From the NCBI RefSeq assembly GCF_000337575.1, contig NZ_AOIM01000009.1:55114-119113 (forward strand): 64,000 bases of DNA. The letters run 5' to 3'. The notes beneath the pieces were generated by a model that worked only from the letters and a program-made list of their open reading frames with translations, was not told the DNA's origin and ran no database searches. This DNA comes from Natrialba hulunbeirensis JCM 10989 (GTDB lineage Archaea; Halobacteriota; Halobacteria; Halobacteriales; Natrialbaceae). Both the position numbers and the translations under genes were made by a program. Below are positions 1-64,000 of this stretch, one piece after another; positions within the stretch are counted from its first letter, which is position 1, and each line of letters starts with the position of its first letter.

Positions 1-834
1 GAGCAGACCCATCAGGTCCCGCGTGGGTTCGGTACAGTAGATCGGGCCGTCGTAGCCGTACTTGAACAGCAGCGGGATGAATGCGGAGTGGTCGAGGTGG
101 GCGTGGGTGAGGACGACTGCGTCGATCGTTTCCGGACCGGCACCGAACGCCTCGGGGGCGTGGAGGTACGGCACTTCGCCCTCCGCGCCGGGTTTGTCCC
201 CACAGTCGACGAGGATGCGTGTCTCCGGTGTCGAGAGGATAAAGGAGGCGCGCCCGACCTCGCGACAGCAGCCGAGTGTCGAGATGCGGACGTACTCGTC
301 GTCGGACATCTCCTCGCGGTGGATCTGTCGGCCGACCTTCTCCAGAATATCGCGGCGCTCGTCGCGCTCTTGCTTGAGGAAGCTCCGAACGTTCGAGACC
401 GTCGAGGACTCGATCGGTGGCGTGCGGACGACTTCCGGTGTCCAGCCGACGCTCTTCGTGATGTCACGAAGCGTCGAGCCGTGGCGGCCGATGACCATGC
501 CCGGCTTTTCGGCCTCGATGACGACCTCGCCGGTGTCGGCGTGGAAGTCGAGGTCCGTGACGCCGGCCTCGTCGGGGATGACGTTCATGATCTCCTCGCG
601 AGCCTCGTTCGGCCGGGAGAGGACGCTCGGGTCCGGCCGAACGGTGATGCGCTTTCGAAGCTTGCTCGCGAGCTTCCGGATGAGATCGCCCTGCTGGGCG
701 AACTCCTTCGGATCGCGCGTGTAGACGACCAGCTCTGGTCCTTCGTATTTCACCGAGGAGACCGAGATATCACTCGGTAACTCGCTCGTGATCTCTGCTT
801 GCAAATCGTCGAGTTGCTGCTCTACAGTGCTCAT
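1..834 (-). CDS. aCPSF1 beta-CASP ribonuclease, N-terminal part (cut by window edge)
   Basis: This is the first 278 residues of the archaeal cleavage and polyadenylation specificity factor homologue, a metallo-beta-lactamase/beta-CASP RNase that acts in archaeal transcription termination and 3'-end formation. Two KH-like RNA-binding segments come first, with a GxxG-type loop (IGRHG) at residues 115-119. The catalytic metal motif HAHLDH follows at 244-249. The start is the ATG whose complement lies at 832-834, giving MSTVEQQLDDLQ, typical of the family. The rest of the beta-lactamase and beta-CASP domains lies off the left edge. Confidence 0.95.
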   Translation of the reverse strand, partial: MSTVEQQLDDLQAEITSELPSDISVSSVKYEGPELVVYTRDPKEFAQQGDLIRKLASKLRKRITVRPDPSVLSRPNEAREEIMNVIPDEAGVTDLDFHADTGEVVIEAEKPGMVIGRHGSTLRDITKSVGWTPEVVRTPPIESSTVSNVRSFLKQERDERRDILEKVGRQIHREEMSDDEYVRISTLGCCREVGRASFILSTPETRILVDCGDKPGAEGEVPYLHAPEAFGAGPETIDAVVLTHAHLDHSAFIPLLFKYGYDGPIYCTEPTRDLMGLL

Positions 835-1230
835 AATCGCCAGATGTGGCTTGCGTGAACTCGCCGCCGGAGAGTACGTCCCGGGACGCTATCGCGAGAG
901 AGACGTCGACGCTGTGGTCGATTTCGATGCCGAGGTCGGTCCCGACAGAACTGCCTGCCGTGATACGGTCCGTTGTAGTTCGGTACCAGTGATCGCCGCC
1001 CCGTTGGGGTGATCTCCGGTAAAACACTACAACGATCCGTCTGAAACAACGCAGACTGCGTCGTATCTCGGATCATTCTGTGTGACACCGTCCCATACGA
1101 ACATACTCCCAGGTCGGTTATCCTGGTCACTGCGGGAAGATTCCAGGGAGAACCCGCTTACCCGAGGCTATTCTTTGCGTGGTATAAAAGCCTTCGCAAA
1201 ATCCAGGATGGTGGCCCGCGAAGCCGTCCT
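835..1230. other. Intergenic region between aCPSF1 and a hypothetical gene
   Basis: About 400 bases with no convincing gene. A short minus-strand frame at about 835-1027 has a coding-like stretch (GTDLGIEIDHSVDVSLA) but runs into the aCPSF1 start and resembles nothing I recognise. The right end carries a TATA box for the next gene, and the left end must hold the aCPSF1 promoter. Confidence 0.5.
1183..1190 (+). promoter_or_regulatory. TATA box for the hypothetical gene at 1231
   Basis: TATAAAAG lies about 40 bases upstream of the ATG, in an A/T-richer stretch of GC-rich DNA. The spacing would give a short leader of roughly 15-20 nucleotides. Confidence 0.6.
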
Positions 1231-1734
1231 ATGGACCTCACACCGGCCCGCGTCGCCGCCGAACGAGACTGGGTTCGCGAGCGCGCCGACACCATCGTCC
1301 CGCTGATCAACGACGTTCGCGGCGATCTCGGCGAACGTTTTGAGACTGACGTCGATGCCATCACCGAACAGCAGTACCGCGAGGAGGTAGACGTGGTCTT
1401 CGCAGACGGTGACCTCGCTGTCAACGTCGCCGCGATGGTCGGACTGCTCCGCGGACTCGATGTCGAGGGTGACTACCCCGGCTTCGTCGTCGACGAACTC
1501 CTCGGACGCGAACTCGCCGCGACGATCGCCGGCACCCAGCCGCTCCGAACGCTCGGCGAGGCGACCTTCCACTACACGGACATCCACGTCCACGGCGACG
1601 AAGACGAAAACGCTGGCGTCGACGACCTCGAAGCTGCCCTCGCCGCCGGCTTTCAGGAACGAATTCCTGGCTGGGACTGGACCGAACGCGAGAGTCCGTT
1701 CAGCGTCCCTCCCGTCGACGACGCCGATTCGTAG
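1231..1734 (+). CDS. Conserved haloarchaeal hypothetical protein
   Basis: A 167-residue soluble acidic protein without recognisable motif, signal peptide or membrane segment. It looks like a single alpha/beta domain with a DE-rich middle (HGDEDENAGVDDLE) and a Trp-rich end (GWDWTERESPF). Coding is supported by strong GC3, acidic composition and a TATA box about 40 bases upstream. It is transcribed divergently from aCPSF1. Function unknown. Confidence 0.8.
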   Translation: MDLTPARVAAERDWVRERADTIVPLINDVRGDLGERFETDVDAITEQQYREEVDVVFADGDLAVNVAAMVGLLRGLDVEGDYPGFVVDELLGRELAATIAGTQPLRTLGEATFHYTDIHVHGDEDENAGVDDLEAALAAGFQERIPGWDWTERESPFSVPPVDDADS

Positions 1735-1845
1735 TCACCTCCAAGACGGATTCACAGGTATCAGTGACGTGCACTCGCGACAGCTGCACCGCTGACTCGA
1801 AATCGACCGCCCACACCTATACCATCCCCCTCCGTACGGCCCGCT

Positions 1846-2736
1846 ATGCCCGTCCGCGACGACACGTCCGACGACCGCGAGCCGTTCGCCCTCCTCGCGG
1901 ACGAGTTGCGACTCGAGATCATCCGCACGCTCGGCACCGCCGACGCCTCCTCGCTCTCCTTTTCCGTGCTCCGCGAACGCGTCGGTAACCCCGACTCCGG
2001 ACGCTTCAACTACCACCTCGGCAAGCTAACCGGCACCTTCGTCCGCCGAACCGACGCTGGTGAGTACGCGCTCTCGAGTGCCGGCTGTCGCGTCGTCGGC
2101 GCAATCGTCGCGGCGGAGTTCCCATCGGGGGCAGCGTCGGGACCGGCGTCCGACTCAACACAGCCGACACCGGAAACGGCCACACTCGAGTCCCCCTGCC
2201 CGCGCTGTGACACGGCGCAGGTCGCGACCTACGACCCTGCAGTCGAGCGCGTCTCGATTCGGTGTCCCGACTGCGCGGAGCTGCGCTCGCAGTTTGGCTT
2301 CCCGCCGGGCGGCTGGGACGCACACGCCGACTCGCTCACGACCGTTCTCGACCGGTGGTTCACCGATACCCTCCGCTTTCACGCGGACGGCATCTGCGTC
2401 AACTGTACGGGGCGGACGACCGGCCGCATCAAGACGGACTCAGCGATGTACGACGATGACGAACTCCGCCTCGCGTTCGACTGTGAGCGCTGCCCGAATC
2501 GCGTCTCGTTCACCCTGAGTCTCTACTTGCTGTTTCAGCCGCCGGTGGTCGCATTCCTCCACGATCACGGCATCGATCCCCGAGCAATCGACATCTGGAA
2601 CCTCAAGTTCGTTCTGACGCCGACGGTACAGCGAGTTTCGACAGCCCCACTCGAGTTGCTCGCCGAGTTCGAACGCGACGGCGACCGGCTTCGGGTGCGC
2701 GTCGATTCCGAGTTGCGGGTCGACGTGGTCGAGTAG
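1846..2736 (+). CDS. Winged-helix (ArsR-like) transcription regulator with zinc-ribbon-like C-terminal part
   Basis: A 296-residue probable DNA-binding regulator. Residues 10-75 form a winged helix of the haloarchaeal ArsR-like type (FALLADELRLEIIRTLG, then NYHLGKLTG). After a short Pro/Ser linker come CxxC pairs, CPRCDTAQV and CPDCAELRS near 125-150 and further CVNC and CERCPNR pairs near 185-210, suggesting one or two bound zinc ions. No ligand is evident. It is single, 110 bases after the previous gene, with the MFS transporter downstream on the same strand. Confidence 0.85.
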   Translation: MPVRDDTSDDREPFALLADELRLEIIRTLGTADASSLSFSVLRERVGNPDSGRFNYHLGKLTGTFVRRTDAGEYALSSAGCRVVGAIVAAEFPSGAASGPASDSTQPTPETATLESPCPRCDTAQVATYDPAVERVSIRCPDCAELRSQFGFPPGGWDAHADSLTTVLDRWFTDTLRFHADGICVNCTGRTTGRIKTDSAMYDDDELRLAFDCERCPNRVSFTLSLYLLFQPPVVAFLHDHGIDPRAIDIWNLKFVLTPTVQRVSTAPLELLAEFERDGDRLRVRVDSELRVDVVE

Positions 2737-2869
2737 CGCCCACGAACTGACTTCGCCTCGAATTGCCCGCGTCTGCAAACCGAAACGAGGGTGTCAGCCG
2801 TAAACGTCATATCACAAACAGAACTGCGCTTCTGCGAATCACTATCTCGGACTGTACTCGAGTACCCCT

Positions 2870-4219
2870 ATGCGCGTCGTGCTCCGGCAAACACAGTTTC
2901 GGCGGCTGTTTCTCGGTCGGCTCATCGCGAACGCGGGGGACAGTCTCTACTACGTCGCGGCAATGTGGCTCGTCTTCGAACTCGGCGGGTCGGCGTTCTA
3001 CACGGGACTCGCTGGCTTTCTGGCACGATTTCCGATGGTGCTGCAGCTGCTCGTTGGTCCGCTCGTCGACCGCTATCCGCTCGGGCGGATCCTCGTCAGT
3101 GCGACGTCGGTGCAGGCGCTCCTGTTGCTCGTCATCCCGGCTGCGGCGGTGACCGGCCAGCTGACCGTCTGGACGGTCCTCCTCGTGATGCCGTTCGTCG
3201 CGCTCGCCGGCCAGTTTCTCGAGCCGGCACAGAAGGCTGCCGTACCGCGACTCGTTACCCGTGAGGAGCTGGTGTCAGCGAACGCCGCGATTTCGGTCGC
3301 CTACCAGGGGACGAATCTCGTCTTCATGGCCGTCGGCGGAGTACTCGTCGGGCTGATCGGAGCAACCGCGCTGTTCGTCGTCGACTCGATCGCGCTCGGG
3401 GTTGCAGCGGTCTGTTTCGTTCTGCTCTCGATTCCATCGGCAGGCCGACGAACGGGTCCAGAAGGTGGCCCCACCGGTGCCGTCGCGGACGGCGACAGGG
3501 ACAGCGACAGTGCCGCTGTGCTCGATGCTGACGGCGGTGATGCAACAACTGCCGAAACCCGGATCGAAGATACTGCTGCCACCCAGACCTACCTCGGCGA
3601 ACTCCGGGAGGGGCTTCGCTACGTCCGCGGCTCCATCATCGTCCCAATGTTCGTCGGTACGTTCGTCTTGAACTTCGCAACCGGCGCGATGATGGCCGTT
3701 CTCCCGGTCTTTGCGGCACAATCCGGTGGGCCGTCGCTGTACGGCACGCTCCTCGCGGCAATTTCCTGCGGCGTCCTCCTCGGTGCGCTCTCGGCGAGCA
3801 AAATCGACCACATTGGGATGGGACGGCTCTTCGGCATCGGCTTTCTCGCCAGCACGCTGGCCTGGGCGATCGCCCTCGGTATTGATTCCGCCCTCATTAC
3901 GGCCGTTGGCATCGGCGCAGCCTGGATCATCACCGGCAGCTACAACGTCATTTCCGCGTCGCTCAAGCAGTCCTACGTTCCCGATACGCTTCTTGGACGC
4001 ATCTCCTCGATCAGCTTCAGCATCTCCACCGGCGCGTTGCCGCTCGGCTCGCTGCTCGGTGGGCTCGCCGGCGACGTATTCGGCCCGACGGCCGTTATGG
4101 GCACTGTCGGCGTTGCGTTCGCAGGGTTAGCAGGATACTGGTTCATCCATCCACAGCTCCGAACGCTTCCCGCGGTCGACCGTCTCGATCCGGAACGCTA
4201 CGGGCTCGGCACGACGTGA
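2870..4219 (+). CDS. MFS transporter, DHA3-type drug/metabolite exporter
   Basis: A 449-residue integral membrane protein with about 12 predicted helices. It starts MRVVLRQTQFRRLFLGRLIAN, typical of the DHA3 (MdrT/Bcr-like) group, with the loop motif DRYPLGRIL after helix 2. A hydrophilic acidic loop of about 55 residues (near 195-250) separates the two six-helix halves, a common haloarchaeal expansion. The substrate cannot be read from the sequence. A 12-base palindrome (2854-2865) lies just upstream of the ATG. Confidence 0.88.
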   Translation: MRVVLRQTQFRRLFLGRLIANAGDSLYYVAAMWLVFELGGSAFYTGLAGFLARFPMVLQLLVGPLVDRYPLGRILVSATSVQALLLLVIPAAAVTGQLTVWTVLLVMPFVALAGQFLEPAQKAAVPRLVTREELVSANAAISVAYQGTNLVFMAVGGVLVGLIGATALFVVDSIALGVAAVCFVLLSIPSAGRRTGPEGGPTGAVADGDRDSDSAAVLDADGGDATTAETRIEDTAATQTYLGELREGLRYVRGSIIVPMFVGTFVLNFATGAMMAVLPVFAAQSGGPSLYGTLLAAISCGVLLGALSASKIDHIGMGRLFGIGFLASTLAWAIALGIDSALITAVGIGAAWIITGSYNVISASLKQSYVPDTLLGRISSISFSISTGALPLGSLLGGLAGDVFGPTAVMGTVGVAFAGLAGYWFIHPQLRTLPAVDRLDPERYGLGTT

Positions 4220-4260
4220 GTGTAAGTCTCTCGAGCCAGGGCCAAAACTGAAGAAAACAA

Positions 4261-4965
4261 TCAGTTACTCTCGTCGTCCGAGTCCGAGTCCGAATCGGAG
4301 TCGGCGTCGGCGTCTGCTCCGTCTTCGTCGTCATCGGCCGCTTCGCCGTCATCGGCATCGGTGTCGGTACCGTCGTCGCTGTCGGCGTCGCCATCCTCCT
4401 CATCGTCCTCCTCATCCGCTTCTTGCTCGTCTTCGTCGTCCGGTTCGGGCTCGGGACCCGGCGCAGGTTCCTGTCCCTGCATCTGCTCCAACACGAGCTC
4501 GTAATCCTCGCCGGGCAACAGCGCTGCGACCTCCCCGTTTCGGAGCAGGTCGACCAGCCGCTCGTCCGGTCCATCGAGCAAGAACGCACCCTGCTCGGCG
4601 ATAGCACCCTCGAGTGAGATCTCGTCCTCCTCGAGTATGGCAGACTCGAACTCGACCGCTTCCGCTTGGAACAGCTCCGTCTCTCGCTGTTCGATTTCCG
4701 CCATCAGCTCTTCCTGGCTCGCGTCCTCGCCCGCCTCGGCGATCACGTCCTGCTGGATCTGGGCCCGTTCCTGCTGACTCGGCTGGACGGACGCCGTGAT
4801 GCCGTCGGCAGGATCGATCCCTGGCTCCGGGTCCGTCTCGAGTTCGGGCGCGCTGTCGTCCGAACCGATGCCGGGGATGTCGAACTGGGTACAGCCGGCG
4901 AGCGACGCTGTCGCACCGACACCGGTCAACTGGAGGACGCGGCGCCGAGTGGGGAAATCAGTCAT
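4261..4965 (-). CDS. Tat-exported acidic lipoprotein, hypothetical
   Basis: A 234-residue predicted secreted lipoprotein. The N-terminus has a twin-arginine signal (TRRRVLQLTG) followed by a lipobox (SLAGC) with the acylated cysteine at residue 24. The ATG at 4965 was chosen because it places the signal at the very N-terminus; the frame stays open for 25 more codons upstream. Residues 60-160 are Glu-rich and probably helical. The last 60 residues are an almost pure Asp/Glu/Ser tail. It is convergent with the MFS gene. Function unknown. Confidence 0.82.
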   Translation of the reverse strand: MTDFPTRRRVLQLTGVGATASLAGCTQFDIPGIGSDDSAPELETDPEPGIDPADGITASVQPSQQERAQIQQDVIAEAGEDASQEELMAEIEQRETELFQAEAVEFESAILEEDEISLEGAIAEQGAFLLDGPDERLVDLLRNGEVAALLPGEDYELVLEQMQGQEPAPGPEPEPDDEDEQEADEEDDEEDGDADSDDGTDTDADDGEAADDDEDGADADADSDSDSDSDDESN

Positions 4966-5161
4966 TACGCATTTGCTGTCGGCGACGGGCAGGAATAAAC
5001 CCTCGTTCTCGGAGCGCAAACACGTTCGGCGCGGTATCAAAGACGGCGCTGTCAGACCGCGTGCAGGCTCGCCGTTTCAGCCGAGATGAAGCCACTCTCG
5101 ATTTCACCACGGCCGACGGCGGTCGCGGCCCTTTTATTCGCCGCGTCGGTATCACTCGACA

Positions 5162-6004
5162 GTGACCACCAGTCGCAGTACGCAGTCCGTTCGCGCCGTG
5201 ACACTCGAGCGGCCCACCCCCACGGCGGCTCGCGATGCGATCGCAGACGGTCTCGACCGCAAGGCGCTCGTTACCGTCTTCGGTCGCTGTACCGTCGACT
5301 ACGACGGCCGCGCCTCGAGTCAACTCGCCGCCGGGGACCGTCACGTGATGCTCAAACCCGACGGGGCGGCGCTCGTTCACACCGACGAGGGCCAGCAGCC
5401 GGTGAACTGGCAGCCGCCGGGCTGTGCGCACGATGTTTTCTGCGAACCCGCGAGCGGCGAGGGTGACTCCGAGGAATCTGAGGAAGCTGACGCAGACGGC
5501 GCTGACAGTCCTGCCGATCCGGACACAGCCACAAACACCGCGACGCTCGTCCTCGAAAGCACCCGCTCCACCCCCGAAGAACGCCTCCTCGTCCGTTTTC
5601 AGGACGTGCTACAGGTCTCGACGTTCGCCGGCACCGACGAGGGGGAACTCACTCTCTCGGGCACCGAAGCCGACCTCCGCGATCGTATCCTCGACGATCC
5701 CGATCTACTCGAGTCCGGCTTCACGCCGCTGGCCACCGAGCGCGACACGCCAGCCGGTGCGATCGACATCTACGGCGAGGACGACGCCGGCCGCACCGTC
5801 GTCGTCGAACTCAAACGCCGCCGCGTCGGCCCCGACGCGGTCAGTCAACTCCGGCGCTACGTCGACGCACTCGAGCGCGACCTGCACGCGGAGGCGACCT
5901 TGCGAGGAATTCTCGTCGCCCCGTCAGTGACCGACCGCGCGCAGCGGTTGCTGGGAGCGCACGGACTCGAGTTCGTTTCCCTCGAACCGACTGGCCCGGA
6001 CTGA
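5162..6004 (+). CDS. nucS: Endonuclease NucS (EndoMS)
   Basis: A 280-residue RecB-like nuclease that cuts branched DNA and, in some archaea and actinobacteria, mismatched DNA. The N-terminal beta-sandwich DNA-binding domain (about 1-95) and C-terminal PD-(D/E)xK domain are both present: GAIDIYGEDDAGRTVVVELKRRR carries the catalytic D...ELK near residues 200-218, and QLRRYVDAL follows. An acidic insert at about 100-130 is absent from the compact Pyrococcus enzyme. The start is GTG at 5162. It lies 0.7 kb from mutS, transcribed towards it. Confidence 0.93.
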   Translation: MTTSRSTQSVRAVTLERPTPTAARDAIADGLDRKALVTVFGRCTVDYDGRASSQLAAGDRHVMLKPDGAALVHTDEGQQPVNWQPPGCAHDVFCEPASGEGDSEESEEADADGADSPADPDTATNTATLVLESTRSTPEERLLVRFQDVLQVSTFAGTDEGELTLSGTEADLRDRILDDPDLLESGFTPLATERDTPAGAIDIYGEDDAGRTVVVELKRRRVGPDAVSQLRRYVDALERDLHAEATLRGILVAPSVTDRAQRLLGAHGLEFVSLEPTGPD

Positions 6005-6128
6005 CTCGGACTGACTTGAACTGACACCAACTACCGAGTAGTCGACGGTGGGACCCGGTGAGACAGCGTCGTGGCTGCCTGCTAGTGCCACGTCGAACGC
6101 TTCCCGTTCGCAGCACTCGGTTCCAGAT

Positions 6129-6599
6129 ATGGCGTTGCAATCGTGGACTCGATCTGATGACGGAGAGACAGGTGACCAGCTTTCAAGTACTGAATCAGAG
6201 CCGGCCGACCCACCAGCATCGTCGAGCTGGCTCTTCCGACTCGGTCGCGCGCTGTTCGGCGGCATTCTCGCGTTCAACGCGCTCGACAATCTCTGGAATC
6301 TGGATGAACGAATCGCCTACGCGGAGGCGAAGAACACGCCGTTTCCCGAATTCACGGTCCCGATGACGAGCGGCGGCTTGCTGCTCGGCGGCATCGGCGT
6401 CGCGCTGTGGCGTCGCCCCTCCGCCGCGGCGGCGCTGATCGCCGGCTTCCTCGTCAGCGTCACGCCGGTGATGCACGACTTCTGGAACGTCGAGGATCCC
6501 GAGGAGAAACAACAGCAAATCATCCACTTTCTGAAGAACACGGCGCTGTTCGGGGCGGCGCTCGCGTTCCTGAAGTTCGGCCGGCGGCGGTCTGCGTAA
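6129..6599 (+). CDS. Small DoxX-family membrane protein
   Basis: A 156-residue protein with a polar head of about 35 residues and about four hydrophobic segments (LFGGILAFNALDNL, GLLLGGIGVAL, ALIAGFLVSVTPV, ALFGAALAFLKF), the pattern of small DoxX-like proteins. The ATG at 6129 was preferred; an in-frame GTG at 6048 would add a poorly conserved-looking Ser/Ala-rich stretch. The DoxX fold is linked to thiosulfate:quinone oxidoreductase and redox stress, but the role here is unknown. It follows nucS by 124 bases and faces mutS. Confidence 0.78.
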   Translation: MALQSWTRSDDGETGDQLSSTESEPADPPASSSWLFRLGRALFGGILAFNALDNLWNLDERIAYAEAKNTPFPEFTVPMTSGGLLLGGIGVALWRRPSAAAALIAGFLVSVTPVMHDFWNVEDPEEKQQQIIHFLKNTALFGAALAFLKFGRRRSA

Positions 6600-6704
6600 C
6601 CACTCAAGGCCAGTCGGCTCCGAACCGTTCGCGCTCGGATTCGGTTCGTCTCGAGTAGCCGCCGATTCCGTGGCTCACCAACCGGCGACTCGCCACCCTC
6701 GCAG

Positions 6705-9458
6705 CTACGACTTCTCTTCCAGTAGCCGCTGCAGTCGGTCGAGTTCGGTGAGCGCCTCGACGGGAGTCATGTGTCCGACGTTGAGGTCGCGGAGTTCTGC
6801 GGCGACGGTATCGGGGACCGGAGCAGTTTCTGTCGACTCGAGTTCGCTGGTGCCGCCGTCGGCTGTTGGCTCGGTTTCGGCCGTGGTCTCTGTGGCAGCG
6901 TTGGCGTCGACCAGTTCCCGCGACCGGTCGACGACGTCCTCGGGAACACCCGCTGCGGTCGCGACTTCGACGCCGTAGGAGCCGGTAGCCGCGCCGGGTT
7001 CGATCTCGTGGTGGAAGACGACCTCGCCGTCCGTCTGTTCCACCTCGAAGTGGAGCGTGAACGCCTCCGGGAGGTCGTCGGCCAGTTCGGTCAGCGGATG
7101 GTGGTGGGTCGCAAAGAGCGTCGTTGCGCCGACCGCGTCGTGGAGGTGTTCGGTGATCGCCTGCGCGATGGCGAGGCCGTCTGCAGTCGACGTTCCTCGA
7201 CCGACCTCGTCCAGCAGGACCAGCGAGCGCTCGTCGGCGTCCCGGAGGATCGTCGCGAGTTCGTCCATCTCGACCATGAACGTCGAGCGCCCGCCGGCGA
7301 TGTCGTCGCTCGCACCGACGCGGGTGAAGATGCGCTCGACGGGTGTGAGCCGTGCCGACTCCGCGGGGACGAAGCTCCCGACCTGCGCGAGCAGAACGAT
7401 CTGGGCCACCTGGCGCATGTACGTCGACTTGCCGGACATGTTGGGGCCCGTGATCACCGCCAGACGCTGCTCCGAACCGAACTGTGCGCCGTTCGGGACG
7501 AACGACTCCTGCGTGCGCTCGACGACGGGGTGGCGACCGCCCGTGATGTCGATTTCTACCCCGCTGTTGGTTCGTTCTGATTCGAGGTCGAGAATTTCGG
7601 GCCGGCAGTAGTCGTACTGCGCCGCGACGGTCGCAAGCGAGACCAGCGCGTCGAGCGTCGCGAGCGCGTCTGCCAGTTCCTGCACCCGTTCGACTTCGTC
7701 ACCGATGCCGCTGCGAACGTCACAGAAGAGCTCGTACTCGCGTTCGTCCGCGCGCTCTTCCGCGCCGACGATTTCGTCCTCGCGCTCTTTGAGTTCCGGC
7801 GTGACGAACCGCTCTGAGTTCTTCAGCGTCTGGCGGCGCTGGTAGTTCTCGGGTACAGCGTCGAGATTCGGGTTCGTCACTTCGATGTAGTAGCCGTGAA
7901 CGGAGTTGTAGCCGACCTTCAGCGAGTCGATGCCGGTCCGCTCACGCTCGCGCTCTTCCAGGTCGTCGATCCACTGCTTGCCGTCCCGCGCAGTTCCGCG
8001 GAGGTCGTCCAGATCGGAATCGTACCCTTCGGCGATGATACCGCCCTCGGTGATCTCGATCGGCGGATCGGAGACGACGGCGTCGTCGATTAGCTCTCGA
8101 ACGTTGGCGAGTGGATCGAGATTCTCGTGGAGGTCGCGCAGGCGGTCGCAGTCCGCGTCAGCCAGTTGGGCTCGTATCTCGGGCACGACAGCGAGCGTGT
8201 CCCGCAGCGAGCGCAAGTCCCGCGCGTTCGCTCGCTCGCGGGAAATGCGCCCAATCAGGCGCTCCAGATCGTACACATCGCGGAGCAACTCGTGGCAGTG
8301 CTCGCGCGTCTGAACCGAGCCCGTGAGCTCTTCCACCGCGTCGAGACGCGCCTCGATTCGGGCAGGCTCGAGTAGCGGCCGGCGAAGCCAGTCGCGAAGC
8401 GTCCGCCCGCCGAGGGCGCAGGCGGTTTCGTCGAGCACGCCGACGAGCGTCGCATCGTCCCGGCCATTGACGGCGCGGGGCTCGAACAGTTCGAGGCTAC
8501 GCAGGGCGACGGCGTCGAGCAGGAGGTACTCTCGGGGGTCGTACCGGGTGAGATGTGTGAGGTACTCGAGTCGGTCGGTCTCGCCGAGCTCGCGGGAACG
8601 CCCAGCTTTGCTGGTGTTGTCGCTCTCAGTGCCTCCATCCTGATCCTCATCCCCATTCCCTTTCTCGCCCTCGTGCTCGCCGCCGCGAGCGTACTCGGCG
8701 TAGGCGAGCAGCGCCCCGCAGGCTCGAATTTCGGCGTCGCTCGCGAGGAGTGCGTCCGGTTCGCCGAAGTACTCTGAGAGGATCGATGCGGCGCGCTCAC
8801 GGTCGAAGACGCGCTCGTCGAACGGCGTCACCATGCAGTCGTCGGGGAGCACGTCGGCGGGTGCGTTCGGGCCGACGACGGCTTCGGCGGGGGTAAAGCG
8901 ACTCACTTCGTCTGCAATCGCCTCGTTGGCGGCGGAACTCGTCACGAGGAAGTCGCCCGTCGAGACGTCGAGGAGGGCGAGGGCGAGTTCGTCGTCGGCG
9001 GGTCGCGTGTCGACGCCGCGGCCGCGGGCAACGGCCGCAACGAAGTTGTTGTCGTCGCTCGCGAGGAGTTCGTCCTCGGTGAGCGTGCCAGGTGTGATGA
9101 CACGGGTGACCGCGCGTTCGACGACGCCTGAGGTTTCGCCGGGCTCTTCGACCTGATCCGCGACGGCGACGCGGTAGCCAGCTTCCAGCAGATCCTCGAT
9201 GTACGATTCGGCGTTGTCGATCGGGATGCCGGCCATCGGGTACTCGCCGGTGCTGTCCTCGCGGCTGGTCAGGGCGATCTCGAGGAGGCGGGCGCTGCGC
9301 TCGGCGGCACCGCAGAAGGTCTCGTAGAAATCGCCGACCTGAAAGAGGACGATCGCGTCGTCGTAGCGGGCACAGAGGTCGTGGTACTGACGCATCATCG
9401 GCGTCAGCTCGTCGCGTTTCTCGGCCATCGCGTCGGGCGGGCCAAGCGCCGGGTCCAT
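6705..9458 (-). CDS. mutS: DNA mismatch repair ATPase MutS
   Basis: A 917-residue MutS1. The mismatch-recognition domain carries the Phe-x-Glu signature in DFYETF (about residues 43-48), followed by connector, lever and clamp regions. The ATPase has its Walker A (GPNMSGKST) near residue 669, then [11 protein letters not shown] and the [11 protein letters not shown] switch. A 40-residue acidic insert near 255-292 interrupts the connector. The start [11 protein letters not shown] matches haloarchaeal orthologues; an internal Met at position 11 is the alternative. No mutL is in the window. The promoter must lie in the purine-rich repeat region upstream. Confidence 0.96.
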
Positions 9459-9562
9459 ACAGTGTGGTCGGCCGCCGGACGCTGAAATAGCTTGCTGGAC
9501 GGGGCGACGGTGGTGAGGGGTAGGCTAGGAAAGATGGGAAGTGGTGAGGGGTGGGATAGGAT

Positions 9563-9641
9563 GGAGAGAGGGTGGAGAGGAGGAAGTGAGGGGTTGGAGA
9601 GAGGGTGGAGAGGAGGAAGTGAGGGGTTGGAGAGAGGGTGG
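9563..9641 (+). repeat. 33-bp purine-rich tandem repeat, about 2.4 copies
   Basis: The unit starts GGAGAGAGGGTGGAGAGGAG and repeats exactly every 33 bases (starts at 9563, 9596 and 9629), inside a roughly 150-base G/A-rich plus-strand stretch (9495-9650). It lies between the starts of mutS and the end of the CHY-finger gene, so it is in the mutS upstream region. The homopurine bias could favour triplex DNA or slippage. Confidence 0.85.
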
Positions 9642-9664
9642 AATGGGGTGGCGTGAGAGGGGAC

Positions 9665-9994
9665 TTACTCGCCGTCAGTTTCGAAGTAGAGCTCCGCGTG
9701 CGCCCCACAGCCCGGATTGAACGGCGCGTCGCAGTTCGGACACTCGTACGCACAGTCGAGGTAGTCAGGAACCGTGAACGTGGCATCACAGACGCCACAG
9801 CGGACGGACGGTTCGTCGAATCGATGTTCGGGCCAGGGGACTGCCTCGTGATCCGTCACGGCGTTGTGGCATTGAAAACAGGGATAGTAGGCGTCACAGC
9901 AGGCAAAGCGGAACGCGACGACGTCTAGTTCGCTGTCGTAGTGGTCACACCGCGTGTCGGGGCCGACATCGACGCCACGGATTGGGAGAGACAC
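9665..9994 (-). CDS. CHY-type zinc finger protein
   Basis: A 109-residue protein rich in paired Cys and His: CDHY near the start, CCDAYYPCFQCH near 33-44, CGVCD and CPNCDAPFNPGCGAH near the end. This is the CHY zinc finger pattern (yeast Hot13 and Pirh2 N-terminal type), binding about three zinc ions. The eukaryotic relatives act in redox or ubiquitin pathways; the archaeal role is not established. It sits 66 bases downstream of gvpO on the same strand and might be cotranscribed. Confidence 0.85.
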   Translation of the reverse strand: MSLPIRGVDVGPDTRCDHYDSELDVVAFRFACCDAYYPCFQCHNAVTDHEAVPWPEHRFDEPSVRCGVCDATFTVPDYLDCAYECPNCDAPFNPGCGAHAELYFETDGE

Positions 9995-10060
9995 AGCTCT
10001 GACCGGGTGGATGGGTGAGTCCTACTTTGGGATTTCGGATCGTGAACCCCGAATTTCGAT

Positions 10061-10741
10061 TTACTCGAACGCGGTCGTGTCTCCGCGGCGATACCTGTCG
10101 AGCCGTCGGTACCCCTGGACGACGCCGTCCGTGTCGAGGTCGATTTCGTACCGGCCGAGCACGTCCTGCGTGTCCGGAATCGACGATCGCTCGACGACCT
10201 CGACGACGGCACACCAGCCCTCGTCGGTCGGCGAGATTTCGCTGACGCCGTCGAACTCGTGGCCGATGAGTTCACCGGCCGTCGAGACGACGGTTCGGCG
10301 GATCGCGAGCACGCCTTCGATCTGGTCGGAATCAATGTCGGACTCGACCTCGATGTCGAAGTCGTCGGTGTCGACGTCGCCGGGGTCTGTTGTTTCGTCG
10401 CTTGCCATATGGGTTTCTTCGTCTGTCTGGTCGGTCTCTGAGTGGTCAGCGTCAGACTGTGCTTGATCTTGTTCCTCGTCCTGCTCTTGCTCTTCGCCGT
10501 CTCCGTCCTGGTCCTCTGCTTGCCCTTGCTCCTCGCCGTCTCCGTTTTCCTCTTCAGCGTCCTGCTCCTCTGATTCGTCACTCGATTCGTCCGTCTCGTC
10601 GTCGGACTCACTCACTGTCGGATCATCCTCGTCGTGTTGAAAGCAAAAGCCGTCTTCTCGGGCTGGCCGCGAGCAGCGCTCGCCGTCGGCGGTGAGCGCC
10701 TTACACTGCGTCGTCGCGTCCGCTGTCTCTGCGTTTGCCAT
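10061..10741 (-). CDS. gvpO: Gas vesicle protein GvpO with an N-terminal Cys/His knuckle extension
   Basis: The C-terminal 115 residues match GvpO, an essential gas vesicle assembly protein (SPTDEGWCAVVEVVERSS, then GRYEIDLDTDGVVQGYR). In front lie 111 extra residues: a C13-x9-C23-x9-C33-x2-H36 motif that may bind zinc, then a long Asp/Glu/Gln linker. Methionine 112 (ATG at 10408) would give a protein of normal GvpO length (about 119 residues in Halobacterium). The gene lies 4 bases after gvpN, so cotranslation is likely. Confidence 0.92.
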   Translation of the reverse strand: MANAETADATTQCKALTADGERCSRPAREDGFCFQHDEDDPTVSESDDETDESSDESEEQDAEEENGDGEEQGQAEDQDGDGEEQEQDEEQDQAQSDADHSETDQTDEETHMASDETTDPGDVDTDDFDIEVESDIDSDQIEGVLAIRRTVVSTAGELIGHEFDGVSEISPTDEGWCAVVEVVERSSIPDTQDVLGRYEIDLDTDGVVQGYRRLDRYRRGDTTAFE

Positions 10742-10745
10742 ACTC

Positions 10746-11903
10746 TCAGTCTCGAAGTACCTCGCTAATCTGACTTCGCAGGGACGTCATCCCGTCGACC
10801 TCCGTCTCCGAGCCGGCGACTTTCGGACCGAGTACGTCCGTCAACACGTCCGCAAGCAGGTCGTCATCGTCGCCGAACTGGATCTGGCCGCCGTCTGTCC
10901 GCCCAACTGCAGCCTCGCCGCCGTCCCAGTCATCGAACACCGAGAGCCCTTTCGCGGCCGTAATCGCAGTCCGCGTTCCGACGACGATCGGTAACTCCTC
11001 ACGCAGCGTCCGGGTCGCGTCGACGACCGTCTCGATCGCCTCGTCGGAGACCGTCTGGCCGTCGCCAGTAGACTCGTCCTGCGCTTCGGACACGTGTGAC
11101 CGAACGATTTCGCGCTCGGTCTCTGCGTCGTAGTAGTCGACGTGTACGCCGACCATCCGGTCGAGCAGCGCATCCTGTTGCTGGTGGACACCCGCGTACT
11201 CCACGTCGTTCGACGTGAAGATCACGCGGAATTCCGGATGTACGTCGATCGACCTGCCGGCTCCGTGCTTACCCGGCCGCTCGAGTACACCCTCCTCAAG
11301 GACGGAGAGCAAAACGTTGTGGGCGGCGGGGTCGCTCCGGGAGAACTCGTTGTAGACGAGCGTTGCGCCCTCCCGGACTGCGACGGAGAGTGGGTTGTCG
11401 ACCCAGCGGTCACGGACGATCTGCGTCTTCTTGCTGACGCCGCTGACGTACTGGTCGTGCTCCTCGTAGCGTTCGCCGCCGCTGTAGTCGCCGACGAGCG
11501 CGCTCGTGTCGACCGCCTCGTCGCCGTTTGAGAGGACGACTTGCCGCCCGCGCGCTGCGGCCGCTGACAGTGCGAGTGCCGTCTTGCCAGCGCCGGTCGG
11601 GCCGATCAGGTGAACCGGCTGATCGGCAGCGAGCCAGCCGGTGATGCGGTCACGAACGGCGGTGACGGCGTCGGTTTCGACGAACGGTTCCGGTGCGGCG
11701 TCGGCGGGGTCTATGAGGGGGTCGTCCTCACTCGTGCGCTGGGTGTGAGTACCCCCTGACTTCCCGGACGTCTCACCTTCTGTCTTCGTCTCCGATGCCG
11801 ATCTGGCCAGCTTCTTTCGAGCCTTGCGGCGCTGCTTCGCCTCCCGATCACCGCGAATCTTTCTGCCACGGACTTTGCGCTTGCGCGAGGTGTCCTCGGC
11901 CAT
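10746..11903 (-). CDS. gvpN: Gas vesicle ATPase GvpN
   Basis: A 385-residue MoxR-like AAA+ ATPase that supports gas vesicle growth. Walker A is GPTGAGKT at residues 101-108; VYNEFSRSDP is the Walker B region and FTSNDVEYAGVHQQQDALLDRM covers sensor 1 and the arginine-finger region. The first 33 residues are strongly basic (KRKVRGRKIRGDREAKQRRK), unusual in a haloarchaeal proteome and possibly a binding tail. Second gene of the leftward gvpA-gvpN-gvpO operon, 6 bases after gvpA. Confidence 0.95.
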   Translation of the reverse strand: MAEDTSRKRKVRGRKIRGDREAKQRRKARKKLARSASETKTEGETSGKSGGTHTQRTSEDDPLIDPADAAPEPFVETDAVTAVRDRITGWLAADQPVHLIGPTGAGKTALALSAAAARGRQVVLSNGDEAVDTSALVGDYSGGERYEEHDQYVSGVSKKTQIVRDRWVDNPLSVAVREGATLVYNEFSRSDPAAHNVLLSVLEEGVLERPGKHGAGRSIDVHPEFRVIFTSNDVEYAGVHQQQDALLDRMVGVHVDYYDAETEREIVRSHVSEAQDESTGDGQTVSDEAIETVVDATRTLREELPIVVGTRTAITAAKGLSVFDDWDGGEAAVGRTDGGQIQFGDDDDLLADVLTDVLGPKVAGSETEVDGMTSLRSQISEVLRD

Positions 11904-11909
11904 CGTGGA

Positions 11910-12197
11910 TTATTCGGTGGCCGATTTCGGCGAGGATTCGGGCCGCGGCTCGACCTCGAGCTCTTCTAGGTCCTCGAGGTCGCCCTCCGCGGTCGCTTGC
12001 TCAATTTTTGCGATCTCCTCCGCGTAGTGCAGGAACGTGTCGACGGAAGCGACGACGACACGAGCCTCGATGGTGAGGAGTTCGATCCCGACGACCGAGA
12101 CGCGCGCCCAAACGTCGATGACGACACCCTTGTCGAGTACGCGGTCCAGTACCTCCGCGAGACTCGATGAATCAGGCCGCCGTTGTGGTTGTGCCAT
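11910..12197 (-). CDS. gvpA: Major gas vesicle structural protein GvpA
   Basis: A 95-residue shell protein whose amphipathic beta-hairpin monomers form the ribbed gas-permeable wall. The conserved core [29 protein letters not shown] is intact, with an acidic tail ([14 protein letters not shown]). It is longer than the 76-residue Halobacterium GvpA. The ATG at 12197 was chosen because homology starts there; a GGGGTGA Shine-Dalgarno-like site (12211-12217) precedes it by 13 bases. First gene of its operon, divergent from gvpF. No other gvpA copy is visible, but GvpJ and GvpM are paralogues. Confidence 0.96.
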
Positions 12198-12239
12198 TGC
12201 GAGTCGCGATTCACCCCGGTTTCGTAACACGACTTTCGT

Positions 12240-12311
12240 TGCGACTGCAAGCCAGTTGCTGGCGGCGAGCGTTTCCAAATCGGTATTGCTAGCTGGGCTG
12301 CGACTGCAAGC
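12240..12311 (-). repeat. 13-bp direct repeat upstream of gvpA
   Basis: TGCGACTGCAAGC occurs exactly at 12240-12252 and 12299-12311, a 59-bp period, starting 43 and 102 bases upstream of the gvpA ATG. The location suits an activator or repressor site for the gvpA promoter. It does not match the GvpE upstream activating sequence known from Halobacterium and Haloferax. Confidence 0.6.
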
Positions 12312-12323
12312 AGTACGATAACG

Positions 12324-12464
12324 CACGGGGCTGTCGAACACTTCCTGACGATTGCGTTTCACGACTGTGGGGACGGGATCACTGCCGCCGTTGCCGTCGA
12401 GACCGACGCCGACGGATCGAACTGGTGCGTGACCGTGTCCCTGGTCCGATACACCCGCTTATGA
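12324..12464 (+). pseudogene. Possible remnant of a protein-coding gene between gvpA and gvpF
   Basis: The frame starting at 12324 reads as a plausible acidic haloarchaeal C-terminus ([20 protein letters not shown], then [18 protein letters not shown]) ending in TGA at 12462-12464, with about 75 percent G/C at third positions. No ATG or GTG start exists between the upstream in-frame stop at 12225 and this stretch, so it cannot be an intact gene. It resembles neither GvpD nor GvpE as I know them. Confidence 0.3.
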
Positions 12465-12659
12465 CCGACACACGATCCAGCCGTCACACACGGCCGTGCT
12501 CGCAGTGGTGGAGAACGCTGTTCACGTGCAGCCCCTTGTCCACACGCAGATCCAGGTTTACACCCGCGCCCAGATCTCCGCCCACACCCATGCCCAGACC
12601 TACTCACGACCACACCTGCACGGAGACTCAACCTTCGTCTCACACACCCCGCCCACTAC

Positions 12660-12668
12660 GGAGCGTGA
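12660..12668 (+). promoter_or_regulatory. Ribosome binding site of gvpF
   Basis: GGAGCGTGA, a good Shine-Dalgarno match, ends 7 bases before the ATG at 12676. It decides the gvpF start against the open 60-codon His/Thr-rich extension upstream. Confidence 0.7.
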
Positions 12669-12675
12669 CTACCCA

Positions 12676-13311
12676 ATGAGCAACAGTAACCGATACGTCT
12701 ACGGCATCGTCGACAGCGGCGACATCGAGTTCGAAACCGACGCCGTCGCTGGCGCAGACCGCGTCTACACCGTCTCCCACCGCCGTCTCGGTGCCGTCGT
12801 CTCGAACATCGACACCACCGACCCCGAGGAGACCGACGAGGACGCCACACGCCACGACGAGGTCCTCCGCGAGATCATGGACTACGATGGCGGCCGAACC
12901 ATCGTCCCGATGCAGTTCGGTATGGCCTTCGAAAGCGATCGCACCCTCAAGAACGTCCTCCGCGGCGCACGGCCCGCCTTCCGCCGCGCCATGAACGACA
13001 TCGAGGGACGCATCGAACTCGGCCTCAAACTCGTCACCCAGGAAGACGCGACGGTCGACCCCGACGAAATCGAGGCCGCCGTCGAAGATGAACTCCAGTC
13101 CATCGTCGCACAGACGGTTACGAACGACCAGTTCAGTGACCGCCTCGTCCTGAACAAGTCCTACCTCGTCGACGAGGACGACCGCCCGGCGTTCGACGAC
13201 GGCGTCGCCCGACTCGAGGACACCTACGGCGACGACCTGCTGGTCCAGTACACCGGCCCCTTCGCGCCGTACAGCTTCGTCGACGTGGAAATCGGGGCCC
13301 AATCTCGGTGA
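12676..13311 (+). CDS. gvpF: Gas vesicle protein GvpF
   Basis: A 211-residue GvpF/GvpL-family protein, an essential minor component that contacts GvpA early in assembly. Family hallmarks are the N-terminal YVYGIVDSGD strand, HDEVLREIMDYDGGRTIVPMQFG in the middle and the C-terminal YTGPFAPYSFVDV. The ATG was chosen by homology and the strong Shine-Dalgarno site. First gene of the rightward operon; its stop overlaps a possible GTG start of gvpG. Confidence 0.95.
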   Translation: MSNSNRYVYGIVDSGDIEFETDAVAGADRVYTVSHRRLGAVVSNIDTTDPEETDEDATRHDEVLREIMDYDGGRTIVPMQFGMAFESDRTLKNVLRGARPAFRRAMNDIEGRIELGLKLVTQEDATVDPDEIEAAVEDELQSIVAQTVTNDQFSDRLVLNKSYLVDEDDRPAFDDGVARLEDTYGDDLLVQYTGPFAPYSFVDVEIGAQSR

Positions 13312-13316
13312 CCACC

Positions 13317-13571
13317 ATGTTCGTTCTCGACGACCTCCTGTTCCGGCCGTTCGTGGGCATCATCGACGCGCTACACTCACTCGCACTCGAGGAACTCTAC
13401 GACGTGGACGCACTCGAGGACGAGCGCAAGGAGAACCAGTTGCTATACGAGCTCGGGGAGCGCTCGGAGGAGGAATACCTGGAGCGAAAGGAAGTGATCG
13501 AGGAGGAACTCGAAATCGCTCGTGAGGTACACGAGCAGTTCGGGAGTGGGCGTGTCGAGGTGAAGCGATGA
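13317..13571 (+). CDS. gvpG: Gas vesicle protein GvpG
   Basis: An 84-residue, mostly helical charged protein (MFVLDDLLFRPFVG, then ENQLLYELGERSEEEYLERK) typical of GvpG, a minor accessory protein required for vesicle formation. The ATG at 13317 fits the family start; a GTG at 13308 that overlaps the gvpF stop would add three residues. Its last codons overlap gvpH by 4 bases. Confidence 0.93.
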   Translation: MFVLDDLLFRPFVGIIDALHSLALEELYDVDALEDERKENQLLYELGERSEEEYLERKEVIEEELEIAREVHEQFGSGRVEVKR

Positions 13572-14608
13572 TGGTTCCTGATGGAGGTGGTGGTGCGGGC
13601 GATGGTGGTGGTAACGGTAGTGGCGGTGACGGCGGTAACGATGGTGGCGGTAGCGGTAGTGGTGGCGGTGCCGGTGCCGGAACCGGTGCTGATGGTACTG
13701 GCGACCGTGACGGCAACGGCGACAGTGGCCGTGATCGACGAGGCCGACACGATGGACGTGATGAGCAAGATGGACGAGGCGACTGGGACGACTGGGACGA
13801 GCGGCGAGAGCGCAAACGCGATTCGCGCCGTTCTCGTCCCAGCCGCGATTCGAGCACCGGCTGGCTCGCCACGGTCCGAGCCCTGCTCGACCGACTGGAG
13901 GGAGATTCGACGTCCAACACCCTCTCGAGTCGTGGCCAACGAAGTCGTGACCGGTCGATATTCGATTACAACATCTCGGTCCGAACGGGCGATGATCTGC
14001 TTGCTGACTCCCGGTTCGGCGACTCGATCGCCGACGAATGGCTCGACCGATTCCGCAAGCGCGACAGTACGGGTGACGAAGACGCCGAACGACCCCGAGG
14101 ACGAGACACACCGTCCAAATCGTGGTCGCGTCGACATTCACCGCGCTCATCGTCGGATCGGTCCTCACGTGTCCGCGACGCCGCATCGACGGGATCGTCG
14201 CCACCGTCGCCGGGAAGCGACACCGGTCTTGACGACCACCGCGTGACGACGCGCACGCACGAAGACGAACTTCTCGTCATCGCCGATGTCTCCGGCATCG
14301 ACCACGAGGACGTCACAGTCGGCTTCAGCGACACCGAACTGGTCGTCGTGGTCACCGACACCGAACTCGAGCGCGTCGACGTTCCCTGGCCCGATCGAAC
14401 CGGTCAGGCGGCGATTAATAACGGTGTTTTGACCGTCCAGGTCCGTCCCGATCAGTCGGACACGGCTGACGATGAGTTGAGGAGAGACTCGAGTACGGAA
14501 TCGAGGTCAGAATCGGATTCGGGCTCGGATTCGGGCTCAAACTCGAGTTCGAACGCCGACTCGAACACCGGGCCAGAGACCGAGTCTGAATCAGGGGGAG
14601 AGCTATGA
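13568..14608 (+). CDS. gvpH: Gas vesicle protein GvpH (Hsp20-like) with glycine-rich head
   Basis: A 346-residue protein with an alpha-crystallin/Hsp20-type beta-sandwich at about 224-294 (ELLVIADVSGIDHEDVTVGF, then AINNGVLTVQV). GvpH is a chaperone-like accessory protein, not strictly essential in Halobacterium. Residues 1-45 are nearly all Gly/Asp/Ala/Asn, residues 46-220 are Arg/Ser/Asp-rich, and the C-terminus is a Ser/Asp tail. The likely conserved core between these is short (STGWLATVRALLDRLEG, SIFDYNISVRTG). It is much longer than the Halobacterium protein. It overlaps gvpG and gvpI by 4 bases each. Confidence 0.87.
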   Translation: MMVPDGGGGAGDGGGNGSGGDGGNDGGGSGSGGGAGAGTGADGTGDRDGNGDSGRDRRGRHDGRDEQDGRGDWDDWDERRERKRDSRRSRPSRDSSTGWLATVRALLDRLEGDSTSNTLSSRGQRSRDRSIFDYNISVRTGDDLLADSRFGDSIADEWLDRFRKRDSTGDEDAERPRGRDTPSKSWSRRHSPRSSSDRSSRVRDAASTGSSPPSPGSDTGLDDHRVTTRTHEDELLVIADVSGIDHEDVTVGFSDTELVVVVTDTELERVDVPWPDRTGQAAINNGVLTVQVRPDQSDTADDELRRDSSTESRSESDSGSDSGSNSSSNADSNTGPETESESGGEL

Positions 14609-15627
14609 GCGACGACTCGGTAACCGACTCGGTCGATGCCGAACTCGGCGACCTCGTCGCGAATGCGGAGGAGGCAATCGAGGCACTCGCGGAGTTCAGC
14701 GAGGAGGGCGGCCTCGACCCCGACAGCCTCGACGACGACACCCTTACCGACCTCTCACAGAACCTCGACACCCTCGCCGAACTGGCGACCGAACTCGAGT
14801 CCGTCCTCGAGACGGTCGACCTGTCGGACCTTCCGGACGCAATCGACGCCGACGAGGTCGTCGGAGCGATCGAAGCGGACGAGGTGCCGTCGGCGCTGGC
14901 GGACGACGACACCGGTGTGTCCGATGCAATCGATTTCGGACACCTCTTTCGGGCGATCAATCTGCTCGACGCCTGGGACGCGACTGACCTCGGCAGTCTC
15001 TGGGAGGCGAAACGTGACATCGAGGAGACGACCGAGAAACTGACCGGCGACGACGGGGACGGACTCACGGAGGGTCTCGTCGGCGGTGACGACGGTGAGG
15101 ATGGTGACGACGGTCTCCTCGACACGGACCTCGACGGCGACATGCTCGAGACCGATATTGACCCCAGCGAACTACTCGGCGACATCGACGTGATGGACGA
15201 TCCCGAGGCATACCAGGTCGCGATCCAGCAGACGGCGATGGCGGGAATCGACAGCTTTCGCGAGGCGCTACTCGAGACACACGCCAAATTCTTCCGCATT
15301 TACGAGTTCAATCGGGAGAAGATGCGCCGCCAGGATACAAGTACGAACTCGCGCAATCCGACGGCGGCGTCGACGATGCCGACGGAGCGAGCGGATGTCC
15401 CCAGCGGCGTCAAGCACTCGACGGTGCCACAGCAGGTCAAGCTATCGACGGCTCCGAGCCGGCAGCGGATCTACGGCAAGCGGTTCGAGCGCGAGCGGAA
15501 GAAACGCCGCAACGATGCCTCTCCCGACGAGACTGAAGACGAACAGGCGACCGAACAAGCGACCGAACAGCCGGCAGACCAGCGTGCGAGCGACGATGCC
15601 GGAAACGCCGACGGAGGTGCGAACTGA
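14605..15627 (+). CDS. gvpI: GvpI-position gas vesicle cluster protein, large acidic version
   Basis: A 340-residue protein in the position of gvpI (between gvpH and gvpJ). The N-terminal 170 residues are acidic and Leu-rich, probably helical (NLDTLAELATELESVLETVD). The middle (AYQVAIQQTAMAGIDSFREA) may be a folded helix bundle. The C-terminal 110 residues are basic (STVPQQVKLSTAPSRQRIYG, then KRFERERKKRR), the type of sequence expected for the small basic GvpI. I assign it by position and basic tail, not by a clear full-length match. Confidence 0.6.
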   Translation: MSDDSVTDSVDAELGDLVANAEEAIEALAEFSEEGGLDPDSLDDDTLTDLSQNLDTLAELATELESVLETVDLSDLPDAIDADEVVGAIEADEVPSALADDDTGVSDAIDFGHLFRAINLLDAWDATDLGSLWEAKRDIEETTEKLTGDDGDGLTEGLVGGDDGEDGDDGLLDTDLDGDMLETDIDPSELLGDIDVMDDPEAYQVAIQQTAMAGIDSFREALLETHAKFFRIYEFNREKMRRQDTSTNSRNPTAASTMPTERADVPSGVKHSTVPQQVKLSTAPSRQRIYGKRFERERKKRRNDASPDETEDEQATEQATEQPADQRASDDAGNADGGAN

Positions 15628-15860
15628 TGGCTGTTCGAGCGCAGCCGTTGGTTTTCTGGACGAACCGTGTCGCCACTGCCACTACAGTACCAGTATCCAG
15701 CATGAGCCATACCAGTCCTGAATCAGCGTCGATGTCCCGTCGCAGTCGAACCGCCTGCGAGACACCACAGACACAGCGACGACGGAACGGGTACTCGAGT
15801 CCCACTCCGTTGTCGATGCCGGACACACACCCAGTACGAGGTGGTGCCAATGCCCGATAG
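15627..15860 (+). CDS. Small open frame between gvpI and gvpJ, uncertain
   Basis: The 77-codon frame starts with an ATG that overlaps the gvpI stop by one base and ends 11 bases inside gvpJ, so translational coupling is possible. The product (Ser/Thr/Arg-rich, no domain) and only moderate G/C at third positions argue against a conserved protein. It fills an otherwise empty 220-base gap in a tightly packed operon. It may instead be spacer. Confidence 0.28.
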   Translation: MAVRAQPLVFWTNRVATATTVPVSSMSHTSPESASMSRRSRTACETPQTQRRRNGYSSPTPLSMPDTHPVRGGANAR

Positions 15861-16299
15861 TTTCCAGCCAAGCCGCCAGCAGAGCGACCTCGCGGATATC
15901 GTCGAGATGCTGCTGGACAAGGGGATCGTCATCAACGCCGATATCGCCGTCTCGATCGGCGACACGCAGTTGCTCGGCATTCAGCTTCGGGCTGCTATCG
16001 CTTCCTTCGAGACGGCGGCGAAGTACGGACTCGAGTTTCCCGAGGGGACGGATATGCAGCGGGTCGCCGAAGCGGCGGGCGATCCGGAACTCGCCGAGAT
16101 GGAGCGCCCGAAGCCGGCGATCGATCCGACGCGGGGGGTGAACGTGACGGCGGCTGATGACGACGATGACGACGATGGCAGCGATGATGATGGTGACGAG
16201 GCCGGCGGTGACGATGGCGACGATGATGCGAGCGACGACGAAACAGCACAGGACGATACCGACGACGAGACCGCGGCCGACACGGAGGGCGACGAATGA
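15850..16299 (+). CDS. gvpJ: Gas vesicle protein GvpJ
   Basis: A 149-residue GvpA paralogue that acts as a minor shell or tip component. Core: [47 protein letters not shown], split across residues 13-60. A tail of about 50 residues is almost purely Asp/Glu/Gly/Ala (from about residue 100), longer than in Halobacterium (114 residues in total). ATG at 15850 is preferred to GTGs at 15841 and 15844. It overlaps gvpK by 4 bases. Confidence 0.93.
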
Positions 16300-16640
16300 C
16301 CACGATCGACGTTGGCGACGGCGACGACGCCCGTCAGGGACTGATCACCCTCGTCATCACCGTCGTCGAACTCCTCATCGATGCACTCGAGCGCGAGGCC
16401 GTCCGGCGGATGGAGTCCGGCAACCTCTCGGACGAGGAGATCGACCGTCTCGGCCGCCAGCTCGCCACGATCGAGGCCGAAATAGAGCAACTCAAAGCAG
16501 ACGAAGGGATCGAAGACGGCGTCGACGACCTGCGCGGCGATCTGGATGGGCTCGTCTCTGATGCAATCGAACAGTTCAACGCCGACGCGCCGTCCCACCG
16601 CAAACCCGGCTACTCTGTGTTCGGAGGTGACGAGCAGTGA
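16296..16640 (+). CDS. gvpK: Gas vesicle protein GvpK
   Basis: A 114-residue, helical acidic accessory protein essential for vesicle formation. The GvpK signature is clear: [20 protein letters not shown], then [19 protein letters not shown] and [12 protein letters not shown]. It overlaps gvpJ and gvpL by 4 bases each, showing tight translational coupling. Confidence 0.95.
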
Positions 16641-17635
16641 CGACGGACGAGGCGACTCCCGACACAGACGCAGCGGACATTCCGGAGATCAACGACGGGC
16701 GCTACCTCTACTGCGTCGTCCAGGCTGAATCTGACGCCCAACTCGAGACGACCGGGATCGACGGCGAGTCGGTCTCGGTGGTCGCGGAGAACGGGATCGG
16801 TGCCGTCGTCCACGCCTGCGACGGGCTCTACGACACGGACGATCTCGGACAGATCCAGCGCTGGCTGATCCGCCACCAGACGGTAGTCGACGCGGCCGGG
16901 GAGGCGTTCGGCACGCCGGTTCCGTTCCAGTTCGATACGATTCTTCGCGGCGGTGAGGCCGGTCTTCGCGAGTGGCTTCGTGAGGAGACGGACACCCTCC
17001 AGCCGGTGCTCTCGGAACTCGCCGGTCACTGGGAGTATCGCGTCGAGGTCGTCGAGTACGATTCACCGGATGACGAGACGCTCGTCAACCAGGACGAGCG
17101 CCTGTCGGAACTCGACGCGCAGATCGAGGAGGCGAGCGAGGGACAGGCGTTCTTGCTCGAAAAGCAGTTCGACCAGCGGCTGACAGAGCTTCGTGCCGCT
17201 CGTCGCGAGACGATGACGGCTGAACTCGAGACGGAGTTGGCCGAGGAAGCACGCGAGGTGCACACACTCGAGCGCTCGCCGGCGTCGGAGATTTCGAAGG
17301 TTGCAGGTCGCGATAGGGGCGGGAGCAGTAGAGATGGCGATGACGATGACGATACCGATACCGATAGCCCCGGTGATGACGGTGACAGCGAGGCCGAGAA
17401 CAACGCGACCACGGCCGACTCGGAGACCATCTGCCGGCTCACACTCCTCGCACACGAAGACAGCGAGGACGAGATCGGTTCGATCCTTGACGACGTGGCG
17501 GCCGAAGACGGGATCGAAGTCCGCTTCACAGGCCCGTGGCCACCGTACACGTTCGCGCCAGCGATCGGCGACGACGAGAACAATGACGATGGGGATGGCG
17601 GAGACACGGGCGGCCCAGCCCGCGTGGGGAGGTGA
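16637..17635 (+). CDS. gvpL: Gas vesicle protein GvpL
   Basis: A 332-residue GvpF/L-family protein that interacts with GvpA and several other Gvps. Conserved parts are [10 protein letters not shown] near 22-31, [20 protein letters not shown] near 75-94, [14 protein letters not shown] near 173-186 and [10 protein letters not shown] near 298-307. A 50-residue Asp/Ser/Gly insert (about 222-270) splits the C-terminal domain. Start is GTG at 16637, overlapping the gvpK stop. It is longer than the roughly 281 residues usual in Halobacterium. Confidence 0.93.
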
Positions 17636-17641
17636 CCAGCC

Positions 17642-18022
17642 GTGGAACCGCGCAAAGATGACGACGCGCTGGTCGACTTGCTCGACGTAATCCTCCGGGA
17701 CGGCGTGATCCTCCGGGCCGACGTCATCATCTCCGTCGCCGAAATCCCGCTCGTCGGCCTCAAGCTCACGGCCGCACTCGCCGGCATGGAGACGATGACC
17801 GAGTACGGCCTCTTCGAAGAGTGGGACGCGAGACACAGGCTCCGCGGCGCGGAGAAACACGGTGAACTCGAGCAGACGACGGGGTCGGGTACGAAGTCGG
17901 GGAACGCACAGCGGACGGCCGTTCCCGGCCCACGACCGAGCGGCGAATTAGATGGCCGCATCGGTACGTCGAGTCCGACCAGCAGCAGGAAAACGGGGAG
18001 TAGACACGACCCTGATCGATAA
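17642..18022 (+). CDS. gvpM: Gas vesicle protein GvpM
   Basis: A 126-residue GvpA paralogue, the last gene of the rightward operon. Core residues 6-60: ALVDLLDVILRDGVILRADV, then IISVAEIPLVGLKLTAALAG. It interacts with GvpF-L proteins in Halobacterium and is needed at nucleation. The 60-residue Thr/Ser/Gly/Arg tail is not seen in the 84-residue Halobacterium version. Start is GTG at 17642, 6 bases after gvpL. Confidence 0.92.
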   Translation: MEPRKDDDALVDLLDVILRDGVILRADVIISVAEIPLVGLKLTAALAGMETMTEYGLFEEWDARHRLRGAEKHGELEQTTGSGTKSGNAQRTAVPGPRPSGELDGRIGTSSPTSSRKTGSRHDPDR

Positions 18023-18076
18023 TGTGGGATTCGCTAGATTGACCAGTGCCCTGTTCCGGACCACCGGTCCCAGCTG

Positions 18077-18292
18077 TCAGGCGAACTTCGGCCGCTCGGT
18101 CGTCAACTCGACGTCGCCAGAGACCGTCTCCTCGTCGCAGTCTTCGTCGTAGACGTACTGTCCGGTCGAGCCACAGAGGGTACACTCGTAGCTCTCTGAT
18201 AGTTCGTTGATAACCTCACCGTCTTCGAAGTAGACGCGGCTCTGAGTGATCTGCAGGAACTGTGGGGTCTCACAGTTTGTACAGGTGATCAT
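18077..18292 (-). CDS. Small zinc-ribbon protein next to the gas vesicle cluster
   Basis: A 71-residue acidic protein with two CxxC knuckles, CTNC at residues 4-7 and CTLC near 37-40, spaced as in a zinc ribbon. The ATG at 18292 puts the first knuckle at the N-terminus; the frame is open 20 codons further. It is convergent with gvpM, 54 bases away. Function unknown; haloarchaea carry many such tiny zinc proteins. Confidence 0.75.
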   Translation of the reverse strand: MITCTNCETPQFLQITQSRVYFEDGEVINELSESYECTLCGSTGQYVYDEDCDEETVSGDVELTTERPKFA

Positions 18293-18628
18293 ATCCGACG
18301 GGTCGCTTGCACCGGTTGTAGTTATCCGGCTTGTAACCGAATCGAAGGACACACTATCACAGTCTTACCGTCTGGAAATCGGTCGAACACACCCATGCTA
18401 TCGACTCTCTTTCGAGGCGTTCGTCCGGCGCTTCTGAAGCCCGCGTAAACAGGCCATAACCGTACGACTAAATCGGGTTCACCCTTCAGAATACCGTTCC
18501 GAGTAGCCGTCGGAAAACGAGGAGTTATCAGCCCGTATCAAACTGTTATTCGCCCCCTTCCCGCGACCGCCGACCGGTCCGTTTGAGGGGACACTGGCCA
18601 CCCCTCTCGGCCACCGCTACTGGCAACC
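18293..18628. other. Intergenic region right of the zinc-ribbon gene
   Basis: 336 bases between the start of the zinc-ribbon gene and the end of the Gfo/Idh gene. The left end must carry the promoter of the zinc-ribbon gene. I see no gene, repeat or clear structure in the remainder. Confidence 0.5.
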
Positions 18629-19753
18629 CTACTCGAGTCCCACCGAGACTCGCTCACCGGTTCGAGCGGCCTCGTAGGCTGCCTCGGTCAGGGCGGTCAC
18701 CCGAAGGGCATCGCGGGCGGCTGCCGGCGGTTCGTGCCCGGGTCCGTTGTGAATACTCTCGACGAAGGCGTCGGCGCGAGTCTGCTCTCGCCGGTGGTCG
18801 ATGTAGGGGAGCCGTTCGCTCGCGTCGGTCTCGATTTCGAAGACGTCGCGCGAGCCCCACTGCGTCCCCTCGATGTAGAGCGCGCCATCATCGTCCCAGC
18901 AGTGGATGTGTTCGCGGGTCGAGGGAAGGTCGCCGTGGAGCGAGACCGTTCCCGTTGCACCGTTCTCGAACCGGATGTCCAGGTGTGCACGGCTGTCGAC
19001 TCGCTGCTCGTCATCGTGAAAGTCCATGCTCGCGGTGACGGAAGCGGGCTCGAGTCCGGTCGTCCAGAGGATGCCGTCGAGGACGTGACTCCCGGTATCG
19101 GAGAGGAAGCCACCGCCCGACAGGTCAGGGTCGAGCCGCCAGGTTCCCTGCGAGTCCGCGATCCAGTCCTGGGTGATCGAGGCCGTCACCCACTGCGGTG
19201 GTCCGGATTCGAAGCGATCTCGCGCCAACTGAAACGCGGTCTGGAGGTGTCGCTGATAGCCGACCATCAGGGTCAGGTCGGTGTGCGCCGCTCGCTCGAC
19301 GAGATCGCGAGCGTGTTCGAGATCCGTCGTCAGCGGCTTGTCGCAGTAGACGTGCAGGTCGGACTCGAGTGCGGCGACGACCTGCTCGTAGTGGAGCGTG
19401 TGAGGTGTGGCGATGAGGACGGCGTCGAGGTTTGGGTCAGAGTCTGGGCCAGGTTCAGAGTCTGAATTCGAGTTCCATTTTGAGTCCGAGTCGGAGTCCG
19501 AGTCCGGGCCACCGTTACCGTTGGCATCAGCGAGCATCGAGTCGTACTCAGTGTACCGTCGTGCGGGCGGAACGCCGAACTCGTTCCCGACGGACTCGAG
19601 TTGGTCGAGATCGAGATCGCAGACGGCTTCGATGGTGGCGTCGTCGTGGCGGTGGAGTTGCCCGCCGACCGTGGTGCCGATGTAGCCAAGGCCGACGATG
19701 CCGACGCGGATCGGTGTCGAGGACGACGTGGATGGAGATGGGCTGGCGCACAT
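18629..19753 (-). CDS. Gfo/Idh/MocA family NAD(P)-dependent oxidoreductase
   Basis: A 374-residue enzyme with an N-terminal Rossmann fold (IRVGIVGLGYIG at about 15-26) and the family motif CDKPLT near residue 125, whose lysine is catalytic. The C-terminal beta-sheet domain includes GGGFLSDTGSHVLDGI. Substrates of the family are sugars, inositols and related compounds; none can be assigned here. A 30-residue Asp/Ser/Asn insert (near 82-112) breaks the Rossmann domain. ATG at 19753 was preferred to an upstream in-frame ATG at 19807. Confidence 0.88.
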   Translation of the reverse strand: MCASPSPSTSSSTPIRVGIVGLGYIGTTVGGQLHRHDDATIEAVCDLDLDQLESVGNEFGVPPARRYTEYDSMLADANGNGGPDSDSDSDSKWNSNSDSEPGPDSDPNLDAVLIATPHTLHYEQVVAALESDLHVYCDKPLTTDLEHARDLVERAAHTDLTLMVGYQRHLQTAFQLARDRFESGPPQWVTASITQDWIADSQGTWRLDPDLSGGGFLSDTGSHVLDGILWTTGLEPASVTASMDFHDDEQRVDSRAHLDIRFENGATGTVSLHGDLPSTREHIHCWDDDGALYIEGTQWGSRDVFEIETDASERLPYIDHRREQTRADAFVESIHNGPGHEPPAAARDALRVTALTEAAYEAARTGERVSVGLE

Positions 19754-20439
19754 AGCCCGGGACACGAGGTCCACGACTATCGGTCTGGCGGGGATTTCAG
19801 CGGGCATCGCGCGGTAGGCGGTGGAATACGTGAAACAGGCGGGCCGTACCGCCGAGTAATCCCTGGAGACTGCTCTGTGTTCGGTTTTGGACTCGTCTCA
19901 GGGAGTGCGAATCTCACGAGGGAACCCGGAGAGCTGGCGGCGAATTCCACCGTAGTGGGGCGATACGCGTGCCGTATTCCGATCCTGTCGATGGTTTGAA
20001 CACACTACGATCCGCCAACTCAGTCCATAACAAAGGGGAACACCGTCCTCTGGATCACGTGCGGGGATAACACGCCCCGCCGGGTACGCGCTTGGCCCAG
20101 ACACGACGCGCTGACAGCCGATTGCGTGCGTTCGTGCCCGGATCGCTCGGAAGTGGACTCGCCCCCGCTTCGAGTTAGCTCATGTCTCTCACGCCCGGGC
20201 GGGCTCCCGCCCCCGTTCGGGTATACGTGCTGTCTGTCGGTCGCCGCCCGCCGTTCCGACGGCGGCGCTGGCGGCGGCTTTCACGCAAGTAGTGTCGCAG
20301 TGTTCCGTCACGCCAGTTCTGTCGCAGTATACCGTCCCAGCCACGCCGTTCGGTTCTCAGCACAGTTGTACACGCTCTGGAGCTACTGAACCGAACAACC
20401 AGATCAAGTCAGAACCACCTCGAAAGAGCGGCTGGCGAC
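19754..20439. other. Long intergenic region with several hairpins
   Basis: 686 bases without a convincing gene. It holds a 6-bp stem GCGGGG/CCCCGC (20061-20080), a 7-bp stem with a TCCG tetraloop (20248-20265), and two imperfect 25-bp copies starting TGTCGCAGT (about 20293 and 20320). Frames in it have poor codon bias. A structured RNA is possible but matches neither RNase P RNA nor SRP RNA as I know them. Confidence 0.45.
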
Positions 20440-21501
20440 TCAGAACTCCGTAATAACCGGAATCCCGACCGTCTCGTAGCTATCCATCGAGGACAGCGTC
20501 TCGGGAGCCTCCTCGAGTGATAGCGTCTCGCCGATAATCTTGCTCGGCTCGAGCGTGCCCTCACCGATCAGCTTGAACAGTTCCTCGTAGCGCACGAGCG
20601 GCATGCCGAACGAGCCGTGGAAGTCGAGTTCCTGCATCGTCATCACGTCGACGGGGACCTCGATCTGTCCCTCCTCCTCGCCGGTCGTGAGACCGACCTG
20701 GACGTGCGTACCACGGGTTCCGAGACTGCCGATCGAGTTCTGGCAGGTCTCTGCGATGCCGAGCGCGTCGATCGAAACGTCTGCGCCGCCGCCAGCGAGC
20801 GCCTTGACCTCCTGGGCCGTGTTGTCCGCCTCGGCCGCGTTGACCGTTGCGGACGCGCCGAGTTCGCGGGCGCGCTCGAGTTTGTCCTCGCGAACGTCGA
20901 CCGCAATCGGGTGTGCGCCCAGCGCGTCGGCGATGTGGATCGCCGAGAGGCCGACGCCGCCACAGCCGTGGACGGCGACCCAGTCGCCGGGTCGAAGGTC
21001 TGCGCGGTCTGCGAGCGCGTGGTAGGCGGTCATGAACCGGCAGCCGAGGCCGGCCATCTCGGTGAAGTCGACGTCGTCCGGGAGCTTCACGCAGTTATAG
21101 TCAGCCTCGCGGACCGGAAACGCCTCGGCGAACGCGCCCGGTGCGATTCCCGATAGCCCGAGCGGGATCACCGTCTCGCAGTTATTCGCGCGACCCTCGC
21201 GACAGTGCGAACAGGTGCCGTCGCCGAGGTGGAACGGCACCGCAACGCGGTCGCCCTCCTGCAACGTCTCGACGTCCTCGCCGACCGCGGAGACGACGCC
21301 CGCTGGCTCGTGGCCGAGAATCTGGCCCTCCGGCACCGAGGCACCGATCCAGCTCCAGTCTCCCTGCCAGGCGTGCCAGTCGCTCCGGCAGATCCCGCAG
21401 GCTTCGGTCTCGACGATCACCTGATCGGGTTTCGGTTCGGGGTAGTCGACCTCTTTGACCGCGAGCGGTTCACCGTGTTCCTCGAGTACTGCTGCTCGCA
21501 T
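20440..21501 (-). CDS. Zinc-dependent alcohol dehydrogenase (MDR family)
   Basis: A 353-residue medium-chain dehydrogenase. Catalytic zinc ligands are in CGICRSDWHAW (Cys36) and GHEPAG (His64); the NAD(P) site is GCGGVGLSAIHIADALG near 179-195. The structural-zinc loop reads DGTCSHCREGRANNC and so keeps three of the four usual cysteines, with Asp at the first position. Substrate unknown; it oxidises alcohols or reduces aldehydes by family. Single gene. Confidence 0.9.
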   Translation of the reverse strand: MRAAVLEEHGEPLAVKEVDYPEPKPDQVIVETEACGICRSDWHAWQGDWSWIGASVPEGQILGHEPAGVVSAVGEDVETLQEGDRVAVPFHLGDGTCSHCREGRANNCETVIPLGLSGIAPGAFAEAFPVREADYNCVKLPDDVDFTEMAGLGCRFMTAYHALADRADLRPGDWVAVHGCGGVGLSAIHIADALGAHPIAVDVREDKLERARELGASATVNAAEADNTAQEVKALAGGGADVSIDALGIAETCQNSIGSLGTRGTHVQVGLTTGEEEGQIEVPVDVMTMQELDFHGSFGMPLVRYEELFKLIGEGTLEPSKIIGETLSLEEAPETLSSMDSYETVGIPVITEF

Positions 21502-21599
21502 ATCCTACCGGTTCCCGACCAACATATAAAAATATGATAGTTGATCGCAGGTGTCACGGTCGTCGATACACACATCCGACTTCGATCCGAACGAGACCT

Positions 21600-22265
21600 G
21601 TGACGCACTCGGACGAAGATTTCATACGCCAGCGCTCGGCTGCCGCGGGTGAGCTGCAGCCCTCAGCGGAGACGCAGACGGCAACGTTCGGTATGGGCTG
21701 TTTCTGGGGTCCCGACGCCACATTCGGCGCGATGGAGGGCGTCGTCCGAACGCGAGTCGGCTACGCCGGCGGCACCGAACCGAATCCCAGCTACTACTCG
21801 CTGGGAGATCACACCGAAGTCGTTCAACTCGAGTACGATCCGGAAACGCGATCATATGAGGACCTGCTCGAAGTCTTCTGGTCGAACCACAGCTGGCAAA
21901 CCCCGTCTCGAAAGCGACAGTACCGCGGCGTCGTCCTCGCACACGACGACGAGCAGTACGAGACTGCCCAGCGCACGAAAGACGACCTCGCCGAGCGCAC
22001 CGAGACGGCCGTCGAGACGGCGATTGAGGTACTCGAGTCCATCACGCTCGCAGAGGACTATCACCAGAAGTACGAGCTTCGGTCGACGCCGGTCGCCGGC
22101 GACGAACTCGTGGCGCTGTACGGTGACGAGTTCGTCGACTCGACTGTCGTCGCCCGACTCAACGGCTTCGTCGCCGGTCACGGGACCGAAGAGCAGCGCC
22201 GGCGCGTGCTCGCAGCACTGGACGTTCCGGCGACCGTCGTCGCCGAACTTCGGCGGCGGTTCTGA
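21600..22265 (+). CDS. msrA: Peptide-methionine (S)-S-oxide reductase MsrA
   Basis: A 221-residue enzyme that repairs oxidised methionine. The active-site motif GCFWG has the catalytic cysteine at residue 34, followed by GVVRTRVGYAGG and HTEVVQLEYDP, all standard for MsrA. The EDYHQKY motif near the end of the fold is also present. The GTG at 21600 gives the usual short N-terminus; an ATG at 21534 would add 22 residues. No resolving Cys pair is seen at the C-terminus, so recycling probably uses thioredoxin-like thiols differently. Confidence 0.93.
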   Translation: MTHSDEDFIRQRSAAAGELQPSAETQTATFGMGCFWGPDATFGAMEGVVRTRVGYAGGTEPNPSYYSLGDHTEVVQLEYDPETRSYEDLLEVFWSNHSWQTPSRKRQYRGVVLAHDDEQYETAQRTKDDLAERTETAVETAIEVLESITLAEDYHQKYELRSTPVAGDELVALYGDEFVDSTVVARLNGFVAGHGTEEQRRRVLAALDVPATVVAELRRRF

Positions 22266-22334
22266 TCGCAGAGTGGTCCCGTCGCGTGGACACGCTGTCG
22301 GGCGAGCAATTATACGATACCCTGGTGTAGTGAG

Positions 22335-22502
22335 ATGACGATCAGGCCCATGTCCACGATCTGTGCGAACTGCGGCGACGACAGGCTGCCGGTGCAGTGG
22401 TGTCACGTCTACCTTTCGACGGACGAGGTCGTCGAGGTGGCACTCTGTGAGGGGTGTCGGTACAGATTCGTTACTGCCGAGTGGGTCGAGGCCGTCGTCT
22501 GA
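22335..22502 (+). CDS. Tiny zinc-ribbon protein
   Basis: A 55-residue protein with CANC (residues 10-13) and CEGC (about 39-42), a typical zinc ribbon, and conserved-looking W/Y positions (QWCHVYLSTDEVVEVALC). A downstream ATG at 22350 is an alternative start. It lies 4 bases before the next gene on the same strand, so the two are probably cotranscribed. Function unknown. Confidence 0.7.
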   Translation: MTIRPMSTICANCGDDRLPVQWCHVYLSTDEVVEVALCEGCRYRFVTAEWVEAVV

Positions 22503-22506
22503 GCCA

Positions 22507-22908
22507 ATGCCAGCGCCACCCCGATACAAACTGTTCGGTGTCTACGTCTCACAGCCGGTGTTCGAGGCGCTCGAAACCCACCTCCACGAGGAGGCTGGCG
22601 TCGTGGATCTCGAGACCTATTTCGATTCGACCGCTGATTCCGTTCCGGAGGGTGACCCCGGTGGCGACGTGACCGCCACTCTGCTGACGGACATTGTCGA
22701 GAATTTTGCACCGCTTTACGACGACGCGGCGTTCGCTGCGGCCGGCGATGTCGATCCGAACTCGTTCGTTCTCACGCATCTGGCCGCGCCACCGCAGACA
22801 GTTGCGAACGCTCGCGAGCGGTTTCAGGCCGCTGCGACGATTCAGGAGACAGACCAGCGGGAAGTCCACACGGCGATTCTGGCCGCGTACTTCGAGACGG
22901 ATCCGTGA
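22507..22908 (+). CDS. Hypothetical protein downstream of a zinc-ribbon gene
   Basis: A 133-residue acidic soluble protein (PAPPRYKLFGVYVSQPVFEA near the start). No domain, signal peptide or membrane segment recognised. The ATG at 22507 is 4 bases from the zinc-ribbon stop. Codon bias supports real coding. Confidence 0.68.
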   Translation: MPAPPRYKLFGVYVSQPVFEALETHLHEEAGVVDLETYFDSTADSVPEGDPGGDVTATLLTDIVENFAPLYDDAAFAAAGDVDPNSFVLTHLAAPPQTVANARERFQAAATIQETDQREVHTAILAAYFETDP

Positions 22909-22956
22909 GCGACCTGTGAGCAAGCTGTAAGCAATCTGTGGCGACAGCTTTGGTCT

Positions 22957-23415
22957 CTACTCGGCGCTCTCACCCGGGTTCCGTCGCTCGATCATTCCCA
23001 GCCCGATCCAGGAGATGACGACCTCATCGTGCTGGTTGATCCCCTCTAGTCGGCTGTCGACGTACCCCCGCTTGGGATCGCTCTCGGAGACTCGCTTGTC
23101 GATCACTTCCGTCCGAATCGAGAGCGTGTCGCCCGGTTTGACCGGCCGCTTCCAGCGCAGTTCGTCGACGCCGCGGGCGCCCATACTCGCCCGGTCGTCG
23201 ATCGGTCCGTCGACGAGCAGCCGCATACACATCGACGCCGTGTGCCAGCCCGAGGCGACCAGTTCGCCGAACGCGGACTCCGTCGCCGCTTCCTTGTCGA
23301 TGTGAAACGGCTGCGGGTCGTAAGACTCGGCGAAGTCGACGATCTCTGCTTCGGTCACGTCGTACTCGCCGAACTCCATCGTGTCGCCGATCTCGATGTC
23401 CTCGTAGTACTTCAT
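22957..23415 (-). CDS. MaoC-like (R)-hydratase, hot-dog fold
   Basis: A 152-residue MaoC dehydratase. The family pattern is clear: YYEDIEIGDTMEFGEYDVTE, then FAESYDPQPFHIDKEAA with the catalytic Asp/His of the hydratase motif, and FGELVASGWHTASMCMRLLV. It likely hydrates or dehydrates an acyl-CoA or related substrate. Convergent with the hypothetical gene at 22507. Confidence 0.9.
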   Translation of the reverse strand: MKYYEDIEIGDTMEFGEYDVTEAEIVDFAESYDPQPFHIDKEAATESAFGELVASGWHTASMCMRLLVDGPIDDRASMGARGVDELRWKRPVKPGDTLSIRTEVIDKRVSESDPKRGYVDSRLEGINQHDEVVISWIGLGMIERRNPGESAE

Positions 23416-23604
23416 CTGCTGCTACTGATTCGTAGACGACAAAGAGCGTATGGGATGCGGAACAAACCGAACTGGATGGGCGTGCGTTAAATCGGCAGCA
23501 CCGGGAGTACCCGCAGCACCCGCCCACCTCTCTACGGCACCACTGCTCCACCCGATCCACCCGCACCACCTCACCACCGCACCACCGCCCCACTCACACA
23601 ATCC

Positions 23605-24504
23605 TCAGATATACTCGCCTTCGCTCTCGTACACCGACGGATCGTCCCTGAACTTTTCGGCGACCGTCTCGAGTGCGACGAACTCTGCGCGCTCGTGAGA
23701 CTTCACATAGCGAATAAACTCCTCGAACAGCGGGATCATGTGTGGCAGGCCGTGGAGGTCGGGGTGAATCGTGAACGTGTAGACGCCCGCGCCGCGGCGG
23801 TTGTAGAGGAAGTCGAACTGGCGTTTGTAGTACTGTTCGTACATCATCTCGGGGTCCTTGTACCCCGCGTGGTAGATCGGCTGCTTGATGAACAGCATCG
23901 GCGGGATGTCGTCCCGGTACCAGCTGATCGGGATTTCGACGATGTCGGTCTCCTCGCCGTACTGGTAGGGCTCCATCCAGCTGTCTGCGCTCTTGTCGTA
24001 GTCGATCTTCTCCCAGCTGTCACCTTTGCGCATCCAGCCCGGTTCGAACTGTCGTTCCATCAGGCTGCTGTCGTAGTCGAAGCCGTGCTTCTCGACGAGG
24101 TCGGGCGTGTTCTCGCTGAACTCCCACCAACTCGCCCGGTGGCCGGTCGGCTCGGAGCCGGTGACGTCCTCGATGAGGTCGATCGAGACCTCGAGAATCT
24201 CGTCTTCTTGCTCCCGCGTGAGGTCGGTCGGGTTCTCGTGTGAATAGCCGTGAACGCCGAGTTCGTGACCGGCGGCTGCAACGGCCTCGATTTCGTCCCG
24301 GAACGTGTCGATCGTGTGACCGGGAACGTACCACGAGGTCCGGATGTCCATCTCCTCGAACAGCGTGAGCATTCGCGGTATGCCTTCGCTGCCGGCCGAG
24401 AGGCCGCGCGAGAGGTCTGCTGGTGAGTCTTCGCCGCCGTAGGAACCGAGCCAGCCGGCGACGCAGTCCGCGTCGACGCCGATGGCAACGTCAATATCTC
24501 CCAT
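23605..24504 (-). CDS. Polysaccharide deacetylase family protein (NodB domain)
   Basis: A 299-residue cytoplasmic-type NodB-fold amidohydrolase. GVDADC near residue 10 supplies the metal Asp, HGYSHENP near 90 the His pair, and SWWEFSENTPDLVEKHGFDYDSSL the next conserved block. No signal peptide is present, so it resembles the PuuE/allantoinase-like branch rather than secreted chitin deacetylases. ATG at 24504 was chosen because it starts directly before the first strand; 7 more codons are open upstream. Right-hand neighbour is a tiny zinc protein on the same strand. Confidence 0.87.
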   Translation of the reverse strand: MGDIDVAIGVDADCVAGWLGSYGGEDSPADLSRGLSAGSEGIPRMLTLFEEMDIRTSWYVPGHTIDTFRDEIEAVAAAGHELGVHGYSHENPTDLTREQEDEILEVSIDLIEDVTGSEPTGHRASWWEFSENTPDLVEKHGFDYDSSLMERQFEPGWMRKGDSWEKIDYDKSADSWMEPYQYGEETDIVEIPISWYRDDIPPMLFIKQPIYHAGYKDPEMMYEQYYKRQFDFLYNRRGAGVYTFTIHPDLHGLPHMIPLFEEFIRYVKSHERAEFVALETVAEKFRDDPSVYESEGEYI

Positions 24505-24599
24505 AGCCACTGGGACGGGCACCATCGACCGACAAAGAAGTGTTTCACTGACTGGGTGACTGTGTCACGTCCCTACTGGTTGGTCTCGCTGGCACCGGT

Positions 24600-24740
24600 T
24601 CAGGCCGTCTGCAGGTCGTGGATACTCACCCAGTGGCTGCCGTACTCCGCTTCGTGCTCTCGTGCGGCGCTGCTGGCTTCGACCCAGTCGGCGAGCTCCT
24701 GGTCGAGATCACAGCTGTCACAGCGGACCTGGTATGACAT
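24600..24740 (-). CDS. Tiny CxxC protein
   Basis: A 46-residue protein (MSYQVRCDSCDLDQELADWV, ending in SIHDLQTA) with a single CxxC and charged helices. Such proteins recur in haloarchaea, but the function is unknown. It lies 95 bases upstream of the deacetylase gene on the same strand, and a hairpin lies 56-84 bases upstream of its own start. Confidence 0.65.
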   Translation of the reverse strand: MSYQVRCDSCDLDQELADWVEASSAAREHEAEYGSHWVSIHDLQTA

Positions 24741-24795
24741 GATTTACCGTTCAACACTCCTCTCCTTAAGCCTTCGTCGAGCATTGTCTGGGGCC

Positions 24796-24824
24796 ATTCT
24801 GTCCCCGCAGTGTTGGGGCAGAAT
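24796..24824. repeat. Inverted repeat / hairpin between two divergent genes
   Basis: ATTCTG and CCCC pair with GGGG and CAGAAT around an 8-base loop, with one bulged T. Ten base pairs in total. It lies between the CxxC gene (leftward) and the SnoaL-like gene (rightward), a position suited to an operator. A competing GGGG/CCCC pairing (from 24789) overlaps it. Confidence 0.6.
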
Positions 24825-24985
24825 GTGATCGGCGGCAGCGTTCGGCTTCTCACTCGGCTACTCGTATCCCTCGCTGACAGCCAGCGCGACACTCCGGCCA
24901 GTTCGTCTGTACGGCCCACAGATCGGTCGTTCCCCCTGAAAAAGTGTTATTCGCTCACCGAGCGTCTCTCGTACCGGTGTTTCCC

Positions 24986-25423
24986 ATGGCAGTTGACGCA
25001 TCCACAGCGCCGAGCGCAGTCGTCCGTCGAGAAATCGAGACCGTCTGGAACGACGACAACCTCGACATGATCGACGAGCTCGTTGCGGACGAGTTCACCT
25101 ACCACAACCCGATGATCGACGAGCCGATCCGCGGCCCCGCGGACTACCGTACGCTCGTCGAGAACTTCCGCGGTGCCGTCCCGGACTACGAGATGACGGT
25201 CGAGGAGATGATCAGCGACGGTAAGATCGTCGCAACCCGATTCCGCGCGACGGGAACGCAGGAACGGCCGCTGCTCGACATCGAACCGACCGGTGCCGAA
25301 ATCGACATCACGGGAATGATGTTCGACCGCATCGAGGACGGCAAACTCGTCGAGCGCCGGGTCAACGACGACGCGTTCGGGCTCCTCCGACAACTCGGTG
25401 TCGTCGAGCGCCAGCCGTTCTGA
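24986..25423 (+). CDS. SnoaL-like / ester cyclase family protein
   Basis: A 145-residue protein of the NTF2-like fold: VVRREIETVWNDDNLDMIDE, then FTYHNPMIDEPIRGPADYRT, VTRFRATGTQ-like strand and ITGMMFDRIEDGKLVERR. Polyketide cyclase-like by family, but in archaea the role is unknown. ATG at 24986 was preferred because homology starts at AVDAST; 14 upstream codons are also open. Confidence 0.88.
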   Translation: MAVDASTAPSAVVRREIETVWNDDNLDMIDELVADEFTYHNPMIDEPIRGPADYRTLVENFRGAVPDYEMTVEEMISDGKIVATRFRATGTQERPLLDIEPTGAEIDITGMMFDRIEDGKLVERRVNDDAFGLLRQLGVVERQPF

Positions 25424-25643
25424 CCGGCTACTGTACGCACCGTTCACGACTCCCAACCACTATTTTCGAAAAAACGTCCGCCACGCGAACCGTGTCGCGG
25501 TCGGTCACGTTCTCGCGTCACCCCCCACTGCAGTCCTTCCCGGCTACTCGCCCGCCGCTGGACTCGACTGAAACTCAAACACTACCCGGAGTTGCTCACC
25601 ACAACACCAGTCGAAGCCGCCCTGCACAGAATTGCCCGCACGC

Positions 25644-25937
25644 TCACGGCATCGACTCGAGTAGCTCCCGCGTCGCCGCCCGGTCGAACGCCCGGTGGGT
25701 CTCCGAACTCACGTTTCCGGCTTCAGTGACGGAGAGGACGGCCTGTGCAGCCGTTTCGTCGTCCGGGAACTCGCTGATCGTGATAGTATCGTACTGGCCC
25801 ATCAGCATATAGAAGGACTCGAGTTCGCCGCCGAGTTCCTCGAACTGCTCTTCGATACGGTCGATGCGGTCAGGGCTGTCCCGAATCGATGCCGCGCCTT
25901 GCTCTGTGAACTGCCACAGAGTAATGTATGGTGGCAT
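25644..25937 (-). CDS. GYD-domain protein
   Basis: A 97-residue ferredoxin-like alpha/beta domain: YITLWQFTEQGAASIRDSPD, then the GYD-type strand FYMLMGQYDTITISEFPD. The family name comes from a Gly-Tyr-Asp motif, here GQYD. Function unknown, probably a small oligomeric enzyme or binding protein. ATG at 25937 matches the family start. Confidence 0.88.
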   Translation of the reverse strand: MPPYITLWQFTEQGAASIRDSPDRIDRIEEQFEELGGELESFYMLMGQYDTITISEFPDDETAAQAVLSVTEAGNVSSETHRAFDRAATRELLESMP

Positions 25938-26207
25938 GGCAGGGCAATCGCCACCGGCTGGGGCAATAAATCTCACAAGAGGTCGCGTTCTCTGCACGAG
26001 CGAGTTGCTGCTGTGTGTTGGGTACGTCCAGGTCGGTAGTTGGACTGTGGATCGGTGTCGGAGTCAGCGTTGGAAATTTGCGGGGTGTAGTGAGATGGGT
26101 ACTCGAGTTCAGTTCCCATACGCGGCCTCGGCAGTGACCAAGCGGGCAGATTTGGACCACGCCGAGACGGTCGCTCTCGCGGTGCTCGAGCGCTGCGACT
26201 CGTCTAA

Positions 26208-26222
26208 TTCAAATCTGCCCCA
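26208..26222 (+). repeat. Inverted 15-bp copy of the tRNA-Val 3' end
   Basis: TTCAAATCTGCCCCA at 26208-26222 is the exact reverse complement of 26273-26287 inside tRNA-Val. A direct 11-bp copy (GGGCAGATTTG) lies at 26144-26154. Repeats of tRNA 3' ends are how att sites of tRNA-targeting integrases look, but no integrase gene is present. Confidence 0.7.
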
Positions 26223-26230
26223 CCGTCACG

Positions 26231-26265
26231 AATTTGCTGCTCGCGAATTTGCTCGCAGCAAAATT
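26231..26265 (-). terminator. Hairpin directly downstream of tRNA-Val
   Basis: 26231-26240 pairs with 26255-26265 (one bulge) around a 14-base loop. On the minus strand the stem opens 3 bases after the tRNA discriminator with a short T-run, so it may act in termination or 3' processing. An internal 11-base direct repeat (GCGAATTTGCT-like) suggests it could also be a degenerate duplication. Confidence 0.4.
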
Positions 26266-26267
26266 AG

Positions 26268-26342
26268 TGGGTTGGGGCAGATTTGAACTGCCGACTTCCT
26301 CCGTGTGAAGGAGGTATCATAACCGGACTAGATCACCAACCC
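26268..26342 (-). tRNA. tRNA-Val (anticodon CAC)
   Basis: A 75-base cloverleaf: acceptor GGGTTGG/CCAACCC, anticodon stem CCTCC/GGAGG with loop TTCACAC (anticodon CAC), T arm GGCAG-TTCAAAT-CTGCC, discriminator A. No intron and no encoded CCA. It reads GUG codons. Confidence 0.95.
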
Positions 26343-26367
26343 GCACCCGGTGCTATCCGCGCATTCG

Positions 26368-26377
26368 ACTTAAGACT
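26368..26377 (-). promoter_or_regulatory. TATA-like element of tRNA-Val
   Basis: On the minus strand GTCTTAAGTC lies about 26-35 bases upstream of the tRNA 5' end, the usual archaeal TATA distance; similar CTTAAGTA elements precede the tRNA-Ser in this window. Confidence 0.55.
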
Positions 26378-26589
26378 TCCTTTCAGTCGGCAGTGTGACC
26401 CGTCGACGCAGGCCCACCCGGCCCTTCTCATCACCGACCCCACTACTCCGCTCACAACAAACTGCTGCCGAGAATTTCGGTCTAGCGCGAGGTGGTAAGC
26501 GCCGGAGTACTGAACTCGAGTCCACCGCTCTCACTCTGTTCTGCTCCCACTCGTCCAACCGTTACCTGACTACCTGCCGACTCAGTACC

Positions 26590-27123
26590 TCAGTACTCCG
26601 GTGCTTCCTCCGGCTCACCCTCCCGCGCGTTGACGACGCGGCCGAAGGTGAACAGCCCGTCCGACAGCCGGTTCAGGTACTGGACGGCCTGTTCGTTGAT
26701 CTCCTCTTCCTGTGCGAGGCCGACGGCGCGGCGTTCGGCGCGCCGACAGACCGTTCGCGCGTGGTGTAGCCGTGCGCCGGTGTCGCTCCCCGAGGGAAGG
26801 ATGAACGAGGTCAGCGGCTCGAGTTCCTCGTCGAACTCGTCGATCCAGTCTTCGACGGTGTCGACGTGCGCCGCGGTGATCGCGGGGTCGTCCTCGTCAG
26901 GATCTGGGTTCGCAAAGTCGGCTTGCACGACGTGGAGGTGGTTCTGCACGCTTCGCAGGCGCTCGTCCACGTCGTCGTGGCCGGTCGGGCGGATCGTCCC
27001 GAGCAGCGCGTTGAGTTCGTCGACGGTGCCGTAGGCCTCGATGCGAGCGCTCGTCTTCGAAACGCGGGTCATATCCCGCAGGTCCGTCTGGCCGTCGTCG
27101 CCGCGGCCGGTGTAGATCGACAT
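26590..27123 (-). CDS. Cob(I)alamin adenosyltransferase, PduO type
   Basis: A 177-residue enzyme that transfers the adenosyl group of ATP to cob(I)alamin or cobinamide. The N-terminal ATP motif YTGRGDDGQTDLRDMTRVSK and EAYGTVDELNALLG are complete, and the helix TVCRRAERRAVGLAQ carries the conserved Arg/Glu residues. Haloarchaea make or salvage B12. Single gene, divergent from a zinc-ribbon gene. The symbol could be pduO or cobO-like; I leave it blank. Confidence 0.92.
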   Translation of the reverse strand: MSIYTGRGDDGQTDLRDMTRVSKTSARIEAYGTVDELNALLGTIRPTGHDDVDERLRSVQNHLHVVQADFANPDPDEDDPAITAAHVDTVEDWIDEFDEELEPLTSFILPSGSDTGARLHHARTVCRRAERRAVGLAQEEEINEQAVQYLNRLSDGLFTFGRVVNAREGEPEEAPEY

Positions 27124-27246
27124 GGCCGAACCGACGGAGGGCGATTACTTAATTGCTGGCCGCTCGGCTGTCTCCTCGCGTTCCAGTTCCGACCACCAGC
27201 ATCCGGAACCAGTACGTTCAATTCGCTCCGTACGCAACCGTCTCGT

Positions 27247-27426
27247 ATGGCGATGGAACTCGATCACGACTGTCCCGACTGCGGCGAGGAACGGACGTTC
27301 TACCGTGCGGCGAGCACGACCATGCACCTCGGCGAGAAGGTCAAGTGGCACTGTCCCGACTGTGACTACGGTTTCGTCCGGATCAGCGACAACGGAACCG
27401 CCGTCGACTCGAGTGCAGACGCGTAA
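27247..27426 (+). CDS. Tiny zinc-ribbon protein
   Basis: A 59-residue protein with CPDCGEERTFYRA and CPDCDYGFVRI knuckles, a classic haloarchaeal zinc ribbon (DUF7838-like). The start ATG lies 120 bases from the divergent adenosyltransferase. It precedes the NAD kinase fusion by 91 bases. Function unknown. Confidence 0.8.
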   Translation: MAMELDHDCPDCGEERTFYRAASTTMHLGEKVKWHCPDCDYGFVRISDNGTAVDSSADA

Positions 27427-27517
27427 GTTCCCATTCTTCCCGCCGTCTTCAAGAACTGGCCGCTGGTCACATCGAGAACACCAACACCCATAGTCAGTCA
27501 GTTCCACGGATGACGTA

Positions 27518-29311
27518 ATGCAAGGACGCAGACTCGCGACGACGGAGGAGATTGTCGCGATCGTCAGTCCCGACAGCGACGACGTCGTTTCCCGACTCGA
27601 GTCCTGGACGGCCGAGCGCGACATCTCGCTGTCAACGGTGGCCGTTGGTGAGGACATCGGCCACGTCTACAACGAGAATCGGGCGACACTCGGCGTAACG
27701 ATCGGCGGCGACGGCACCTTTCTCGAGGGGATCAAGACCTTCGCGCCCCGGAACGTCCCGCAGATCGGCGTCAACACCGGGACGCTCGCCTTCCTCGCGC
27801 GCGTCGAACCCGAGGATCTGGAGGCGGCACTCGACGAGGTTATCCACGGCCGCGCCAAGGTCGACAGCCGCCAGCAGGTCGCCGTCCGCGGGGAAGAGAT
27901 CGACGCGACGGGGATCAACGACGTGATGGTCGAGCACGTGCCGCCGGAGAACCCGATCGACCGCAAGATCACCCAGCTTGACGTCTACGCCGACGACGAG
28001 TACATCGGTGAGTTCGAGGGAACTGGCCTCGCAGTTTCGACGCCGACGGGCTCGACCGGCATCTCGCTATCTGCCAACGGGCCGATTCACTACCCGGTCG
28101 ACAACCACACGCTGCAGCTCGTTCCGTTGCACACCCACCAGCTCGGCGTGCGGCCGATCGTGGTCTCGCCCTCGACGGAACTTCGGTTCGTGACCCAGGG
28201 GCCGGCAACGCTGCTAGTCGACGGCGGCCGGGCAAACGCCACGCTCGAAACCGGCGAGGAGGTCCTGATTACGGGAGCCGAGCGACTGGCACACGTCGTC
28301 CGGACGAGTTACGACGACCACTTTTTTACCGCGATTTCGAAGAAACTCGGCTGGGGGATCCGCGACGTGGACGAACCCCAGCGACAGTCCGCCACGGCGG
28401 GACGCGAGCACACGACGAGCCTCTCAGCCGCATCGGCCGGCCTCAATCACAGCCACAACCGTGCTCGGGACCCGGCTCTCGGCTCCGCCGCCATGACTGA
28501 CGACGACTCCGCGGCAGTACTCGAGCACGCCCACACAATCGCGACGGAAGCCGCCGAGGCCGCCGGTGAACCGCTGCGCGAACTGCACGGGCAGGTCGAG
28601 ACCGTCGCGGTCAAGAGCAACAAATCGGATATCGTCACCGAGGCGGACCACCAGGCCAATCGGATCATTACGACCGTCATCGACAACGAGTTCCCCGACC
28701 ATGGCATCGTCTCCGAGGAACAACCCCGCAGGAACGGCAAGAACGGCTATACGTGGGTCGTCGACCCACTCGACGGAACCGGGAACTTCGCCCACGGGAA
28801 CCCCAACTACTCGATTTCGATCGCCCTCCTCGAGAACGGCACGCCAGCGATGGGAGTCGTCTACGTTCCCGAAACAGACGAACTGTTCAGCGCGATTGCC
28901 GGCATCGGTGCCTGGCGAGACGGTGACCCGATCGAGACGACGGATCGCGACCGGCTCGACGAGAGTATGCTCATCTCGGGGTACGACCCGGACGGCACCT
29001 TCCTCTCGCACTTCTACCAGGAGTCACGCGGCGTCCGCCGGCTCGGCTCGGCGGCGCTCAACCTCTGTTATCTCGCGAGCGGTAGCGCCGACGCAACCTG
29101 GGAGCACGACACCTATCCGTGGGACATTGCCGGGGGCCTCGTTATCGCCCGTGCGGCAGGGGCGACGATCACCGACGAGCGCGGCGAGCCGTTCGCCTTC
29201 GACCTCGAGACCGACGAGCGGACGGCACTACTCGGTTCGAACGGGCCGCTGCATCCAGCGCTACTCGAGCATCTCGAGACGGGATTGCCAGAGCGCGGCG
29301 GAGACCGGTAG
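27518..29311 (+). CDS. NAD kinase fused to inositol-monophosphatase-like phosphatase
   Basis: A 597-residue two-domain protein. Residues 1-275 are an NAD(+) kinase: GGDGTF near 62-67, NDVMVEH near 135, and the Gly-rich STPTGSTG near 178-185. Residues 325-595 form an IMPase/FBPase-like phosphatase with DPLDGTGNFAHG near 415-426 and WDIAGGLVIARAAGA near 535-549 as metal sites. A 50-residue linker joins them. The second domain's own start (MTDDDSAAVLEHAH) is preserved inside. Methanocaldococcus has the reverse order in one protein with NADP phosphatase and NAD kinase activity, so this enzyme may both make and remove NADP. Confidence 0.92.
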   Translation: MQGRRLATTEEIVAIVSPDSDDVVSRLESWTAERDISLSTVAVGEDIGHVYNENRATLGVTIGGDGTFLEGIKTFAPRNVPQIGVNTGTLAFLARVEPEDLEAALDEVIHGRAKVDSRQQVAVRGEEIDATGINDVMVEHVPPENPIDRKITQLDVYADDEYIGEFEGTGLAVSTPTGSTGISLSANGPIHYPVDNHTLQLVPLHTHQLGVRPIVVSPSTELRFVTQGPATLLVDGGRANATLETGEEVLITGAERLAHVVRTSYDDHFFTAISKKLGWGIRDVDEPQRQSATAGREHTTSLSAASAGLNHSHNRARDPALGSAAMTDDDSAAVLEHAHTIATEAAEAAGEPLRELHGQVETVAVKSNKSDIVTEADHQANRIITTVIDNEFPDHGIVSEEQPRRNGKNGYTWVVDPLDGTGNFAHGNPNYSISIALLENGTPAMGVVYVPETDELFSAIAGIGAWRDGDPIETTDRDRLDESMLISGYDPDGTFLSHFYQESRGVRRLGSAALNLCYLASGSADATWEHDTYPWDIAGGLVIARAAGATITDERGEPFAFDLETDERTALLGSNGPLHPALLEHLETGLPERGGDR

Positions 29312-29466
29312 CCTGAGACTGCTGACTCTGACCCCGCACAGTGTGGCCGTTTGCCGGTTTGCATCGCACGCAGCGAAACGGCACAAAGCTGTTTCGGTGG
29401 TGTGAGCGTCGGTTTCACCCCTCGAATACGCTTATCGTCACTGCTGTTCGTCGTAGGTGTAGGAAC

Positions 29467-30063
29467 ATGTCACTCTTCCCGACCGAGATGGAGAGCGAAC
29501 GGCTCCGGTACGAGCGAGTGCACCCGGAGGAGTTCGACGCGTACGAACTCTACGAGTACGTCCAGGCTGGCGCACCCCACACCGACGAGTTAACGGAGTA
29601 CATGACGTGGGATCCACACGCCCACCCGAAGGAGTCGTTCGACTGGGTCGAACAGGCCGGTGAGAAGTTCGACGACGGCGAGGCCGCGAACTACCTCGTT
29701 CGTCCGACCGAGGGCGAGCGGGCCGGCGAACTTGCCGGTACCGCGGGCCTCTTCGCGGACTGGGACCGTCGGCGAGCGATCTTCGGCACGTGGTTCCGGA
29801 AACCGTTCTGGGGCCGGGGCTACTCCGGTGAGCGCGCCGCTCGGATGCTCGAACTCGCCTTCGATCGGCTGGATCTCGAACTCGTTGCTGTTTCGCACGT
29901 CCCGGAAAACGAGAACTCCCAGCGCGCGATCGAGAAGTACGTCGACCGCTTCGGCGGCCGAAAAGAGGGTCGACTCCGCAACACGGTCGTCATCGACGAC
30001 GAGCCGCGAGATGTCATCCAGTACAGCATCTCGCGCGAGGAGTGGGAGCGAAACCGCGACTGA
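29467..30063 (+). CDS. GNAT acetyltransferase, RimJ/RimL-like
   Basis: A 198-residue N-acetyltransferase: ESERLRYERVHPEEFDAYEL at the start, WFRKPFWGRGYSGERAARML as the acetyl-CoA loop (about 105-124), and VPENENSQRAIEKYVDRFGG as motif B. Substrate unknown. ATG at 29467; upstream codons are open but not homologous. Convergent with gcvPB. Confidence 0.88.
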   Translation: MSLFPTEMESERLRYERVHPEEFDAYELYEYVQAGAPHTDELTEYMTWDPHAHPKESFDWVEQAGEKFDDGEAANYLVRPTEGERAGELAGTAGLFADWDRRRAIFGTWFRKPFWGRGYSGERAARMLELAFDRLDLELVAVSHVPENENSQRAIEKYVDRFGGRKEGRLRNTVVIDDEPRDVIQYSISREEWERNRD

Positions 30064-30115
30064 CGCTCGCTGGATTTTCGAGCGAGACCGCCTGTGTGCG
30101 CTTGGTCCTTTGGTC

Positions 30116-31654
30116 CTACGTGTCTTCCTCAGCCAACTCGTGCCAGGACAGGCGCGGATTCCGCGCCGCGCTGGTCTGGTCGATCCGCCGCGCCGTCGTC
30201 CGCTCGGGGGCGTCCTCGAGTACCCCGTCGCTTTCCTCGGCGACGGCGTTGAACGCCGCCGCGAGACGATCGAGCGTATCCTTGCTCTCGATTTCCGTCG
30301 GCTCGGTCATCAGCGCCTCGGGGACGATTTCGGGCCACTTCGTCGTCGGCGGGTGGACGCCGTAATCGAGCATCCGCTTTGCGACGTCGGCTGCGTCCTG
30401 GTCGCCCGCGCTGGCGACGAACTCGTGGTGGAACGGACCGTACGGAACGTCGTACTCGATCTGGCTTGCGAGGTAGTTCGCGTTGAGCACGGCCTTGGCG
30501 CTGGCGTCTGTCAGTCCCTCGTCGCCGAGGCGGGCGATGTAGGCGAACGCCTTGACGAGGACGAGCCAGTTGCCCTGGAAGCCATGGACCTTGCCGATGG
30601 TGTGGTCGGGATCGAACAGTTCGTAGGTTGGCTTCTCGCTATCAGCACCGGCATTCGTCTCCGTATCAGCCTCGCGAACCCGCGGCGCCGGCAGGAACGA
30701 CTCGAGTTCACCCACGACACCGACGGGTCCCGCGCCGGGACCGCCGCCGCCGTGTGGCGTCGCGAACGTCTTGTGAACGTTGTAGTGCATCACGTCGAAG
30801 CCCATATCACCCGGTCGCGCGCGGCCGAGCAGCGCGTTCAGGTTCGCGCCGTCGTAGTAGAGGAGACCGCCGACATCGTGGACCATGTCGGCGATTTCCT
30901 CGATGTCGCGCTCGAACAGGCCGAGCGTGTTGGGGTTCGTGAGCATCAGCGCTGCCGTATTTTCGGAGAGGGCGGCCTCGAGTGCCTCGAGGTCGACGCG
31001 CCCGTCTTCGTCACTCGGCAGCGAGACGACGTCGTAGCCGCCGAGTGCAGCGGTCGCAAAGTTCGTCCCGTGGGCGCTCTCGGGGATGATGACCTCGTCG
31101 CGGTGGCCCTCGCCGTTGTGCTCGTGGTAGGCCGCGGCGACGCGGATGCCGACGAACTCGCCGGCTGCGCCCGCAGGGGGTTGGAGCGTGACGGCGTCCA
31201 TGCCACCGATTCGGCCGAGGTAGTCCTGGAGTCGATACAGCAACTCGAGTGTCCCCTGGATCGACTCCGCGGAGCGGTCGGGGTGGACCGCAGCCGAAGG
31301 CAGCGCCGCCACGTCCTCGGTGAACTTGGGGTTGTACTTCATCGTACACGAGCCAAGCGGGTAGGGACCGCTGTCGATCCCGTAGATCATCTGCGAGAGG
31401 CGCGTGTAGTGGCGGGCGAGTTCGGGCTCCGAGAGTCCGGGCAACTCGAGTTCGTCTCGCGTGAGGTCGTCGGGGAGTGGCGAGTTGCTGTCACCGTCGC
31501 CGTCATCGTTGTTGTCGCTACTGATGTCGACGCTGGTCTGGTCCTTCTCGGAGAGCAGCGGTTCGTACTGGCCGTCGTTGACGTAGCGAGCCTGGTCGTA
31601 GCGGACCTGGCTGGCGTCGGTCGTTGGGTCGCTAGTTGTGTGGTCGTCGCTCAT
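30116..31654 (-). CDS. gcvPB: Glycine dehydrogenase (decarboxylating) subunit 2
   Basis: A 512-residue PLP subunit of the glycine cleavage P-protein, which decarboxylates glycine and passes the aminomethyl group to H-protein lipoate. The PLP lysine lies in [16 protein letters not shown] near 285-300. Other family blocks are [13 protein letters not shown] near 98-110 and [20 protein letters not shown] near 155-175. A 20-residue Asp/Asn insert sits near the N-terminus. It overlaps gcvPA by 4 bases. No gcvT or gcvH is in the window. Confidence 0.96.
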
Positions 31655-33000
31655 CGAACCACCTCCGTCATCGCCGCGACGAAGTCGTCGAGGTCGTCGT
31701 CGGGGACGCCGGCAACACAGACTTGAATCTCGTGCTCGCCGACGACGTGGACTGCAAAGCCGCGTTTCTCGAGATCCTCGGCGACCGCCGGCGCGGGCTG
31801 GTCGACGCGTGCGACGAACTCGCGGATGTGGTGGCGGTCGTGGACCGGTGCCTGGACGCCGTCGAGGTCGTCGAGTCGCGCTGCGAGGTCCTCGGCGCGT
31901 GTCACGCCGCGCTTTGCGAGGTCGACCATCCCGTTCGGGCCGAGCGAGGCCGCGTGCATCGCAGTTCGCAGCGCAACCCAGGCCTGATTCGTACAGATAT
32001 TACTCGTTGCACGCTCGCGGCGGATGTGCTGTTCGCGGGTCTGCAGCGTGAGGGTGAACACCCGTCGGTCGGTCGCGTCCTCGCTCACGCCGACCAGCCG
32101 GCCGGGCACCTGGCGCAGGAACTCCTCTCGGCAGGCGAAGAGGCCGAGCCCCATCCCGTAGCTCGTCGGCAGGCCGAGCACGCTCGCGTCGCCGATGACG
32201 ACGTCCGCACCCACGTCTGCGGGTCGCTGTAGAAGCGAGAGTGCAACCGGGTCCGAACCGAGCACGAACAACGCGTCAGCGTCGTCTGCGACCTCGCCGA
32301 TCGTCTCGAGTTGCTCTTCGATCGTTCCGCGTACGGTCGGATTCTCTGCGTAGACCATGACCACGTCGTCGCCCTCGTCGACAGTGGACTCGAGTGCGTC
32401 CACGTCGACGGTGCCGTCGTCGGTCGGGTACGACTCGACGGTGAGGTCGGTGCCGGCGACGTAGTTTTCGAGCGTGCTTCGTCGCCCCTCGCGCAGGAGG
32501 TCGGGGACGAGCACGCGGTGGCCGCTCGTCGAGCGGACGCGTTCTGCGAGCGTCGCGGCTTCGCCGAGTGCCGTCGCGGCGTCGTACATCGAACAGTTGG
32601 CGATTTCCAGTCCTGTGAGTTCGACCAGCAGCGACTGGTACTCGAACAGCGCCTGGAGGAAGCCCTGGGAGACCTCGGGCTGGTACTGCGTATAGGACGT
32701 GAGAAATTCGGATCGGTCCGCGAGGTGATCGACGAGCGAGGGAATGTAGTAGCCGTAGTGGCCTCGCCCGAGCAGTTCCGTCAGGTCCGCGTTCCGGTCG
32801 AGCACCGAGCGCACGAGCCGGCGCGTCTCGCGCTCGGACCGCGCGTCGATTCCGAACTCGTCGGTGAACCGAACGTCGTCGGGAATATCAAAGAGCTCGT
32901 CGACGGCGTCGACCCCGATCGCTTCGAGCATTGCTGTGCGTCCATCGTCCGTGTGGGGAGCGTAGGGACTCCCCGTCGTGTGTGTATCAGACTCGTTCAT
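31651..33000 (-). CDS. gcvPA: Glycine dehydrogenase (decarboxylating) subunit 1
   Basis: A 449-residue partner of GcvPB with a PLP-transferase fold but no PLP lysine, as usual for the archaeal split P-protein. Diagnostic stretches are [20 protein letters not shown] and [17 protein letters not shown]-like text, then [20 protein letters not shown]. Together the two subunits match the single bacterial GcvP. The GTACTG-rich repeat region lies just upstream and may control the operon. Confidence 0.96.
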
Positions 33001-33019
33001 ACCGCCTCACTGCGTGATT

Positions 33020-33066
33020 GTACTGGGTGGTTGTACTGTTGGTACTGGTAGCTGGTACTGGTACTG
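33020..33066 (-). repeat. GTACTG repeat cluster upstream of gcvPA
   Basis: The hexamer GTACTG starts at 33020, 33033, 33042, 33055 and 33061, i.e. five copies in 47 bases, most preceded by G or T. It begins 20 bases upstream of the gcvPA start codon (on the minus strand CAGTAC repeats). Such close repeats may be operator half-sites or a simple-sequence expansion. Confidence 0.7.
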
Positions 33067-33242
33067 TCCTGGTATCCGGATTCGCCCGTGTGGCCGGTGT
33101 GACCCAGCGCCCGCCTCGTCCCGCTCTCGGAACCGCGAACTGCCGTTCGAGACACGATAGCTGTCTGTTGCAGCTAGGGGATAATGAACGCACCCGTTCC
33201 GGTGAGCGCGACCGTCATCTGGTATCGAACTGGTCGGTGGAG

Positions 33243-34535
33243 TTACCGGGTACTCGAGTCCGAGTCGTCGGCGTCGGTGTCGGCATCGGCGTCGGTGTCG
33301 GCGGTGTCGTCTGTTCCGTCAGTCGTTTCGTTCGGGTCGCTCGCGTCGGGCGTTTCACCTGTGTCGGTGTCACTCTCGTCTGTGCCACTGGTCTCGTGCT
33401 CACTGCCGTTCTTCCTCTCCTCATCGTCCCTGTCGGTGCCGACGCCAGCACCGACCGTCTGCACTGCTTCGTCCTCACCTGGTTGCCCGGCACCGGTGAC
33501 CGGCTCCACTCCTGCCGCGCGCTCGCGGGCGAACAGATCGAGCGTGATCTTCGCGCCGCCGAGGACGACCGGGCCGATGAACAGCCCAACCGCACCGAAG
33601 ACGACCAGTCCGCCGAAGATACCGACGACGATGATCGCGGAGTTGAAGGCGCTCGTCCGGCCGATGAGCGCGGGCCGGATGTAGGTGTCCGAGGCGCTGA
33701 CGATCGAGCCGTAGACAACGAGTATGCCTGCCGTTACGAACTGGCCCGTGGCGAGCAGGTACAGCGAGACCGGTACCCAGACGCCGAACGCGCCGATCAG
33801 CGGCAACAGCGCGAAGATGAACGTTACGACCGAGAGCAACACGACGGTGGGAACCCCGAGCAGCGCGAGGCCGGCACCGAGCAGAACCGCCTGAATCGCG
33901 GCGACGGCGACGTTTCCGACGACCGACGCCCACATGAGCTGGTCGAGCTCAGTAGCGAGTTCCGACACCAGTTCGTCCTCGACCGGCAACACGCGCATGA
34001 GCCATTCGACGAACTCGCCCCCATCTCGCAACAGTGCGAACAGGACGAACAGCGTCACCGTCAGGCCGATCAAGATGCCGGGAATACCGCCGGCGATCTC
34101 GAGGGCGCTCATTGCGAGCCCCTGCAGTCCCGTCGCGATCGGTTCCTGGTAGGTCTGGTAGAACTCGACGACGTCGATCGAGTAGCCTGTCGCCTCGATC
34201 TGGGATTCGATCGCCTCGATATTGAGCTGGCCGTTCTGGATGGCGGTGATGACTTGGAGCGCCTCGCGGAACGCGACAATGAGGACGTAGGTGAGCGGGA
34301 GCAAGATCGCGAGAATCGCGACGGCGACGAGCGTGAGCGCGGCGACGAGCGAGCCAGTGTAGCGCTCGAGCCACCGCTGTACAGGACGCAGAATGTACGC
34401 GAGAACGACGCCGAGCAGCACGTACTGGAGATACGGCAGAACGATGAGGAGCCCGAGTATAGATGCGACGGCAGCGAGAACGGTTAGTCCGGGCCGTTTT
34501 GCGTACCAGCCACCGGTCGGAAGACGATCGGCCAT
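33243..34535 (-). CDS. AI-2E-family (PerM/TqsA-like) membrane protein
   Basis: A 430-residue protein with about seven to eight transmembrane helices of the AI-2E/PerM family. N-terminal helix pair VLAAVASILGLLIVLPYLQY and LLGVVLAYILRPVQRWLERY, then the loop LLRDGGEFVEWLMRVLPVED and C-terminal helix block GGLVVFGAVGLFIGPVVLGG. The last 80 residues are an Asp/Thr/Glu tail. ATG at 34535 is chosen because AAGGGAG lies just upstream; an upstream ATG at 34559 sits within an A/T-rich promoter-like stretch. Haloarchaea have no known AI-2 signal, so the cargo is open. Confidence 0.9.
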   Translation of the reverse strand: MADRLPTGGWYAKRPGLTVLAAVASILGLLIVLPYLQYVLLGVVLAYILRPVQRWLERYTGSLVAALTLVAVAILAILLPLTYVLIVAFREALQVITAIQNGQLNIEAIESQIEATGYSIDVVEFYQTYQEPIATGLQGLAMSALEIAGGIPGILIGLTVTLFVLFALLRDGGEFVEWLMRVLPVEDELVSELATELDQLMWASVVGNVAVAAIQAVLLGAGLALLGVPTVVLLSVVTFIFALLPLIGAFGVWVPVSLYLLATGQFVTAGILVVYGSIVSASDTYIRPALIGRTSAFNSAIIVVGIFGGLVVFGAVGLFIGPVVLGGAKITLDLFARERAAGVEPVTGAGQPGEDEAVQTVGAGVGTDRDDEERKNGSEHETSGTDESDTDTGETPDASDPNETTDGTDDTADTDADADTDADDSDSSTR

Positions 34536-34646
34536 GGTATCGACTCCCTTTGCGCTCATGATTCATTATTTTGGTGATATGACGTGCGACCCGTGACGTG
34601 ACGAACGGGGAGGCAACTTCGATCGACGGCTACCGATCGCTGTGAC

Positions 34647-37307
34647 TCACTCGGAAAGCAACGGTCGCGAGGAGTTCGTAACGACGAGCAGGCTGCTTGC
34701 TCCCATCGCGACGGCGGCGAACAGCGGATTCAGGAGTCCCGTCACCGCGAGCGGGATCGCGATCGCGTTGTAACAGAACGCCCAGCCGATGTTCCCCTTG
34801 ACCCGGCGGTCCGTCGCCCGCGCGAGTTCGAAGACGGTGTCGACCGACGAGAGGTCGTCGTCGACGAGCGCCACATCGGCCGCGTCGGCGGCCATCGCCG
34901 TTCCGCCCCCGAGCGCGACGCCGAGATCCGCGCTGGCAAGCGCCGGCGCGTCGTTCGTCCCGTCGCCGATCATCACCGTTCGGCCGGTCCGTTTCAGTCG
35001 GTCGACGGTTTCGGCTTTCCCCTCAGGCGGGACGCCGGCGAACACCTGCTCGACGGCGTCGTGCTCGCGGAACTGCGCGGCCGCACGCCGGTCGTCACCG
35101 GTCAGGACGACGATGTCAGTCCCCGACGCCGAGATCGCGGTGAGCGTCTCGTCCCAGCCCTCACGAAGGTCGTCACCAACGACGATCAGGCCGTCCGCAG
35201 CGCCGTTACGGCCGACGGCGACCGGAACGCGTCCGGTTTCGCGTGCGTCCGTAATCTGCTCATCGAGTTCGTCGGGCACAGTCCAGCCCCGGTCACGGAA
35301 CAGGTCCGGATGCCCGACGATGACCTCGTCGCCGTCGACGACGCCTGAAACACCGTTGCGGTGGGATTCGAACGAGTCGATTCGCTCGTCTGCGTGGTCT
35401 CCGCCCCTCTGGTGATCCTTGCCTGGCTCATCGGCCTCGGCTGCAGCCAGTTCGTCCTCCTCCTCATCCGACGACGGCGCGACCGTTCCGCCGTCCGCCA
35501 CCGGCGACACCGGTGTCGCCGCAATCGCCTCACCGACCGGGTGGGAAGAGCGGCTCTCGAGTACCGCGGCCTGTTCCAGCAACTCATCATCGAGGTCGGC
35601 GTCAACGACGGTCATGTCGCCGGTCGTCAGCGTCCCGGTCTTGTCGAAGACGACGGTGTCGGCGTTCCGGATGCGCTCGAAGACGCTGTCGTCGAAGACG
35701 ACGATGGAGTGCTCGAGTGCGTCCCGAATGCCGGCGGCGACGGCGAGGGGGGTTGCGAGGCCGAGCGCGCACGGGCAGGAGACGATCAGGACGGTGAGGC
35801 CGACAAGCAGGGCGTCGGCGATGCTGGCACCGAGGAGGAGGTAGATGCTGGTCACAACGAGTGCAAGCACGAGCACGAGCGGGACGAAGATCGTCGCCAG
35901 TTTGTCCGCGAGCTTCTGGATGCCGTGGGTGCCACTCTGGAGGTCCCAGACGAGTTCGCTGATCCGGTCGAGGGTGCTCGTGGCGTCCTCGCCAACCGCG
36001 ACGGTGAGCGAGCCGTCGGAGACGATCGAGCCGCCGACGACCTCGTCGCCCGATGCCTTCGTCACGGGCAGCGATTCGCCGGTGACGACGGCTTCGTCGA
36101 CTGCGGCCTGACCGTCGACGACGGTGCCATCGATGGGGATTCGTTCGCCAGTGCGGACGAGGACGCGATCACCGGGATCGAGGTCGTCGACGGCGACGGT
36201 CGTCTCGCCGTTGCTGGTGGTGTCAGTGTTTTCGTCGTCGGTGACGGTGCTGCTGTCGATGGCGGTGCCACTGTCGCTGTCAGTGCTCGTATCGCTGTCT
36301 TTACTGGTATAGACCCGGCGGGCCTCGTCGACCTGCACCGCAGTCAGATCGGAGAGGCGGTCCATCGCCTTGCGTTTGAGCGTCGACTCGTAGTAGCCGC
36401 CGACGGTGACGATGACGATGATGGCGACGGTCACGTCGTAATACAGCTCTGGATCACCGACAATGATCGAGAGCGTACTGTAGAGGTAGGCACTGATGGC
36501 TGCGATCGAGACGAGGAGGTCCATGTTCGGCGACCGGGTCTTGATCGCCACGTAGGCACCCTGCAGGATCGGTTTCCCGGTGATCATCAGGATGATTGTC
36601 GTCAGCGCAGCGATGCCGATGTAAAACGGTGTCGCGAGTTCGCTTGCGAGTGCCTCGGTGAGAAACTCAGTCGTCCGCTCGTCGTAGAACAACCCGCCGA
36701 AGTAGGTCGGATAGATGATGACGATGTACTGCAACATCACCATCATCCCCATCATGACGCCGACAGCGACGCGGCCCATCTCCCAGTTGTCGGCACGACG
36801 GCGACTGATGGCGTCCTCGCGGTCGTAGGCGCTGTAGCCGAGTTTACTGATCTCTTCTTTGAGCGTCTCGACCGACACCGTCTCCGGATCGTGGTCGATG
36901 CGGGCCGTATCCGTCACGTAACTCGAGCTGGCGTGGCTGACACCCTCGGTGTTCGAGGCGACGGACTCGATGAACGCCTCGCAGGTCGCACAGTACATGC
37001 CGTCGACCTCGAGGAAGGTGGTCTCGTGGCCTGACGGGACTTCTCGGGTGTCCTCGCCCGGTTGTGTCGCATCGGGTGCGGCACGTGCGTCGCGGATGTC
37101 CGTCGCATCTACGTCCTCGACGTCGCCGAGCGCGTCGTAGACATCCCGACAGCCGACACAGCAGAACGCGTTTCCGTCGTCGACGACGCCGCTGCCCTCG
37201 ACCGGCAGCTCACAGAGCGTACAGCCGGCGTCGCCGTTTGCCGTACCATCTGGGCTTGGGCTTGAGTCCGGGTCTGGGTCTGTGGTTGTGTCGTTTGGGT
37301 CCGTCAT
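34647..37307 (-). CDS. Copper-type heavy-metal P1B ATPase (CcoI/CopA-like)
   Basis: An 886-residue metal-transporting P-type ATPase. First comes a Cys-rich metal domain with C29/C32 and C49/C50/C53 (the type attached to CcoI/FixI), then a heavy-metal-associated domain with CATC at 106-109. Eight membrane helices carry the CPC motif (SCPCALG) near 511. The phosphorylation loop DKTGT is near 554 and GDGTNDAPAL follows. A 40-residue Asp/Ser/Thr insert sits near 336-378 and another acidic insert near 620-660. CPC and the domain set suggest Cu(+). It lies 42 bases after the SafE-like gene, on the same strand. Confidence 0.95.
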   Translation of the reverse strand: MTDPNDTTTDPDPDSSPSPDGTANGDAGCTLCELPVEGSGVVDDGNAFCCVGCRDVYDALGDVEDVDATDIRDARAAPDATQPGEDTREVPSGHETTFLEVDGMYCATCEAFIESVASNTEGVSHASSSYVTDTARIDHDPETVSVETLKEEISKLGYSAYDREDAISRRRADNWEMGRVAVGVMMGMMVMLQYIVIIYPTYFGGLFYDERTTEFLTEALASELATPFYIGIAALTTIILMITGKPILQGAYVAIKTRSPNMDLLVSIAAISAYLYSTLSIIVGDPELYYDVTVAIIVIVTVGGYYESTLKRKAMDRLSDLTAVQVDEARRVYTSKDSDTSTDSDSGTAIDSSTVTDDENTDTTSNGETTVAVDDLDPGDRVLVRTGERIPIDGTVVDGQAAVDEAVVTGESLPVTKASGDEVVGGSIVSDGSLTVAVGEDATSTLDRISELVWDLQSGTHGIQKLADKLATIFVPLVLVLALVVTSIYLLLGASIADALLVGLTVLIVSCPCALGLATPLAVAAGIRDALEHSIVVFDDSVFERIRNADTVVFDKTGTLTTGDMTVVDADLDDELLEQAAVLESRSSHPVGEAIAATPVSPVADGGTVAPSSDEEEDELAAAEADEPGKDHQRGGDHADERIDSFESHRNGVSGVVDGDEVIVGHPDLFRDRGWTVPDELDEQITDARETGRVPVAVGRNGAADGLIVVGDDLREGWDETLTAISASGTDIVVLTGDDRRAAAQFREHDAVEQVFAGVPPEGKAETVDRLKRTGRTVMIGDGTNDAPALASADLGVALGGGTAMAADAADVALVDDDLSSVDTVFELARATDRRVKGNIGWAFCYNAIAIPLAVTGLLNPLFAAVAMGASSLLVVTNSSRPLLSE

Positions 37308-37349
37308 TGGTCAGTTCTCAGTAGTGATCGTGGTGATCCCAGTCAGTGC

Positions 37350-38183
37350 TCAATGGTGGCCGTGACCGCCCGTCTCGACACCCGGCGCGTCGATCCCGTC
37401 GTAAAACGGCAACTCAGGGTGTGGAACGTGAATCCCCAGGCTCATCAGCCCGTGGGCGAGCAGAACGTAGCCGAGGACCACGAACGCGACTCCGAGGAGT
37501 TGGTGTACCCGTCGGCGGTGTGCCACGTCGACGGAGTCGATGATCGTCCCGTACGCAAAGACCGCCGGCACCGTCCCGAGTCCGAGTGCTGCAAGCGCGA
37601 GCGCCCCACCAGTCGGGGAGCCGGTTGCGAACGCGTACAGAAACGCCGGATAGAGAATCGGGCAGGGCAAGAGGCCGTGAAGCGCCCCCAGTCCAACGAT
37701 TCCGGGCCCGTTTGCGAAGCGGTCGACGTGGGCGGTCAACATGGCGACAACCCGATCGAGTCCAGGGATGTGCAGTCCGCCGGTCGTCCGTCCGAGCAGG
37801 TAGTAAATTCCGGTGACGATGACGAAGCCGCCAACGACGAGCCCGATGCCGCCGCGGACGGGATCAGCGATCGACGTGAGCTCTGTCGTTGTCACGAATA
37901 GCACACCACCAAGTGCACCGAAAGTAGCACCCAACAGGGTATAGCTTGCTGTCCGTCCGAGATTGAAGAGTGCGTGCTGGCGAACCTCGTAGGTGGTGAG
38001 ATGGCTCGTACGACTCTGCCCGGATGCGGTCTGTGTCCCGCCGTCGGTTGCCCGTCCGTCGTCCATCCGGCTCGCGTAGACTGTCACGAGTGGACCGCAC
38101 ATTCCGATACAGTGTGCACCGGCGAGTAAGCCAATAACAAAGAACAACAGCACGTCGATGCCAAGAAGCGTAAGCGGGTCCAT
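37350..38183 (-). CDS. SafE/TauE-like membrane protein, copper-linked
   Basis: A 277-residue protein with about six helices. The N-terminal motif AGAHCIGMCGPL (residues 23-32) and the second-half motif LHGLLPCPILYPAF are typical of SafE-like proteins that sit with CcoI/CopA-type ATPases and heme-copper oxidase assembly genes. Cysteines and the His-rich end (GGHGHH) could bind copper. It is cotranscribed with the P-type ATPase. Direct biochemical role in archaea is unknown. Confidence 0.85.
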   Translation of the reverse strand: MDPLTLLGIDVLLFFVIGLLAGAHCIGMCGPLVTVYASRMDDGRATDGGTQTASGQSRTSHLTTYEVRQHALFNLGRTASYTLLGATFGALGGVLFVTTTELTSIADPVRGGIGLVVGGFVIVTGIYYLLGRTTGGLHIPGLDRVVAMLTAHVDRFANGPGIVGLGALHGLLPCPILYPAFLYAFATGSPTGGALALAALGLGTVPAVFAYGTIIDSVDVAHRRRVHQLLGVAFVVLGYVLLAHGLMSLGIHVPHPELPFYDGIDAPGVETGGHGHH

Positions 38184-38402
38184 ATGTATCGAGTAGTTCT
38201 GTGCGGTAATTCGGCGTTCGGGTTCACTTTTCGAACGCGCGTGTTCGCGGCTAGCCGCTGGACAAGGTAATCGGTTTCGTCTTGGGGGTAGTTACCCGAC
38301 CACCGCTTGGGATCTGAGCGGTCACGCGTCTCGAGTACTCTGTTCGTTCCGTAGTGTGAGTAGACAAAAGGTTGATATCACGTCGAAGTGCTGTCAATCC
38401 GT

Positions 38403-39638
38403 ATGAGTGTCGCCTCGCCAGTTCCAGACTGGTACTCGAGTCGGCGGGGACGCGTGTTCGCCCTGATCGGATTGCTCGCCGTGACGTGGTTTGTCCTCAG
38501 TATTTATCGAGTGATGTTCTCGGTCGCGATTCCGGACGTTACAGCGCTGACGAGCGTAACGTACACGCAAGCAACCGTTCTGTTCGGCGCGCTCTTCGTC
38601 GGCTATGCGGTCAGCCAGTTTCCAGCAGGATCGCTTGCTGACGAACTCGGAATCCGGACGGTATTGCTCTGTGGCGCAGCCGTCGCCTGTGTCGCGATGG
38701 CGTCCCTTTCGGTTGCGAACAGCTACGTTCACGTTCTCGGTGCGTTGTTTCTTATCGGTGTTGGACTCGGGAGTTTTCGCTCGGTGAGTCAGGTTGCGAT
38801 TTCGGCGCACGCGCCGGCAGAAGACGAGGGGAAGGCGCTCGGATTACTCACGGCTGCCGAACCGTTTAGTTATATCGTCGGGCCAGCAACCGTCGCGGTA
38901 CTGATCGAACAAAGCGGACTCTTTACGATGCCGCTGCTTCTCGCGCTCGTACCGCTCCCCCTTATTGGGGCGCTCGCTATCGGTATGCGCCACCGACGAG
39001 GTGCAACCGAAACCACGATCGAAACCCCGTCACTTCGAGCCGGAATGTCGACGGTCACCGCCCACCTGTTTGACCGTACGACGCTCCTGATCGTCGGTTT
39101 TGGAATGACGTTTTCGGCGACGACGAACGCGCTGATAGCCATCCTTCCGTGGTACGTCGTCGACACGACGGGGCTCTCGCTCACGGTCGGAAACTTCTAC
39201 GCGGGTGTTATATTCGGTGCGGGTGCCGTTGCCGCCCTGATCGGCGGCGTGCTCCGCGACCGGATCGGTTCTGTCCCGATCCTCGTCGGCGGTTTCACTG
39301 GCGCGGCACTCGCCGTGCCATTTCTCGCGGTCGTCTCGAGTCTCTTCTGGGTGCTTTTCGTTCTTGGCGTGTTCAGCCTCGCACTCAATAGCATCCTTCC
39401 TGCACGTGATCGCGTTATCAACGGCCACTCGAGAGCATGTACGGACTCCGAGAGGGGTGCGATGATCGGCGGCTTGCGCTCACTCTGTTATCTCGGTGGT
39501 GGTATCATTGCCGTCGGCATCGGCCTCACGTTCGCGCAGTTCGGCCGTACCGAAGGATTCGGACTCCTCGCGGTTGTTCTTCTCGTCGGTAGTCTCTGTT
39601 CGTCGCTGCTGTGGGGTACTACTGGGAACAAGTACTAA
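38403..39638 (+). CDS. MFS transporter
   Basis: A 411-residue, 12-helix transporter. GSLADELGIRTVLL near 75-88 matches the loop 2-3 motif and FGALFVGYAVSQFPAGSLAD the preceding helix. Substrate cannot be assigned. The ATG at 38403 was chosen over a GTG at 38388. A TATA-like TTGATATCAC lies about 22-31 bases upstream, suggesting a nearly leaderless mRNA. Single gene. Confidence 0.88.
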   Translation: MSVASPVPDWYSSRRGRVFALIGLLAVTWFVLSIYRVMFSVAIPDVTALTSVTYTQATVLFGALFVGYAVSQFPAGSLADELGIRTVLLCGAAVACVAMASLSVANSYVHVLGALFLIGVGLGSFRSVSQVAISAHAPAEDEGKALGLLTAAEPFSYIVGPATVAVLIEQSGLFTMPLLLALVPLPLIGALAIGMRHRRGATETTIETPSLRAGMSTVTAHLFDRTTLLIVGFGMTFSATTNALIAILPWYVVDTTGLSLTVGNFYAGVIFGAGAVAALIGGVLRDRIGSVPILVGGFTGAALAVPFLAVVSSLFWVLFVLGVFSLALNSILPARDRVINGHSRACTDSERGAMIGGLRSLCYLGGGIIAVGIGLTFAQFGRTEGFGLLAVVLLVGSLCSSLLWGTTGNKY

Positions 39639-39796
39639 ACGTGGATGGGGTACTGTTCGCGCTCACTCTATCTCCAACTTCAGCTTCAACTCCAACACTA
39701 TCGAACGATAGGAACGCCCGTAAACTGTCCGCGTGCAACCAAGAACAGATCGACGTTCAACCCGCTTGAGACAAATTCGGCGTGCCGACTCGACTG

Positions 39797-41134
39797 CTAC
39801 TCGACGTACCGATACTTCCGCTCGCCCATCCGGCCCCAGCCGTCGAAGACGAACTCCTCGTCGGGCGTCGTAAACTCCTCAACATCGACGTCCATCTCGT
39901 GGTTGTGTGCGTCGTGGACCTCCTCGTAGTCCTCCCAGGAGAGATCGTAGCGCGCCTCGAGTTGCTCGTCGACGTTCATCGCCTCGATCTCTGCTTCCCA
40001 CCCATCCTGGATCGTCTCGGCGTGAATTTCTGCCTGCGCACCGCTGCCGTAGGAGCCGACCAGCAGCGTCTCACCGGTCAGATCGCGACCGGACTCGAGT
40101 GCGGACTTGAGCGCGCTCGCCCGGGCGATGTGAACCGAGCCGGTGTACCAGTTGCCGACCTCGCGCGAGAGCGCCAGCGTGGGGTCGACTGTCTCGGCGT
40201 ACCACTCCTGGTATCGGTCGGTCTTTTTGAGTGCGTCCATGTACTCGCGAACGGCATCGCGGAACGCGTCCTCGTCGTCGAACGCCTCTCTGCGGGGCTG
40301 GCGTCCGATCTCCTCGGCGAGTTCCTCTTCGACCGCCGTATCACGTGTGACGTGGCGATACGCGAGCATCGCTGCCTTGCGGACCATGCCCGGGAACGGG
40401 GTGTGGAACGGTGCGAACACGAAATCGTCGGGGTGAACGTCGCCCGCGACGCTCTCGTAGTCCTCCAGGGCTTCGCGCATGCGTGCGAGGTAGACCTGTA
40501 CGGAGCGCTTGCCGTCGACGGACGGGAACTGCTGGTTGGGCTTGAGGAAGTCGGTTTCGTCGGCCGAGCCGTAGCCCTGCTTGGCGGAGAGTTCGATCAG
40601 GTTGGGGTCCTCGTCGATGTACATCGCGACGGCACCGGCACCCTGGGTCGCCTCACCGGCGTCGCCGCGGGCGTAGAGTGCGGTGTCGGTCGCGATGACG
40701 AGTGCGCCGCGGCCGCGGTTGCGACCCGCGCGGATCCAGTTGTACGCATCGTCAAGGCTCTGAGTGCCTGCAATACAGGCGAACTTGCGCTCGCCCTTGT
40801 TCGCGTGGTGGAAGTCGCCCTCGTACACCGATTCGAGGCACCCAGCGACGTACGTCGAAACCGGTTTCGAGTTGTCGAAGGAGCTCTCGGTTGCGACGTC
40901 GATCCGGCCGATATCGTCGGGTTCGAGGCCCTTGCGATCCATCAGGCGGTGGGCCGCGTTCGCGCCCATCGTGACGATGTCCTCGTAGCTGTCGGGGAAC
41001 GAACTCGCGTTGAGGCCGAGTCCTTTCGTGTACTTTTCGGGGTCTTCGCCCTTCTGCGGCGCGAACGTTCCGGGAAGGTCGAGTTTGAGGTTCCCGGTCC
41101 AGATCTCGATGGCGTCGATACCGACTGCTGTCAT
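39797..41134 (-). CDS. Hydroxymethylglutaryl-CoA synthase
   Basis: A 445-residue HMG-CoA synthase of the eukaryotic/bacterial-like (not the short archaeal) type, first committed step of the mevalonate route to archaeal isoprenoid lipids. The acetylated catalytic Cys is C120 in KFACIAGTQS; the general-base Glu is E83 in VATESSFDNSK; FAPFHTPFPGMVRKAAM supplies the His. Length is near the Staphylococcus enzyme with extra acidic residues. Single gene. Confidence 0.95.
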   Translation of the reverse strand: MTAVGIDAIEIWTGNLKLDLPGTFAPQKGEDPEKYTKGLGLNASSFPDSYEDIVTMGANAAHRLMDRKGLEPDDIGRIDVATESSFDNSKPVSTYVAGCLESVYEGDFHHANKGERKFACIAGTQSLDDAYNWIRAGRNRGRGALVIATDTALYARGDAGEATQGAGAVAMYIDEDPNLIELSAKQGYGSADETDFLKPNQQFPSVDGKRSVQVYLARMREALEDYESVAGDVHPDDFVFAPFHTPFPGMVRKAAMLAYRHVTRDTAVEEELAEEIGRQPRREAFDDEDAFRDAVREYMDALKKTDRYQEWYAETVDPTLALSREVGNWYTGSVHIARASALKSALESGRDLTGETLLVGSYGSGAQAEIHAETIQDGWEAEIEAMNVDEQLEARYDLSWEDYEEVHDAHNHEMDVDVEEFTTPDEEFVFDGWGRMGERKYRYVE

Positions 41135-41342
41135 ACTGGGATACTATACAGCGACCTATTTGATATTGTCGTTCGATGTTTCGACAACTGACGTATTTTC
41201 GGCGAATCTTCTGACGTCGATCCGTGTGTTCGTCGCTGTTCGTCAACTCACGACAGCCGCACTCAGCACCCAGACGACCTGTACTCGCCAGTCTCCGTTC
41301 GAGGTTTGGGCCGCCAAAACAGTCCGCTCGTCGGTGTCGTCG

Positions 41343-41921
41343 TTACTCGTCTTCTTCGACGACTTCCGGATCGCTCATCGCACTCTGGAGGCTGTCGAGG
41401 CCGTTGATCCACTCCGTGACCAGTCCGTACTCGAGATCCTCCGCGACAGTCATATCGAGTTCGTCCTCGTCGATGATGAGCGTCCCAGCCTGTGCAGCGT
41501 AGCCGAGCGCGGCGTCGAGATCCTCCTCGGCTTCCGCGTCTGCAGCGGCGCTCAGGTAGTCGCCGACGGTCCCGTCTGCGGCGGGCCCGTTCGCGATGTA
41601 CTCCTCCGCGGCGAAGAAGACGCAGACGAGGCTCGTCTGGACGCCGTCGACCAGAATCAGCTTCTCTTCGTCTTCGATGTCGACCTCTCCGAGGACGATT
41701 TCGCGAACGTCTGCGATCTCCTCGAGTGCGGTCTCGTCGTCGATGTCCCCGTCGTCGTAGGCGGCAACGATCTTCGCGATGGCAATCGCCGTGTCGTCCT
41801 GTAGGTTCAACAGGAGACGGGCCGACGATTCGTCTTCGGGATCGATCTCTTCGTCTTTGATGCGATCGATCCAGTTCTGCCATCGTTCCTCCGAGTAGTA
41901 CTCGGTCGGGGGATTGCTCAT
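41343..41921 (-). CDS. DUF2150 family protein
   Basis: A 192-residue very acidic, helical soluble protein (YYSEERWQNWIDRIKDEEID, then RLLLNLQDDTAIAIAKIVAA) belonging to DUF2150, a haloarchaea-restricted family of unknown function. Length and composition are typical. Single gene between HMG-CoA synthase and the TatD-type hydrolase. Confidence 0.9.
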   Translation of the reverse strand: MSNPPTEYYSEERWQNWIDRIKDEEIDPEDESSARLLLNLQDDTAIAIAKIVAAYDDGDIDDETALEEIADVREIVLGEVDIEDEEKLILVDGVQTSLVCVFFAAEEYIANGPAADGTVGDYLSAAADAEAEEDLDAALGYAAQAGTLIIDEDELDMTVAEDLEYGLVTEWINGLDSLQSAMSDPEVVEEDE

Positions 41922-41994
41922 ACAGACACCTACACCGGCCGCTTGAAATGCCTTTCTCTACCTGTACGCCGCCACGACAGAACCGGAAACCGTC

Positions 41995-42867
41995 TTACTG
42001 GCCGGTAGCACCCTCGAGCGTGCCGTCGGTGTCAATTCCGTAGACGAGTTCGGGGGTTTCAACGTGGGCCGTTCGGACCGCCTCATCGTGACCGTTCTCG
42101 AGTAGCCATCGAACACGACGGGGGACCGTTTTCGGTCCCAGCACGGCTCCCGGCCGGTCGGGATGGTCGACGTAGTCGGTTTCCATCAGGAACGGCGCGT
42201 CGTGCTCGACGGCGCGCTTGGCCGCGCGCTCGAGGCGGTCTTTGTCGCTCATGACGCTGGGTGTTGGCCCCTCGAGTCGGCCCGCGGCGTAGTGTTTGAC
42301 GACCTTGTGTGCGGGCAGGCCGCGATCTTCGGCCCACTCGGCGACCTCGGTCAGATCCTCGCTCGCTTCGGTGTGGAGCTGGACCGCACAGTCGAGGTCG
42401 CCGCCGTGGTCGAAGGCGTGGCGCATGACGGCGTTCGAAGCCTCCCAGACGGCCTCGGAGACGTCGTAGTGAGGACGGCCGGATTTGAGTGCGAGCGCCT
42501 CGCCACGGTCGACGAACTCGGCGGCGATGTCGATCCCGCCCTGCATGATCTCACGCGCCTCGTCCGGGCTGTAGCCGCGGTCGTCGACGAGCCGTGAGAT
42601 GAGCCCTGGATGCACGCCGAGGACGGGCCAGGCGCGACCCGGCAGTTCGGCTGACGCGTCGTCGACGATGTCGATGGTGCGCTCGAAGACGGGGCGAAAG
42701 TCCTCGCCAGTATCGGCCTCGACGCCCAGATGCCAGGAAGGCTTGTTCACCACGAGCAGGTGCGTGCCACCGACGCGGGCAAAGTCACGGACTGCGTCGA
42801 TTCCGCGGTGGGCGTCCGGGTCGAGGTGCAGGTGGTTGTCGAGAACCGGCGTCTCGTCGTCGATCAT
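41995..42867 (-). CDS. TatD-family metal-dependent hydrolase
   Basis: A 290-residue TIM-barrel amidohydrolase. The metal motif HxH is in LDNHLHLD near residues 9-16, with further ligands in WPVLGVHPGL near 95, LHTEASED and METDYVDHP (Asp ligand) near 235. TatD enzymes act as DNases or on other phosphoesters; the haloarchaeal branch is uncharacterised. ATG at 42867 was chosen over an in-frame start at 42963, which adds a non-homologous stretch. Divergent from the cdc48 operon. Confidence 0.9.
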   Translation of the reverse strand: MIDDETPVLDNHLHLDPDAHRGIDAVRDFARVGGTHLLVVNKPSWHLGVEADTGEDFRPVFERTIDIVDDASAELPGRAWPVLGVHPGLISRLVDDRGYSPDEAREIMQGGIDIAAEFVDRGEALALKSGRPHYDVSEAVWEASNAVMRHAFDHGGDLDCAVQLHTEASEDLTEVAEWAEDRGLPAHKVVKHYAAGRLEGPTPSVMSDKDRLERAAKRAVEHDAPFLMETDYVDHPDRPGAVLGPKTVPRRVRWLLENGHDEAVRTAHVETPELVYGIDTDGTLEGATGQ

Positions 42868-43028
42868 AGTCGCTGGTGGGTGCGCGATTCGGGAAAAGTC
42901 ACCGACTCCCGGTCGACCTCCGCCGGCCGAATAATCTACATCACATGTTCGCGCTGGAATCAATGTGAACTACGAACAACGGTCTTTCGTCGTACCGGCA
43001 CCCCGTACCCGGGTTATCTGGGAAAAGA

Positions 43029-43036
43029 TTTTTATA
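43029..43036 (+). promoter_or_regulatory. TATA box of the cdc48 operon
   Basis: TTTTTATA lies in GAAAAGATTTTTATAGTAG, about 31 bases upstream of the ATG at 43067, with an A-rich BRE-like stretch just before it. The mRNA would be nearly leaderless. Confidence 0.75.
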
Positions 43037-43066
43037 GTAGTGGCGGTTACGTTGGGTTAGTAACGA

Positions 43067-43315
43067 ATGACTCTCGAGCAATTCAGCAACAACGAAGAGC
43101 AGGTTGCCCGTCGGTACCAGTACGACGACAAGCTCGTCCTCGTCGTCGACTTCGGCGCTGACATCGCCGATAGTGCGGTCGACGTAGTCGACGGAACGGT
43201 TCTCGCCGTTCTCGACGGGACACAGTATGAAATCGAACTGCCCGACGGTGCAGACGACGCGCATACGTTTATCAAAAACGGGGTGCTCACTATCGAAGTG
43301 GAGGGCGACCGATGA
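43067..43315 (+). CDS. Small Hsp20-like protein (DUF7127) coupled to Cdc48
   Basis: An 82-residue acidic beta-sandwich-like protein. Strands match the alpha-crystallin pattern ([20 protein letters not shown], then [15 protein letters not shown]). Fits the haloarchaeal DUF7127 family. It overlaps the Cdc48 gene by 4 bases (ATGA), so the two are translationally coupled. It may be a substrate adaptor or chaperone partner for the ATPase, which is inference from context. Confidence 0.85.
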
Positions 43316-45576
43316 AACTTACCGTCAAACCACTCAAACAGAAGGACGCAGGCCGCGGACTGGCCGCCATCGACCGCGTGTCGATGCGTGAACTGGACCT
43401 CGAAAACGGTGATTACATCCTGATCGAGGGAAGCGACGACAGCCAGGCCGTCGCCCGCGTCTGGCCTGGCTACCCCGAGGACGAGGGACGGGGAATCGTC
43501 CGTATCGACGGCCGTCTCCGTCAGGAGGCAGACGTAGGGATCGACGACCGGGTCTCGGTCGAACCCGCGGACGTCAATCCCGCGACCTCGGTCACCGTCG
43601 CGCTTCCGCAGAACCTCCGTATTCGAGGCGATATCGGGCCGCTCGTTCGCGACAAACTGTCCGGACAGGCCGTCACTGAGGGTCAGACGGTCCCCTTCTC
43701 GCTCTCGTTCGGACCGATGGCCAGCTCTGGCCAGTCGGTCCCACTGAAGATCGCGAGCACCTCGCCGTCGGGAACGGTCGTCATCACCGACTCGACCGAT
43801 ATCAACATCTCGGAGACGCCGGCCGAACAGGTCGGTGCCGGCGGCGATCCGAGCGCCGAAGGCGTCCCGAACGTCACCTACGAGGACATCGGTGGCCTGG
43901 ACGACGAACTCGATCAAGTCCGTGAGATGATCGAACTGCCGATGCGCCACCCAGAGCTGTTCCAGCAGCTCGGGATCGAGCCACCGAAGGGCGTCCTGCT
44001 GCACGGCCCGCCGGGCACCGGGAAGACGCTGATGGCGAAAGCGGTCGCCAACGAGATCGACGCCGACTTCCAGACGATCTCCGGTCCGGAGATCATGTCG
44101 AAGTACTACGGCGAGTCCGAAGAGCAACTCCGCGAGGTCTTCGAGGAGGCAGAGGAGAACGCACCCGCCATCGTCTTCATCGACGAACTCGACTCCATCG
44201 CCGCCAAACGCGAGGACGCCGGCGGCGACGTCGAACGGCGCGTCGTTGCCCAACTGCTCTCTCTGATGGACGGCCTCGAGGAACGTGGCCGCGTCACCGT
44301 CATCGCCGCGACGAACCGGGTCGACGACATCGACCCTGCACTCCGCCGCGGCGGCCGCTTCGACCGTGAGATCGAGATCGGCGTCCCAGACAAGGACGGC
44401 CGCAAGGAGATTCTGCAGGTCCACACCCGCGGAATGCCCCTCGAGGAGGGTATCGACCTCGACCGCTACGCCGAGAACACCCACGGCTTCGTTGGTGCCG
44501 ACCTCGAAAGCCTCGCCCGCGAGGGCGCGATGAACGCCCTGCGGCGCATCCGTCCCGACCTCGACTTGGAATCCGAGGAAATCGACGCGGAGGTCCTGGA
44601 GACGCTGCAGGTCACGGAGGGTGATCTCAAGGAAGCACTCAAGGGAATCCAACCCTCGGCGATGCGCGAGGTCTTCGTCGAAGTCCCGGACGTCATCTGG
44701 AACGACGTCGGTGGCCTCGGCGACACCAAAGAACGCCTGCGCGAGACGATCCAGTGGCCGCTCGACTACCCCGAAGTCTTCGAGCAGATGGACATGCAGG
44801 CCGCAAAGGGTGTGCTGATGTACGGCCCACCCGGCACCGGGAAGACGCTGCTCGCCAAAGCTGTCGCTAACGAAGCCCAGTCGAACTTCATCTCGATCAA
44901 GGGCCCCGAACTGCTGAACAAGTACGTCGGCGAGTCCGAGAAGGGCGTCCGCGAAATCTTCGAGAAGGCCCGGTCGAACGCCCCGACCGTGATCTTCTTC
45001 GATGAAATCGACTCCATCGCGGGCGAACGCGGCCAGCGCCAGGGTGACTCCGGCGTCGGCGAACGCGTCGTGAGCCAACTCCTGACCGAACTCGACGGCC
45101 TCGAGGAACTCGAGGACGTCGTCGTCATCGCGACGACCAACCGCCCGGACCTGATCGACTCGGCCCTGCTCCGTCCCGGCCGTCTCGATCGCCACGTCCA
45201 CGTCCCAGTGCCGGACGAAGAAGCCCGCGAGCGCATCTTCGAGGTCCACACCCGCGACAAGCCACTGGCTGATGCGATCGAACTCGAGTGGCTCGCCGAA
45301 GAGACGGAGGGCTACGTCGGTGCCGATATCGAAGCGGTCTGTCGCGAGGCGTCGATGGCAGCCAGCCGCGAGTTCATCAACTCGGTCGATCCGGACGATA
45401 TCGACGACACGATCGGCAACGTCCGCATCGGAAAGGAGCACTTCGAGCACGCACTCGAGGAAGTCCAGCCGAGTGTGACCCCGGAGACGCGCGAGCGCTA
45501 CGAGGAGATCGAACAGCAGTTCCGGCAGGCAGAGCCGGGACAGGAACAGGACCAGCTCGGTCGGACGTTCCAGTAA
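43312..45576 (+). CDS. Cdc48/VAT-type AAA+ ATPase
   Basis: A 754-residue double-ring unfoldase acting before the proteasome. The N-domain (about 1-190) has a double-psi barrel and a clam domain. Two AAA modules follow with Walker A GPPGTGKT near 233 and 506, Walker B FIDELD near 285 and FFDEID near 562, and arginine fingers in each ([24 protein letters not shown]). The acidic C-terminal tail ends QDQLGRTFQ. Start overlaps the Hsp20-like gene. One of several cdc48 copies is common in haloarchaea. Confidence 0.97.
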
Positions 45577-45732
45577 GCGCGTTCTCTGCGGATTGATTCT
45601 TTTGCGTCCCGTTTTCCGGTTTCGATATGGCCGTTTCGACGGCTGTTGGGACGCTCTGGGTAGGAATACGCCACAAAACGGTGTCGATCCGTGGGGACAG
45701 CACAACCCACGTCAGAATCGACGTGTGACTGG

Positions 45733-46080
45733 CTACTCGAGTTCCGACGCCGTCTCCTCGAGTACCGACTCGGCGACTGGCTCGAACGGGACTGACGTGT
45801 CGACCAGTTCCCGACCCCGATCGTAGGTGATGAGTCCGGAATCTGCCAGTTTCGGGACGTGGTTGTGATAGAGCGCGATGTACGTCTGTTCGACGGCACG
45901 GTCTGGAATTTCTGCGACGGGGTCGTCGTACGTTCGGCTGGCGACAGCGTCGGCGAGTTCGGCGAGTTCGATCGGCGTCTCGTGCTCGTCGAGACACCGG
46001 AGCACGTGTCGACACCGCTGGTCTGCGAGTGCTCCGAAGACCTGATCGGCGTTCACGTGATCCGTTCGTTGCTCGCCCAT
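45733..46080 (-). CDS. Winged-helix protein, DUF7344 family
   Basis: A 115-residue transcription regulator candidate. DUF7344 hallmarks: DQVFGALADQRCRHVLRCLD, then YIALYHNHVPKLADSGLITY as recognition helix and wing. TATA-like sequences (TATATA) 45-50 bases upstream on the minus strand. ATG at 46080 is chosen by family alignment over one at 46107. Neighbour of a second HTH gene on the same strand; the pair is not overlapping. Confidence 0.88.
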   Translation of the reverse strand: MGEQRTDHVNADQVFGALADQRCRHVLRCLDEHETPIELAELADAVASRTYDDPVAEIPDRAVEQTYIALYHNHVPKLADSGLITYDRGRELVDTSVPFEPVAESVLEETASELE

Positions 46081-46149
46081 GACGGACAATAGTACTCGAC
46101 CTATCAAAAAGAGTCACCTGGCTGTATATATCGGCCACTTATATACCTA

Positions 46150-46833
46150 TCACCTATTGGGGTCAACATCGTCGCCCTCACCGACTTGGCCAACTGTCAG
46201 GACGTGACCGATGAGGCTCTTGTGGGCGTGATGGAGTCGCTCCGAGAGCGTCTGCTGGGTGATCCCCATCGACGCTGCGAGTTCCGTCATTGTCGTCTGC
46301 TGTGGCACGTCGAACAGCCCCTCCTCGTAGGCCGTCACCAGCGTCTCCCGCTGAACCGGTGTGAGTCCGTACTGTGAACTCGCCATCGGCTGGGACTGTT
46401 CGTAGAGTCGGTCGAGTTCGAACTCGACATCGCGCTTGAGACAGAATTCGTGGAATTCAGCGACGGTTTCCTCATCGTCGAAGCGCATCTTCAGGCTCCA
46501 GTGCTCGTTGGTTCCCGTCGCCTCGAGAATCGTCGCACCGATTTCGACGTACGCGTAGATGATCGCCTCGATGTTGTCCGTCCATTCGGCCCTGTAGAGG
46601 ACGGTGTCGTCGATCTCACTCACCCGCGTCGCGTTTGTTATCGACGGATCCGCCGTGAACGCTTCCTCGAACGTCTCCTGATCGTCGCCTGTCACCCAGA
46701 AGTACGGCATCAACCGCTCTTGGGTCGTTGCGACGAGACGTTCGATCTCGACTACCATCTCCGGCGCGGCCGACAACGTCTCGTGTAACGCAAAGTCCGC
46801 AGAGTTGATTGTGAACTCTCCCATCACGCTCAT
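46150..46833 (-). CDS. Bacterio-opsin-activator-like HTH regulator (HTH_10)
   Basis: A 227-residue regulator with an N-terminal sensory-like domain of the BAT type (about 1-150; ALHETLSAAPEMVVEIERLV) and a C-terminal HTH_10 (LTPVQRETLVTAYEEGLFDV, then MTELAASMGITQQTLSERLH). This is the Bat family, which in Halobacterium senses oxygen/light for purple membrane genes; the signal here is unknown. ATG at 46833 or 46824 both fit. Same strand as the DUF7344 gene downstream. Confidence 0.9.
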   Translation of the reverse strand: MSVMGEFTINSADFALHETLSAAPEMVVEIERLVATTQERLMPYFWVTGDDQETFEEAFTADPSITNATRVSEIDDTVLYRAEWTDNIEAIIYAYVEIGATILEATGTNEHWSLKMRFDDEETVAEFHEFCLKRDVEFELDRLYEQSQPMASSQYGLTPVQRETLVTAYEEGLFDVPQQTTMTELAASMGITQQTLSERLHHAHKSLIGHVLTVGQVGEGDDVDPNR

Positions 46834-46912
46834 GCCTGGGATCTGGGTTCTCAGCGTCGATAAGGTTGTGGCTGGATCTTCACCACCGGCTACCGGTCCG
46901 ACAGCCGACCTG

Positions 46913-47383
46913 TCAGGCTGACTCCTCGCCCTCGAGTGACTCGAGTACACGCTCGGCGTGACCGTCCGGGCTGACGTTCTCGTAGACGGCCTCGATGGTT
47001 CCGCGGGGACCGATGACGTACGTGTTGCGGAAGACGCCGTCGAAGGTGTTGCCGAACATCTGTTTTTCACCGTAAGAGTCGTACTGCGTCGCGACCGCGC
47101 CGTCTTCGTCCGAGAGCAGGTCGAAGTCGAGGTCGTATTCAGCCGCGAAGGAGTCGAGGTCCGACACCGGGTCGTCGCTGATCCCGACGACTGCTGTGTT
47201 AGCGTCCGCGAACGCCGCCAGCGCGTCGTCGAACTGGCAGGCCTCGGTGGTACAGCCCTCTGTGTTCGCCCGCGGGTAAAAGTAGACCACGAGCCGCTGG
47301 CCGTCGAAATCGGACAGCTTGACGGCTTCGCCGTGTTGATTCGACAGTTCGAACGCGGGGGCATCCTCGCCAACGTCGAGCAT
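46913..47383 (-). CDS. bcp: Thioredoxin-dependent peroxiredoxin, Bcp type
   Basis: A 156-residue peroxiredoxin Q/Bcp. Peroxidatic Cys44 and resolving Cys49 are in TEGCTTEACQF, the atypical 2-Cys arrangement. The fold starts VGEDAPAFELSNQHGE and ends with VYENVSPDGHAERVLESL. It removes peroxides in the cytoplasm, recycled by thioredoxin. ATG at 47383 gives the family start. Same strand as the GINS gene upstream, 145 bases away. Confidence 0.92.
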   Translation of the reverse strand: MLDVGEDAPAFELSNQHGEAVKLSDFDGQRLVVYFYPRANTEGCTTEACQFDDALAAFADANTAVVGISDDPVSDLDSFAAEYDLDFDLLSDEDGAVATQYDSYGEKQMFGNTFDGVFRNTYVIGPRGTIEAVYENVSPDGHAERVLESLEGEESA

Positions 47384-47528
47384 ACGTGTGGATTTGTGAC
47401 TGCGGTCGTCAGTGTTGTGATCCCGGAATCGTGGTGGCGTGAGTGCTCCTAGCGGATACTGCTCACAGCAGACGCTTCTCACAAAACAGATTTCTGGACG
47501 TGCGAACAGGGCTGGACAGAACAGACTC

Positions 47529-48584
47529 CTACTCGAGTTGCTCCGCCGCCTCGCGCTCGACGAGCGGTGTCGCGTTTGCCTCGGGCAGCGTTACGACGTC
47601 GTCGCTGGCGAGGGGGTATTCGCGGTCGTCGACGCCGAGGATATTGCCGACGTCCTCGGTGATTTTGACGGTGACGCGGTCGACGGCGGTTGTCTCTGTC
47701 TCTGCGTCTGCGTCTGCGTTTGCGTTTGAGTCCCCACCGGGATCGAGTCCGGCCTCATCTGTCCCGTCTGCCGACGCTGTGGCAACTGGTTCCGAGTCGG
47801 CTGGCGGCTCGGCCTCGGGTGTGTCTGCGGGCGCACCGTCGGTTGGCGAGTCGCCACTACCCAGCGAATCTGCACCGCCCATCACGTCTGCAGGAGAGAC
47901 GCTGTCTGTCTCTGTCGCGCCATCTTCCACCCCATCCGACTCAGCCGCCTCAACCGATTCGACCGCCTCAGCCGGCGATTCTGCCGGTGGTGTCGGCGGA
48001 TCGGGTTCGGCCACAGCCCCAGGTTCGGGTGACGGCGGCTCCGGCACAGGATCGGTTTCGTGCGGTGGTGTTTCGTCTCCGGCCTGTCTCCTGGAATCGG
48101 AACGTGGATTCTGGTCGGCGGCGGACGCTGTCAGCGAGTCGGAGGTGGGATCGTCCGACGAGGTGTCGATCCTCGATCGCTCGTCCGCACCGTCCTCGAC
48201 ACCTTCGAGCACATCGAGCACGCGGCTCTTGTTCGACCCGATACGCTCGACGAGGTCGTCGAACAGGTCCGCCTCCTCGGCGGTCAACCCCTCGTCGTTG
48301 GCCGCCATCCCTGCGGCGGCGAGACTCGCCTGCTTGACGAGTTTGCCCATTCGACGCTCGTAAATCGCCTCGACGACATCCTTGGCGGTCTCGATTTCGT
48401 CCGTCAGTCGACCCACTTCGGGCGAGGAGAAGGGGTCCTCAGCACGGTCGGCCGCGCGTTCTCGCTCGTCCTCGAGTTCGGCGATGTACTCGCCGACCTC
48501 CTGGTAGAACGAGGGGCGAAGATTCTGGAGGCTGTCCTTCTTTCGCTCCTTGCTCTGGACCGAGCGGAGTTCGTTCAGATTCAT
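47529..48584 (-). CDS. GINS complex subunit (archaeal Gins51-like)
   Basis: A 351-residue replication factor that activates the MCM helicase together with Cdc45/RecJ-like proteins. Residues 1-130 form the helical A-domain (NLNELRSVQSKERKKDSLQN, then LRPSFYQEVGEYIAELEDE). A 170-residue acidic Ala/Pro/Ser/Asp linker follows, and residues about 300-345 are the small B-domain (RVTVKITEDVGNILGVDDRE). Most archaeal Gins51 proteins have a much shorter linker. Its start overlaps priS by 4 bases. Confidence 0.9.
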   Translation of the reverse strand: MNLNELRSVQSKERKKDSLQNLRPSFYQEVGEYIAELEDERERAADRAEDPFSSPEVGRLTDEIETAKDVVEAIYERRMGKLVKQASLAAAGMAANDEGLTAEEADLFDDLVERIGSNKSRVLDVLEGVEDGADERSRIDTSSDDPTSDSLTASAADQNPRSDSRRQAGDETPPHETDPVPEPPSPEPGAVAEPDPPTPPAESPAEAVESVEAAESDGVEDGATETDSVSPADVMGGADSLGSGDSPTDGAPADTPEAEPPADSEPVATASADGTDEAGLDPGGDSNANADADAETETTAVDRVTVKITEDVGNILGVDDREYPLASDDVVTLPEANATPLVEREAAEQLE

Positions 48585-49756
48585 TCTTTCTCCTTCTCAG
48601 CGCGCCCGCGTGCCATCAGAAAGACGGCAACGTACTCTGGTAATGACTGGTCACCCTCCGAGACCGTAAAGCTATCTCCTCCGAGTTCGACCTCGCCGCC
48701 GTCGGTCACGTCGACCGCGATCTCCTGACCCTCGAACGTCTCGGGGACGGCATCGATCAGTGGATCGAACTCCTCGAGTTCGTCGCGTGCGAGGCGGACC
48801 GTTTTCAGTCCGCTGCCGCCGTGGAGAGTCCCCGGCAGGCGGATCAGTCGGTTCGTGTCCGTCGTCACCGGTTCGTCGATTGGGGCGTTGTCCTCCTCGA
48901 CGGCCGTCGACGCGAACCGCTCTGCGAGCTGGGCGACCGCGGTGTGGACCGTGACATTCCCCATCTCGAGCTGTTCGCGATTGTTTCGCGCGGCGTTCAG
49001 CGTCGCCTTCGCTTTCCCTTCGCCGATCCCGTCGAACTCCTGGAGGGACTCGAGTGCGGCCTCGTCCTCGAGTGCCAGCAGGTCGTCGACGAAGGCCATG
49101 AAGTGTTCGTGGGTTCGCTTCCCCCAGCCGCCTTCGATGCGGAGGGTTCGGCGCTCAGTTGGCGTTTTTCGGCCGAGTCCGGCGACGGTTTCGGTTTCGA
49201 TCAGGTTGTCGAAGTCGAGACCGATGCCGCGGACGTAGTCGACGATTTCGCGGCGGTGTTCTCTGTCGAGGTGGCGAACGTTCTCGTCGCGGACGTGAAC
49301 GTGGTAGCCCCGTCCGCCCGAGAAGACGATTTCGAGCTCCTCGAAGCCGAAGTCGTTCTCGAGGAAGTTGAGGAGTCGGAACAGGGCGTCCTTACACTTG
49401 GCGAGCATCTCGGCGTAGGAGTCCTCGCCGAGCGTGACGCGTGGCAGGTGGTCCGCGTCGAGGTCGAAGACGAGGTCGGCAGACTGCCAGTCTTTGGCCT
49501 TCATCGAACTCGCGCTCGGATCCCGAAAGCGGCCCGCCGAGAAGTAGACGTGTCGCGGGCGCTTGCGGACGAGAAACTCCGAGAGGTCGCCAAGCTCGAG
49601 CAGTGACCGGTGGCGGACCATCGTCGTGCCGGGCCCCTCCGTCCAGGGGATGAATCCCCACTCGCGCTCGTTCGCGGCGGGCGGCGGTGTTAGCTCCGTC
49701 CGTCGGTAGTAATCCCGAAATCTCCCCCGAAGATAGGCCCTCGTTCGCTCCTCCAT
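48581..49756 (-). CDS. priS: DNA primase small (catalytic) subunit PriS
   Basis: A 391-residue catalytic subunit of the eukaryotic-type primase. The metal aspartates sit in VFDLDAD (D98, D100, with D102), and FSGGRGYHVHVRDE near 140-153 is the conserved nucleotide-binding stretch. N-terminal YLRGRFRDYYRR also fits. The large subunit PriL is not in this window. It is cotranscribed with the GINS gene, as in many archaea. Confidence 0.95.
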   Translation of the reverse strand: MEERTRAYLRGRFRDYYRRTELTPPPAANEREWGFIPWTEGPGTTMVRHRSLLELGDLSEFLVRKRPRHVYFSAGRFRDPSASSMKAKDWQSADLVFDLDADHLPRVTLGEDSYAEMLAKCKDALFRLLNFLENDFGFEELEIVFSGGRGYHVHVRDENVRHLDREHRREIVDYVRGIGLDFDNLIETETVAGLGRKTPTERRTLRIEGGWGKRTHEHFMAFVDDLLALEDEAALESLQEFDGIGEGKAKATLNAARNNREQLEMGNVTVHTAVAQLAERFASTAVEEDNAPIDEPVTTDTNRLIRLPGTLHGGSGLKTVRLARDELEEFDPLIDAVPETFEGQEIAVDVTDGGEVELGGDSFTVSEGDQSLPEYVAVFLMARGRAEKEKE

Positions 49757-49849
49757 GCGCTTGCGCTACTCGTCGTGGCGCGGGTATAATTGTATTGTCT
49801 TGGACTGTCCGGCTGGGCGACCGGCGCTGTGCTGGTGAGGGCTGGGAGA

Positions 49850-50326
49850 CTAGCGGCCCATGAGGTCCGAGAGCCGATCCGTGATCCCGTCGCCGGAGCC
49901 GAGTTTCAGGTAGTAGGCGTCGCCGCCGTCCTCGTAGTAGTTGTCGATCCGGCGCTTGATCTCGAAACCCAGGTGTTCGTAGAACTGGAGTGCGTTTTCG
50001 TTGCTCGTGCGCGCGTGACAGGTTATCGTCTGGTGGTCGTCTGCGACGCGAGCGACGAGCCGTTTGCCGATCCCTTCTCCGCGAAACTCGGGCGAGACTG
50101 CGAGAAAGAGAATGTAGCCGTCGCGTCGAACCGCAGCGAAGCCGATCAGGTCGCCGTCCAGGGCATAACAGTGGACCGTCGACCGGCGATAGGCGTCGGT
50201 GAAAAAGTCGCGTCGTTGCTTGAGGACGCCCTCCTCCCGATTGATCTCCTCTTTGAGCTGCCAGGCCTGCTCGACGAACTCGTCGTTTCCTGGCGTAACG
50301 ACGCGCCTGTCGATATTGACGCTCAC
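49850..50326 (-). CDS. GNAT acetyltransferase, RimI-like
   Basis: A 158-residue GNAT. Start at GTG 50326 (SVNIDRRVVTPGNDEFV). Acetyl-CoA loop FRGEGIGKRLVARVADDHQ near 90-108, then NENALQFYEHLGFEIKRRI. Probably modifies a protein or small molecule N-terminus or amine; the target is not evident. Divergent from archease. Confidence 0.87.
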   Translation of the reverse strand: MSVNIDRRVVTPGNDEFVEQAWQLKEEINREEGVLKQRRDFFTDAYRRSTVHCYALDGDLIGFAAVRRDGYILFLAVSPEFRGEGIGKRLVARVADDHQTITCHARTSNENALQFYEHLGFEIKRRIDNYYEDGGDAYYLKLGSGDGITDRLSDLMGR

Positions 50327-50485
50327 TACCACTGCCTTACATCGTCGCCAATATAATTCCACCGGCAACGGGGCTGCCGATGGCGATATACATAGTCTGC
50401 TGACAATCGCCACCGGTCACGCACGCATCGAGTGAAAGCGACGGGCATACGACGCCGGTCGTGGTACGGTAGCCAAGAGACGACT

Positions 50486-50929
50486 ATGGGATTCGCACTT
50501 CGGGACCACACCGCCGACATCGCGGTCGAGGCGACGGGCGACTCGATCACGGATGTGTTCGCCTCGGTCGCAGACGGCCTCGCAGCGGCCTCCTGTGACG
50601 ATATTCCGGCAGCGACCGGTGAGCGTTTCTCGCTGTCGGTCACCGCCGAAAACCGTGAGGCACTGCTGTTCGACTACCTCGACGAACTGATCTATCTTCG
50701 GGATGTGCGCGCTGAACTGCCGGTCGACCACCACGTCGAGCATATCGACCGGTCCGACGCCGACGGGTCAACAGACACCTCCACAGCGGAGTGGTCGCTC
50801 ACCGCCACCGCCCGCGGCGTCCCGCTCACCGAAATCGACGCCCGCGAGGTGAAGGCAGTCACCTACTCAGAGATGCAACTCGAGTTCATCGACGAACACT
50901 GGAACGCCTACGTCGTCTTCGACGTCTAA
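50486..50929 (+). CDS. Archease, activator of RtcB RNA ligase
   Basis: A 147-residue archease. The N-terminal motif FALRDHTADIAVEATG (D7, H8, D11) and C-terminal VKAVTYSEMQLE are both family signatures with metal-binding residues. Archease speeds guanylylation and turnover of RtcB. A 30-residue polar insert lies near 85-115. ATG at 50486 was chosen over one at 50432. It stands 1.3 kb upstream of rtcB with a membrane protein gene in between, all on the same strand. Confidence 0.94.
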   Translation: MGFALRDHTADIAVEATGDSITDVFASVADGLAAASCDDIPAATGERFSLSVTAENREALLFDYLDELIYLRDVRAELPVDHHVEHIDRSDADGSTDTSTAEWSLTATARGVPLTEIDAREVKAVTYSEMQLEFIDEHWNAYVVFDV

Positions 50930-51003
50930 CACGACAGTCCCCGCCAGTCAACTGCTGTGTCGGAGCCGTGTTTATTTCATCGTGGGCATTGTGCGTACTG
51001 CCA

Positions 51004-52113
51004 ATGGTGTTTCGCCATCGCCGCCGATGGATGCGCCTCACTGGTGCGTTCGCCCTCATCATCGTGGCTACTAGTCGTGTCGGCGCACACGAGGAGTACG
51101 TCGTCGACGACGAGGAAGACGTCGCTCTCGGAGAGTTCTTCTCGGAGGCGCTGTCCGATCCGTTCGTCGTCGGACCGCTCGTCGCCGGCGCGCTCGTTGT
51201 CGCACTCCTCGTCGGCGGCTACCTCCTCGTCCGCCCGTTCCAGCGGGATCTCGCAGCCTTTCGGTTCGCGATGAGAGAGTACGTCGAGTACGTTCCCTGG
51301 CTCTTGCGCATCTCGCTCGGTATCCCGCTGATCGGCGCCGGCTTCAGCGGCTACTTTATCTCACCCGCCCTCGAGATCGACCTCCGACTCTTCCAGCTCG
51401 CGCTCGGCTTTCTCCTCCTCTTCGGCCTCGCAACTCGCGTCGTCGCACTCGTCGGCCTCGCGACCTACCTCGTCGGCGTGGTGATCTGGCCGACGCTTCT
51501 GTTGCAACTCGAGTTCGTCGGCGGACTGGCGGCCATCGCGTTACTGGGAAGCGGGCGGCCGAGTGCGGATCACGTCCTCCAGCGGGTTGCCGGCTCGCCG
51601 GGGACGGTCTACAGACGATTCGATCCGGTGCACGAACGTGCACGAGAGTTCCAGGCGCGGATCGATCCCTACGAGCGCTACCTGCCGACGGTCGTCCGGG
51701 TCGGGCTTGGAGCGACGTTCATCTATCTGGGTGTGACCCAGAAACTCCTTCAGCCGGGACTCGCGGTCGCAGTCGTCGATCGGTACGACCTCACGGCGGT
51801 TATTCCGGCGAGTCCGGAGTTGTGGGTGATGGGTGCCGGGCTGGCCGAAGCGGGGCTCGGTATCGCGATCGTTCTTGGGCTTTTTACGCGGGCGAGTGCT
51901 GCCGGAGCGCTTGCGATGTTCTCGCTGACACTGTTTGCGCTGCCGGACGATCCGGTGCTGGCCCACGTTGCCCTGTTCGGGATGGCGTCCGTGTTGCTCA
52001 TCACTGGTGGTGGGCCGTACGCGCTCGACGGTCGACTCGAGCGGCTCGGAGCCGACACTGAACTCGAGGCGGCGGATGCAACGCCGACGGAGGCAACGCA
52101 GTCTCGGGGCTGA
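51004..52113 (+). CDS. DoxX-family membrane protein, two-domain
   Basis: A 369-residue protein with an N-terminal signal/anchor (LTGAFALIIVATSRVGAH) and about ten helices in two DoxX-like halves (WLLRISLGIPLIGAGFSGYF, then TVVRVGLGATFIYLGVTQKL). It ends with an acidic tail. It lies between archease and rtcB, 74 bases after the first and 85 before the second, so one transcript is plausible. DoxX proteins relate to quinone-linked redox; a link to RNA ligation is not established. Confidence 0.85.
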   Translation: MVFRHRRRWMRLTGAFALIIVATSRVGAHEEYVVDDEEDVALGEFFSEALSDPFVVGPLVAGALVVALLVGGYLLVRPFQRDLAAFRFAMREYVEYVPWLLRISLGIPLIGAGFSGYFISPALEIDLRLFQLALGFLLLFGLATRVVALVGLATYLVGVVIWPTLLLQLEFVGGLAAIALLGSGRPSADHVLQRVAGSPGTVYRRFDPVHERAREFQARIDPYERYLPTVVRVGLGATFIYLGVTQKLLQPGLAVAVVDRYDLTAVIPASPELWVMGAGLAEAGLGIAIVLGLFTRASAAGALAMFSLTLFALPDDPVLAHVALFGMASVLLITGGGPYALDGRLERLGADTELEAADATPTEATQSRG

Positions 52114-52198
52114 CGGCTGTCGAGGTCGTCTGGACGGAGGGGGCGGGCAGTCGACCGGAGAGACGAACATCTTTCATCGTCGGGGCCGGATATCGATT

Positions 52199-53665
52199 AT
52201 GAGCAACGTCACGTTCGACGCCGACGGCATCACGCTCGAGCAGGTGCGTGAGTACGTCTGGGAGATTCCACAGGAGGGCGACATGCGCGTTCCCGCGCGA
52301 GTGCTCGCCAGCGAGGCTCTGCTGGAGGAAATCAAGGAGGACAAGACACTCGAACAGATCACAAACACGACCCATCTGCCGGGGATCACAACCAACGCGA
52401 TCTGTATGCCCGACGGCCACCAGGGATACGGTTTCCCCGTCGGCGGAGTTGGCGCGCTCGACGCCGAGAACGGCTGTATTTCGCCGGGAGCGGTCGGCTA
52501 CGACATCAATTGCGGCGTCCGCATGATGCGGACGAATCTGACGTACGACGAACTCACCGGTCAAGAAGAGGAACTCGTCGACGCACTCTTTGCGAACATC
52601 CCGTCGGGACTCGGCGGCGGTGGCGTCGTCGAGGCCGGCGTCGACACCGTCGACGAGATCCTCGCCCGTGGCGTCGACTGGGCACTCGAGAACGGTCACG
52701 CAGTCGAGGACGACCTCCTGCACTGTGAGGACGAAGGGATGCGCGACGGTGCGGATCCGGAGAAGGTGAGCCAGAAGGCCAAAGACCGCGGGAAGAACCA
52801 GATCGGTTCGCTTGGCTCCGGGAACCACTTCCTCGAAGTCCAGCGCGTGACGGACGTCTTTGATAGCGAGGTCGGCGAGGCGTTCGGACTCGAGGAAGAC
52901 CAGATCGTCGTCCTGATCCACTGCGGGTCGCGCGGACTGGGCCACCAGACCTGCAACGACTACCTCCGCAAGATCGAGCAACAGCACCAGGGGCTGCTGG
53001 ACCAGTTGCCGGACAAGGAACTGGCAGCAGCGCCCGCGGGCTCACAGCTCGCCGAGGACTACTACGGCGCGATGAACGCCGCGATCAACTTCGCGTGGGT
53101 CAACCGGCAGCTGATCATGCACCGCACGCGACAGGTGTTCGAGCGCGTCTTCGACCGCTCGTGGGAATCGATGGAGATGGAGCTCTTGTACGACGTGGCG
53201 CACAACATCGCGAAGAAGGAGACTCACGAAGTCGATGGAGAAGAGCGCGAACTCTACGTCCACCGCAAGGGTGCCACGCGCGCGTTCCCCGCCGGTCACC
53301 CTGAGGTCCCGAAAGCGTATCGTGACGTCGGCCAGCCGGTCATCATCCCCGGCAGCATGGGTGCCGGCAGCTACGTCCTCCGCGGCGGCGAGAACTCCAT
53401 GGACCTCACGTTCGGCTCCACCGCCCACGGCGCGGGGCGGCTGATGAGTCGCACCCAGGCGAAAAACGAGTTCTGGGGCGGCGACGTTCAGGACGAACTC
53501 GAGGAGCAGGACCAGATCTACGTGAAGGCCCAATCGGGTGCGACGGTCGCCGAGGAAGCGCCGGGCGTCTACAAGGATGTCGACGAGGTCGTCCGTGTCT
53601 CAGACGAGTTGGGGATCGGCGACAAGGTTGCGCGGACGTTCCCGGTCTGTAACATCAAGGGATAG
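52199..53665 (+). CDS. rtcB: RNA-splicing ligase RtcB
   Basis: A 488-residue GTP- and Mn-dependent ligase that joins 2',3'-cyclic phosphate or 3'-phosphate ends to 5'-OH ends in tRNA splicing and RNA repair. Metal ligands are visible in DINCGVRM (Cys105), GSGNHFLEVQ, HCGSRGLGHQ and the guanylylated His of TAHGAGR near residue 410. No intein is seen, unlike some archaeal RtcB genes. Archease lies nearby. Confidence 0.96.
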   Translation: MSNVTFDADGITLEQVREYVWEIPQEGDMRVPARVLASEALLEEIKEDKTLEQITNTTHLPGITTNAICMPDGHQGYGFPVGGVGALDAENGCISPGAVGYDINCGVRMMRTNLTYDELTGQEEELVDALFANIPSGLGGGGVVEAGVDTVDEILARGVDWALENGHAVEDDLLHCEDEGMRDGADPEKVSQKAKDRGKNQIGSLGSGNHFLEVQRVTDVFDSEVGEAFGLEEDQIVVLIHCGSRGLGHQTCNDYLRKIEQQHQGLLDQLPDKELAAAPAGSQLAEDYYGAMNAAINFAWVNRQLIMHRTRQVFERVFDRSWESMEMELLYDVAHNIAKKETHEVDGEERELYVHRKGATRAFPAGHPEVPKAYRDVGQPVIIPGSMGAGSYVLRGGENSMDLTFGSTAHGAGRLMSRTQAKNEFWGGDVQDELEEQDQIYVKAQSGATVAEEAPGVYKDVDEVVRVSDELGIGDKVARTFPVCNIKG

Positions 53666-53768
53666 CGGTCGCTGGCGGGCGTTCTCGAACCGTTAGATTC
53701 GGGACGACACGTCGTCAGACTCCTGAACACACGTCAGGCATCTAACCACAACTACGTCAGTTTCATTT

Positions 53769-53999
53769 TCACTTGAGGCGGAACGGATTGTCGTCCGTCT
53801 CGTCCTCGCTTTCATCGTCGCTGTCCGCTCCGTCGCTCTCGTAGGGTTTGCGGGCGGTGATCGTCACCGTGGCCTCGGGAGCGTCCTCGTCGGACCACGG
53901 ACTGTCGTAGGCCGAGAGTTCGAGGTCGGTCACGTCCCAGCCGGCGGCTTCGATTCGTTCGACGAGTTCGCGCTGATCGGAGAGCATCGCATCGTCCAT
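53769..53999 (-). CDS. Small acidic hypothetical protein
   Basis: A 76-residue protein (DQRELVERIEAAGWDVTDLE, then APEATVTITARKPYESDG). It probably forms a small alpha/beta domain followed by a Ser/Asp/Glu tail. Good codon bias and start support coding. Divergent from moaA. Function unknown. Confidence 0.72.
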   Translation of the reverse strand: MDDAMLSDQRELVERIEAAGWDVTDLELSAYDSPWSDEDAPEATVTITARKPYESDGADSDDESEDETDDNPFRLK

Positions 54000-54169
54000 A
54001 GGCGACGTACGCGAATCTTCGGTGTAGTTCTTCTGTCGGCAGTATCGACCCCGGCCAGCCCGAGTTGTCGTTGATTCCGTCTACTGCTCGGCAGATTCGT
54101 AACCAAAATGGGTTACGACGAGTGGGAATACCCGGCGCGCTTAAGCGGTTTCGACCAAAACGGGGTGGT

Positions 54170-55195
54170 ATGCTCACCGACGAGTTCGGGCGCGAGGTGA
54201 CCGGGGTTCGCGTCTCGCTCACCGATCGGTGTAACTTTGACTGCGTCTACTGCCACAACGAGGGCCTCGGCGACACTCGCGGACCGATGGATCCCCAGGA
54301 CGACGAGATGGAAACCGACGACGTCGTCCGATTCCTCGAGGTCGCCGCCGAGTTCGGCGTCGACGCCGTCAAGTTCACCGGCGGCGAGCCAATGCTCCGC
54401 CAGGACCTGACGGAAATCATCGAACGCACCCCCGACCAGATGGAGGTCTCACTGACGACGAACGGCACGTTTCTCCCCGGTCGTGCCGAGGAACTGGTCG
54501 ACGCCGGTCTCGACCGGGTCAACGTCTCCCAGGACGCACTCGACCCCGAGGACTTCGCCGCCGTCACGAAAAGCGGCGCGTACGAACAGGTACTCGAGGG
54601 CGTCGACGCTGCACTCGAGGCGGGACTGGATCCGGTCAAACTCAACATGGTCGTCTTCGAGCACACTGCGGGCTACGTACCGGAGATGGTCGACCACGTC
54701 GCCGAGAACGAGGGGCTACAGCTCCAGTTGATCGAGTATATGCCCGAGCTGACGGGTCGACCGGAGTGGAATATCGACATCCAGCGCGTGCACGACTGGC
54801 TGGCCGAGCAGGCCGCCGAGGTCGAACATCGCGAGATGCACGACCGGAAACGGTACTGGATCGAGGGCGACGACGGCATCGACAGGGAGGGCGACGATGG
54901 AGACGAGAACAGTAGTGGCCGGGGGATGGTCGAAATCGTCGACCCCGTCGAGAACCCGACGTTCTGTGCGAACTGCCACCGGGTTCGGGTCACCCACGAG
55001 GGCTACCTGAAGGGCTGTCTCAACCGAAACGACGACCTCAAACCGATGGGAGAGATGACCAAACCCGAGATCCGCGAGGCGTTCCGGGAGGTCGTCGCGA
55101 ATCGCGTTCCGTACTACGGCGAGTACATGATCCGCAACGGCGACGGCGAGTGGGAAGTCAACGACGAGTACATCGAAGGATACGCACAGAGCTGA
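54170..55195 (+). CDS. moaA: GTP 3',8-cyclase MoaA (molybdenum cofactor)
   Basis: A 341-residue radical SAM enzyme of molybdopterin synthesis. The N-terminal cluster motif CNFDCVYC (C21, C25, C28) and GGEPML follow [17 protein letters not shown]. The C-terminal second [4Fe-4S] site is CANC near 266-269 with C near 283 (GYLKGCL). The usual C-terminal GG pair is absent; a YIEGYAQS end is seen instead. ATG at 54170 was preferred over one at 54065. Confidence 0.93.
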
Positions 55196-55323
55196 GTTCG
55201 CTGCACGTCGTTTTTACAAGCGGTATAGGAGAACGCCCCGAGGCGATTCACACAGCCCGAGTTGCACTACGGCCGCCGATTCCGTCTCCCACCGCGCCCA
55301 CCACGTCCTCGCCGGCCTGAACG

Positions 55324-55995
55324 TCACGACCGATTTGCGCCCAGTCCAACCGTGATGAGCGCAGCCGCGAGCAACAGCAACGCGACCGCAGCGGTCGGCT
55401 GGCCGCTCGCTCCGAAGACGTAGACGCCGTAGCCGATCGTCCCCGCAAGCAGGCCAACCAGCAGACTCGAGCCAAGTTGGACGATCTCGAGTCGAATCGT
55501 TCGGGACTCCCGGCCGAGCTGGGCACCGAGGTCGAGTCCGCTGTGACCGATGTCCCACGCGAGGACCGTCGCGACGGTGCCGGCGATCAGCGGCTCGACC
55601 GCGGGCGTTTCGATGCCAGCGAGGATGAGCGTCGCGAAGATCACCAGCGCGCCGATATCGATGACCTGCGGCCGTCCTCGTAGGAGACCGACACCGAGCG
55701 TGAGTGCGCCGAGTACGGCGACCCCGAACACCGCCGGATCAGTGCCCGGAACGAAGAGCGTCGTTGTAGCCGCGACGACTGCAGCCCCGAACGCACAGCA
55801 ACTCGAGAAGACCGTTGGGTTTCGGGTGAGTGAGACGGGGCCGGCGTCGTCATCGGTGCCGGCTCCAGACCCAGTTTCCGTCTGGTCGTCCGCTGGTGGG
55901 TGCTCGCCGGTCGATGTTGCCCCGTCATTACCCGCTGTCGCGGGTGCGGACCGTGCCGGCTCTGTGTGCGTCTCCGTTTGTGGTGTCGACGTCAT
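55324..55995 (-). CDS. Membrane protein (DUF7519-like), end of a DUF58 operon
   Basis: A 223-residue protein with a polar head of about 55 residues and about five to six helices (FSSCCAFGAAVVAATTTLFV, VFGVAVLGALTLGVGLL, ALVIFATLILAGI). Unknown function. It overlaps the DUF58 gene by 4 bases. By context it belongs to the haloarchaeal DUF4129-DUF58-DUF7519 unit found near MoxR/transglutaminase genes in cell-surface or exported-protein quality control. Confidence 0.75.
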   Translation of the reverse strand: MTSTPQTETHTEPARSAPATAGNDGATSTGEHPPADDQTETGSGAGTDDDAGPVSLTRNPTVFSSCCAFGAAVVAATTTLFVPGTDPAVFGVAVLGALTLGVGLLRGRPQVIDIGALVIFATLILAGIETPAVEPLIAGTVATVLAWDIGHSGLDLGAQLGRESRTIRLEIVQLGSSLLVGLLAGTIGYGVYVFGASGQPTAAVALLLLAAALITVGLGANRS

Positions 55996-58106
55996 TGACG
56001 ACCCCCCCGCCCCGCCGCGTGGCGTGCGAATACTTCGTCGATCGAGTCCGTCGATTGCCAGTCGATGACCGGGATACCGGCCTGTTGGAGGTCGAACCGG
56101 CGAACGCGGCGAGCGGTCGCTGCCAGCTGGTGGCCGATCGTCCGATCGGTCGTCGGATCCGGGCTCACAACCGTCACAGCGTGGCCGCGTGCGTCGAGCC
56201 GACGGGCGATCGTCGGGGCCATCGAGTCACAGAGCGGCGAGAGCAACAGGATCTGCGTCTCCGCCGAGAGGCGGCGGCGAATCGTCCGCAACTGCGAGAG
56301 CCACCGGCTCTCCTCCGTGGGAGGCATCGTCTCGAACTGCGGGTGTGTCGCGAGCAACTCCTGAAACCGAATCTCGTGATCCCGGCCCGATGCCGGGGCG
56401 AGCCAGCACGGCTCCGACACCGACGCCGCCGACGCGGTTTCGTCACGACCGACGGGGCCGATTCCCGCCAACCCGACGGTGTCGCCCTCGGCAAGCAGCG
56501 AGGCAGCGATGCGGCCGGCTGCGGCGACCGAGCGATCGACGGCGTGGGCTGCGTCGGGTTCAGGTGCGAGGAACGACCGCCTCCGCGCGTCGACGAGGAC
56601 GACCACGCGAGCCGCCCGCTCCTCGTGGAACGAGAGCGTTGCAAGCTCGCCGGACTTCGCCCGCCGGTTCCAGTCGATACGCGAGAGCGGGTCGGTCGGC
56701 CGGTACTCTCGAACGGAGTGGAACGTCGTTCCGGTCCCGCCCTCAGTGGTCGTTAGTCGGCCGGCAAACGAGGCTGCCGTCGTCCGGAGCGGCACCGGCG
56801 CGGCAACCGGCCGGAGTTCCGGCTCGCAGACAACCGTCGTCTCCGCCCCAACGACGTACTCGTGCTCTGTCGACCGCGAGAGGTCGCGCACGAGCACAAG
56901 TGCGGGATCGAACTCGTGTTTCCCTCGCTGGACAGTGACGGTGTACTCGAGTCCAACCGATTCACCGGGCCGAAGCGCGGTGCCGAGTCGACTCGAGCCG
57001 TCGGTGACGGCGAGACCGGGCGGGACGCCGTCGACGAAGCGGAGGTCGGGGACGAACCGCGAACTCGTGTTCGTGAGCGTGACGCGGACCTCGACCTCGT
57101 CGCCGGGGTCAGGGTCGTCGTCGCTCAGGGTGCGTTCGATGGCGAGTTCGGGTTCGGGTGGGTCGAAGGCACGCGCGAAGCCGGCGTAGCCGATGCCGAC
57201 GACGCCGGCGAGGATGACGCCGGGTGCTTCTGCGAGCGTCCCGATCCCGACGGCAAGCAGGGCGACGGCACCGATACCGGTCCAGTAGCCCGTCTGTCGG
57301 GTTCGAAGCGTCGAGATGCCGTCGATGGTGTGGTCTGTGGTTCGGCGTGGCGGGTCGTCGCTGTCAGTGCTGGTGGCCGAACGGGGCTGGTAGACGTACG
57401 CCGGCAGCGAGCGTTCTGTGGTGCCATCGTCGCTGTTCGACGTGGGCCTGGCGTTCGAATCTGACCTGTCCTCGGCACCCCGATTGCGTTTGGCATCGCC
57501 CTGGGTTCCGCTGCCGTCCTTGTCACCGGCCGACCCGCTATCGCTCGTCCCGTCGTACCCGACCGCCGCAATCGCGGCGACGGTGTGTCGAACGCTGCGC
57601 TGAAAGCTCGGTTCCCGATCGACGGCCGCCCGGACCCGATCCAGTATCGACCGCGACGGCACCTCGACCGATTCCGAGAGGAAGGCAGCGGCGATGCGGT
57701 CGTCCGTCCAGTTCCCGCGCTCGATTCGCTCGGTCGCCTCCGCCACCGAATCACCACGAAAGCGCGTACAGACTGCGACGACCGCGGCCCGGAGGCCGTC
57801 AACCGTCCGTCGCCCCTGGACCGCGTAGCCGTCCGTCACCCGCTGGAAGGCAGCAAGCGACTGTGAGAACGACTCGCCAGGTGCCGGAACTGCCGCCCGC
57901 CGTTCTGGTTCGGCTCTCGCAGAGCCAGGCGAACGCTCGAGTCCCCGGCGCAGTCCGAGCGCACGAAGCCCGATCAGCACCGCAAGCAGACCTACGCCCA
58001 GAATCGCGGTCTCCGTGAGGGTGAACTCGAGTACACCGACCGAGACTGCAATCCCGACCGCAAGTGCGAGGAGGCCGAGCAGGAGTACCGTTCGACGCCT
58101 GTTCAT
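55992..58106 (-). CDS. DUF58 domain protein, large
   Basis: A 704-residue protein with two to four N-terminal and central membrane helices, a CARDB-like/adhesion-like beta region near 345-430 (TLSDDDPDPGDEVEVRVTLT, then LRPGESVGLEYTVTV), and a DUF58 vWA-like domain after 450 (HSVREYRPTDPLSRIDWNRR). A 40-residue Ser/Asp/Gly insert is near 210-250. DUF58 proteins are partners of MoxR AAA+ chaperones, but no moxR is adjacent here. Overlaps both neighbours by 4 bases. Confidence 0.87.
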   Translation of the reverse strand: MNRRRTVLLLGLLALAVGIAVSVGVLEFTLTETAILGVGLLAVLIGLRALGLRRGLERSPGSARAEPERRAAVPAPGESFSQSLAAFQRVTDGYAVQGRRTVDGLRAAVVAVCTRFRGDSVAEATERIERGNWTDDRIAAAFLSESVEVPSRSILDRVRAAVDREPSFQRSVRHTVAAIAAVGYDGTSDSGSAGDKDGSGTQGDAKRNRGAEDRSDSNARPTSNSDDGTTERSLPAYVYQPRSATSTDSDDPPRRTTDHTIDGISTLRTRQTGYWTGIGAVALLAVGIGTLAEAPGVILAGVVGIGYAGFARAFDPPEPELAIERTLSDDDPDPGDEVEVRVTLTNTSSRFVPDLRFVDGVPPGLAVTDGSSRLGTALRPGESVGLEYTVTVQRGKHEFDPALVLVRDLSRSTEHEYVVGAETTVVCEPELRPVAAPVPLRTTAASFAGRLTTTEGGTGTTFHSVREYRPTDPLSRIDWNRRAKSGELATLSFHEERAARVVVLVDARRRSFLAPEPDAAHAVDRSVAAAGRIAASLLAEGDTVGLAGIGPVGRDETASAASVSEPCWLAPASGRDHEIRFQELLATHPQFETMPPTEESRWLSQLRTIRRRLSAETQILLLSPLCDSMAPTIARRLDARGHAVTVVSPDPTTDRTIGHQLAATARRVRRFDLQQAGIPVIDWQSTDSIDEVFARHAAGRGGRQ

Positions 58107-59089
58107 TCGTCGGTCCCTCCGTCGGAACGGGGGCCGGTCGGCTCTGTTTGGTGGCCGGTAGCCGCCGAACTGGGGCTGTCGTCACCGTAGGCGGATTCGA
58201 TTTCGCGGAGGATCGAGACGGCCCGGCTCTCGAGTTCGGGTGTCGTCTCGGTGCTCCCGTAGCGAACGTCCTCGAACAGGTGCGTGAGTTCGTCGACGTG
58301 CTGGCGGTCGAGTCCGGCGTCGATGGCGGCGGTGGCGAACTCGCCGGGGGTACTCGAGTCGGGTCGGTCGACGTCGAGCGGTTGAGTCATCTCGCGCCAG
58401 GCGCGGTAGATTTCATTGTCGACGTCGTCCGTGTCGTCGATCCGATCTGCGGCCCGGCCGGCGGCGGAGCCGACGGCGAGGGCGTCTGCGTTCTGTTGCT
58501 GGCTGTCGTCGGCAACTGGTAGGTCCTCGCTCGGCTCGTTGTCCTCACCAGAGCCACGCGTGAGGAAGACACCGGCGACGAAGATGGCCGTAATAATCGC
58601 GAGGACGGCGACCAGTGCGTTCGTCGGGACGAGATCGGTTCGCTCGCCGTCACCGGACCCGGGCTCTGCTGGCTCTCCAGTGTTGTCACCCGGGATCATC
58701 TCGCCAGGGAGTGATGGCTCACCTGCTCCAAGGAAGAGGTAGACGAGCGCCATTCCGATGAGTGCCATCACGAGCCCGATAGCGATCAATTTCACCGCTT
58801 CGCGGCGGTTCGCGAGCAGATACCAGACCGCTGCAATCACGCCGATGATGACGATCGCGTAGATAAGGTACTCGAGAAACGTGGGGATTTCAGGGGCGGT
58901 TGCGGGGTCCTCTGGAGGTGGCGGCTGCTCGATGGGGTCACCGCCGCCGTCGCCGTTGCCACTGCCAGGTGCGGAGCCGCCCGAGCCGCCGGTTTCGAAC
59001 GGCGAGTCGATCGTCGCAGCGACGAGGGCGACTGCGACGATGCCGCCGATGGCGGCGAGCACTCGGACGAGGAGGTTGTTTCTAGACAC
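58103..59089 (-). CDS. DUF4129 domain membrane protein, first gene of the DUF58 operon
   Basis: A 328-residue protein with three to four helices (VLAAIGGIVAVALVAATI, FLEYLIYAIVIIGVIAAVWY, LIAIGLVMALIGMALVYLFL, ALVAVLAIITAIFVAGVFL). The C-terminal DUF4129 domain follows (YRAWREMTQPLDVDRPDSST near 225-245). The Gly/Pro/Glu linker at 33-65 is probably extracellular. It precedes the DUF58 gene with a 4-base overlap. Single promoter expected before 59089. Confidence 0.85.
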   Translation of the reverse strand: MSRNNLLVRVLAAIGGIVAVALVAATIDSPFETGGSGGSAPGSGNGDGGGDPIEQPPPPEDPATAPEIPTFLEYLIYAIVIIGVIAAVWYLLANRREAVKLIAIGLVMALIGMALVYLFLGAGEPSLPGEMIPGDNTGEPAEPGSGDGERTDLVPTNALVAVLAIITAIFVAGVFLTRGSGEDNEPSEDLPVADDSQQQNADALAVGSAAGRAADRIDDTDDVDNEIYRAWREMTQPLDVDRPDSSTPGEFATAAIDAGLDRQHVDELTHLFEDVRYGSTETTPELESRAVSILREIESAYGDDSPSSAATGHQTEPTGPRSDGGTDE

Positions 59090-59190
59090 CGATTGTGCGG
59101 TTCTTGTGTCGCATCAGTAATAAGTGAGTTCATGGCTCGTGTGTGCCAGTATCCCGTGCGGGAACCGGTTCGTCGCCACCTTTCGTTGCG

Positions 59191-59200
59191 CTTAAGTACC
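59191..59200 (+). promoter_or_regulatory. TATA-like element upstream of tRNA-Ser
   Basis: CTTAAGTACC starts about 88 bases upstream of tRNA-Ser, with a plausible start site near 59218-59222, giving a 5' leader to be processed. The same CTTAAGT core precedes tRNA-Val. Confidence 0.45.
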
Positions 59201-59278
59201 CGACGGGGGTACCAACGAGTGCGATACGTGTAGGGGATGTAGTCCCCGAGTCCGAGAGGGCGATGATAGAGACACGGT

Positions 59279-59361
59279 GTCGTGGTAGCCAAGCGGCCCA
59301 AGGCGCATGGTTGCTAACCATGTGGCGTCAAGCCTCCGGGGTTCGAATCCCCGCCACGACG
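59279..59361 (+). tRNA. tRNA-Ser (anticodon GCT)
   Basis: An 83-base class II tRNA: acceptor GTCGTGG/CCACGAC, anticodon arm CATGG-TTGCTAA-CCATG (anticodon GCT), long variable arm, T arm CGGGG-TTCGAAT-CCCCG, discriminator G. It reads AGC/AGU. No intron and no encoded CCA. It lies 73 bases before the uS13 gene, a placement seen in other haloarchaea. Confidence 0.95.
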
Positions 59362-59434
59362 TCGGATATACCCGAGACTGGCGACCTTTGCCAGTCGATT
59401 GCACCGCTGCAGACCAGACACTGATACACGACAT

Positions 59435-59950
59435 ATGAGCGCGGAAGAACCCCAAGAGCAAGAGGACGAAGACCTGCAGTACTTCGTCCGCATCGGTCAA
59501 ACCGACCTTGACGGGACGAAGTCCGTCGAGCGCTCGCTGTCGGAGATGAACGGGATTGGTCGCCGGACCGCCCGACTCATCGCCGAGAAAGCGGGTGTCG
59601 ACCGAACGGCAACGTTCGGCCGACTCGACGAGGACGTCATCGACGAGGTCGTTACACTCGTAGAGAACTACGCCGAGGAAGTTCCAGACTGGCTCAACAA
59701 CCGCCAGAACGACTTCTACAGCGGCGAAACAACCCACGAGATCGGCAACGATCTCCAGCTGAGCCGTCAGCACGACATCAACCGGATGAAGATGATCGAC
59801 TCCTACAAAGGGACTCGCCACAAGCGCGGCCAGAAGGTCCGCGGACAGCGAACCAAGTCCACCGGTCGTACGGAGGGCACCATCGGAGTCAACGTCGAAG
59901 AGATCCGCGAAGAACAGGCCGAGGAAGCGGCCGAGGAGGGTGACGAATAA
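59435..59950 (+). CDS. rpsM: 30S ribosomal protein uS13
   Basis: A 171-residue S13 of the small-subunit head. [20 protein letters not shown] near 16-35 and the helix-two-turn-helix [17 protein letters not shown] near 41-57 match. The C-terminal basic tail [18 protein letters not shown] is present, followed by an acidic haloarchaeal extension. Overlaps rpsD by 1 base. Confidence 0.97.
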
Positions 59951-60471
59951 TGCCGCTTGGAACCGATACCAAGCAGTACGAGACGCCAAACCATCCATAC
60001 CAGGGTGAACGGATCTCGACCGAGCACTCCCTGCTCGACCGCTACGGCCTGTCGAACAAAGAAGAGCTCTGGCGAGCACAGTCCCAGCTTCGCTCCTACC
60101 GGCGCGAGGCTCGTGACCTGCTCGGCCAGCCACAGGATGACGAGGTAGTCCAGCGCCGCTCCGAGGAGTTCCTCGGACGCCTGAAGCGCGTCGGCATCCT
60201 CGACGAGGCGGACGAACTCGGCGACATTCTGTCGCTCGAGGTCGAGGACGTCCTCGAACGCCGCCTCCAGACGGTGGTCTACCGCAAGGGCCTCGCGAAC
60301 ACGCCACAGCAGGCGCGTCAGTTCATCATCCACGGCCACGTGGTCGTTGGTGAGCAGCGCCACCGTGTTCCATCGTACGTCGTCGACGTCGACGAGGAAG
60401 ACCTCGTTGCGTTCGACGAGACCAGCCCACTCGCGGACGACCTCCACCCAGAGCGAGCGGAGGGTCAGTAA
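59950..60471 (+). CDS. rpsD: 30S ribosomal protein uS4
   Basis: A 173-residue S4, a primary 16S rRNA binder. The S4 RNA-binding domain covers [20 protein letters not shown], then [20 protein letters not shown] (about 98-140). N-terminal [20 protein letters not shown] matches archaeal S4. Its stop is one base from the uS11 start. Confidence 0.97.
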
Positions 60472-60472
60472 C

Positions 60473-60862
60473 ATGAGTCAGGACGACGAAAAGTGGGGCG
60501 TAGCCCACGTGCACGCATCGTTCAACAACACCATCATGACCGTGACGGACCTCACGGGCTCGGAGACGATCACGAAGTCCTCCGGCGGAACTGCCGTCAA
60601 GCAGAACCGCGACGAGGCATCGCCATACGCTGCAATGCAGATGGCGGAGTCCGTCGCCGAAGAGGTCAAGGCTGCCGGCATCACGGGTCTGCACGTTCGC
60701 GTGCGTGGCCCTGGCGGCAACCTCCAGAAGTCCCCCGGTCCAGGCGCGCAAGCAACGATCCGCGCACTCGCCCGTTCGGGCATCGAGATCGGCCGCATCG
60801 AGGACGTCACGCCGATCCCACACGACGGATCGCGCGCACCCAAAGGAAAGGGCGGCTACTAG
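60473..60862 (+). CDS. rpsK: 30S ribosomal protein uS11
   Basis: A 129-residue S11 of the small-subunit platform. [20 protein letters not shown] and [20 protein letters not shown], then [16 protein letters not shown] at the end, are diagnostic. ATG at 60473. Very short gaps to rpsD and rpoD. Confidence 0.97.
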
Positions 60863-60865
60863 ACC

Positions 60866-61615
60866 ATGAGTGCAGAGTACGACGTCGAGTTCGTCGAACG
60901 CGAGGATCGTGACGCACGATTCCTCGTCCAGGGCATCACGCCTGCGTTCGCCAACGGGATTCGACGCGCGATGCTTGCAGACGTGCCGACGATGGCGATC
61001 GACACCGTTCGATTCGTCGAGAACTCGTCGGTCATGTTCGACGAGCAGCTCGCGCTTCGACTCGGGCTCGTTCCGCTGACGACCCCGCCTGTCGGCGAGT
61101 TCGTCGAGGACGACACCGTGACGCTCTCGATCGACGTCGAAGGGCCAGCAACCGCCTACTCGGGCGATCTCGTCTCGAGCGACGACCTCGTTCAGCCCGC
61201 AGACGAGAACGTCCCGATCATCGACCTCAAGGACGGACAGCGTCTCGAGGCCGAGGCGGACGCCGTACTCGACCGCGGCAAGGACCACGCAAAACACCAG
61301 GGCGGTGTCGCAGTTGGCTACCGCCACCTACAGCGTGTCGCCGCCGTCGAGGACCTTCCTGAATTCGAGGAGCCGGATCGCCGCATCGTTCGCGGCGTCA
61401 TCGAGGAGGACGGCGAGCTCGTTCCAACGAGCGAGTTCGACCACGACCTCTCGAACCGGTATCCCGGACAGGAAGTTACACTCGAGGACGTGCCAAACTC
61501 GTTCGTCTTCCACGTGGAGACGGATGGCTCGTTCTCGGTCGAGGAGCTGGTCACACGCGCCGCCGACACGATCGAATCGCGCGCGACTGAACTCGAAAAC
61601 GCAGTACAGCTGTAA
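60866..61615 (+). CDS. rpo3: RNA polymerase subunit Rpo3 (RpoD)
   Basis: A 249-residue alpha/Rpb3-like subunit of the archaeal RNA polymerase. The alpha motif [20 protein letters not shown] and [20 protein letters not shown], then LVPLTTP are standard. The inserted domain (about 125-205) lacks the Cys cluster that some archaeal Rpo3 proteins use for [4Fe-4S], typical of haloarchaea. Embedded in the ribosomal protein block. Confidence 0.96.
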
Positions 61616-61772
61616 CGACAGATGAACCCACGCCCCCGATCCAACCGATACGACCGCGAGCTCGCTTTCAGCGGTGGTGCCGTGAGCAGCGAGGCCGCCG
61701 CTGGCGCTCGCGTCTGCAGAGAAGCTGGAATCGAAAGGGGTTTGAAGGGGCGACGGGTAGACGGAAGTGCGA

Positions 61773-61857
61773 GCAGGGATAGCCAAGTCAGGCCAACGGC
61801 GCAGCGTTCAGGGCGCTGTCTCGTAGGAGTCCGCAGGTTCAAATCCTGCTCCCTGCA
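61773..61857 (+). tRNA. tRNA-Leu (anticodon CAG)
   Basis: An 85-base class II tRNA: acceptor GCAGGGA/TCCCTGC, anticodon arm CAGCG-TTCAGGG-CGCTG (anticodon CAG), long variable arm, T arm GCAGG-TTCAAAT-CCTGC, discriminator A. Reads CUG. It lies between rpo3 and the eL18 gene. Confidence 0.95.
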
Positions 61858-61970
61858 TCACTTCTCGTCAGCAGTGTATCGGTCATCGCGTTCGACACAC
61901 CGTCGAGTAGCGATCATCGATTCCACTCGACACGACTCTCGTGTCGATCACGCAGATTTGGAGGAAACCA

Positions 61971-62324
61971 ATGAGTAGCAAGACCAATCCGAGGCTCAAC
62001 GATCTTATCGCCGAGCTGAAGTCGACGTCCCGCGAAACGGACGCCGACGTCTGGCAGGATATTGCGGATCGTCTCGAAAAGCCCCGGCGCACCCACGCTG
62101 AGGTAAACCTGGGCCGTATCGAACGATACGCACGCGAGGAAGAGACTGTCGTCGTTCCCGGCAAGGTGCTGGGCTCCGGCGCACTACAGAAGAACGTTAC
62201 CGTCGCCGCCGTCGATTTCTCGTCGTCCGCAGAGACGAAGATCGACCAGGTCGGCGAAACAGTACCGCTCGAGCACGTGCTCGAAGAGAACCCAGATGGG
62301 GCAAACGTACGGGTGATTCGATGA
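61971..62324 (+). CDS. 50S ribosomal protein eL18
   Basis: A 117-residue L18e. [20 protein letters not shown] and [20 protein letters not shown], then [20 protein letters not shown] match the family. It starts 114 bases after tRNA-Leu; the TTTGGAGG before it may serve as Shine-Dalgarno. Overlaps rplM by 4 bases. Confidence 0.96.
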
Positions 62325-62776
62325 GCGCAAGCATCGCAGAGTTCGACGCAGACATCGTCGTCGACGCCGGCGACTGTATTCTCGGTCGCGTTGCCAGCCA
62401 GGTCGCCCAGCGCGCCCTGGACGGCGAGCGCGTCGCAATCGTCAACGCTGAAGACGCCGTCATCACCGGCGACAAGGAAGATATCTTCGGCACCTACCGC
62501 AAGCGACTCCAGCTGGGGTCCGACAGAGGTCCGTACTACCCGAAGCGACCGGACACGATCTTCAAGCGCTCCGTCCGTGGCATGCTGCCGTACAAGAAGC
62601 CACGCGGTCGCGAAGCGCTCGACAACGTTCGTGTCTACGTCGGCAACCCGTACGAGGACGACGACGACCGCGAGGCCGAGATCCTCGACGATACGTCGCT
62701 GGACCGACTTTCGAACATCCGCTTCGTCCACCTGGGCGAAGTCTCTGACCAACTCGGTGCTAACGTTACATGGTAA
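62321..62776 (+). CDS. rplM: 50S ribosomal protein uL13
   Basis: A 151-residue L13. [20 protein letters not shown] and [17 protein letters not shown], then [20 protein letters not shown] are conserved. Overlaps eL18 by 4 bases and the uS9 gene by 7 bases. An 18-residue acidic C-terminal part is haloarchaeal. Confidence 0.96.
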
Positions 62777-63168
62777 CCAACACGAGTGGCAAAAAGAAGA
62801 CGGCCGTTGCCCGCGCAACCGTAAGCGAGGGTGAGGGTCGTGTCCGTATCAACTCGAAGCCAGTCGAACTGGTCGAACCCGAGATGTCCCGGCTCAAGAT
62901 GTTAGAGCCGTTCCGTATCGCAGGCGACGAACTGCGCGACGGCGTGGACATCGACGTCCGCGTCGAAGGTGGCGGTATCAGCGGTCAGGCAGACGCCGTC
63001 CGCACCGCTATCGCACGCGGCATCGTCCAGCACTCGAACGACGCCGAACTCCGCGACGCGTTCATGGAGTTCGACCGTTCGCTGCTGGTCAACGACGTTC
63101 GCCAGTCCGAACCAAAGAAGTGGGGCGGTCCCGGCGCTCGGGCCCGCTACCAGAAGTCCTACCGCTAA
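62770..63168 (+). CDS. rpsI: 30S ribosomal protein uS9
   Basis: A 132-residue S9 of the P-site region. [20 protein letters not shown] and [20 protein letters not shown], then the basic C-terminus [17 protein letters not shown], which reaches the decoding site, are intact. Start ATG at 62770 overlaps rplM. Confidence 0.97.
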
Positions 63169-63180
63169 GGTGATTCAACA

Positions 63181-63375
63181 ATGATGGTACCGGTTCGGTG
63201 TTTCACCTGTGGCACGGTCGTCGGCGAACACTGGGAAGAGTTCGACGAACGAGCGAACGAGGGCGACGAGGACCCACAAGAGGTCCTCGACGAACTCGGT
63301 GTCGACCGCTACTGCTGTCGGCGCATGCTCGTCAGTCACACTGACCTGGTCGATGTCGTCTCCCCTTACCAGTAA
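63181..63375 (+). CDS. rpo10: RNA polymerase subunit Rpo10 (RpoN)
   Basis: A 64-residue zinc-binding subunit. CFTCG (C7, C10) and YCCRRM (C45, C46) make the atypical zinc bundle. A GGTGATT ribosome site precedes it. The start could be either of two adjacent ATGs. Confidence 0.95.
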
Positions 63376-63395
63376 CAGCAACAGCAACTGTAACA

Positions 63396-63572
63396 ATGCA
63401 ACAACAACGCCACAACCGCTACGAGAAAGCCCGTATCCTCGGCGCACGAGCGCTGCAGGTCTCCTACGGCGCACCGGTGCTAACCGAGTCCGATCAGACC
63501 GAGCCGATCCTGATCGCCGCCGAGGAGTACGACGCCGGCGTGTTGCCGTTTACGGTCAAGCGAGGCGAGTAA
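63396..63572 (+). CDS. rpo6: RNA polymerase subunit Rpo6 (RpoK)
   Basis: A 58-residue subunit, the omega/Rpb6 equivalent. [20 protein letters not shown] and [19 protein letters not shown] are diagnostic. It lies 20 bases after rpo10 and 3 bases before the enolase gene. Too short for most gene lists. Confidence 0.95.
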
Positions 63573-63575
63573 GCG

Positions 63576-64000
63576 ATGACGCTCATCACCGACGTTCGAC
63601 TCCGACGCGTGCTCGACTCGCGTGGGAACCCGACGGTCGAAGCCGACGTGCTCACCGAGAGCGGCGGCTTTGGCCGTGCCGCGGCACCGAGCGGTGCCAG
63701 CACCGGCGAGTACGAAGCCGTCGAGCGGCCGCCGTCCGAGGCGATCGCTGCGGCCCGCGAACACGCCGTTCCGCGACTTGTCGGTGAGGCCTACGCTGGC
63801 AACCAGCGCGAGGTCGACTCGATTCTCCACGCCGCAGACGGCACGGACGACTTCTCGAAAATTGGCGCAAACAGCGCCGTCGCCATCTCGATGGCCGCCG
63901 CGAAGGCCGGTGCCGACGTGCTCGGCGCGCCGCTGTTCCAGCACTTAGGTGGTGCCTTCCGCGGCGAGAACTTCCCGATTCCGCTCGGCAACGTCGTCGG
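63576..64000 (+). CDS. eno: Enolase, N-terminal part (cut by window edge)
   Basis: The first 141 residues of enolase (2-phosphoglycerate to phosphoenolpyruvate). N-terminal domain [20 protein letters not shown] and [12 protein letters not shown], the mobile loop, are intact, then [20 protein letters not shown]. The catalytic barrel lies off the right edge. ATG at 63576. The order Rpo10-Rpo6-enolase is the conserved haloarchaeal context; uS2 is expected next. Confidence 0.96.

Follow-up and report, generated by a model that had tools for sequence, protein, structure and literature searches.

The gvpO gene of Natrialba hulunbeirensis JCM 10989 encodes a GvpO protein in which a CCCH zinc knuckle (DUF5763) is carried on a disordered acidic tether before the GvpO core. 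The best overall explanation, to which an even chance is given, is that the knuckle serves as a structural docking module, perhaps with a headless GvpO as second product of the same gene. The gene itself is a typical representative of GvpO halophile-type, a family already catalogued, and the surprise lies in a wider exchange of modules and in conserved internal start codons. New in this study are the pattern of modules on GvpO with respect to gvpC, the presence of the head on GvpJ and the conserved internal start codon. The features below are given in coordinates of the window, i.e. the whole stretch of 64,000 nucleotides that was analysed.

10061..10741, minus strand: gvpO, long form of 226 amino acids; open reading frame with its ATG at 10741, Pfam matches to GvpO and DUF5763
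10601..10714, minus strand: zinc-knuckle head, residues 10-47 (C13, C23, C33, H36), matched by DUF5763 and NF045806
10409..10600, minus strand: acidic, low-complexity, fast-evolving linker, residues 48-111, with many indels
10406..10408, minus strand: candidate internal start ATG (Met112), in frame
10061..10408, minus strand: predicted short GvpO of 115 amino acids, a hypothetical second product suggested by conservation of the internal start
10076..10306, minus strand: GvpO core, residues 146-222 (Pfam PF05800, E 3.5e-28)
10746..11903, minus strand: gvpN (AAA ATPase), immediately upstream of gvpO (AAA_5, E 1.2e-15; gvpN family relations)
11910..12197, minus strand: gvpA, shell protein, with the start chosen at MAQPQ (Gas_vesicle, E 8.2e-16 on the ORF 11910-12362)

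The open reading frame, the ligand spacing C13-x9-C23-x9-C33-x2-H36, the acidic linker that follows and the C-terminal GvpO core had all been described in an initial annotation made from the sequence, and ORF and Pfam matches bear them out; the in-frame ATG at 10408 that it pointed out is indeed present as Met112. The cluster is arranged in the order gvpA-gvpN-gvpO, with gvpF/G/J/K divergent, and 4 nt separate the gvpN stop codon from the start of the gvpO head. Since the gap between gvpA and gvpN is just 6 nt, no gvpC lies between them, and a profile search of the source genome gave no Halo_GVPC match. A CHY zinc-finger protein is encoded directly downstream of gvpO (9665-9994, minus strand), and at 13568-15627 (plus strand) lie genes resembling gvpH and gvpI that carry long extensions; a GvpI extension of over 200 residues is also described in the N. 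magadii genome paper (PMC3403918). The named relatives of this genome within Natrialba are Natrialba sp. SSL1, N. chahannaoensis, N. taiwanensis, N. asiatica and N. aegyptia.

The family assignment was confirmed by profile matches well over their cut-offs. DUF5763 (PF19067) matches residues 10-47 with E 2.6e-18 and 65.6 bits (cut-off 26.3), the CCCH ligands being present, NCBIfam NF045806 (GvpO_arch_Nterm) matches residues 11-45 with E 2.8e-22 and 78 bits (cut-off 52 bits), and the Pfam GvpO core reaches 97.9 bits against a cut-off of 25 bits. The position beside gvpA and gvpN in a gvp cluster is that of a halophile-type GvpO. NF045806 is described as 'gas vesicle protein GvpO, halophile-type', a name used in public Natronorubrum and Haladaptatus records; the head is not new as a domain, both Pfam and NCBIfam modelling it already. 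No paper on DUF5763 was found in the literature collection that was searched.

The comparison of orthologues proposed in the initial annotation showed that the head is widespread. In two separate profile searches of 392 haloarchaeal genomes, 121 had a head match over cut-off and 163 a match to the GvpO core, so that about three quarters of the GvpO-bearing genomes have the head; on these counts the headed form is the rule and the short Halobacterium GvpO the exception. The view of the extension as a peculiarity, for which the short Halobacterium protein had been the yardstick, has to be given up. In a phylum-wide sample, head matches over cut-off were confined to the window's own order. The fetched loci contain 28,100 ORF fragments with a length of 50 amino acids or more, and among these the head-type motif occurred in 84 GvpO, 2 GvpJ and 10 other ORFs, all ten of which stood in loci fetched for head matches elsewhere and none of which was another ORF near gvpO. 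The head motif on GvpO is not a chance occurrence. Outside gvp clusters, four loci encode a conserved haloarchaeal protein (about 185 amino acids) that has a DUF5763-type knuckle at its C-terminus (L199:8914-9483, minus strand; L200:8907-9461, minus strand; L201:8934-9491, minus strand; L202:8409-9110, plus strand).

There is practically no doubt that the head is real and translated. Pooled over seven Natrialba sequences, dN/dS was lowest in the core (0.041) and next lowest in the head (0.099), with higher values for residues 112-145 (0.242) and the linker (0.356). In all 40 headed loci with gvpN, the head ATG follows the gvpN stop codon by 1-126 nt, while the distance to the internal Met is 223-341 nt. 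Head dN/dS and operon spacing together rule out that the extension is untranslated or its start misannotated, and the low head value (0.10) also answers the doubt, raised in the initial annotation, that the upstream codons might show no purifying selection. The four ligands (three Cys, one His) are invariant in 86/86 heads; beyond the ligands, Ala15, Thr17 and Arg22 are invariant too. In the AlphaFold2 model, residues ~11-40 are compact (pLDDT 91-94), the linker is disordered (pLDDT mostly below 50) and the core consists of one helix and four strands with high pLDDT. The invariant ligands and the confident head model agree with the earlier suggestion of a plausibly zinc-binding Cys/His knuckle fused to GvpO, and a structural zinc fold is predicted for the head with high probability.

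Sequence and fold searches of the PDB with the head gave no significant match. The CCCH zinc finger of Mcm10 shares a short zinc knuckle (28 columns at 1.3 A) but only at E 5 in the fold search, and the SAP30L zinc finger has the local motif DGERCxRPA in common with the head at E 0.07 by sequence, neither of them significant; no kinship of the head with the Mcm10, SAP30 and SAP30L fingers was established. Matches in a viral library were weak, several of them being small zinc-finger proteins. Homology to the C-terminal zinc finger of GvpC was likewise rejected (hhalign probability 0.2%), the ligands of the head being spaced differently from the CxxC...HxxxH motif of that Ros-type finger.

The distribution of the head was followed in 128 GvpO loci, and because these were selected by the analyst the following module counts are not frequencies. 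A module is present on GvpO in 112 of the 114 clusters without gvpC (exceptions L098 and L102), a lone GvpO outside any cluster (L086) being left out of the count. It is the zinc head in 84 cases, a helical module in 25 and a helix-hairpin-helix in three. The helical module is conserved ('TIDELxxEL...GEDRTGAxEAIDERL') and has no Pfam name; two of the three helix-hairpin-helix modules were tested and matched HHH_5 with E 1.6e-17 and 1.3e-07. In all 13 loci with gvpC, GvpO is bare and short and it is GvpC that ends in a module, again on an acidic tail: a Ros/MucR-like zinc finger in 11, matched at E 7.8e-05, below the Pfam cut-off, and a SAP-like helical domain in two. These two divergent GvpC proteins (L103:6575-7831, plus strand; L114:10258-11313, minus strand) have a SAP/HeH-like helical domain, itself without a Pfam match, in place of the zinc finger. 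Both cluster types are found in one genome, G024 (L160 and L114).

A tree of 121 clusters requires at least six changes of state, its deep branches being weak, and places all clusters with gvpC in one clade (99%). The mutual exclusion of head and gvpC therefore represents one phylogenetic contrast, and many independent events are ruled out. In two genomes the zinc head is found on GvpJ, fused C-terminally via an acidic linker (L198:8914-9438 and L180:4105-4839, both minus strand); the L198 fusion matches GvpJ with E 5.6e-44 and NF045806 over cut-off.

Two further observations were made on these loci. Many clusters have gvpA directly before gvpO with no gvpN within about 9 kb (L071, L072, L119-L152 and others), and gvpN matches in the fetched loci numbered only 55. 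One genus has two close, divergent gvpO genes, of which one bears the head and the other no module (L115, L116, L117, L123, L133, L137-L141).

The proposal that one gene yields two proteins is well suggested by sequence features in some families, and a second product is possible in Natrialba. The candidate internal start was taken as the first ATG of the linker or, failing that, a GTG followed by Ser, Ala, Thr or Asn. Such a codon is present in 62/84 headed GvpO (48 ATG, 14 GTG), and about a quarter have none. The residue after a linker Met is Ser, Thr, Ala or Asn in 46 of 52 cases, whereas these four make up 30% of linker residues. Where Val-Ser stands in place of the Met-Ser or Met-Ala of sister clades, the codon is GTG in 12/12 cases (three clades), compared with 12/163 for other linker Val, a descriptive figure, as these sites had been selected by eye in a printed list. 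A Shine-Dalgarno sequence of four or more bases precedes 18/25 candidates outside the window's family, where the other codons in those linkers would lead one to expect 7.05; with one candidate per clade the count is 7/12 against 3.5 (P 0.02), although P values for codons and Shine-Dalgarno sequences are inflated by the relatedness of the sequences. The window's family shows no enrichment of this kind (5/37 against 9.5 expected), and the Met112 ATG, conserved in 7/7 Natrialba, lacks a Shine-Dalgarno sequence, which makes the second product no more than possible in this genus. Met is nevertheless the most conserved column (32/43) of the variable stretch that precedes the ETTDP motif in that family. 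A leaderless promoter ahead of 10408, considered because the gvpO transcript of Halobacterium is leaderless, was rejected, as inspection of the 60 upstream bases by eye showed no AT-rich box.

These data have to be weighed against the alternative that the internal Met or GTG is a fossil, a start codon inherited from an ancestral short GvpO and unused since the fusion. This reading, which opposes the second-product part only, comes close to an even chance: a candidate is missing from about a quarter of headed GvpO, the window's family shows no Shine-Dalgarno enrichment, and the downstream ETTDP motif is kept even where the Met is lost. The alternation of ATG and GTG between related clades with Ser, Thr or Ala next, the preference for GTG over other Val codons at the Met site and the Shine-Dalgarno enrichment outside the window's family argue against it. 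On balance, a short second product is possible yet rather doubtful in Natrialba, and somewhat more probable in the families with Shine-Dalgarno sequences. Internal initiation would add a headless GvpO of Halobacterium size, and one gene could then supply the cell with both docked and free forms.

For the head itself we propose a docking function. GvpO is essential for gas-vesicle formation, as shown for the Halobacterium protein only; CBD-GvpO binds GvpA monomers and multimers, and GvpN and GvpO bind the C-terminal domain of GvpC, which has a zinc-finger motif (PMC9372576). gvpC is absent from Natrialba magadii and other haloarchaea (PMC3403918; PMC4390858), and several species without gvpC, including N. 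magadii, were reported to have no gas vesicles (PMC4390858). The knuckle would be a structural rather than a sensory zinc fold that holds GvpO to a partner in gas-vesicle assembly. On the simplest reading each machine would need one tethered docking module, supplied by GvpO where GvpC does not bring it. Where gvpC is present, GvpO is bare and an unrelated module (Ros-type zinc finger or SAP-like) occupies a comparable acidic tail of GvpC, which is where GvpN and GvpO bind in Halobacterium. The constraint on the head, the distribution of modules with respect to gvpC and the reuse of the head on GvpJ speak for docking; the reports of species without gvpC that form no gas vesicles, the single phylogenetic contrast and the lack of homology between the head and the GvpC finger speak against it. 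An even chance is given to the docking role, which is inferred, as is any target. The wider scheme, with one exchangeable docking module per haloarchaeal machine (on GvpO, GvpJ or GvpC) and a zinc-knuckle gene that makes both docked and headless GvpO, is offered as a rather unlikely one.

Three other roles can be considered. The head might merely aid the solubility, folding or turnover of GvpO as a tag on a tether with no specific partner, in line with the acidic disordered linker and with a head that is exchangeable or absent; the strong constraint beyond the ligands and the reuse of the head on GvpJ make this improbable. Slightly less probable again is a nucleic-acid-binding module that would tie GvpO to DNA or RNA, either in autoregulation or in positioning vesicles at the nucleoid. 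The swapped-in modules do have relatives of DNA-binding type (HHH_5 and, sub-cut-off, Ros/MucR-like), and of the two proteins that the head faintly resembles, Mcm10 and SAP30L, the former binds DNA through its ZnF1 (PMC5333062), but none of the head's likenesses reaches significance, both the head and the linker are acidic, and helix-hairpin-helix and Ros-like folds mediate protein contacts too. The zinc or redox sensor gating assembly that was first envisaged is very improbable: the site has three cysteines, but its invariance suits a structural site equally well, the head has no spare cysteine, and sensing does not predict replacement by helix-hairpin-helix or helical modules that have no such ligand set.

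A conserved, exchangeable module on most haloarchaeal GvpO, missing where GvpC brings its own, yields a concrete, testable hypothesis for the placement of GvpO on the growing vesicle, and the conserved internal start provides a clear test case for two-product coding in archaea. Compared with catalogued domains, the window protein has the head-linker-core order of NF045806 followed by PF05800, and its head aligns to 38 of the 39 positions of DUF5763, a domain without known function that is fused in gvp clusters to GvpO and twice to GvpJ. Its linker is at the long end: the two domain matches stand 98 residues apart, and the relatives measured span 13-98. The GvpO of Halobacterium salinarum shares the homologous core and the operon position after gvpN; it differs in having no head, in an organism whose gvpC carries its own C-terminal zinc-finger motif, and this short form should not be taken as the norm.
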